In this document: positions 1 to 32,565 of the stretch, piece by piece
Layout of the letters: every line of letters begins with the position of its first letter
Numbering within the stretch: position 1 is the first letter of the stretch
Source: Phycisphaerae bacterium
GTDB taxonomy: Bacteria > Planctomycetota > Phycisphaerae > UBA1845 > PWPN01
Direction: 5' to 3'
NCBI GenBank assembly: GCA_012729395.1
Contig: JAAYDF010000354.1
Coordinates: 1 to 32,565 of the forward strand
DNA: 32,565 bases
The notes under the pieces: model-generated
The model's input: only the letters and a program-made list of their open reading frames with translations
What the model was told of the DNA's origin: nothing
The model's database searches: none
Position numbers and translations under genes: made by a program

Positions 1-62
1 AAAAAGCGAGGGGCATCCTCCATAAGTGTTGTTGTGACTGCACTTTGAAAGGAGGAGCCCTG

Positions 63-450
63 ATGGCTACTACAACCGATCGTGGTCGGAAGGTCAAGGC
101 GGAGGCGGGGAGCGAAGCGGCCGAGGCGGTTAGGGATACGTTGGAGGCGTTGGCTCGCGAAGGAGAAACGAACTGTGCCGTTGTTGCGGGACTCTGCTCT
201 TGACCGCGCTTGGGGGTGGTGTGAGGTGGCCATCTATGCTGCTGCTCCTGTACTATTCCTGAAGTACTTCGTGCCGTCTATCCCGACATGGCTAGTTGGC
301 GGAGTCTACTTAGGCCTGGTGGGCATAATACTCAGTTTTCCAGTACGCAAATGGTATCGTAGACGCGGGGACAGAAACAGAATCAGAAGCCAATTGACGG
401 CGGACCCGGGCGAGGGCAAGGGCGAAGGACGGGATGAGTCCAATGATTGA
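63..450 (+). pseudogene. small two-TM membrane protein, probably frameshifted
   Basis: I do not recognise the family. A strong ribosome site (GGAGGAG, 51-57) sits just before the ATG at 63. That frame reads a normal-looking charged N-terminus (MATTTDRGRKVKAEAG...) but stops after 46 codons. The +1 frame is open from a GTG at 82 to the stop at 448-450. Its first 45 residues are arginine-rich and shadow-like, but it then encodes two convincing membrane segments (about 218-275 and 283-340) and a basic, polar tail. The simplest reading is one protein, N-terminus in the first frame and membrane part in the second, broken by one extra base between about 150 and 200. Alternatives are a real start at GTG 82 with no good ribosome site, or programmed frameshifting. 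What lies upstream cannot be seen because the window begins here. Confidence 0.4.
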
Positions 451-612
451 CGTATGGCGGCGCCTCTGACAGCCCGCGGCCGTGCTTCGAGCGGATCGAA
501 TCGTACAGGGCGGCATTGAGAGGCTCGAAGCATTCGTGGCGATCGAATGAATCCAGACATCGAGAAGCTCGCCAAGGCGAGCTGGACGATAGGGGCAGGC
601 GATCCTGACCCA

Positions 613-846
613 CCCGGCATGAATGCCGGGCCTAGCACAGACGAAGCAGTATCCAGGAGGGACGCCAAACACATAGCAGGTCGAAGGCCTGGGACGAGTT
701 CACGCCCCGCGGGTCGGTCCTGAAGGGACCGTTCATGCGATGGCCTCGCTCGGCACACATGGCGCTATTGTGCGATGCGACATGAACGAGCCTTACAGGC
801 TCGCCTCGAATGCGAGGTGACCGCTTCCCCAGGGCTTCACCCTGGG
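613..846. repeat. array of short hairpins (REP-like)
   Basis: Five small perfect or near-perfect hairpins follow one another: CCCGGCA/TGCCGGG (613-630, loop TGAA), CGGTCC/GGACCG (715-731), GAGCC/GGCTC (788-802), CCTCG/CGAGG (804-817) and CCCAGGG/CCCTGGG (828-846). Spacing is irregular and no repeat unit is conserved between them, so this is not a CRISPR array. From memory, hairpins of the kind GGTCC-loop-GGACC and CCAGGG-loop-CCCTGG are common in intergenic DNA of planctomycetes and verrucomicrobia. I take this as degraded REP-type sequence. Confidence 0.5.
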
Positions 847-850
847 CTGT

Positions 851-923
851 CTTCGGCTCTGAGGCTCTCTTCGAGCCTGAGCATGAGCCTCAGCCTCAGA
901 GCCGAAGGCAGGCTCGAAGAGAG
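851..923. repeat. interleaved 14-bp inverted repeats (A-B-A'-B')
   Basis: Segment A, CTTCGGCTCTGAGG (851-864), is followed directly by segment B, CTCTCTTCGAGCCT (865-878). The exact reverse complement of A is at 894-907 and that of B at 910-923. The order A, B, A', B' is that of an H-type pseudoknot and not of a simple stem-loop. No gene on either strand explains it. Confidence 0.7.
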
Positions 924-1041
924 CTCGCCGAAGTCAGGGGGCGACCGCTACCGAGAACACGCCGGTCGCCGCGGGCCGTGTGCCCCGCCCGCGAAGGCGA
1001 TTTGCGGGTGGTGAGTACGTCGCTGACGCGCCGCATCCCCG

Positions 1042-1131
1042 CGCTCGCGCTTGGGGCTCGTTGGCGTTTGGCGCTCGTTGATCGCGCTCGCGATTGGGGC
1101 TCGTTCATTGCGCTCGCGATTGGCGCTCGTT
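1042..1131. repeat. three degenerate copies of a 21-bp unit
   Basis: Copies of a unit beginning CGCTCGCGATTGGGGCTC lie at 1042-1062, 1085-1105 and 1111-1131, differing at one or two positions. The start-to-start spacing is 43 and 26 bp, with partial copies (GGCGCTCGTTG) between. The stretch is non-coding as far as I can see. Confidence 0.65.
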
Positions 1132-1737
1132 GCGGTCGCTCCCTCCGCCACCAACAAGTTGGTTTGGGGCCGGCATCCACGAATTGGCTTGATCGGGCAT
1201 CAACGAAGGTGACCTGCTTCGGCATCGGTCGGCGGACGAGGGCTCGCGAAGGCTTCTGCTTTGCATCCCCTTCGATGTTCGTCTAGACGCCGCTGCGACG
1301 TTTGTGGACGTGGATCATCTGTGGTGCGCCCCGCAATCAACAGAGGGCGGTATTGCGGCATTCCGGCCACATTGCTGGTAACCATACCTTGCACCGAGGC
1401 TTAGGCCCATCAGCGTGGTCTCGCTTGTTGCGTCTGGGCAACAGGACGGGGCAATCATGCTGTCGGCGGTGGGCGGCCAGCAAAGAAAAGTCGAACTGCA
1501 ACTTTCGACTTGTCCGCATCTTATGGGAACAAGCGACGCAAGGTTCAACTTGCGAGCCACCCGGCACGGGACTTGCAGGTAACGGGCTATCAGATCGAAG
1601 CGGGCAGGGTCTCTGCACGTGACCCGCCCTGGTGCTTCCGGGTGGAAAGAAAGCCTCTGGGGGGGCGGATCTGTGTGATTCACCCCGTACGACCTATCGG
1701 AGTTTGTTTCGCGGCGATCCAGTCCTGGCCTCTGGGT

Positions 1738-2043
1738 ATGGCGCTTGCGCTGCGTCTACAGCTGAGCGGGATGTGTCGGATCTATGTGCCGGTCCAACGT
1801 CAGCCGTCGCAGGCATGGCTGCCGAGCGAGGCGGGGAGAGCGTTCGCGCCCGCCTGCTGGTGGGATGCGGAGGTGAAATGGCGTGCATGGACCGCGCGTG
1901 CGCCGTTCGCTTCCGAGCAGGTGCGCTGGTGGCCCAGTTCGGAGCGGCTGATCCCTGCCCCTCTTGCCGTACCGCCGGAGCCGGATCAAGAGGTAGAGAT
2001 CCCGTGGCCGCCCTACGGGGGACTGTTGAACATGTGGGCGTAG
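1738..2043 (+). CDS. hypothetical protein (weak)
   Basis: This is a doubtful gene of 101 codons from the ATG at 1738; the frame stays open upstream to 1510. The case for it is the composition of the C-terminal part, which is Trp- and Pro-rich and ends IPWPPYGGLLNMWA, with mostly G/C third positions. It does not look like the low-complexity shadow frames around it. The case against is that there is no clear ribosome site, no recognisable domain and an isolated position in gene-poor DNA. It could be the remnant of a longer gene. I assign no function. Confidence 0.25.
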   Translation: MALALRLQLSGMCRIYVPVQRQPSQAWLPSEAGRAFAPACWWDAEVKWRAWTARAPFASEQVRWWPSSERLIPAPLAVPPEPDQEVEIPWPPYGGLLNMWA

Positions 2044-2248
2044 ACGAAGGCCGTTCAGATCGCCAACGGACAATGGGAAGAATCACCTACCAGGCGCCGA
2101 CGCGAAGCAGGCCTGTCACGAATCAACTTGCGCCAACAGCAGACTCTGCACGGTGCCGCTGAGGCAGGTGCCTCGCGTTGCACTCCCAATCAGCATCGTC
2201 AGCGTGCAAGCCCTCGTTCCATTCCGTGATGTCGCACGGCGGCCAGAC

Positions 2249-2833
2249 TCATGCGCGGCGAATACTCACCAAACACCCCAAAGTGAGCAGGACCAGCGTC
2301 GCGGGTTCGGGAATGGATGACTCGACGACGAAGCTAATGATGGCGTTGTAGCTGGGGACATCATTCCACACAGCCAACTCGCCAGGGAGGCTGGGATTCC
2401 AGAAATACTGGAGACACCATTCGTTCCCGCCGGAGTTGTTCGGTTCGCCGGTCGCCCATGCAGTGAAGCTCCAAGGTTCACCAGTGACCCACTGCCAACC
2501 CAAGGCCGGATCTCTGTAACCGCCCAGCCAAGGCCCCTCCCAGTTGTTTGCGCCGTCGATGATCCACAAGTCGTTGTTGCTGCCGACTTCGGTCTCGTTC
2601 CAAACGAAGTCGTTCTCGGCGGCGCTGGTGATGGTGGCGAGGTAGCCTCCCGGCAGTATCGTAGCCGCCGTATCTCGTGCCGCGGTCCAGTTGATTCCTG
2701 CCGGCACATGAACCACCTGATACCAATGGCCATTACCGCCGTCTTCGAGCTTCCACTGAACTGGTGGCGCAGCCGAGACGGTCAGAACCCAGAAAACCAA
2801 CACCGCCACTGCCTGGATTACAGATCTGTACAT
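2249..2833 (-). CDS. secreted C-type lectin-like protein with PEP-CTERM anchor
   Basis: The 194-residue protein has a hydrophobic signal peptide (about 1-21), a C-type lectin fold (about 35-170) and a C-terminal PEP-CTERM segment: IPEPATL (174-180), one hydrophobic helix and a basic end (IRRA). The lectin part has the EPN motif (130-132) and the WND motif (156-158). In this family these bind Ca2+ and mannose-type sugars, so a sugar-binding role is likely; the ligand itself is inference. PEP-CTERM proteins are normally processed by an exosortase and displayed on or released from the surface; no exosortase lies in this window. The start is fixed by AAAGGAG eight bases upstream of the ATG. A candidate promoter lies about 240 bp upstream (3082-3110), giving a long leader. 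Confidence 0.9.
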   Translation of the reverse strand: MYRSVIQAVAVLVFWVLTVSAAPPVQWKLEDGGNGHWYQVVHVPAGINWTAARDTAATILPGGYLATITSAAENDFVWNETEVGSNNDLWIIDGANNWEGPWLGGYRDPALGWQWVTGEPWSFTAWATGEPNNSGGNEWCLQYFWNPSLPGELAVWNDVPSYNAIISFVVESSIPEPATLVLLTLGCLVSIRRA

Positions 2834-3199
2834 CTCTCAACTCCTTTGCCTATAACCCGCCAATCCGCAACTCGCCCACGCAGGCATCCGCGTCGACTTC
2901 GGCCAGCGATCAGCGCATCCTGTGAGACTTCCAACCGCCTCCCGCATCGCAACACCGCAGGCGCCCTGGTGAGCCTGGCGAAGCCCCTGTGCGGAGCTAT
3001 GGCTAAGCAAGACATTTGCAGCGCATGGTACGCGAAGAGACCGGCCAAGTCAACCGTAGGCACAGATTATCAGCTGTTACTCATTTAGCATGCCTCGAAT
3101 ATAGGCTCAAGACACCCACTAGGTAGCAATTTCTCGCTTTTCACTTTAGCCGGGCGTCATCACGGGGGCCGCGGGCGCGGAAACCCGGTGGATGCCGGT
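2834..3199. other. leader and intergenic DNA upstream of the lectin gene
   Basis: This is about 365 bp between the lectin gene and the 3' end of the aldo/keto reductase gene, both on the minus strand. It holds the lectin ribosome site and a candidate promoter at 3082-3110, so the lectin transcript would have a leader of about 240 nt. I checked the leader for a c-di-GMP riboswitch, which might be expected for a surface protein, and could not match the conserved core. No other gene is seen. Confidence 0.5.
3082..3110 (-). promoter_or_regulatory. candidate sigma-70-type promoter of the lectin gene
   Basis: On the minus strand TTGAGC (3105-3110) is followed after 17 bp by TAAATG (3082-3087). Spacing and -35 box fit well; the -10 box is only fair. 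Confidence 0.4.
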
Positions 3200-4117
3200 T
3201 CATGCGCGGCGAATAGCGAACGCTTGGATCCGGCGAACAACGTCGTCGATCTCGGCCTGTGAGCGGAAACCGATAGTGAAGCCGCTCAGGTAGGTTTGCT
3301 CCATGGCGAACTTCAAGGCGGGCTCAATCTGCTCGGGCTGAAGACCGCCCTCACCGAGTATCTTCATGCCGTAGACGGCTTTGCCGCGAGCATCGGCCGC
3401 CTGGAGCACCTCGACGACCTTGGGCACCTCCTGCGGCTTGCCCACATCCATGAGCATGGCGAAGGGGTTGATGCGGGCAAGCATCACGTCGACCCAGGGT
3501 TCGTCCACGGCTGCCCGCAGCGCATCAAGGCTGTGGAAGGAGCATCCCACTGCCCGAACCAGGCCCTTCTGCTTGGCCTCGCTGAGCACGTCCATGGCCC
3601 CGCCGAGTTTCTTGGGCCAGTCACCGTCCATCAGGCAGTGCATCAGAAAGACGTCGATGTAGTCCGTGCCGAGTTCCTGCCGAATGCGTTCCAGGTCCGC
3701 ACGCATGCCGTCGGCGGTACGGGCGGATGACTTCGAGGTGATCACCACGCGTTCGCGGTCGACTTCTCGGAGCCCCAGGCGAAGGTACGAGTGCGTGCCG
3801 TACAGATCGGCCGCCTCCCACCAGCGTACGCCTTGGTCGAATCCGTGCCGCAACATGCGGACGAGGCCGCGTTCGCCGAGCTCACGTTGCTTGCTCACCT
3901 TGGTGCCGGTACCGATGGCCAAGCGCGACGGGGTCACGCCGGTGGAGCCGAGCTTGACGGTATCGGTAGCCGACAGGACACGGTCCGGCGGTGCGACGGT
4001 GGGCCGGCTTGCCGCGACCACCGTGTCCGCTCTTGCTGTCCATGCGCGTCCGGTCACGGCTGTTCCGATGGCCGCGCACGCCTGGCCGATGAATGTTCTT
4101 CGATCAATGGAGCTCAT
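3200..4117 (-). CDS. Tat-exported aldo/keto reductase
   Basis: The protein has 305 residues. The frame is open further upstream, but ATG 4117 has AGGAGG seven bases before it and starts a clean Tat signal (DRRTFIG, residues 5-11, then a small-residue hydrophobic stretch to about 30). The rest is an aldo/keto reductase TIM barrel, a family that reduces carbonyls or oxidises alcohols and sugars with NAD(P)H. Active-site positions can be aligned: Tyr106 in DLYG, Lys129 in ITSKS and His160 in DVFLMH. The usual catalytic Asp of the FDTA..YG motif is Glu101 here (WEAADLYG). The Tat signal implies folding with cofactor before export, and a periplasmic role in sugar metabolism fits the neighbouring secreted enzymes. 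A TACAAT box at 4197-4202 (minus strand) could be the -10. Substrate unknown. Confidence 0.85.
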   Translation of the reverse strand: MSSIDRRTFIGQACAAIGTAVTGRAWTARADTVVAASRPTVAPPDRVLSATDTVKLGSTGVTPSRLAIGTGTKVSKQRELGERGLVRMLRHGFDQGVRWWEAADLYGTHSYLRLGLREVDRERVVITSKSSARTADGMRADLERIRQELGTDYIDVFLMHCLMDGDWPKKLGGAMDVLSEAKQKGLVRAVGCSFHSLDALRAAVDEPWVDVMLARINPFAMLMDVGKPQEVPKVVEVLQAADARGKAVYGMKILGEGGLQPEQIEPALKFAMEQTYLSGFTIGFRSQAEIDDVVRRIQAFAIRRA

Positions 4118-4765
4118 CGTCTGGACCTCCTGTCGTCGAGGGGCGGTCGCCAATCGCCGGCCTACCCCCTGAACCGTGGGCACATCACGGTTGACCATTG
4201 TACTCGGTCGGTGCGGGCTCGGCCTAGCCTGGCGTGGTGTGGTCTTGGCCGGTGGGGCACGGCTCGGTGGACTCACACAACCGACCTAGCAAACGGTCAT
4301 CAGCCCTGCTGTCAACCACGCTACGCGTCGGGATCGGCCTATCCGTGTTCTTGGGACAGTCTGCTGCATGGGATCATCGCGGCACAAGGGAACAGGCACC
4401 TTCGGGGGGTGCCCTCGTCGACAGTGGAAGCACGGTGCCGCTCGGAACCGGGCTTCTTTCCGCCCAAGACTCCTGGCGACAACACCGGCCTGCTCACGGG
4501 TACGCGAAGAGTTCGGTTGGGCCACCAGCGGTCACAGAGAAGCCCATCCGGGGAAGCTCAACACGTACCGGCTATCTTGGATCTTAACTCGTGCGGGAAT
4601 GCGACTCCGGATGACCGCGTGGCAGTTGTCCGATAAATCCTCGGTCCGCAAGGTCGATCGAGCATTTTGCCTTGGGCACCCGCCGATTCGCCATAGCGAA
4701 ATCAGGTCATCGCCCCTGCGAGTCGATAAAAGCAGGCGTGAGCACAATGCCTGCGGGAGTTCGAG
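4118..4765. other. divergent intergenic region
   Basis: This is 648 bp between the divergently transcribed aldo/keto reductase and the acidic coiled-coil gene. Open frames here are short, overlapping and without ribosome sites, and I see no gene. It contains a possible -10 for the reductase (4197-4202, minus strand) and, just before the 4766 start, a GCAGGC/GCCTGC inverted repeat (4733-4755). Confidence 0.5.
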
Positions 4766-6241
4766 ATGGCCAGCTTTCCCAGAACTTACGGGATCGTCAG
4801 GGACGGCCGGCCCACAACGGTCGCCGTGTCGGACCCTGATTCCCTGCTGGCGCTGCGTACCGAGCTGGAGCTGATCCAGCAGTTTGGGGCGGATGCGTCT
4901 CCGGGCTTTCGAGAGGCCCTTCAGAGTCGGCTGGAGCAGCTTGACACAGAAGCGGACACAGCGGCCCGGAGCGTCGTTGCGGACATGTGCACGATCCTGG
5001 CTGACGCGACGGCGCCGGCCAATGGGTTGGCGATTGCCTGCATCGACGCTGACTTTCCACAGATCAGAAAGGCGCTGAACATGGCATCGATCAGGAAGGA
5101 ACGCAACAAGTTTCGCAAGGATGTGGCCTCGGAAGTCCACGAGTCGGGCCAGGAGAACGTGGACGAGTTGGCGGCGGCGTTTGCGGAAGCCACCGCGGAA
5201 ATGTCCGGATCACAGACCGGCGCAGAGGAGTCGCCGGAAGACCTTCTGACCGACGCCGACCAGTTGCTGGCGGAGCTCGGCGATGCGGACAAGGAAAGCG
5301 GCCCTCCGACGGTAGAACCGACAGGCGAGGCTGCGGTCGGCCTGGCGGGTTCCGAACAGGAGTTGGCGGAGATCGCGGAGGGATTCGAAGATGCGGCGAA
5401 CCAACTCGACGAGCTAACCGAGTCACTTGGCCGAGAAGTAGGCAAGCCGGAGAGCCTGATGGAGCCCACGGATGTGGGATGGGATCAAACCCAGGAGGAA
5501 GCCGAGACTGACTTGACCGGACTGGACCTGTCCGCGGACAACACTGCTTTCTCGGATCCTGCGTCGGATTTTGACAAGCTGGCATCCGAGGCGGCGGCGG
5601 CCGCCGCCGATGAGCCCGAGGACGCCGCGATGACTTCCTGGCTGGACGGCGAGGAGAACAGGCCCGATGCTGCCGGCACTGACAGCATCGATGAAGCACA
5701 GGTGCCCGGCGGGGAGCCACCTATCGACCTTGCCGACTTGGTCTCCCAGGTTACGGATACGCAGCCGTGGTGTACCGAGGAGGCCGATTCTGAATTGGCG
5801 TCACTGGAGATGGGCGAGATTCCCTGTTCGCCGGAAACGGTGGCAGCCGAGGGGCACAGCGAAAGCCCGACCGCATCGGTACCGGTGGAGAGTGAAGCTG
5901 CCGCCCCGGCGGGTTGCGCGGAATCCGAGTTTCGTCGGCAGCTCACGGAAATCCGGACGACCCTGACGGCGCAGATGGATCGGCTCGGCGAGTTGATGAC
6001 TGCCGCGGAGCAGCTTCACCATCGAGCCCGGCACACGCTGCAACAAGCGGAACAACTGCGTACAGCGGCCAAGCAGGCCCACACGGCGTCCTGCCAATAC
6101 ACCGCGATTCAGAGCGAGGCGGATCGTGCTCGTGCGACTTACGAGCAGGCGCAGCAGAAGGCCGCCCAGGCACGTCAGGCATGGGAATCGGCCCAGCGAG
6201 CCGCCGATCACGCGGCCGGCCTCATCGACCATTCGACATAA
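4766..6241 (+). CDS. acidic coiled-coil protein of unknown function
   Basis: I do not recognise this 491-residue protein. It has three parts: an N-terminal helical region (1 to about 125) beginning MASFPRTYGIVRDGRP; a long, very acidic, Ala/Glu/Asp/Ser/Pro-rich and probably disordered middle (about 125-385); and a C-terminal Gln/Ala/Arg-rich coiled coil (about 388-488) with regular heptad-like spacing. There is no signal peptide or membrane segment, so it is probably cytoplasmic. The start is supported by GGGAG upstream of the ATG. The coiled coil suggests an oligomer or a scaffold, but that is inference. It is transcribed towards the rhamnosidase gene yet is separated from it by about 200 bp with its own candidate promoter, so a shared function is not implied. 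Confidence 0.8.
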   Translation: MASFPRTYGIVRDGRPTTVAVSDPDSLLALRTELELIQQFGADASPGFREALQSRLEQLDTEADTAARSVVADMCTILADATAPANGLAIACIDADFPQIRKALNMASIRKERNKFRKDVASEVHESGQENVDELAAAFAEATAEMSGSQTGAEESPEDLLTDADQLLAELGDADKESGPPTVEPTGEAAVGLAGSEQELAEIAEGFEDAANQLDELTESLGREVGKPESLMEPTDVGWDQTQEEAETDLTGLDLSADNTAFSDPASDFDKLASEAAAAAADEPEDAAMTSWLDGEENRPDAAGTDSIDEAQVPGGEPPIDLADLVSQVTDTQPWCTEEADSELASLEMGEIPCSPETVAAEGHSESPTASVPVESEAAAPAGCAESEFRRQLTEIRTTLTAQMDRLGELMTAAEQLHHRARHTLQQAEQLRTAAKQAHTASCQYTAIQSEADRARATYEQAQQKAAQARQAWESAQRAADHAAGLIDHST

Positions 6242-6308
6242 AGCTTCGCCCTTTCCTTCTCGCGAAACCTCACACACTGCAACTTGAGCGGGCAGTGGGC
6301 TCACGGCG

Positions 6309-6336
6309 TGGAAACACACACGCCGGACGGTATGAT
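6309..6336 (+). promoter_or_regulatory. candidate promoter of the rhamnosidase gene
   Basis: TGGAAA (6309-6314), a 16-bp spacer and TATGAT (6331-6336). The same TGGAAA-N16-TATGAT arrangement, with partly similar spacer sequence, stands before the tRNA-Arg gene at 14650-14677, which strengthens both. Confidence 0.4.
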
Positions 6337-6438
6337 ACGTGCCCCGGCCGGTCGTGCCGCCGTGAGCTGCGCGACGGGCCGCGGGTGGTTCTGTTCGCGG
6401 AGAATCCAAACGTCCCGATCACAGGAGGCCATCAATCC

Positions 6439-9261
6439 ATGATGAAGGCAATGTTGATCCTCGTGGCATCCGTTGCGGTGCTGGCACAATCAGGAGTACC
6501 GGGCATGGCGGAGACGATCCCCACCGAGCTGCGCTGCGAGTATCTGACCAATCCGCTGGCGATTCAGGCTTCCCAGCCGCGTCTAAGCTGGGTGGTGACC
6601 TCGACCCAACGCGGGATGATGCAGAGTGCGTATCAGATCCTGGTGTCCAGTAGCGAGGAAGGGCTGGAGCCGGGGCGAGCGGATCTCTGGGACAGCGGAC
6701 AGGTCGCCTCGAACGCGACGAGCCAGATCGCCTACGCAGGCCGGCCGTTGCCCTCGCGACAGCAGGTGTGCTGGAAGGTGCGGGTGTGGGACGGCGCCGG
6801 CAAGCCTTCGGCGTGGAGCAAGCCTGCCACATGGCGGATGGGCTTGTTGGCACAGTCCGACTGGAAAGCACAGTGGATCGGCAGGCAGGAATCCCCACCG
6901 GCCGATCAGCCTCTGCCCGCGCTGCCGGCCACCATGTTGCGCAAGGGTTTCCGCCTCGCGGACCAGCCCCGGCGGGCCATCGCGTATGCCTCAGCGCTGG
7001 GCCTCTACGAGCTGAGCATCAACGGGCGGCGCGTTGGGGAGCAACTCCTCGCCCCGGAATGGACGAACTACCACAAGCGTGTGCAGTACCAAGCCTATGA
7101 CGTGACGAGCCTGCTGCAGTCGGGCGAAAACGCGATGGGCGCGTTACTGGCTGACGGCTGGTACGCGGGCCGATTGGGTATTTCACATATCGTCGAGAAC
7201 GGGCCGGTGCGGGGCCATTACGGCCGTCATCCCCGACTGCTGGTGCAACTCGAGATCGAGCACGCGGACGGTCGGGTGGAGACCATCGTCTCCGACCCCT
7301 CCTGGCGGGCGACCACCGCGGGACCGGTTCGCAAGGCGTGCATTCTGGACGGCGAGGTGTACGACGCGCGCCAGGAGCAGCCCGGGTGGGACCGACCCGG
7401 ATTCGCGGATGTATCGTGGGAGGCGGTCGGTGTCGCGGGAGAGGTCAAGGCGGCGTTGGTCGCACAGCCGAACGAGCCGATTCGCGTGACCGAGGAACTT
7501 CGGCCGGTGGCGATCAACGAGCCTGCCCCGGGCGTGTATGTGGTGGACTTCGGGCAGAACCTGGCCGGCTGGTGCCGTCTGCGGGTCCAGGGGCCGGCCG
7601 GCGCGACGGTGACGCTGCGGCACGCCGAGGTGCTCGAGCCCGACGGAAACATCTACACCGATAACCTGCGGACAAAGGTCCTGAGTGGTGAACTGGGCGC
7701 CCGGCAGACGGACCAGTACACGTTGCGTGGCGAAGGTATCGAGCAGTATGAGCCGCGGTTCACGTACCACGGGTTCCGCTACGTTGAGCTGACGGGCATG
7801 CCCAAGCCGCCGACGAAGGACACAATCATCGCCCGAGCGTTCCATTCCGCGCCCGCGATGGTCGGGGCGTTCGAATGCTCCAGCCCGCTGCTGACCAAGC
7901 TGATGCGGAACATTCAGTGGACGCAGCGGGACAACATGCACAGCATTCCGACGGACTGCCCGCAGCGGGATGAGCGGGTGGGCTGGACGGGGGACATTGT
8001 AGCCTTCGGCCAGACCGCCTGCTTGAACATGGACATGGCGGCGTTCCTGAACAAGTGGCTATACGATCTGCGTGACGACCAGGCGGACGACGGGCGGTAC
8101 CCCGATTTTGCGCCGCACCCCTTCGACCCGAACGCCCGCTTCTCGGGCGCGGCAGCCTGGGGCGACGCGGGGGTGATCGTGCCGTGGATCGTCTACGTCA
8201 ACTACGGCGATCGCCGTCTGATCGAGACGCACTACGAGTCCGCGAAGCGCTGGGTCGAGTACGTTCACAGCCAGAGCCCACAGGGGCTATGGACCGGTCA
8301 GCGAGGCAACGACTACGGCGACTGGCTGAACGGGGACACGCTGATCCTCGAGGGCTACCCGAAGACGGGCGCCCAGGTTCCCAAGGAAGCCTTCGCCACG
8401 GCTTTTCACGCGTACACAACGGTGCTACTCTCGCGCATGGCGGGCGTGCTGAACCGCAAGGAGGACGCGAGTCGCTACGCGGATCTCGCCCGGCAGGTGC
8501 GTGAGGCCTTCAACCGAGCCTACGTGGCCCCGGACGGCAGAATCGCGGGTAACACGCCCGCCGGCTATGCCTTGGCTCTGGATTTCGGCCTGCTCCCGCC
8601 CGAGCATCACGAGGCCGCCGTGCGTTACATGATCGAGGGCATCGACGCCTACAAGGGCCATATCTCGACCGGATTCCATACCACGGTGAAGCTGATGCTG
8701 GCCCTGACCCGCGGCGGACGGAACGACGTTGCCTACCGGCTGATCAACAACCGCACCATCCCCTCCTGGGGCTACACCATCGATCAGGGCGGCACGACCA
8801 TCTGGGAGCGTTGGGACGGGTACGTCGAAGGCCGGGGCTATCAGGATCCCGGCATGAATTCCTTCTGCCACTACGCGATCGGGGCGGTCGGTGAATGGAT
8901 GTACCGGGTCATTCTCGGGATCGCCCCGGACGAAGAGACGCTGGCGTACAAGCACGTGCTGATCGAGCCGCGTCCGGGCGGGGGATTGTCCTGGGCCCGC
9001 GGGCACTACGACTCGATCCGCGGTCGGATCGCCAGCGAATGGCGTGTCGAGGGAGGGTCCATCGCGATGACGGTGAGCATTCCCGCGAACGTATCCGCGA
9101 CGGTCCGCGTGCCGACGTCCAACCCGACCGGCGTCACCGAGGGAGGACAACCCGCGACACAAGCCCAGGGCGTGACGCTGCTTCGCACGGACGAGGACGC
9201 GGCAGTCTACAAGGTGGGTTCGGGAACCTACCGATTCGTGGCGGAATACGCTCAGCAGTGA
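6439..9261 (+). CDS. secreted GH78 alpha-L-rhamnosidase
   Basis: This enzyme removes terminal alpha-L-rhamnose from polysaccharides or glycosides. The 940-residue protein begins with a signal peptide (MMKAMLILVASVAVLAQ..., cleavage near GMA-ETIP), so it acts outside the cytoplasm. After an N-terminal fibronectin-like domain and beta-sandwich domains comes the (alpha/alpha)6 catalytic barrel. It carries the family signature DCPQRDERVGWTGD (506-519), which holds acidic catalytic residues, and WERWDGY (789-795), whose Glu790 is the likely base. A C-terminal beta domain closes the protein. The frame is open far upstream, but AGGAGG ten bases before ATG 6439 and the signal peptide fix the start. 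It ends a few bases from the convergent glycosyltransferase gene. Confidence 0.93.
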   Translation: MMKAMLILVASVAVLAQSGVPGMAETIPTELRCEYLTNPLAIQASQPRLSWVVTSTQRGMMQSAYQILVSSSEEGLEPGRADLWDSGQVASNATSQIAYAGRPLPSRQQVCWKVRVWDGAGKPSAWSKPATWRMGLLAQSDWKAQWIGRQESPPADQPLPALPATMLRKGFRLADQPRRAIAYASALGLYELSINGRRVGEQLLAPEWTNYHKRVQYQAYDVTSLLQSGENAMGALLADGWYAGRLGISHIVENGPVRGHYGRHPRLLVQLEIEHADGRVETIVSDPSWRATTAGPVRKACILDGEVYDARQEQPGWDRPGFADVSWEAVGVAGEVKAALVAQPNEPIRVTEELRPVAINEPAPGVYVVDFGQNLAGWCRLRVQGPAGATVTLRHAEVLEPDGNIYTDNLRTKVLSGELGARQTDQYTLRGEGIEQYEPRFTYHGFRYVELTGMPKPPTKDTIIARAFHSAPAMVGAFECSSPLLTKLMRNIQWTQRDNMHSIPTDCPQRDERVGWTGDIVAFGQTACLNMDMAAFLNKWLYDLRDDQADDGRYPDFAPHPFDPNARFSGAAAWGDAGVIVPWIVYVNYGDRRLIETHYESAKRWVEYVHSQSPQGLWTGQRGNDYGDWLNGDTLILEGYPKTGAQVPKEAFATAFHAYTTVLLSRMAGVLNRKEDASRYADLARQVREAFNRAYVAPDGRIAGNTPAGYALALDFGLLPPEHHEAAVRYMIEGIDAYKGHISTGFHTTVKLMLALTRGGRNDVAYRLINNRTIPSWGYTIDQGGTTIWERWDGYVEGRGYQDPGMNSFCHYAIGAVGEWMYRVILGIAPDEETLAYKHVLIEPRPGGGLSWARGHYDSIRGRIASEWRVEGGSIAMTVSIPANVSATVRVPTSNPTGVTEGGQPATQAQGVTLLRTDEDAAVYKVGSGTYRFVAEYAQQ

Positions 9262-9266
9262 GCGTC

Positions 9267-11183
9267 TCAGGGCACGTCCTCGCCTGTCGGCTGGAGGATG
9301 CAGATATCGCCGACGGTCTCGCTGACGCGGTAGATGCCCCGCAGGAGCTTTGCCCGCGGACCGAAGAAGGATTCCGCCTCATCGAAGACCGCACGATGAA
9401 TGGCCAGCAGATCCCCTCCGCCGCGAAGGGATTCCGGCACGCGGGCGAGGATGACCGGCGGGCGTTCCGCGTCCAGGGCGAGCAGGAACTCGTCGAACAG
9501 AGGACGAAAAGCCTGGTTGGGAATGATGAGTCGATGGGCTGCTGGTCGCTCGGCCAAGTAGTAAAGCCGCGGCTCGTTGATGAAGCAGGCGATGGGATCG
9601 GTCGGCCCGGTCAACTCGCGCACCCGCTGGGCGGCAAGCCGCGTTGTCGAGTAGAGCGGATAGCGGGGTTTGTGGCGGGTGATCCGGTCGTAGTGGTCAT
9701 CCAAAGTCATGGCACCCAGAACGCGAGGGTGACGACTCACCGCGGTCATCTTGCCACCCCACGCGTGGCCGGCCAGCAGGGCCACGCAGGCCAGGCAAAC
9801 CAAAGTCCATGCCCGGTGCCGCGCGGAGGCGTCTGAGAAACGCCCACGAGAACGACTCCGGGAGATCAGAGCCGCGTCCATGGAGAAGAGCTCTTCCGTC
9901 GGCTGGACTGCCGATCTCCGGCGCTCAGGGCGATAAGCGGCCAGTTCATTGGCCGCCAAGTACGCCAGACAAGCCAACAGCGGCGGGAAGTGATAAAGGT
10001 AGAACTGGCCCTGCAGGGTGATGGCCGTGAAGACCGCCCCACCGGTCAGGGCAACCAGGCGCCAGGTGCGCGAACGCCCTCCCCATGCCCGTATCAGCAC
10101 CGCCCCACCCGCAGGCAGCATCAGGCCACCGACGATGGGCAAGAGCGACTGCCAGGCAGGCCATACCCAGATGCTCAGCAACGCCGCCGCTACCGCGACC
10201 GCCTTGATCCACGCGGTCAGGAAAAGGCCCACCGCGAGGCGGCCTCGGCGGCCATCAGCACCAAGATTCCATCTTCGACCAGTAGGAAGTTCTTCGTACA
10301 GCAGCCAAGCCACCGCTCCCGCGAGCACGACCGCGATCGGCAGGACCGCGATGAACAACTGCCGCATGAGCAGCGGCCCCTGGATGTAGCCCGGCACATC
10401 CGCACGGGTCATCGCCCGCACGAAGCCATCCCACCAACCCCAGGCGGTCATCAGGGCAGCCCCGGCCCCGGCCGCCAGCAGAAAGCCCGCGTTGAGGCCT
10501 AGCCACGATCGCCATGCCCGCCAGCCCTCGCCACGCTCCAACCACGCCTCGGCGAGTGTCCAGCACCAGAGGACGCCGAAGATCAAGCCCAGCGGCGGTT
10601 TGATCGCACAAATCGCCAAGCCCATCGCGCCTGCCACCACATGGGCAAGCAGAGAGCCGCCGGCCCCGGCCCGTCGCGACGAGATGGAGACCACATGCAG
10701 CGCGAGCAACATGGGCAGCGCGGCAAAGCCATCACGCTGGGCGGTGTGCACGTACCCCCCACTGTAGTATGCCAGGGCATAGAGGGTCGCGGCCAGCCAG
10801 CCGACGCCCCATCGCCGACTATCACGGCCAACCAACAGCACCAGCAGAGCCATCGTCACCAACTGCCAGCCGGCATCAAATACCCTCAAAGCCAGCGGCG
10901 ATCGCCCCACAAGCCATGTGCTCAGGGCATGGATACCCAGCACGCCTGGAGCGTTTTGATCCCACACGTCAACGTACATCCGCTCGCCGGCCATCACGCG
11001 CTCGGTGACGTATTGCCAGAAAGCCTGATCGTACCCAATCGGATCAAAGAGGCTGCGACTCAGCGAAACACAGAACACCACCGCCCAGATCGTTGCGAGC
11101 AGCACGGTGCCCGCGCGCACGCCAACCCGAACCCCCGAAGTGGGGATCTCGTGCAGACTCAGGGTGGAACTCACCGATGTCAT
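9267..11183 (-). CDS. polytopic membrane glycosyltransferase, GT39/PMT-like
   Basis: This is a membrane protein of 638 residues with about ten or more hydrophobic segments from residue 24 onward and a soluble C-terminal domain of about 150 residues. The first extracytoplasmic loop contains FDPIGYDQAFWQYVTERV and the pair of Asp residues (47 and 52) typical of the GT39/ArnT-like GT-C fold. These enzymes transfer a sugar from a polyprenyl-phosphate donor onto protein or lipid on the outer face of the membrane. I chose ATG 11183 because GAGGTGG stands nine bases before it and the extra N-terminus upstream is low-quality sequence. The divergent gene at 11531 encodes an enzyme of the kind that makes the required donor, which supports a shared glycosylation role. 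Acceptor unknown. Confidence 0.78.
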   Translation of the reverse strand: MTSVSSTLSLHEIPTSGVRVGVRAGTVLLATIWAVVFCVSLSRSLFDPIGYDQAFWQYVTERVMAGERMYVDVWDQNAPGVLGIHALSTWLVGRSPLALRVFDAGWQLVTMALLVLLVGRDSRRWGVGWLAATLYALAYYSGGYVHTAQRDGFAALPMLLALHVVSISSRRAGAGGSLLAHVVAGAMGLAICAIKPPLGLIFGVLWCWTLAEAWLERGEGWRAWRSWLGLNAGFLLAAGAGAALMTAWGWWDGFVRAMTRADVPGYIQGPLLMRQLFIAVLPIAVVLAGAVAWLLYEELPTGRRWNLGADGRRGRLAVGLFLTAWIKAVAVAAALLSIWVWPAWQSLLPIVGGLMLPAGGAVLIRAWGGRSRTWRLVALTGGAVFTAITLQGQFYLYHFPPLLACLAYLAANELAAYRPERRRSAVQPTEELFSMDAALISRSRSRGRFSDASARHRAWTLVCLACVALLAGHAWGGKMTAVSRHPRVLGAMTLDDHYDRITRHKPRYPLYSTTRLAAQRVRELTGPTDPIACFINEPRLYYLAERPAAHRLIIPNQAFRPLFDEFLLALDAERPPVILARVPESLRGGGDLLAIHRAVFDEAESFFGPRAKLLRGIYRVSETVGDICILQPTGEDVP

Positions 11184-11235
11184 GGACGGCTGCCACCTCA
11201 AGGCGAACACGTCGTTGCTCAAGAGCCTGCACGCA

Positions 11236-11301
11236 GCGCTGCTCACAGAGCGGTGCCACACGAGCGAGCCCACCCCTTCCGCACTGCTCATAGAGCAGTG
11301 C
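11236..11301. repeat. two hairpin repeats of the CACTGCTC/GAGCAGTG family
   Basis: GCACTGCTC-ATA-GAGCAGTGC (11281-11301) is a perfect palindromic hairpin. The neighbour at 11236-11259, read on the minus strand, starts GTGGCACCGCTC and matches the hairpin at 32281-32303 at 20 of 23 positions. Dispersed copies 21 kb apart point to a genome-wide short interspersed repeat. Confidence 0.65.
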
Positions 11302-11414
11302 GAGGCAAAACGCGGCGTCGGCCGTCCCATAACATCGGCTTGACGGGCAACCGACTTGGGTTAAATGAATGCGGGCCGTCCGCTATCCGATAAGTACCGT
11401 GGGTGTATGGGACC

Positions 11415-11467
11415 GTGAGGCGTCGCCTCACCGAAGTGCCCGGCTCCAGCGTGAGGTGTCGCCTCAC
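11415..11467. repeat. paired 17-bp palindromes before the GT2 gene
   Basis: GTGAGGCGTCGCCTCAC (11415-11431) and GTGAGGTGTCGCCTCAC (11451-11467) are two near-identical palindromes with starts 36 bp apart, about 65-115 bp before the GT2 start. They could be operators or REP-like repeats. Confidence 0.6.
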
Positions 11468-11530
11468 CTGATACGGCAATCGCCCCGAGCCAAGGATGGC
11501 CGGGCTGAATTCCACGGAAGGAACTCGTCC

Positions 11531-12586
11531 GTGGCGGTAGAATGCTCCATCGTCGTGCCGCTGTGCAACGAGGAAACTCGTCTGCCCGCCGTCCACCTGC
11601 GTCTCACCGCGGTAATGCGTCAACTGGCGATCCCCTACGAGATCATCTACGTAGATAACGGGAGCGACGATCGCACGGCCGAGGTGCTGGGTACGCTGCA
11701 CGAGCAGGATGCCGGGGTACGCGGGATTGTCCTCTCGCGGCGGTTTCGGGCCGAGGCAGCCGTCTGTGCCGGGCTGGAAGCCGCAGATGGCCGGGCGGTC
11801 ATCTCGTTCAATCAGGATCTCACCGCTCCCCCGACTGTGATCCCCTCATTGATCGAAGCCTGGTGCCAGGGGCATGAGGTCGTCTCCGCTCGACCGCGGC
11901 GCCGACAAAGAGCGCTTGGGCGAGTCACCGCCAAGTACGGACGCCGTATCCTCGGCATGGTGAGTGAGATCCCTCCCGCCGACGACGAAGGCACACTGAC
12001 TCTGATGGACCGGCGAGTCGTGGAGGAGTTCAACGGCCTGCCGGAACGCACCCGATTCCTCTCAGGCCTGCGGCGGTGGGTCGGATTCCGCCACACAGTG
12101 ATCGAGTACGACCAACGGCTGCACCTCGACAGCACGGGCGAGCATCCGCTCCGACAACGGACGCGGGCGGTGATCGAGACCCTTTTCGCCTTCTCCAGTA
12201 TCCCGCTCAAGGCCATCACGGTGGGCGGATTCCTGACCACCGGGCTGGCATTCGGAATCATGGTCGGCGGGCTGACAGCCGGCGAAGGGGAGCACGCCCC
12301 GCTTCTGGTGGCCGGCTGCGCGTTGGGGCTACTGGGCGGCGTTCAATTGATCGGAATGGGCATCCTCGGCGAGTACCTCGTCCGGGTCTACCGCGAAGTC
12401 CGCGGCCGCCCCTTGTACGTGACGCGTCGGCGCATCGGCTTCCGCCCCCATCCGCAGCCGGTACGCAACGTCGTCCAGTTTCGCCGACCCATCAGTGGGG
12501 GGGCGACGAAGGCAACGACAGAGCTGAAGCGCAATGAAAACCGTATCCAGGAACTGACCGCCCATCGGATCGGGCAGGAACACTGA
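11531..12586 (+). CDS. GT2 family polyprenyl-phosphate glycosyltransferase
   Basis: This is a 351-residue inner-membrane enzyme of the DPM1/ArnC/GtrB type, which loads a sugar from a nucleotide donor onto undecaprenyl or a similar phosphate. The GT-A domain starts at once with SIVVPLCNEE (6-15), then IIYVDNGSDDRT (38-49) and a DXD-like site, SFNQDLTAPP (92-101). The usual form of that site is DADLQDPPE, so the first Asp is replaced here. Two membrane helices follow (about 224-248 and 256-282), then GEYLVRVYREVRGRPLY (280-296), a signature of this subfamily. The GTG at 11531 is chosen as start because GGAAGGA lies eight bases upstream; the frame extends to 11369 without good coding quality. 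It is followed after 27 bp by a methyltransferase gene and is divergent from the GT39-like gene, its probable partner. Confidence 0.85.
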   Translation: MAVECSIVVPLCNEETRLPAVHLRLTAVMRQLAIPYEIIYVDNGSDDRTAEVLGTLHEQDAGVRGIVLSRRFRAEAAVCAGLEAADGRAVISFNQDLTAPPTVIPSLIEAWCQGHEVVSARPRRRQRALGRVTAKYGRRILGMVSEIPPADDEGTLTLMDRRVVEEFNGLPERTRFLSGLRRWVGFRHTVIEYDQRLHLDSTGEHPLRQRTRAVIETLFAFSSIPLKAITVGGFLTTGLAFGIMVGGLTAGEGEHAPLLVAGCALGLLGGVQLIGMGILGEYLVRVYREVRGRPLYVTRRRIGFRPHPQPVRNVVQFRRPISGGATKATTELKRNENRIQELTAHRIGQEH

Positions 12587-12613
12587 CCGGCTCGTTTGCC
12601 GCCGCGTACACTT

Positions 12614-13468
12614 ATGGAAGCACACTACTATCTCGAATACAGCCGCATGGAGCGCGAACACTGGTGGTTTGAGGGCCGGCGGCAGATTCTCGGCTCCGTC
12701 ATCGACCGGCTGACTGGTTCCCACCGGCGCCCGCGGATCCTGGATCTCGGCTGCGGGACGGGCGAATCCTCGCGACACCTGGCCCAGTTCGGGCGGGTCA
12801 CCTCGATCGACCTGAGCGAGCTGGCACTGGGATTCTGCCGACACAAGGCCCTGCCCCGGCTCGTGCGCGGCGACGCCGTGCATCTGCCCTTCGCCGAGGG
12901 AGCGTTTGACCTGGTCTGCGGGCTGGACATCCTCGAGCATCTCGCCGATGAGGAGCGGGCCCTGGCGGAGATGATGCGAGTCTGCCGACCCGGCGGGCAG
13001 GTGCTCGTGACCGTGCCCGCGCTCCCCATTCTCTGGAGCCGGCACGATATCGTGAACCATCATCAACGACGTTACCGCAAGGGGCAACTGCGGAACGCGG
13101 TGGCTCGCTCCGGGCTGCGCCCCGGCATTCTCACCTACTTCAACACCTTCTTACTGCCTCCGACGCTGCTCGTCCGGTTGGGCGGCAGACTCGTCTCGCG
13201 GCCAGCCCCTCCTTCCGAAACGCACAGCGATCTGGCATGCAGCACTGGTGGAATCTTCTCGGGACTCCTTCGCCGAGTATTCGCCATGGAGCGAGGACTC
13301 GTCGGGCGCGTCCCTTTGCCGCTGGGAGTCTCACTCCTGTGCGTGGCCACGAAGCCGGGTGAAACCTGTCCGGTGGAGCCTGCGGTCGCGGCCCCCCGGC
13401 GAAGCTGGGCGGACAACATCCTCGATCGATTCGTTCGCCCGCCGCGGCCGCTGACCGATACGCGTTGA
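12614..13468 (+). CDS. class I SAM-dependent methyltransferase
   Basis: The 284-residue protein has the N-terminal region common in such enzymes from glycan clusters (YYLEYSRMEREHWWFEGRR, 5-23), motif I ILDLGCGTGESS (42-53), an acidic strand-2 end (SIDLSE) and the post-motif region DLVCGLDILEHL. That fits a small-molecule methyltransferase of the Methyltransf_11 type. It lies 27 bp after the GT2 gene and is probably in the same operon, so the substrate may be a sugar or a lipid-linked intermediate. That is inference. The frame also has a TTG at 12596, but ATG 12614 gives the family's usual N-terminus. Neither has a strong ribosome site, which suggests coupling to the upstream gene. Confidence 0.8.
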   Translation: MEAHYYLEYSRMEREHWWFEGRRQILGSVIDRLTGSHRRPRILDLGCGTGESSRHLAQFGRVTSIDLSELALGFCRHKALPRLVRGDAVHLPFAEGAFDLVCGLDILEHLADEERALAEMMRVCRPGGQVLVTVPALPILWSRHDIVNHHQRRYRKGQLRNAVARSGLRPGILTYFNTFLLPPTLLVRLGGRLVSRPAPPSETHSDLACSTGGIFSGLLRRVFAMERGLVGRVPLPLGVSLLCVATKPGETCPVEPAVAAPRRSWADNILDRFVRPPRPLTDTR

Positions 13469-13487
13469 GCCGCCCGCCATCACGGCC

Positions 13488-13516
13488 GTGCCCGACCACA
13501 CATCCTCGTCTACAAT
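13488..13516 (+). promoter_or_regulatory. possible promoter of chdC
   Basis: TACAAT (13511-13516) lies 45 bp before the chdC start. Seventeen bases upstream is a weak -35 candidate (TGCCCG, 13488-13493). Confidence 0.3.
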
Positions 13517-13560
13517 CCTCTGCGGCGACAGATAACGCAGGGCATCGTCGAGGAATCGAC

Positions 13561-14403
13561 ATGAGCAACCATCTGGAATCCGAGGCTCCACAGACCCTCG
13601 AAGGCTGGTACGCTCTGCACGATGCGTATACCGTCGATTGGCCCCATTGGTACCGCCTCAAGCAAAGCGAGAGGGATCAAGCGATACAGGCGGCGACCGC
13701 CTGGCTGGAGCTCGCGGACACACAGGATCACGGTCACTCGGCGGCATACAGCCTGCTCACACAGAAAGGTGACCTGCTCTTCATCCATTACCGTCCACAA
13801 CCCGAGGATCTCAATCACGAGGAGCTGGCCTTGCGTCAGACCACGTTGTTCGAGTATCTTCGCCCCGCGTACTCGTTCCTTTCGGTGATCGAAATCGGGC
13901 TCTATGAGCTCACCGCCATTGTCCTGCGCAAGCTCGCCGACCAGAGCATCACGCCGGAATCGCCGCAGTACAGCGAACTCTTCCAAACGGAGATGAGCAA
14001 GCAACGTACACGGGTCGAGACGCGGCTCTTCCCCGCGATTCCCGACAAGCGATACCTCTGCTTCTATCCAATGAGCAAACGTCGCGGCGAGCAAGTCAAC
14101 TGGTATACCCTCCCCATCAACGAGCGCCGCGACCTCATGCGAGGGCACGGGCGAATCGGACACAAGTACCACGAAGAGGTGATCCAAGCCATCGGCGGAG
14201 CCATCGGCCTGGACGATTGGGAATGGGGCGTCAGCCTCTTCGCCGACGACATGCTCCTTTTCAAGAAGCTGATTCACGAGCTGCGGTTTGATCCCGCCAG
14301 CGCCCGCTACGCCGAGTTCGGCCCGTTTTACCTCGGCATCCGCCTGCCCACCGCGCAGTTCTCCGCCTTCCTGGCGGGCAATCTGAAGCAGTTCACGCAA
14401 TAG
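13561..14403 (+). CDS. chdC: coproheme decarboxylase ChdC (HemQ)
   Basis: This enzyme carries out the last step of the coproporphyrin-dependent heme pathway, oxidative decarboxylation of coproheme III to heme b using H2O2. The 280-residue protein belongs to the chlorite dismutase-like family. The catalytic Tyr is Tyr169 in CFYPMSKRR, with Lys173. The proximal His is His196 in MRGHGRIG; the spacing from Tyr to His (27) equals that of the Geobacillus enzyme. The conserved block DDWEWGVSLFADD and the C-terminal SARYAEFGPFYLG are present. The start is ATG 13561 after GAGGAA; the upstream frame is open but lacks coding character. No other heme gene is nearby. Its presence argues that the host makes heme through coproporphyrin and not protoporphyrin IX. 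Confidence 0.92.
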   Translation: MSNHLESEAPQTLEGWYALHDAYTVDWPHWYRLKQSERDQAIQAATAWLELADTQDHGHSAAYSLLTQKGDLLFIHYRPQPEDLNHEELALRQTTLFEYLRPAYSFLSVIEIGLYELTAIVLRKLADQSITPESPQYSELFQTEMSKQRTRVETRLFPAIPDKRYLCFYPMSKRRGEQVNWYTLPINERRDLMRGHGRIGHKYHEEVIQAIGGAIGLDDWEWGVSLFADDMLLFKKLIHELRFDPASARYAEFGPFYLGIRLPTAQFSAFLAGNLKQFTQ

Positions 14404-14649
14404 CGTAGCGGTTGCCCCCCGTGGCGACCGGCGCGCTTGCTGGGATCCAGCGTCCTCCAGGGGCGATGACTGCCACACAACTTCGTGAAATGCTCCAGCC
14501 CAAGCCGAAGCGCCAAGCAGGTGAAATCCGCCCCCTGGCGGTCGCGGTACCCAATGACCCCGGCGGGCCGGAGTCGCCCCGGCTCGTAGAAGCGGGCCGT
14601 CTCGACTGACTCGGTCCGCCGCGGCCGCAGGAGGGTGTCTCCTGGATAC

Positions 14650-14677
14650 TGGAAACACCCCCGGCTTTCGCTATGAT
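14650..14677 (+). promoter_or_regulatory. candidate promoter of tRNA-Arg
   Basis: TGGAAA (14650-14655), 16 bp, TATGAT (14672-14677), 23 bp before the tRNA. The arrangement matches the box before the rhamnosidase gene. The stop codon of the integrase frame on the other strand (14671-14673) touches the -10. Confidence 0.45.
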
Positions 14678-16236
14678 AGGTGCTTGAGCATTGCATCGAG
14701 GCGCCCGTAGCTCAGCAGGATAGAGCACCGGTTTCCTAAACCGAAGGTCGTGCGTTCGAATCGCACCGGGCGCGTTTGCATTTTGCCCCGTAAACATGCC
14801 GAAAACCCCTGATTCTGTTGGGTTTTTCTACCCCCCCCCGATTCGCTCTTTACTCCACCAGACTCCGCCGAACGTCGCCGAACTGCGCGGCTTAGTGACA
14901 AGCTAGGTGACAAGATTCTCCGGGGGTCGGGCGTGTCGGTCCCGGTGGCCTCGAGCGCTTGGCCGGCAGACACCGCCAGATCGGGCAGGGCCGCCAGGGC
15001 GTCGGCCAGCTCGCCGCGTCGGGAGTGTGAGTACCGGTCCATCGTCAAGGTGATCGTGCTATGCCGGGCGAGCTGTTGGGCAATCTTCGGATGAACACCG
15101 CCGGCCGCCAGGTTGCTTATGAACGTATGCCGCAAAGCGTAGAAGTCCGCGTACCGGCCGGCCTCATCGACGTACGACAGGAAGCTGGTCGCTTCCCGCT
15201 CTGTCCGATCCGTCGGGGTGGGGGCCTCATCCAACCATGCCGCTCGGGCGTCGGCCAGATCCGCCCGGAACATATCAGCCACGTCGTACCGCTCGGGCAT
15301 CGTGAACGCCGGGGCATCGGGCAGTCTCCCCGCCAGGTGATCGCGCATCATCGCCACCGTCTCGGGGCGCAGAGGCTGTACATCTTCCCGCCTTCGCTTG
15401 CTGTATCCCGCCGCTACCGTCACCGATGGATCGCCCACGAGCTGGAAGCTACTTGCCGTCAGACTCCGCGTCTCGCCGGGCCTCAGGCCGGTTTCCGCCG
15501 TGAGTCGATACAGAGCCGCCCGCTCGGGGCCGGTCATCTTGTACCGCTCGGGGGCTTCGGTGGTCACAGCCAGTAGTATCCGCAACTCATCGACCGACAG
15601 GGCACGTCGATCATGCCGACGATCCATCCGCACGTTCACCCCGGACAGGTGGGCCAGCGGGTTGTCCATCGCCCGACCGTCGCGGACCATCCACCGTGCG
15701 AACTGACGGCAGGCTTGCAGGTAGAAGTTGTGCGTCTGGGCGCTGATGCCCCGCTTATCCCCATCATCCCGCCTTAGGTCCGCCAGGTGGCGCTGCAGCT
15801 TGCTGGCCGATACGTCCGTCCAGAATCTGAACCGGCAGGCCGCGAATGCCGCCGTCGCCCGCTCGACCAACTGGTCTACATACCGGGCCGTGTTGCCCTT
15901 GGCCATTAGGGCCGCTTTCCAGTCCGCCAGGTGATCGCGTAAGGGCTTACCCGCCGCCCCCCGATCCGCCGTCAGGATGCCCCATCGGACCAGAGTCCGC
16001 CGCGTCGTGGCCGGCATCGTTTCGACAAACCGGGCCAGCTCGGGGGGCATCGTGTCGCCCGTCGCCCGGATCGTGTTCAAACGGTCCACCAGTCGGGCCG
16101 CGGATTCGCTCGCCTTCCGGTCCTTGAACAGCGGGAGCCGCCGCAGTGCGCCGGACCAGTCCACGAATACCCCGTACCACTTGGCCGACAGTCGCCGCTC
16201 GCCGTCGGTGGTGTAGCCGATTCGCCGTACTCTCAT
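14671..16236 (-). CDS. int: tyrosine recombinase (integrase)
   Basis: This enzyme catalyses integration and excision between the tRNA core sites. The 521-residue protein has an N-terminal arm-binding region (about 1-90), a SAM-like core-binding domain (about 95-195) and the catalytic domain (about 212-415). Catalytic residues: Arg252 (GLRPGE), Lys280 (YSKRR), Arg369 (ALRH), His392 (LARHS) and Tyr402 (MDRYSH). The box II His is replaced by Tyr366 (FYALRH). The start follows AAGGACAGGTGAACC. The C-terminus is unusual: from about residue 420 it becomes low-complexity, then reads antisense through the whole tRNA-Arg and stops at 14671. In the excised circle the same frame should continue at 20736 and end at 20521, giving 574 residues. 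Confidence 0.9.
   Translation of the reverse strand: MRVRRIGYTTDGERRLSAKWYGVFVDWSGALRRLPLFKDRKASESAARLVDRLNTIRATGDTMPPELARFVETMPATTRRTLVRWGILTADRGAAGKPLRDHLADWKAALMAKGNTARYVDQLVERATAAFAACRFRFWTDVSASKLQRHLADLRRDDGDKRGISAQTHNFYLQACRQFARWMVRDGRAMDNPLAHLSGVNVRMDRRHDRRALSVDELRILLAVTTEAPERYKMTGPERAALYRLTAETGLRPGETRSLTASSFQLVGDPSVTVAAGYSKRRREDVQPLRPETVAMMRDHLAGRLPDAPAFTMPERYDVADMFRADLADARAAWLDEAPTPTDRTEREATSFLSYVDEAGRYADFYALRHTFISNLAAGGVHPKIAQQLARHSTITLTMDRYSHSRRGELADALAALPDLAVSAGQALEATGTDTPDPRRILSPSLSLSRAVRRRSAESGGVKSESGGGRKTQQNQGFSACLRGKMQTRPVRFERTTFGLGNRCSILLSYGRLDAMLKHLS
14701..14774 (+). tRNA. tRNA-Arg (anticodon CCT), chimeric after integration
   Basis: The cloverleaf is complete: acceptor GCGCCCG (14701-14707) with CGGGCGC (14767-14773), a D arm, anticodon stem CCGGT/ACCGA, loop TTCCTAA with anticodon CCT (reads AGG), and T arm GTGCG/CGCAC around TTCGAAT. 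Discriminator G at 14774; CCA is not encoded. Bases 14728-14743 are repeated exactly at 20737-20752, so the 3' part was very likely supplied by the element. The anticodon stem has a C-A mismatch at its base (14728 with 14744). The displaced 3' half at the far end would restore a C-G pair there. Confidence 0.93.
14895..14914 (+). repeat. left paired arm-type site
   Basis: Two GTGACAAG copies (14895-14902 and 14907-14914), 12 bp apart, within the integrase 3' coding region. The 19-bp block GTGACAAGCTAGGTGACAA recurs at 20661-20679 with one change. AGACTCCGCCG precedes both (14860-14870 and 20646-20656). The position inside each end of the element suggests integrase arm-binding sites. Confidence 0.55.
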
Positions 16237-16251
16237 GGTTCACCTGTCCTT
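16237..16251 (-). promoter_or_regulatory. shared leader and ribosome site of int
   Basis: On the minus strand the 15 bases AAGGACAGGTGAACC directly precede the int ATG. The same 15 bases, plus one C, precede the ATG of the gene ending at 19364. A further partial copy (TTCACCTGTC) is at 16263-16272. They serve as ribosome sites and may also be a common control sequence. Confidence 0.5.
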
Positions 16252-16277
16252 GATCTGACGTGTTCACCTGTCAAACA

Positions 16278-16399
16278 TGCCAAGACAACATAACTTGGCA
16301 TCTTTGGCGCCGCCACCCCCGAAAAACCGCGTTCTTGCCCCCGTCAGTCCAAAGATGCCAAGATGCCAGGTTGTTTGTCCTTGGGGAACTTGGCATCTT
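16278..16399. repeat. cluster of CTTGGCATCTT inverted repeats between repA-like gene and int
   Basis: TGCCAAG (16278-16284) faces CTTGGCA (16294-16300). CTTGGCATCTTTGG (16294-16307) has an exact inverse at 16349-16362. A shorter inverse, AAGATGCCA, overlaps at 16360-16368, and CTTGGCATCTT recurs at 16389-16399. These dense two-way repeats lie in the 294-bp gap upstream of int, where its promoter should be, so operators, integrase arm sites or an origin are all possible. Confidence 0.6.
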
Positions 16400-16427
16400 C
16401 GCTGGGATCTTCGGCCGCGGGTCCTTT

Positions 16428-16545
16428 CCCGACAGGGGCATCATCATCATCATCCCGCCGGGGGCATCATCATCATCATCATCCCGACAGGGGCATCATC
16501 ATCATCATCCCGACAGGGGCATCATCATCATCATCCCGCCGGGGC
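16428..16545. repeat. minisatellite, four units of about 26 bp with (CAT)n
   Basis: Units of CCCGACAGGGGC or CCCGCCGGGGGC followed by ATCATCATCATCAT lie at 16428-16453, 16454-16482 (one extra triplet), 16483-16508 and 16509-16534, with a partial fifth unit. The array starts within the last codons of the primase-helicase gene (stop 16531-16533) and runs into the gap before int. Confidence 0.8.
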
Positions 16546-18417
16546 CTCAGGCAACGCCCATACCCACCCGCCGCCGAACTGCGGCGCCTTGCGAGGCTTC
16601 ACCCGGAGTTGGTCCTTCGCGCGATACATCGTGGTGGTCCACGAGTAGCCGGCCGCCTTGGCCTCATCTTGAATCTGGGCGACGGGCATCGGCCCATCCG
16701 CCAACAGCTCCGCCAGCCAAGCCGCCGCCGCGTTGCGGGCCTCGGGCTTCGGGCCGGGTCGATGATCGCCGTTGCCCAGCTCCAGGGCCTCATCCGCCCG
16801 CATCGTCACCGGGGCCGATTCCCATGTCACCCGGCCGTCAGTGATCGCGAACGCCAGACCGCCGCCGTCGGGGGCGAGATTGTTCTTCACGGGCAAAAAC
16901 AGCCGCCGCTCGGGATGGTCCTTGTCGCTGGTGACCGCCCAGGCCGACCGTACCGCCGCAATGAACGCCAGACTCCCCATCGCCCGGTAGATCGCGCGTG
17001 CGGATGATGCCTTGCTCAGGTGCGTCACCATGACCACCGCCGCCCCATGATCGGCCGCCAGCTTCGTCAACGGGGCCAGCAGCCCGCGAACTTCGGCGTT
17101 TTTGTGGGAATCCGTCGACGCCAGGTAGGCCGACACCGGGTCGATGATGATGAGGCGACAATCAGGCATCCGCTGGAGCGCTTGGGCGAGCTGGTCCACG
17201 TCCGCCAGCGTGAACATCCGATCCACGGGTCGGCCGTGGTCATCCACCCGACGGATGCTTTCCATAATCTGCACTCGCCCCAGGGCCGCCCCAGCAGCGT
17301 CCAGGCGGGGCCGGATCGTGTCGGCCGCATCATCTTCGGCGTTGATGACGATCGTGGACCCCAGGGGGGCTGGGCCGCTTCCATCGGGCCATGGCGCACC
17401 GGTGGACACCCGCGCCGCCAGGTCCATCGTCACCCAGCTTTTGCCAAGTCCCGGATCGCCGAAGATCAGGGCGAGCTTGCCCAGGGCGAGCCGGCCGGGC
17501 CACAGCCAGCGCACCGCCTCAGGTTGCACGTCCGCCAGGCAGCGCAGGACAGGTCCGCCGATCAGCTCCGCCGCGTTCAGCTCCGGGGCCGCGTCGGCCA
17601 ACTCCAGGATCGCCGCTCGGATCGTCTCGGGTTCCTCCGTCCGCCGGGCATCGACGTACTCGACAAGATCGCCCTTGGCCGGCAGACCGGGTAGATGGAC
17701 GATCCGCACACGAGCCGCGGGGCGGAGCTGAACCAGTCGCCGGGCCACGTCGTGGGCGTACCGCTCGCCTTTGTCATCGTGGTCGGGCAGGATGATGCAC
17801 TCCCGGCCGGCCAGCGGGGTCCAGTCGCTCTTGCCCGCAGACTCCGCCCCGTGGGCCGACGTGGTGGCCGTCAGGCCCAGGCTACGGGCCGCGTCGGCCG
17901 CTTTCTCGCCTTCGACGATGCACACCGGATCGGGCAGCTCCGCCAGGTCGGGCAGGTGGTACAGGGGCAGCTCGCCCGGTGGATCGCCGATCCGCCAGCC
18001 ATCGACCGCAGGATGAACCGGCCGGTAGTCTTTCTTCCCATCACGAAGCCGGAATCGACCGACGATGAAGACCTCATCGCCGTCCGCGTGGTGGTATGGC
18101 CACTGTCCCACCAGCTCGCCGCCGGTCGCCGGGCAGACCGCCTCGAGCGCGTCTTCGGCCGTGGGGTATGCTTTCCCGTTGCGGGCCACGTGGACCGTGG
18201 GGCGAGCTGTTCGGGATGATCGTCGGGCAGGGGCCGCCGTCGCCTCAGTCAGTCGATGCACCCACCCCGCCCCCTTGTCACCAGCGCGCTTGCCCGATTC
18301 CACCCGCGTACAGATCGCCACCGATCCATCCGCCGACACCATGCACCAGTCGGGCTTTTCACAGATCGGGCAGGGGCTCGCCTTGGTCACTCGCCGCCAG
18401 TCAGTACTAGATGCCAT
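16531..18417 (-). CDS. primase-helicase replication protein (zinc finger, Toprim, RecA-fold ATPase)
   Basis: This 628-residue protein is probably the element's replication initiator. In order: a CHC2-like zinc finger (Cys16, Cys19, Cys25, Cys36), a Toprim domain (CIVEGEKAAD with Glu169; LPDHDDKG with Asp212 and Asp214), a RecA/RepA-type ATPase (AAA_25) with Walker A GDPGLGKS (320-327) and Walker B RLIIIDP (421-427), and a C-terminal winged-helix region (about 565-628). This layout is common in phage satellites and integrative plasmid-like elements, where one protein primes and unwinds DNA. The start ATG lies inside the end of the AlpA-like gene (11-bp overlap) with GAGGGAG before it, so translation is coupled. 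The stop falls inside a minisatellite. The exact enzymatic activities are family-based inference. Confidence 0.88.
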   Translation of the reverse strand: MASSTDWRRVTKASPCPICEKPDWCMVSADGSVAICTRVESGKRAGDKGAGWVHRLTEATAAPARRSSRTARPTVHVARNGKAYPTAEDALEAVCPATGGELVGQWPYHHADGDEVFIVGRFRLRDGKKDYRPVHPAVDGWRIGDPPGELPLYHLPDLAELPDPVCIVEGEKAADAARSLGLTATTSAHGAESAGKSDWTPLAGRECIILPDHDDKGERYAHDVARRLVQLRPAARVRIVHLPGLPAKGDLVEYVDARRTEEPETIRAAILELADAAPELNAAELIGGPVLRCLADVQPEAVRWLWPGRLALGKLALIFGDPGLGKSWVTMDLAARVSTGAPWPDGSGPAPLGSTIVINAEDDAADTIRPRLDAAGAALGRVQIMESIRRVDDHGRPVDRMFTLADVDQLAQALQRMPDCRLIIIDPVSAYLASTDSHKNAEVRGLLAPLTKLAADHGAAVVMVTHLSKASSARAIYRAMGSLAFIAAVRSAWAVTSDKDHPERRLFLPVKNNLAPDGGGLAFAITDGRVTWESAPVTMRADEALELGNGDHRPGPKPEARNAAAAWLAELLADGPMPVAQIQDEAKAAGYSWTTTMYRAKDQLRVKPRKAPQFGGGWVWALPEAPAG

Positions 18418-18664
18418 CGTGCTCCCTCATCATGGTTGCCCAGCGGGTCGCGCCGGGGCATCCGGCCGCCACCCAGGCGTGCAGCTCATCGACGCGATAG
18501 CGGCAGCATCGGCCCAGGCGGATCGGGGCAGGACCCAGTTGTCCAGCTCGTTTCATCGCGTAGAAGTGTGACGATGATATGCCCAGCATCCGGGCCGCCC
18601 CGTCGCTGTCCACCGTCAGGGGGTCGTGGGCCTCAGGGGGTGGTCGCTTCGTCTTCTTTCTCAC
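18407..18664 (-). CDS. AlpA/excisionase-like HTH protein
   Basis: An 85-residue DNA-binding protein. Residues 17-65 form a MerR/HTH_17-type winged HTH (DGAARMLGISSSHFYAMKRA, then PIRLGRCCRYRVDELHAWV), the form found in AlpA regulators and excisionases. It begins with GTG, its GTGA overlapping the stop of the upstream gene, and overlaps the primase-helicase start downstream by 11 bp. Within the operon it could control int expression or assist excision as a recombination directionality factor. The sequence does not decide which. Confidence 0.8.
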   Translation of the reverse strand: MRKKTKRPPPEAHDPLTVDSDGAARMLGISSSHFYAMKRAGQLGPAPIRLGRCCRYRVDELHAWVAAGCPGATRWATMMREHDGI

Positions 18665-19077
18665 GTCGCCGCCCCCCCGGCCGTGTCGGCCGCCGTGGTG
18701 ACCGCCCAGACCGTCGCCGACCGCCCGGAGCTGGTGCGCCGCCGTCGGCCGGAGTCTCGGACCAGCAGCAGCCGGACCAGCTCCACCCGTCGCGGAGTCT
18801 CGCTCTGAGGCTTCAGACCCAGGGCGAGCTGCGCTTCCTCATCGGTCCCGCCGTGCGCGCCGCGTTCGATGAAGAACCGCAAGACGAGCTGACGTTGCCG
18901 GGCCGCGTGTCCGCGGATGCACCGGGCCGCCTCACAGCTCGTGGCGCTCGAGCTGACGGCAGGCGGATGCAGATAGCCTTGTCCGGTGCGGTCAGGCGGT
19001 GTAGGATGATGTTGGCAACCATAATCCCCCCCGGCCGCCGCGTCCCGGTGGTCGGGGGTTCTTTTTGTCTCATCCAT
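18661..19077 (-). CDS. small winged-helix protein
   Basis: A 138-residue protein. Residues 1-55 look disordered. Residues about 62-125 read as a winged helix: LVLRFFIERGAHGGTDEEAQ, then ALGLKPQSETPRRVELVRLL and a basic wing (RDSGRRRRTSSGRSATVW). From memory, a helix of this kind that selects on xTDEEIQxALxMxxxTxRPRRxELV occurs as a small ORF in many planctomycete genomes, often near replication or phage genes. A DNA-binding function is likely; its target is unknown. It overlaps the preceding gene by 8 bp and the following one by 4 bp. Confidence 0.68.
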   Translation of the reverse strand: MDETKRTPDHRDAAAGGDYGCQHHPTPPDRTGQGYLHPPAVSSSATSCEAARCIRGHAARQRQLVLRFFIERGAHGGTDEEAQLALGLKPQSETPRRVELVRLLLVRDSGRRRRTSSGRSATVWAVTTAADTAGGAAT

Positions 19078-19288
19078 GTTTCACCTCGTGTTGTTGGGGG
19101 TTTGCCCGGGCTCGCTCGGACAGCGCGTGGGCTACCGCATCCACGTTGACCAGCATCCGCCGACCAGCGCGTAAACACGGAATCCGCCCAGCCAGGGCCT
19201 CGGATCGCAACCACTTTGCAGGTACGCCCAGCCGCGTGGCCGCATGTCGCAAAGCGATGAACGCTTCAGGGAGTGTGTTGGTGCTCAT
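19070..19288 (-). CDS. small HTH protein, first gene of the replication operon
   Basis: A 72-residue protein starting at ATG 19288, behind AAAGG; the frame extends to a TTG at 19309 but that is less likely. The sequence AFIALRHAATRLGVPAKWLR, then EALAGRIPCLRAGRRMLVNV, is a HTH_17/excisionase-type DNA-binding domain. It heads a run of four overlapping genes (19288 to 16531). A pair of 19-bp tandem repeats lies 53-90 bp upstream, a natural place for self-regulation. Function (repressor, excisionase or replication accessory) not decided. Confidence 0.7.
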   Translation of the reverse strand: MSTNTLPEAFIALRHAATRLGVPAKWLRSEALAGRIPCLRAGRRMLVNVDAVAHALSERARANPQQHEVKHG

Positions 19289-19340
19289 ACTGCCTTTATG
19301 GACGCGCAAACCGGCGCAGGCAAGAGCTTTTCTAAGGGTG

Positions 19341-19378
19341 CGGGTTTTATTCGGATCTTCGGGTTATAATCGGATCTT
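19341..19378 (-). repeat. two adjacent 19-bp tandem repeats
   Basis: On the minus strand AAGATCCGATTATAACCCG (19378-19360) is followed without gap by AAGATCCGAATAAAACCCG (19359-19341); 17 of 19 bases agree. The stop codon of the upstream gene lies in the first copy. The AT-rich centres (TATAAC, ATAAAAC) may contain the promoter of the replication operon. Candidate operator or iteron. Confidence 0.65.
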
Positions 19379-20173
19379 TGGGTGATCCTCCAGGGCTTTC
19401 TTGCACGCTTCGCGATTGGCCTTAGTGGGGCTGCGATCGGCAATCATCTGCAAGATCGTGCGGGCCTCACGGACCGAGTACCGATGATTCTTCTTGCCCC
19501 GTTCCGGGATCGGTACGCCGGCCATCTTTGCGTACTTGTTCAGGGTGTCGGGGCACACATCGGCCATGGCCGTCAGCTCGCTGGGGTAGAGCGTCCCGGA
19601 TTCTCCGCCGGGGCTCGGGGAATAGTCTTTCGTGGATGTCGCATCCGGTCCAGGCTCATCGGCAGTCGGGGGGGGCATCGGGTCGGATGAGTCCGATAGG
19701 CCGTCCCCTTCCTCTTGCTGGTCCCTGTCCACCCATTCGTAGTGGTCTTGGAACCACCGAACAAACCGTTGCGCCTCTTGGTATGCATAGAGCATGGTAT
19801 CCCCCTCTTCCTCTTCGATGCCCTCGGCTTCGTACTCGGCACATTCCGCCAGAAACTCATCGCAGGCTTTCACTTGTGGTGGCGTCAGATCCCCCGTCGG
19901 CACTATCCACCAATAGTCTTCTTTGGATGGTGGGGTTTGTGTGCTCTTATCGCGCCTCTTGAGTAGCCTGAATGTTCTCTCAAGATGCTCAACAACGTAC
20001 TCCGCCAGTTGGTAGTCATCCGTGGCAAACACCGGCGTGTACTGTTGAGCCCGGATCAGGGCTGGCCAGTGGTTCAGGAAGATGTAGAACCGATCATCAT
20101 CATCTACCAGATCATCGAAGCCCTCGTCTGTTTCCTCGTTGGCGGGATCGTGCGGGTCGTGTTCTTCGGGCAT
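19364..20173 (-). CDS. acidic protein with C-terminal HTH domain
   Basis: The 269-residue protein starts at ATG 20173, directly after the AAGGACAGGTGAACCC leader it shares with int. Residues 1-30 are very acidic. Residues about 30-150 form an unrecognised domain rich in aromatic and acidic residues (RFYIFLNHWPALIRAQQYTP near 28). A Pro/Ser/Asp-rich linker follows (about 150-195), then a MerR-like HTH (YPSELTAMADVCPDTLNKYA, then RGKKNHRYSVREARTILQMI) and a basic end. It is the first minus-strand gene of the element. I infer a regulator with its own sensing or partner-binding domain, but have no family match. Confidence 0.72.
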   Translation of the reverse strand: MPEEHDPHDPANEETDEGFDDLVDDDDRFYIFLNHWPALIRAQQYTPVFATDDYQLAEYVVEHLERTFRLLKRRDKSTQTPPSKEDYWWIVPTGDLTPPQVKACDEFLAECAEYEAEGIEEEEGDTMLYAYQEAQRFVRWFQDHYEWVDRDQQEEGDGLSDSSDPMPPPTADEPGPDATSTKDYSPSPGGESGTLYPSELTAMADVCPDTLNKYAKMAGVPIPERGKKNHRYSVREARTILQMIADRSPTKANREACKKALEDHPKIRL

Positions 20174-20231
20174 GGGTTCACCTGTCCTTACGGGCCGATC
20201 CACGGGCGGGGCGTGGACAGGTGATTGAACC
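20174..20231. promoter_or_regulatory. inverted pair of the GGACAGGTGA motif
   Basis: GGGTTCACCTGTCC (20174-20187) and GGACAGGTGATTGAACC (20215-20231) form an inverted repeat with a 27-bp loop, directly before the start of the acidic HTH gene. The left arm doubles as that gene's ribosome site and matches the int leader. This could be an operator read by an element regulator, or an RNA hairpin that hides the ribosome site. Confidence 0.5.
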
Positions 20232-20520
20232 GCCACCGCCCGGGGATCGCTTGGCCGGTAGCTACTCCGGCCGTCCCGCGTCTCATCTTACCCCGTGATC
20301 CCCCCGGCCGTCACCCCCAGCCCTCATGTCAATCCCGGTTCTTTGTGGACACGTTCTCCGGGCCGTCGCGATGATCTAACCGCCCGCCGTCCAGACCACG
20401 CAACCCGAACCCGAACCGCCAAAAAACATCATTACACCCTCGCAGACGGCGCGATTTCTGAACCGCGCGCCGCCCGGGGGGGCCAGAAAGAACCTACAGC
20501 TCGCAGGGCGATGTGGCCCC
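20232..20520. other. element right flank without visible gene
   Basis: GC-rich DNA between the first element gene and the integrase-tail ORF. I see no gene, tRNA or clear repeat here. Confidence 0.5.
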
Positions 20521-20736
20521 CTACTCCCGGCCGGCCGTCGCCCGGACCATCGCCGTGATCGCCGCCCGGATCGCCTCAGGCAGCGTCCCCCAGGCATCGA
20601 CCACCGCCACCAGCTCGGGGTCCGCAGTCCCGCTTTGACGCCACGAGACTCCGCCGCCAGGTGACAAGCCAGGTGACAAACTTCCGGGTGGGTTGTCGTA
20701 AGTCCCGCCCGGATCGTCGGTTGCCGACCGCTCCCC
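20521..20736 (-). CDS. detached C-terminal tail of the integrase (read only in the excised circle)
   Basis: This is a 71-codon open frame plus stop with no start of its own. Its frame leaves the right core repeat in the same phase in which the integrase frame enters the left one: the cores are 6,009 bp apart, a multiple of three, and both read GLGNR. After excision the integrase should run on into it. The tail contains SLSPGLSP, over the arm-site repeats, and ends with ADPELVAVVDAW and TLPEAIRAAITAMV, an amphipathic helical stretch that looks like real protein. I recall similar short xPxLxxVVxAWxxLPExIRxxI tails near planctomycete integrases; that is memory and not a search. In the integrated state it is probably silent. 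Confidence 0.5.
   Translation of the reverse strand, partial: GERSATDDPGGTYDNPPGSLSPGLSPGGGVSWRQSGTADPELVAVVDAWGTLPEAIRAAITAMVRATAGRE
20661..20680 (+). repeat. right paired arm-type site
   Basis: GTGACAAG (20661-20668) and GTGACAAA (20673-20680), 12 bp apart, the counterpart of the pair at 14895-14914. In a joined circle the two pairs would flank the core at about 57 and 150 bp, like the P and P' arms of a phage attachment site. Confidence 0.55.
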
Positions 20737-20783
20737 CCGGTTTCCTAAACCGGGGGTCATAGGTTCGAATCCTATCGGGCGCG
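20737..20783 (+). other. attR: displaced 3' half of tRNA-Arg
   Basis: The stretch contains the 16-bp core, the loop with CCT anticodon, a T arm (ATAGG/CCTAT around TTCGAAT), the acceptor strand CGGGCGC and a discriminator G. There is no 5' half before it, so it is not a functional tRNA. Joined to 14701-14743 it rebuilds a 74-nt tRNA-Arg with a fully paired anticodon stem. Confidence 0.88.
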
Positions 20784-20951
20784 GTTCTTCCATGCCCTGC
20801 GAGCATACCGAACATTCCCGCCCATGCTGGCCACTCGGCGTAACCAGCCATCGACTCCTTGCACCATCAAGATCCGCCGAATGGCGTCGGACGCATCGGG
20901 TGGGATCACAACGGCTCCCAACACAGCCGGCCTGATAAAACCCGGGCGAGG

Positions 20952-21932
20952 CTACTGGCCGGCGATAATGAGATCCAGCCGTTTGCTGTGTTCTTCGGGC
21001 GAGAGATCGCCGCCTTCGATCGTCATCCAGCCGTCGTAGCCGACGCGGGCCAGCGCCTCACGCACCGCGGGCCAGCGGACGCTGCCGTCGCGGATGTTCA
21101 CGAACTTCCCTCCGCCCGCCGGGTCGGACGCATTCAACAGGAAATCCTTGACGTGGCATTTGGCGATGAGCCCGCCCAGTTCGAGGATCCAGTCCGTCGA
21201 TCGGGCGTACTTGACGTGGTTGCCGATGTCGTAGTAGGCCTGCACCCACTTGCTCTTGAACGAGGCGACGAAGTGCCGGAAGATCTCCGGCCGCACCCAC
21301 AGATTGTTCCACACATTCTCGACGCAGATCACCACGCCGGTCTTTTCGGCCAGGGGAATAAGCCGTTCGATGGCCTGGCGGGAGGTGTCGATCGCGTGAT
21401 TGTGGGCCTTGATGTACTCGGCAAACGGCTCGTTGTCGCCGTAAGTGACCTTGCGCACGTGGCCGGTGGCCGGGTCGAAATCGTAGCGGTACTCCCAGGG
21501 ACGCGGCATGTTCCCCGCGATCCGGCAGGGCACGAGCAGAACCGTGTCGGCGCCGTAGGCCTGGGCCGCCCGGAGAGCGTCCTCGGTGGTGGCGATAGAC
21601 TCGGCCACTACCGTAGCGTCCGGGTCATTGAACTTCGCCCAGCCGCGGAGCACCGAGTGGATCTCCATGCCCAGTTCCTCGGCGATCTTCCGGCATTGCT
21701 CCGCCTGCTGGACCGGCACGATGCCCGCCTCGACGCCGTCGAAGCCCGCTTCCTTGAACGCCCGAAGTTGCTCGGCCTTGGGCTCGCCTACGATGAGGGC
21801 CTTCTTCATGCCGCTCTTGGCGACCGGCTCAGCCGCGCGAGCCTCATGCCGGGCGGTCAGCGCCAGGTTCAGGCCCGCCCCAACGCCAGCGGACATGGCC
21901 AGAAAACGCCGTCGGTTCATGACGTCATCCAT
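20952..21932 (-). CDS. Tat-signal sugar isomerase/epimerase-like TIM-barrel protein
   Basis: A 326-residue protein of the xylose isomerase-like TIM barrel family (AP endonuclease 2 fold), typical of secreted planctomycete sugar metabolism. The N-terminus MNRRRFLAMSAG is a Tat signal; the start at 21932 adds MDDV and has AAGGAG seven bases before it. The barrel shows KALIVGEPKAEQLRAFKEAG, a substrate/metal strand VVICVENVWNN and the metal-ligand regions YYDIGNHVKY and CHVKDF, with Glu at the end of the barrel (WMTIEGGD). Metal-dependent isomerisation or epimerisation of a sugar or sugar acid is likely; the substrate is unknown. A good promoter lies at 21998-22026. Confidence 0.88.
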   Translation of the reverse strand: MDDVMNRRRFLAMSAGVGAGLNLALTARHEARAAEPVAKSGMKKALIVGEPKAEQLRAFKEAGFDGVEAGIVPVQQAEQCRKIAEELGMEIHSVLRGWAKFNDPDATVVAESIATTEDALRAAQAYGADTVLLVPCRIAGNMPRPWEYRYDFDPATGHVRKVTYGDNEPFAEYIKAHNHAIDTSRQAIERLIPLAEKTGVVICVENVWNNLWVRPEIFRHFVASFKSKWVQAYYDIGNHVKYARSTDWILELGGLIAKCHVKDFLLNASDPAGGGKFVNIRDGSVRWPAVREALARVGYDGWMTIEGGDLSPEEHSKRLDLIIAGQ

Positions 21933-21997
21933 CCTCAGGCTCCTTAATCGAACGGGTCGAAGGCAGTGCGCACCAGCAGGTGCCGTAGCCAACAACG

Positions 21998-22026
21998 ACT
22001 ATAGGCCCGCCCACGGCACCGTGCAA
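21998..22026 (-). promoter_or_regulatory. sigma-70-type promoter of the TIM-barrel gene
   Basis: On the minus strand TTGCAC (22021-22026), 17-bp spacer, TATAGT (21998-22003), about 65 bp before the start codon. Confidence 0.55.
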
Positions 22027-22186
22027 CCAGCATGCATCGCGGAAGCTGCCCGTCGAGCCGTGATGCGTTTGTGGGCGTGCTCTCGTTTCTTGTGGTAGGA
22101 TCATCCGTGGTTTGGAGTCCGCGGGACTTGCCCGACGATGGCCTTAGGCCCAATCGCATCGGGTGCGTTTGAGTCATTGGAAACGC

Positions 22187-22909
22187 ATGCGTCACATCAT
22201 CATCGGCGACATTCACGGCTGCTACGCGGAGCTGATGGACCTCCTGCAGAAGGTGGGCCCTGGAGACTCTGACCGGATCGTCAGCGTGGGCGACATGGTC
22301 AACCGCGGCCCGGCCACCGAGAAGGTGCTGCGGTTCTTCCGCGACGAGCCCAACGCCACCGCCGTCCTGGGCAACCACGAGTGGGAACACATCGAGGCAT
22401 GGTTCGCCCGGGAATCGCTGCCGCCTGCCCACGCGGCGGCGCGCGAGCGGCTTGGCGCGGACTACGGCGAATGGATCGACTGGCTGACCACGCTGCCCGT
22501 GCACCTGGAACTGCCCGAAGCCCTGATCGTGCATGGCATGCTTGAGCCCGGCATGACCGTGGCCGCCCAACAAGACTCGGTCATGCTCGGCACCGCCGCG
22601 GGCGAGAAGTACATGCGCCTGCGTTACCCAGGGTTATGGTACGAACACTACCTGCAAGCCGCACACCAGCACTCCCTCCAGAGCCAAGTGTTCGCTCACT
22701 CGCAGCCCACTGTCCGTGGACCTTCGGAGTCTAAGCCGCTGATCGTCGGGCATCACGATTACCTGCGTACGGGTGAACCGCTCGTCCGGGAGGGTCGGCT
22801 CTACGCGATCGACACCGGCTGCGTACGCGGCGGCCGCCTGACCGCCCTGGTGCTTCCCGAACTCCAGGTGGTATCCGTCCCAGCCCACTCGCACCATTGG
22901 CCGCCTTGA
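22187..22909 (+). CDS. PrpE/ApaH-like metallophosphoesterase
   Basis: The 240-residue calcineurin-type phosphoesterase carries the metal motifs GDIHG (7-11), GDMVNRGP (35-42), GNHE (62-65), a His in LIVHGM, and GHHDY. The order and size fit PrpE/ApaH-like enzymes, which hydrolyse dinucleoside polyphosphates or act as Ser/Thr phosphatases. The actual substrate is open. The start is ATG 22187; an in-frame GTG at 22163 is possible but adds residues not seen in the family. It is divergent from the TIM-barrel gene. The stop codon overlaps the -35 box of the next gene's candidate promoter. Confidence 0.85.
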   Translation: MRHIIIGDIHGCYAELMDLLQKVGPGDSDRIVSVGDMVNRGPATEKVLRFFRDEPNATAVLGNHEWEHIEAWFARESLPPAHAAARERLGADYGEWIDWLTTLPVHLELPEALIVHGMLEPGMTVAAQQDSVMLGTAAGEKYMRLRYPGLWYEHYLQAAHQHSLQSQVFAHSQPTVRGPSESKPLIVGHHDYLRTGEPLVREGRLYAIDTGCVRGGRLTALVLPELQVVSVPAHSHHWPP

Positions 22910-22934
22910 GCCTCCCCTGCCGGTCCCATAAGAT
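22906..22934 (+). promoter_or_regulatory. candidate promoter of the GH127 gene
   Basis: TTGAGC (22906-22911), 17-bp spacer, TAAGAT (22929-22934), about 65 bp before the start codon. Confidence 0.45.
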
Positions 22935-22999
22935 GACGACCAGTCTGCCCGGCCACGGGCATAGGCGTCTCGGACACACGTGATGCGAAGGAGCCGCTG

Positions 23000-24958
23000 A
23001 TGATGAAGGTCGATATCTGCCTCGCCCTGGGATTGGTCAGCCTGTTTGTGCACACTGTGGCTGCCGCCGAGGTCAACAAACACTACCCTACGAACCGCGA
23101 GCCATTGATCCCCAGCCGCATGGTGCCCTTACCGCTAGGTGCGGTCAAACCCGAGGGCTGGCTGAAAGACCAGCTCGTCGTGCAGGCCAACGGGCTGACC
23201 GGGCACCTCGACGAGTTCTGGCCCTCTCTGGCCGCTAATCCCTGGAAGGGCGGCGACGGTTGGGAGCGACCGCCCTACTACCTCGACGGGCTGGTCGGCC
23301 TGGCATACCTGCTGGAGGACGAGCGGCTGATCAAGAAGACCCAATCCTGGATGGATTGGATCGTCACCAGCAGCCGAGGCAATGGCTGGTTCGGGCCTTC
23401 CCAGAACAACGATCGCTGGCCCCTGGCGGTTGCCCTCAAAGTGCTCACGCAATACCACGAGGCCACCGGCGACCCACGAGCCCTCTCCGTGATACAGAAC
23501 TACTTCCGCTTCCTCAAGGATAACCCGCCCGACTGGCCTGATAACTCCTGGCGCGGCGTGCGGGCCATGGAGCATGTCGTCACGGCTTTCTGGCTGCATC
23601 GCCGCACCGGCGAGCCCGACGTGCTCAACGTCGCCCGGTCCATCTTCGAGAACAGCTTCGACTGGGTCGGCTACTTCACCGATTTTCCGTACCCTGAGGA
23701 GGTACTGGCCCAGGGTGTTAAGTACGGTCATCCTTCGCACGTGGTGAACATCGCCATGGCGATCAAGCATCCCGGCGTGTACTTCCAGCTCTCCAAGGAG
23801 CCGCGGCACCGCGATGCCGTCCATCAGGGGCTCGCCAACCTCGACCGTCACCACGGGCAAGTCACGGGTCGCTTCTCGGGCGATGAACACTTGGCCGGGC
23901 GACGGCCTACGCAAGGCACCGAGCTCTGTGCCGTGGTCGAGTTCATGTTCTCGCTGGAGAACCTGATCGCGGTCCTCGGCGATGTGGCCTTGGCGGATCG
24001 CCTGGAGCTGCTCGCCTATAACGCCAACCCCGGTACCTGCACCGCCGACTACTGGGCACACCAGTATGATCAGCAGGCCAACCAGGTGCTGGTCTCCGTC
24101 GCCAAGCGGCAGTGGAGCACCAACAGCGATTTCTCCAACCTCTACGGCCTCGAGCCCAACTACGGCTGTTGCACCGCCAACATGCACCAAGGCTGGCCCA
24201 AGTTCGTCTCGCACATGTGGATGGCCACACCGGACCAGGGGCTGGCGGCGGTCGCCTACGGCCCCAACCGCGTCACCGCCAAGGTCGGCCAGGCCGGCGA
24301 CGAGGTGACTGTCACGCAGGAGACCGACTACCCGTTTGCCGGGCCAATTCGCATGACCATCCGCGCCGCCCAGCCCGTCGCCTTCCCCCTGCACCTGCGG
24401 ATCCCCCACTGGGCTGGCGGAGCCAAGCTCGTCGTGGCCGGCGAAACGCTGCCTACCCAGTCCGGCGAATTCGCAGTCGTCAACCGCACGTGGAAGACCG
24501 GCGACGTCGTGGAACTAACCCTGCCCATGAACCTGCGTACCGAGCGGCGGTACAACGATGCCGTGTCCATCCTGCGCGGGCCGCTCTACTTCTCGCTGCG
24601 GATCGGCGAGAAGTGGACCAAGCTCAAGTCCTACCATGACACGCTGCCGGTGATCGACTGGCAAATCGAGCCGACCACACCGTGGAACTATGGCCTGCAG
24701 ATCGACCCGGCCAACCCGGAAGCGTCGATCACCCAGGCAGTGCAGCACAAGCCCGGCAAGCTGCCCTTCGATACCGACGCCGCACCCGTGGTCCTCAAGG
24801 CCCGGGGCCGGCTGATCCCCCAGTGGCAGATCGAACATCACTCCGCCGGTGAAACCCCGGTTAGCCCGGTCACAACCGATGAGCCGGTCACCGAACTGGA
24901 GCTGATCCCCTACGGCAGCACCCGCTTGCGGATCACCGAGTTCCCCGTGGTGCGCTGA
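23000..24958 (+). CDS. secreted GH127-type beta-L-arabinofuranosidase
   Basis: The 652-residue protein (former DUF1680 family) removes L-arabinofuranose from plant-type glycans such as arabinans or hydroxyproline-linked arabinosides. AAGGAG six bases before ATG 23000 fixes the start, and residues 1-23 are a signal peptide ending near AAAEV. The catalytic (alpha/alpha)6 barrel carries the zinc and nucleophile residues: Glu308 and Cys310 in TELCAVVE, and Cys390-Cys391 in YGCCTANMHQGWP. These correspond to the Glu-Cys...Cys-Cys site of the Bifidobacterium enzyme HypBA1. C-terminal beta-sandwich domains follow from about 430. With the GH78 enzyme elsewhere in the window this points to use of rhamnose- and arabinose-bearing polysaccharides. 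Confidence 0.9.
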   Translation: MMKVDICLALGLVSLFVHTVAAAEVNKHYPTNREPLIPSRMVPLPLGAVKPEGWLKDQLVVQANGLTGHLDEFWPSLAANPWKGGDGWERPPYYLDGLVGLAYLLEDERLIKKTQSWMDWIVTSSRGNGWFGPSQNNDRWPLAVALKVLTQYHEATGDPRALSVIQNYFRFLKDNPPDWPDNSWRGVRAMEHVVTAFWLHRRTGEPDVLNVARSIFENSFDWVGYFTDFPYPEEVLAQGVKYGHPSHVVNIAMAIKHPGVYFQLSKEPRHRDAVHQGLANLDRHHGQVTGRFSGDEHLAGRRPTQGTELCAVVEFMFSLENLIAVLGDVALADRLELLAYNANPGTCTADYWAHQYDQQANQVLVSVAKRQWSTNSDFSNLYGLEPNYGCCTANMHQGWPKFVSHMWMATPDQGLAAVAYGPNRVTAKVGQAGDEVTVTQETDYPFAGPIRMTIRAAQPVAFPLHLRIPHWAGGAKLVVAGETLPTQSGEFAVVNRTWKTGDVVELTLPMNLRTERRYNDAVSILRGPLYFSLRIGEKWTKLKSYHDTLPVIDWQIEPTTPWNYGLQIDPANPEASITQAVQHKPGKLPFDTDAAPVVLKARGRLIPQWQIEHHSAGETPVSPVTTDEPVTELELIPYGSTRLRITEFPVVR

Positions 24959-24992
24959 CCCGCGGATCAGAGGTCGGGGGCCGAAAACACAG

Positions 24993-25148
24993 GAGCCGGG
25001 GACACAAGCCGAGCCGGGGACGCAAGCCGAGCCGGGGACGCAAGCCGAGCCGGGGACGCAAGTCCCCGGGTGGCATCGGGAATACGCAAGTCGAGCCCGG
25101 GACGCAAGTCCCCGGGTAAGCTTGAAACCCGGGGACTTGCGTCCCCGG
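24993..25148. repeat. 18-bp tandem repeats and GCAA-loop hairpins
   Basis: GAGCCGGGGACGCAAGCC occurs at 24993-25010 (one change), 25011-25028 and 25029-25046. The fourth copy runs into a hairpin, CCGGGGAC-GCAA-GTCCCCGG (25050-25069). A second hairpin is at 25096-25116 and an inverted copy (loop TTGC) at 25129-25148. The GCAA loop is a GNRA tetraloop. The block fills the 386 bp between the GH127 and ATPase genes, where no gene is seen. Confidence 0.8.
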
Positions 25149-25344
25149 CTCGAAATCCGCTCCAGACTCGGATTTGCGCCACAGGTCGAAGCCGAACAGT
25201 GGCATACGAGACGCGATTGGCGTATCATATCGTTTGGCGACACCCACCGCCGGGCTGAAGGATCGGCCGGCGAGGATATTCGCCAACCACTTCCGTCGCG
25301 TGGAAAAGTTGCAGTTCTGGCGCAGCCAACAGGAAAGGTGGTCC

Positions 25345-26637
25345 ATGTCAACGACAAGCCCATCCGATCTGCATGAGCAGACTCCACAACTCGCATCGCC
25401 GTCCGCGCCCCCTGACAAGCCCTCTGTGGGACAGCCCACACCTGCCGAGACTCAGAGCGCCAACCACGATGCACAACCTCCTATCGGCGAATCGATGGAG
25501 TTCCAGGTCACCGAGCAAAACGCGAAGATGATCGCGGAACGCCTGTTACGAGAGATGGGGGGCTTGGGCGATCAGGCTGCGGGAATCTCCAAACACGCCC
25601 GCGCCACCGACCTGCACATTAACACAGGCCGCCCGCCGGACTACCGTATCGAACGCACCATCCGCAGCGTGCGGTGCAAACCCTTCAGCAGGCAGGACGT
25701 GGTACTGCTCAGCAACGCCATGATGACCGAGCATCAGCGCGAGCGGTTCAACAGCCGCCACTGCATCGACTTCTCTTACCACCTCGACCGCAACCGGTTC
25801 CGGGTCAACATCGTCGAGTCGTTCATCGGCCGCAGCATCTCCATCCGGCGGTTCGATGAGATCAAGAACTTCGACGACTACCACTTGCCTGAGCACTACC
25901 TCCGCATCGCCGAGATGCACCGCGGGTTCGTGGTCATGTCCGGATCGACGGGCAGCGGCAAAACGACCTCCATCGCCGCCATGCTCGACCACGTCAACCG
26001 AACGTTCCACCGCAAAATCGTCACCATCGAGGATCCGATCGAGTACGTCTACGTGCCGAAGAAATCGATCGTAGTGCAGATCGAGATCGGCGAGGATGGG
26101 ATTCCCAACGAAGACATCGCCCTGCGGAACCTGGTGCGCATGGACCCGGACGTGGGCTTGGCGGGCGAGATGCGTGACCGGGCGTCGCTGGAAGCGGCGC
26201 TCAAGACCGCCCAGGCGGGCCACCTGATCTTCGGCACGCTGCACTGCGAGGGCGTCGGGCAGGCCTTCGACCGCGTCCTGGCCTACTACGACACCGTGGA
26301 GCAGCAGCGGATCGTGGGCACGCTGGCGGACAACCTGGCAGCCATCATCAACCAGCGGCTGCTGCCGTGCATCAAACCGGGTATTGATGTGGTGCCGGCC
26401 TACGAGATCTTCCGGCCGAACCCATTGACGCGGCGGTACATCCGCGAGATGCGTTACATGGACGCGATCGCCGAGATGGACAAACCGGCCATGAAGGAAA
26501 TCGGCTGCGTGACCTACGTCGACTCGCTGCACATGCTGGTGACCGAGGAGTGGGTCACATACCAGACGGCCCTGGAGCAGGCCGGCGACCACGCCGAGAA
26601 GCTCAGGGCCCGCCTCAAGGGCATCGACCTTAAGTAG
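25345..26637 (+). CDS. PilT-like type IV pilus/secretion ATPase
   Basis: The 430-residue protein is a GspE/PilT-family ATPase, a cytoplasmic motor that extends or retracts pili or drives secretion. After a disordered, Pro/Ser-rich N-terminus (1-50) the N-domain has the PilT-type ATDLHINTG (88-96). The ATPase core follows: Walker A GSTGSGKTT (200-208), Asp box TIEDPIEY (227-234), Walker B region DVGLAGEMRD (269-278) and His box AGHLIFGTLH (291-300). PilT usually has LVGEMRDLET; here it is LAGEMRDRAS. No pilus genes are near, which is normal for PilT paralogues. The start is ATG 25345, behind GGAAAGGTGG; the frame reaches 25174 but without coding quality. A weak promoter is possible at 25200-25228. 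Confidence 0.85.
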   Translation: MSTTSPSDLHEQTPQLASPSAPPDKPSVGQPTPAETQSANHDAQPPIGESMEFQVTEQNAKMIAERLLREMGGLGDQAAGISKHARATDLHINTGRPPDYRIERTIRSVRCKPFSRQDVVLLSNAMMTEHQRERFNSRHCIDFSYHLDRNRFRVNIVESFIGRSISIRRFDEIKNFDDYHLPEHYLRIAEMHRGFVVMSGSTGSGKTTSIAAMLDHVNRTFHRKIVTIEDPIEYVYVPKKSIVVQIEIGEDGIPNEDIALRNLVRMDPDVGLAGEMRDRASLEAALKTAQAGHLIFGTLHCEGVGQAFDRVLAYYDTVEQQRIVGTLADNLAAIINQRLLPCIKPGIDVVPAYEIFRPNPLTRRYIREMRYMDAIAEMDKPAMKEIGCVTYVDSLHMLVTEEWVTYQTALEQAGDHAEKLRARLKGIDLK

Positions 26638-26717
26638 CGAGAAGCCGCACGCCCCCCGGCGGATGATGGACCACGTCAAACTCCGCCGCGTCGGGTGGAA
26701 AACGCTCCGTCCCCCAA

Positions 26718-26746
26718 TTGCGACACCCCCGCGAGGGGCCTACAAT
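26718..26746 (+). promoter_or_regulatory. sigma-70-type promoter of trxB
   Basis: TTGCGA (26718-26723), 17-bp spacer, TACAAT (26741-26746), about 85 bp before the trxB start codon. Confidence 0.55.
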
Positions 26747-26831
26747 CGCCGGCAGGCGTCACCACCGGGGTGGCGTCCGCCCCTTGGCCGCGGGCTTCGC
26801 GCCCTGACACACTGCTTCGATTGAGGTTCCC

Positions 26832-27857
26832 ATGCCCGAGAAAGTCGTCATCATCGGATCCGGCCCAGCGGGCTGGACGGCCGCGATCTACGCCGCGCGA
26901 GCGAACCTGGACCCCCTCGTCTTTGCCGGCCGGCCCAAGCAGATGCCGGCGTTGGTCCTGCCCGGCGGGCAGCTCATGCTGACCACGGAAGTTGAAAACT
27001 ACCCCGGCTTCCCCAAGGGTATTACCGGGCCGGAACTCATGGCCGCCCTGGAGCAGCAGGCGGTCCGGTTCGCCACTCGCATCCAAACCGACGACGGGCA
27101 GAACCCCGACGTGTCCAATCCCGACGATGGACACTCCTACAAGTACCACGACTGCAAGCACGTTGACCTCTCCAGCCGCCCGTTCAAGATCATCGGTGAA
27201 GACGACAGGGTCATCGAGGCGCATGCGGTGATCATCGCGACCGGTGCGACCGCCAACTGGCTGGGCCTGGAAAACGAAATGCGACTGGCCCGCAGCGGCG
27301 GCGGAGTCAGTGCCTGCGCGGTGTGCGATGGGGCCCTGCCGATCTTTCGCGGCAAGGAGCTGGCGGTGGTCGGCGGGGGCGATTCCGCTATTGAAGAGGC
27401 CACCTACCTGACCAAGTTCGCCAGCAAGGTCTACCTGATCCACCGTCGCGACCAGCTTCGCGCCAGCAAGATCATGGCCCAGCGTGCGGCCGACAACCCC
27501 AAGATCGAGATACTGTGGAACAAGATCGTGATCGACGTGCTCGGCGACGAGAAGATCAGCGCCCTCAGGCTCCGCGATACGCAGGACAAGAAGGAAAGCG
27601 AGTTGCCGGTCGGCGGCCTGTTCCTGGCGATCGGCCATACCCCCGCGACTGCGTTTCTGGATGGCCAGCTCGAACTCGATTCGAAGGGCTACATCAAGCT
27701 GACCGATCCCTACCGCACTGCGACCAGCATCGAGGGTGTTTTTGCCGCGGGTGACGTGGTGGACAGCGTCTACCGCCAAGCCATTACCGCCGCGGGTATG
27801 GGATGCAAGGCAGCCATCGACGCGGAACGCTGGCTCGCCGACCAAGGCATCGAATGA
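26832..27857 (+). CDS. trxB: thioredoxin reductase
   Basis: This enzyme reduces thioredoxin with NADPH through FAD and a redox disulfide. The 341-residue protein shows the FAD site GSGPAG (9-14), the redox pair Cys162/Cys165 in ACAVCDG (the usual form is CATCDG), the NADPH site GGGDSA (181-186) and the C-terminal FAD motif [10 protein letters not shown]. Compared with E. coli TrxB (about 320 residues) it has an insert around 86-115 rich in Asp/Asn/Lys/His. Only Ala-Val differs in the active-site tetrapeptide, so activity is expected. The start is ATG 26832 with GAGG upstream. It converges with purF, 47 bp away. Confidence 0.93.
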
Positions 27858-27904
27858 CTTCGTGTCCCGCGGCTTGAGCGTCGCAAGGTTGATCGGCCGC
27901 GACG

Positions 27905-29332
27905 TCAGTCGCCGAAAAGCCTGAGCTGATGCGGCTCAAACGCCAGCTTGCTGACCGGATGGTCCACGGCCAGAGGGTATCGCCCGGAAAAGCATGCCGT
28001 GCAATAATGCTCGCCGGGGTGCTTGACGCAAGCAAGCATACCCTCCAAAGACAGGTAGTGCAGCGAGTCAACGCCGAGGTAGTCGCGGATCTGCTCGATG
28101 GTTCGGTTGTTGGCGATCAGTTCGGAGGGGTCGGGGAAGTCGATGCCGAAGTAGCACGGGTAGCGAATCGGCGGGCTGGCCACTCGCAGATGAATCTCCT
28201 TGGCTCCCGCCTTTCGCAAGGCGCCGATTTTGCCCCGCGTCGTCGTGCCCCGCACCACTGAGTCCTCGACAACAATGAGCCGTTGGCCGCGCACCGTGTC
28301 CCTAATCACGTTCAACTTCATGCGGACAGCCAGATCGCGGAGCTTCTGCTCAGGCATGATAAACGACCGGCCGGTATAATGGCTGACGGTGAAACCCCGG
28401 TCGAACAGAATGCCGCTCTCGTGGGCATAGCCGATCGCGGCGCAACGAGCACAGTTCGGAACGGGGATGACCATGTCGCCATCGACCGGAGCTTCCCGAG
28501 CCAGCTGAGCTCCCATGTTTCGCCGCACGCGGTGCACGTTCTCGCCAAACACATCGCTGGACGGGTCGGCAAAGTAGATCTGCTCGAAGATGCAGTAGGC
28601 AGGGTTGACCGTGCCTTGCGGCGCGATCCACTGGCTCTCGACGCCGTCGGCGGTGACGATCACCACTTCGCCGGGCATGACCTCCCGCCAGTAAGTCGCA
28701 TCGACGATGTCCAGCGCGTTGGTCTCACTGCACACGACCACCGCCCCATTAGCCATCCTGCCCAGAACGAGCGGTCGCAGGCCATACGGGTCCCGCGCCG
28801 CAACCATTCGATCGGCAAACAGAAACAGCAGCGAGTACGCCCCCTGCAGGTGCCTCAGCACATGCACCAAGTGATCCATCTTGCCCAGGTGGCTCGGCTT
28901 GGCCATCAGGTGGACAATGACCTCCGTGTCGCTGGTCGTATTGAAAATGGCCCCGTGCTGCTCGTACTGGTCGCGCAGGAGCGCGGCATTGATGAGGTTG
29001 CCGTTATGGGCGACCGCTACTTGGCCGCGGGCATAGTTGACCAGCAGCGGTTGAGCGTTGCTGGCCAGGCATGAGCCGGTCGTCGAGTAACGCACGTGCC
29101 CGATGGCGTTGGGGTTGTGCAACTCCGACAGGACCATCGGGGTGAAGACCTCTGTCACCAGGCCCATGTCCGCGTACCGTTTCATCCGGCCGCCGTCACA
29201 ACTGCAAATCCCCGCCGACTCCTGCCCGCGATGCTGTTGCGCATAGAGGCCCAGATAGGTCAACTCCACGGCATCCGGGTGACCGTAAATGCCAAACAAT
29301 CCGCAATGGTGTTTTGGGTTTGAGGGGGGCAC
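27905..29332 (-). CDS. purF: amidophosphoribosyltransferase
   Basis: This is the first committed enzyme of purine synthesis, making phosphoribosylamine from PRPP and glutamine. The 475-residue protein starts with a nine-residue propeptide whose removal exposes the nucleophile Cys10 (CGLFGIYG), as in the Bacillus-type enzyme. Four Cys fit the [4Fe-4S] ligands: one in PAYCIFEQ, one in RYPCYFGID and two in HYCTACFSGRYP. The PRPP loop is VVEDSVVRGTTTRG. Odd point: the segment usually reading VPDS... is VPNCARCAAIGYA, with two extra Cys and Asp replaced by Asn. GTG 29332 is the start, since it gives the right propeptide length; the ribosome site (AGAGGA) is rather far. Its promoter is probably at 29379-29407. 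Confidence 0.95.
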   Translation of the reverse strand: MPPSNPKHHCGLFGIYGHPDAVELTYLGLYAQQHRGQESAGICSCDGGRMKRYADMGLVTEVFTPMVLSELHNPNAIGHVRYSTTGSCLASNAQPLLVNYARGQVAVAHNGNLINAALLRDQYEQHGAIFNTTSDTEVIVHLMAKPSHLGKMDHLVHVLRHLQGAYSLLFLFADRMVAARDPYGLRPLVLGRMANGAVVVCSETNALDIVDATYWREVMPGEVVIVTADGVESQWIAPQGTVNPAYCIFEQIYFADPSSDVFGENVHRVRRNMGAQLAREAPVDGDMVIPVPNCARCAAIGYAHESGILFDRGFTVSHYTGRSFIMPEQKLRDLAVRMKLNVIRDTVRGQRLIVVEDSVVRGTTTRGKIGALRKAGAKEIHLRVASPPIRYPCYFGIDFPDPSELIANNRTIEQIRDYLGVDSLHYLSLEGMLACVKHPGEHYCTACFSGRYPLAVDHPVSKLAFEPHQLRLFGD

Positions 29333-29378
29333 GCCGACTGCTATCCTCTTGGCCCAGTGGGCCCGACGCTAAAAACGC

Positions 29379-29407
29379 AGACTATCGCCCTGCCCGGCTG
29401 CCGTCAA
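29379..29407 (-). promoter_or_regulatory. candidate promoter of purF
   Basis: On the minus strand TTGACG (29402-29407), 17-bp spacer, TAGTCT (29379-29384), about 45 bp before the GTG start. Confidence 0.45.
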
Positions 29408-29601
29408 GCGCCGGCCGAAGTCCTCTCGGTTTTCGCCAGCGGGAGTGCCGACCCGCGGGTTGCTGCTGAACAAAGCGGCCCGCCCGACCTCAGGACGCCT
29501 GCTTTTGCCAAACCCGAGGGAGCGATTGGCCGAATAATACGAATGTACCGACCGTAGGGCTTGGACCGGTCCCGCACGTCCGGTAAAGTGAGGTGGCAAT
29601 C

Positions 29602-30180
29602 GTGGAGAAGGCCAAAGAGATCCTGACGACCGGCGAGGTCGCCCGCATCTGCCGGGTCGCCCCCCGTACCGTCTCCAAATGGGTCGATACCGGACAGCTC
29701 CGCGGTTACCGCATCCCCGGCAGCCGGGATCGCCGCATCCCCCTCCAGCAACTCATCCGCTTCATGAAGGCACACGGCATGCCGCTCGACGCCATCGAGA
29801 CCGGTCAGACCAGAATTCTCGTCGTCGACCGCGAGCCCGACCTGACCGACCTGATTCAGCAGTCACTCAGCCAGGCGGGACAATACGAGGTGCGCGTGGC
29901 CGATTCCGTGCTCGAAGCGGGAGCCGTGCTCGAGCAGTTCAAACCGCACGTCCTGCTGGTCGACGTCGACTTGCCGGGCATCGAGGGGCGAACCATCGCC
30001 CGTTTCCTGGCCGGCCACTCGGAGTTGGCGGGCACCTACCTGATCGCGATGAGCGCATCCCTGACACCGATGGACCGGCAAACGCTGCTCCAGCAGGGTT
30101 TCCACTCGACTCTGGCCAAACCCTTCGATTTGCGCCAACTCACCGAGGCGATTGAGAACGTCCTGGGGATGCTGGTCTGA
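29602..30180 (+). CDS. HTH plus receiver-domain regulator
   Basis: A 192-residue protein with the DNA-binding domain first and the receiver second, the reverse of classical response regulators. Residues 9-60 form an excisionase/MerR-type HTH (TTGEVARICRVAPRTVSKWV, then GYRIPGSRDRRIPLQQL). Residues 70-190 form a receiver: acidic pocket VVDREPD (74-80, where the usual second Asp is Arg77), phospho-acceptor Asp121 in VDVDLPG, Ser151 and Lys173 in LAKPFD. Most phosphorylation residues are kept, so it may be phosphorylated. No histidine kinase is near. From memory this architecture is widespread in planctomycetes. GTG 29602 is preferred because GAGG stands eight bases before it; GTG 29593 is also possible. 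Targets unknown. Confidence 0.82.
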   Translation: MEKAKEILTTGEVARICRVAPRTVSKWVDTGQLRGYRIPGSRDRRIPLQQLIRFMKAHGMPLDAIETGQTRILVVDREPDLTDLIQQSLSQAGQYEVRVADSVLEAGAVLEQFKPHVLLVDVDLPGIEGRTIARFLAGHSELAGTYLIAMSASLTPMDRQTLLQQGFHSTLAKPFDLRQLTEAIENVLGMLV

Positions 30181-30234
30181 CGCGTGCTCGAGATTCCGTC
30201 GCCGGCCGCTTCGGCTGCTCGCAGAAGATCCCTG

Positions 30235-30903
30235 TCACCCCACGGCCAAGCGCAGTACTTCGCCCACCAAGCTCTTGATACCCTCGAAAACTTCCCGCGG
30301 CCCGCGGCCCAGCATGTACGCCGGCGTCGTCACCAACCGGTTCCGCTCGTCCACGACGACGCCCTCGCAAGCGCAGGACTCGTGCCGCACACCCATTTTC
30401 TCGATCGCTGCCGCGGTCCCGGCGTCGGTGCCGATGGTCACCCGGCCGGCAACCTTGCGCCCACCAAGCACCCGGGCCAGCATCGCCGGCGCGATACAAA
30501 TCGCCCCGATCGGTTTATGGGCGACGAGCATCTCGCCGATCAACCGCTCGACTTCCGGATGTACGCGGCACGAGGGGCCGTCCGTCGCGAAACTGCAGAG
30601 GTTCATGGCCGCTCCAAAACCGCCGGGGAAGATCACCGCGTCGATGTCCGCCGCCCGCACCTCGGCCAGATCCTTGATCTGCCCACGGGCAATGCGAGCG
30701 GATTCCACGAGAATGTTGCGTTTCTCGCCAGGAACGGCCTGCCCCGTCAGATGGTTGACCACCGCTGACTGGTCCGCATTCGGCGCACAACACAAAATCT
30801 GCGCCTTCGCCTGGTCAAGCGCCAGCAACGTCAGCACAGCCTCGTGAATCTCGCAGCCATCCTTGACCCCGCAGCCCGAAAGACAAACCGCAACCCGTGC
30901 CAT
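30235..30903 (-). CDS. elbB: ElbB-like glyoxalase (DJ-1/PfpI family)
   Basis: The 222-residue DJ-1/PfpI-superfamily protein closely follows the ElbB pattern: start ARVAVCLSGCGVKDGCEIHE, the loop FPGGFGAAMNLCSFA, the nucleophile elbow GAICIAPAML with Cys136, and a conserved C-terminal half (TTPAYMLG). E. coli ElbB has weak glyoxalase activity and was once linked to isoprenoid synthesis; the true role is not settled. ATG 30903 is chosen because GGGAGG stands nine bases before it; ATG 30909 is too close to that site. It lies 33 bp after prfB on the same strand, so the two are probably co-transcribed. Its end converges with the HTH-receiver gene. Confidence 0.88.
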   Translation of the reverse strand: MARVAVCLSGCGVKDGCEIHEAVLTLLALDQAKAQILCCAPNADQSAVVNHLTGQAVPGEKRNILVESARIARGQIKDLAEVRAADIDAVIFPGGFGAAMNLCSFATDGPSCRVHPEVERLIGEMLVAHKPIGAICIAPAMLARVLGGRKVAGRVTIGTDAGTAAAIEKMGVRHESCACEGVVVDERNRLVTTPAYMLGRGPREVFEGIKSLVGEVLRLAVG

Positions 30904-30936
30904 CGCCATCAACCTCCCACCCTCAGCACTCAATAC

Positions 30937-32041
30937 TCACCGCCCCTTCGCCCGACGGCGAAGCTCGGCTTCAATGAAAGGTTGAAGCTCGCCGTCCAAA
31001 ACACGTTCCGGCGTGCCCACCTCGTACATCGTGCGGTGATCCTTGACTCGCCGATCATCCAGCACGTAGCTGCGGATCTGACTGCCCCAGGCAATCTCGC
31101 CCCGATCGCCGTACAGCCGCTGCAACTCCTGGTCACGCTCCGCCTGCTTGAGCTGTTCGATCTTCGATTGCAGGATCGACAGAGCCATCCGCTTGTTCTG
31201 CTGCTGGCTGCGCTCGTTGACGCACTCGACGAGGATACCGGTCGGGATGTGCTTGACCCGCACCGCGGTGGCGACCTTGTTGACGTTCTGCCCACCGGCC
31301 CCCGCCGCCCGACGGAAGAACACAACATCCAGTTCATCGTCCCGCAACTCGATGTCCAGATCCCCCAGCACGGGCAACACGTCCACCGCGGCGAAGCTTG
31401 TATGCCTCCGCTTGTTCGCGTCGAACGGGCTGATCCGCACCAGACGGTGCACGCCGCGCTCGCACGACAGGTACCCCATGGCGTACGCACCCTCGACCTT
31501 CAGCGTGATGCTCCGAACACCAGCCTCCTCGCCGTCCGTCCGGGCCAACTCCTGAACCGCGTAATCGTTCCGCTCGAAGTACCGCAGGTACATCCGCAGC
31601 AGCATCTCCGCCCAGTCGCACGCCTCCGTGCCCCCCGCGCCCGCCTGGATACTGAAGAAGCAGTCGCAAGCGTCGTTCTTGCCCGACAGCAGAGCCAAAG
31701 ATTCGATCCGCCCTACCTGCTCATGCAGCTTGCCCAGCTCCTTGTCGAGCTCGGCGAAACCATCCGCATCGTCGGCCTCTCGGGCCAAATCGAGCAGGGC
31801 GCGCGCATCCTCCATCCGACCCATCGCTGTCCGCACCGGTTCCACCAGCGCCTTGAGGGCCTTCAACTCGCCGACGATCTCCCGGGCACGCTCCTGGTTA
31901 TCCCAGAAGCCCGGCTCGGTCATCCGCTGCTCCAACTCCACCCATCGCTGCTCCCGTGTCGGCAAGTCAAAGAGAGTCCCGGATCGCAATGATCCGGGCG
32001 CTAAGGTCCTCGAGTGTCCCGGCCGGGTCTCCAAACTGCAT
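30937..32041 (-). CDS. prfB: peptide chain release factor 2, with programmed +1 frameshift
   Basis: RF2 ends translation at UGA and UAA. The gene is in two frames: codons 1-24 from ATG 32041 (AAGGAG eight bases upstream) to CTT at 31970-31972, then an in-frame TGA (31967-31969). Skipping one base (31969) continues with GAC at 31968 to the stop at 30937, giving 367 residues, the normal RF2 length. The junction CTT-TGA-C is the classic RF2 frameshift site, by which low RF2 activity raises its own synthesis. The protein has the UGA-reading SPF (204-206) and the GGQ motif (249-251). This is regulation and not a damaged gene. elbB follows 33 bp later. Confidence 0.96.
31966..31972 (-). promoter_or_regulatory. 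prfB programmed frameshift site CTTTGAC
   Basis: The slippery CTT, the UGA stop and the C that favours slippage are all present. The Shine-Dalgarno-like stimulator that lies just upstream in E. coli (AGGGGG) is weak here; only CGGGAC precedes the site. Confidence 0.92.
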
Positions 32042-32167
32042 CACGCACACTCCTTCTTCGCGGGCCATTGCCGCAAGCCGTTCCCAATCTGACCGGATTC
32101 TCGCCGGCCTCGAAGTCGCAACCGGGCAGACTCGCCACGGAGCCCAACTTCGCGATTGTCCTTGGGG

Positions 32168-32196
32168 ACTATACCGCCCCCCTCTCGCACCGACAA
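32168..32196 (-). promoter_or_regulatory. sigma-70-type promoter of prfB
   Basis: On the minus strand TTGTCG (32191-32196), 17-bp spacer, TATAGT (32168-32173), about 125 bp before the start codon. Confidence 0.55.
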
Positions 32197-32280
32197 CCAA
32201 TCGCCGTGTTGCCGCGGGAAGAATCACTTGCACGCCTTCATCGCGGGTGCATCTTTTGTTTGGGGGCAGGCCTCATCCGT

Positions 32281-32303
32281 GTGGCACTGCTCCGTGAGCA
32301 GTG
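32281..32303 (+). repeat. hairpin repeat, terminator-like
   Basis: CACTGCTC-CGT-GAGCAGTG (32285-32303) followed by TTTTT (32304-32308). The shape is that of a rho-independent terminator, but no plus-strand gene ends upstream. Its 23 bases agree at 20 positions with the minus strand of 11236-11259, so I class it as a dispersed repeat. Confidence 0.6.
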
Positions 32304-32420
32304 TTTTTCGGGGGAGAGACGCTGTTGACACCGCAGTGGCACACGACGCCGCGTGCCAGCCCCGCCAGCCCCCGCGGTTCGGTGGATGCACCCCTTCATC
32401 TCCATCCGCTCTTCCACGTC

Positions 32421-32449
32421 TTGCATCTCCCCGTCGGTGAACCTATGCT
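32421..32449 (+). promoter_or_regulatory. candidate promoter of tRNA-Val
   Basis: TTGCAT (32421-32426), 17-bp spacer, TATGCT (32444-32449), about 42 bp before the tRNA. Confidence 0.45.
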
Positions 32450-32491
32450 GAATCCATATGCGGTTGCCCGCAACCGTACCACGCACCGCCC

Positions 32492-32565
32492 GGGCGATTA
32501 GCTCAGTTGGCTAGAGCGCCTCGCTTACACCGAGGAGGTCACTGGTTCGAGTCCAGTATCGCCCA
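32492..32565 (+). tRNA. tRNA-Val (anticodon TAC)
   Basis: A complete 74-nt cloverleaf: acceptor GGGCGAT with ATCGCCC, anticodon stem CCTCG/CGAGG around CTTACAC, T arm ACTGG/CCAGT around TTCGAGT, discriminator A at 32565. CCA is not visible because the window ends here; more tRNA genes may follow. Confidence 0.95.

Follow-up and report, generated by a model that had tools for sequence, protein, structure and literature searches.

Transposition of IS200/605 elements takes place 3' of a short fixed sequence, without target duplication, and involves hairpin recognition. Insertion sequences that target REPs have reportedly been found as well. The origin and growth of hairpin repeats in bacteria are usually ascribed to point mutation or template switching. 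Template switching is known to create hairpins (PMC8794818, in the portion considered here). For the GTAG families of REPs, loop-length variation and self-complementary inner loops were described in the passages of Di Nocera 2013 (PMC3733652) considered here, which also place Planctomycetes among the carriers and mention Rickettsia palindromic elements (RPE).

The locus lies in the window, i.e., the whole stretch of 32,565 nt that was analyzed, which is contig C341 of a genome of 5.74 Mb in 370 contigs (G000, hereafter the own genome). On the minus strand, the segment starts with GTAGCGGTCGCC at 951-940, a sequence with 176 exact occurrences in the own genome versus 7 for the reversed control. 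The minimal REP, i.e., GTAGCGGTCGCC-loop-GGCGACCGG of 27 nt, was found there in 94 exact copies, and the pattern read backwards gave 0. The exact pattern was present in 0 of 60 relatives searched. The GTAG tag adjoins a stem of 8 bp (CGGTCGCC/GGCGACCG), inside the 6-13 bp range of GTAG REPs, and the 94 exact minimal copies agree with the high copy number of such REPs. Copies occur singly, in arrays, and in inverted pairs. At locus L069, three 27-nt REPs are placed around a RAYT-like gene that scores just below both cut-offs, i.e., 75.2 versus 80 bits for NCBIfam and 21.7 versus 23 for Pfam. At L060, REP versions of 49/50 nt flank an IS200-like gene, for which the classification is IS200, not RAYT. 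Based on the tag and stem, the copy counts, the inverted pairs, and the REPs around these two genes, the host element is a GTAG-type REP family.

The tag, the 8-bp stem, the high copy number, and the inverted pairs are shared with the GTAG REPs, REPINs, and RAYTs of PMC3733652, as far as its passages considered here describe them, and the RAYT-like gene flanked by copies may be a further common feature. Unlike those REPs, the loops contain discrete inserted units that are also found without the REP, and no such inserted loop units are described in the same passages. In the own genome, one open frame of 844 aa (L067:481-3012, minus strand, contig C317) matches MGS and AICARFT/IMPCHase (PurH) at its ends and has a Y1_Tnp match between them. 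It seems to be a RAYT-like gene placed in frame inside purH.

In the preliminary description, window positions 851-923 were given as two adjacent 14-mers with reverse complements downstream in the order A, B, A', B', an arrangement hardly due to chance. The order was confirmed, i.e., 894-907 is the exact reverse complement of A (851-864), and 910-923 that of B (865-878). Interleaved quadruples appeared in 0 of 200 dinucleotide shuffles, and a chance origin is indeed very unlikely. The arms exceed 14 nt. One pair, 847-866/892-911, has 20 nt with 95% complementarity, and the second, 864-879/909-924, has 16 nt with 100%; the two pairs share three bases of overlap per side (847-866 with 864-879, and 892-911 with 909-924). 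Exact 14-mer inverted repeats at most 100 nt apart amounted to 26 k-mer pairs in the window versus a mean of 0.025 in 200 dinucleotide shuffles, and interleaved quadruples were confined to one locus in 3 registers. The parts of this copy are listed in the table.

Table. Features of the REP copy in the window and its surroundings.
Feature	Position in window	Strand	Remarks
Palindrome CCCAGGG..CCCTGGG	828-846		End of another dispersed repeat (760-851), which replaces the far end of the REP here
Left part (17 nt) of outer U30, contains A	850-866	+	850-866 and 909-921 joined give U30 with one change
U42, inverted longer relative of U30, interrupting U30	867-908	-	Supplies most of B and all of A'
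Surplus of U42 over U30 (12 nt), same centre	880-891		Similar 12 nt in L145
Right part (13 nt) of outer U30	909-921	+	With 922-923, contains B'
Remaining half of 24-nt unit W24	922-936	-	TGACTTCGGCGAGCT on the minus strand
REP stem arm	940-947	-	CGGTCGCC on the minus strand
REP GTAG tag	948-951	-	CTAC on the plus strand
Arm of neighbouring REP-like copy	961-970	-	GGCGACCGGC on the minus strand

The repeat at 760-851 has five matches on four other contigs with 95-98% identity. Its other copies diverge directly after GGGCTGTC or GGGCTGTCT, and GGGCTGTC is common to this repeat and the REP copy of the window; the joint looks like a short-homology joint. Because the far end of the REP is replaced by the repeat, the window holds a truncated REP copy. 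The repeat (L016-L019) contains the palindromes GAGCCTTACAGGCTC and CCCAGGGCTTCACCCTGGG. The Y1 genes of L201 (genome G151) and L203 (G248) are flanked by the palindromes AGCCCACGGC..GCCGTGGG and GCCCAAGGC..GCCTTGGGC, which resemble the CCCAGGG palindrome of the window.

The REPs of the own genome form a ladder of sizes. Among REPs with a recognizable right arm in the sampled loci, which cover part of the genome, lengths of 27 nt (n = 39), 51 nt (n = 19), 78 nt (n = 8), 81 nt (n = 2), 105 nt (n = 1), and 123-124 nt (n = 6) were counted. By direct search, 8 full copies of the 123-nt type and two truncated ones, one of which is the window copy, were found, together with two copies of the 105-nt type on contigs C148 and C317 that have 79 identical nt across the joint. 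Further lengths were seen (e.g., 46, 60-70, 74, and 94 nt), some of them with a different interior or as composites. The steps of the ladder were evaluated by ungapped removal of one contiguous block. Removal of 24 nt converts the 51-nt form into the 27-nt form with 0 mismatches. One block removed from the two types of 81-nt form gives the 51-nt form with 1 and 0 mismatches, the 78-nt form gives it with 1, and the 105-nt form gives the 78-nt form with 2. For the step from 123 to 81 nt, which defines U42, the best removal was the predicted 42 nt in 7 of the 8 full copies, one-base ties aside; in the remaining copy, L005, a single additional base prevents an ungapped fit. After removal, five copies showed 4-10 differences from the type I 81-nt form, and L002 ties with type II at 10. 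Two others, L008 and L009, are nearer to the type II form (3 and 5 mismatches) than to type I (9 and 11), and their inserts are of type I.

The composition of the longest form is as follows. The 81-nt form contains the 30-nt unit U30, and the 123-nt form is U30 interrupted after GGCT by U42, i.e., by U30 in opposite orientation with 12 extra bases. In the window, positions 867-879 and 892-908 joined give U30 reversed. The interrupted U30 supplies A and nearly all of B', and U42 supplies the rest of the arms. The A-B-A'-B' order of half-arms therefore results from two near-identical units in opposite orientation, one interrupting the other. The same 42-nt kind occurs alone in another genome (G009, locus L145), which belongs to the same family as the own genome. 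In the 105-nt form, a different unit is involved: the reverse complement of its 27-nt block matches part of the 78-nt form exactly.

A segmental inversion and duplication had also been proposed for this segment. The proposal holds insofar as U42, from which most of B and all of A' derive, is related in inverted orientation to the sequence that it interrupts, but it does not hold as a single event. Further instances of the arrangement were searched for in the genome; the element is dispersed, and the 105-nt elements are a second instance with different sequence. A missing second instance had been named as the sign of a one-off rearrangement. With the dispersed copies, the 105-nt instance, and the inserted unit type also found alone elsewhere, a one-off rearrangement is ruled out for the window segment.

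The preferred explanation is that the window segment would be a stack of short mobile palindromes. W24 would have entered the loop of the minimal 27-nt REP, U30 would have entered W24, and U42 would have entered U30 in reverse. Once built, long REP copies would then have spread as REPs. The decomposition into blocks, their dispersal and constant boundaries, the target rule, and one empty site without duplication are observed. Taken as a whole, with the blocks, the inferred movement, and the REP spread, the explanation is considered likely. Growth of the repeat can here be read as discrete insertions with a target rule, recurrent self-nesting, and an empty site, and discrete insertions of this kind make the mobility of the 30-nt unit testable. 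In general, pseudoknot-like interleaved inverted repeats may also be explained by nesting.

U30 was also found outside the REP. At the level of the order, 4 of 114 genomes contained the pattern TTCGGCTCTGAG-gap-CTCGAAGA, and at that of the class 16 of the 397 sampled did, with the own genome counted both times; the reversed control gave 0. The other class genomes with the pattern are thus 15 of 396; among the matches listed, 13 of these have the exact U30 core, G005 has a diverged form, and G009 has the 42-nt form. The target rule was derived from 50 distinct sites with at least 25 nt of flank and at most 2 mismatches to the 30-mer (46 identical), a set that omits sites near contig ends and sites listed without fetched sequence. 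All 50 have G at -1, versus a G frequency of 0.294 in the same loci; 44 have C at -3, 38 have A at +1, and 38 have G at +2. Many sites lie within repeats, so the 50 sites represent about 20 independent flanks. Clustering by flank similarity gave 20 groups, with G at -1 in 20, C at -3 in 15, and a purine at +2 in 20. U30 itself has no GTAG tag, and its left flank is usually CNG, the G being constant at the 50 sites. Many of the flanks belong to repeats, among them the type II unit, W24, and U27; nesting is thus not confined to the own genome. At L169, L170, L163, and L176, the repetitive context continues across U30, apparently without duplication as judged by eye.

One empty site was found. 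In G151, a congener of G253, the orthologous locus lacks exactly the 30 nt of U30, which in G253 lies in frame and lengthens an open reading frame by ten codons. Apart from the (A)G common to both, nothing is duplicated at this 30-nt gap. The unit ends in (A)G and has G before it, which leaves one or two bases of uncertainty in its boundaries. All donor genomes are draft assemblies, and the empty-site evidence is this one orthologous pair, in which loss in G151 may have occurred instead of gain in G253. The idea that U30 forms the ends of an element with genes was rejected, as no second copy with at most 2 mismatches was present in 32 loci; two of these loci have weaker second matches with 4-6 mismatches. 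A U30 with one mismatch (L139:7927-7956) belongs to a MAG with the title Candidatus Berkelbacteria, a group distant from Planctomycetota; a transfer or a binning error could account for this.

A related unit, here type II, belongs to the same family. The pattern CTTCG-NNN-CTGAG..CTCAG-NNN-CGAAG was found in 24 of 397 class genomes, the own genome included, and in none for the control. Among the matches listed, two unit types dominate, i.e., GCT..GCT and ACC..ACC, with a few hybrids. At type II, hybrid, and variant sites, G occupies -1 in 12 of 14 examined. Among IMG/VR contigs, 7 carry the type II unit, one of them as a close variant; their flanks are of 4 distinct kinds, and G precedes the unit in 4 of 4. 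The exact U30 27-mer was absent from IMG/VR viral contigs; by blastn, U30 had no match in plasmids or phages, and the type II unit had none in plasmids. A library or adapter artefact is thought unlikely, given the diverged copies, the strict target rule, the empty site, and the type II unit in viral-collection contigs. In genome G267, a composite of type II and U30 is located in frame inside a mnmE/trmE-like gene (L175).

Other origins of the interleaved arms were considered. A polymerase may have jumped strands inside the 81-nt or 78-nt element, copied backwards, and returned, which would leave an inverted copy within the original. The short matches (CTG, GAG) at both joints and the exactly reverse-complementary insert of the 105-nt form fit such an event, and inverted copies building long stems are also features of the template-switch hairpins of PMC8794818 (portion considered here). 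Those hairpins, however, arise by local copying without a dispersed unit or a target rule, whereas stand-alone sites with one rule and the empty site need a mobile source. Moreover, the 12 extra bases of U42 are missing from the 81-nt form and its kind stands alone in another genome, and the type I inserts of L008 and L009 in hosts nearer to type II were not copied from their own hosts, unless arms were exchanged later. Template switching is an unlikely explanation overall; it is disfavoured for the 123-nt form and retained as a rival for the 105-nt form. U30-like sequence could also be the inner part of the REP, varying as loops do and having no mobility of its own. The passages of PMC3733652 considered here do report GTAG loops that vary in length and have self-complementary inner parts, but U30 and the type II unit, with unchanged ends, are also present where the flanks lack this REP, in other genera and among viral-collection contigs. 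The single presence/absence pair of 30 nt (G253/G151) also speaks against plain loop variation, which is judged quite improbable.

The arrangement had first been read as a possible RNA pseudoknot, in which both helices would function in a transcript under selection. In favour of this reading, each of the two helices is almost perfect, and folding of the strand exceeds that of shuffles (z = -3.5 and -3.9). Pseudoknots are beyond the fold program, and its structures contain either one helix or the other. Support from base changes was not obtained, as 0 of 28 pairs were changed on both sides in 9 copies, although copies that are 94% alike make this weak evidence, and in the same copies pairing and covariation did not exceed column shuffles. 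The type II hosts break helix pairs without compensation, and a sigma-70 scan of 400-1700 gave no promoter-like site. No Rfam family reached its gathering score here; with E values allowed up to 1, the matches were limited to microRNA and sRNA look-alikes that score far under their gathering cut-offs. The A-B-A'-B' order follows from nesting alone. The pseudoknot was rejected, with no covariation in the 9 copies (94% alike), and it is regarded as extremely improbable.

With nested mobile palindromes as the preferred explanation, the way of movement can be considered. Each unit would move as its own block of 27-30 nt, probably in single-stranded form, with an enzyme similar to those of IS200/605 (HUH, Y1) or to RAYTs doing the cutting and joining. 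A single-strand mode of the Y1 type is the best guess because with it the 5' target is fixed and nothing is duplicated. U30 shares both features with IS200/605 elements. Unlike them, the units have no gene, and in the Y1-gene loci scanned no Y1 gene was found beside U30-type units. Y1 genes were present in 8 of 8 U30 genomes tested, all of which are U30 carriers. U30, type II, and U27 units were absent from 30 Y1-gene loci of these 8 genomes (30 of the 46 matches listed) and from 11 Y1-gene loci of the own genome; in the 41 loci scanned, only W24 adjoins Y1 genes, at two genes of the own genome. The unit centre CTGAG fits the target CNG^AG, which would account for self-nesting. If the units do use each other's centres as landing sites, the repeats would grow like nested dolls. 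Targeting of hairpin tips was unsupported, with a mean tip stem of 2.9 versus 2.7 in shuffles (20 clusters); in folding, U27 was no better than shuffles and U30 only mildly better. A target-site duplication, as expected for MITEs of DDE transposons, was not found at the one orthologous pair.

The units may thus form a class of tiny gene-less mobile DNA, i.e., quasi-palindromes of 27-30 nt in two main types, near letter-perfect across several bacterial families, that would enter at CNG^AG without duplication, land in each other's centres, and be moved by an enzyme, probably in single-stranded form. We give this proposal an even chance. Like the insertion sequences that enter REPs, these units would be mobile DNA in palindromic repeats; unlike those, which have their own genes, they are gene-less and have 24-42 nt. 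Rickettsia palindromic elements are likewise short dispersed palindromes, some of them in frame inside protein genes, but the present units are shorter (24-42 nt), unrelated in sequence, and nested in each other, and they follow the CNG target rule. Landing in frame in genes links the units to palindrome-driven protein change. Among the matches listed from the text (figures outside) of open-licence literature on REP/RAYT, template switching, nested or mobile palindromes, and RPE, no published description of these units was recognized.

In the rest of the window, direct repeats of about 26 bases (GCTCGCGATTGGNGCTCGTT) were found at 1040-1141, directly after the REP cluster. A 27-nt REP with one mismatch is located at 14405-14431 on the plus strand, about 270 bases before a tRNA gene.
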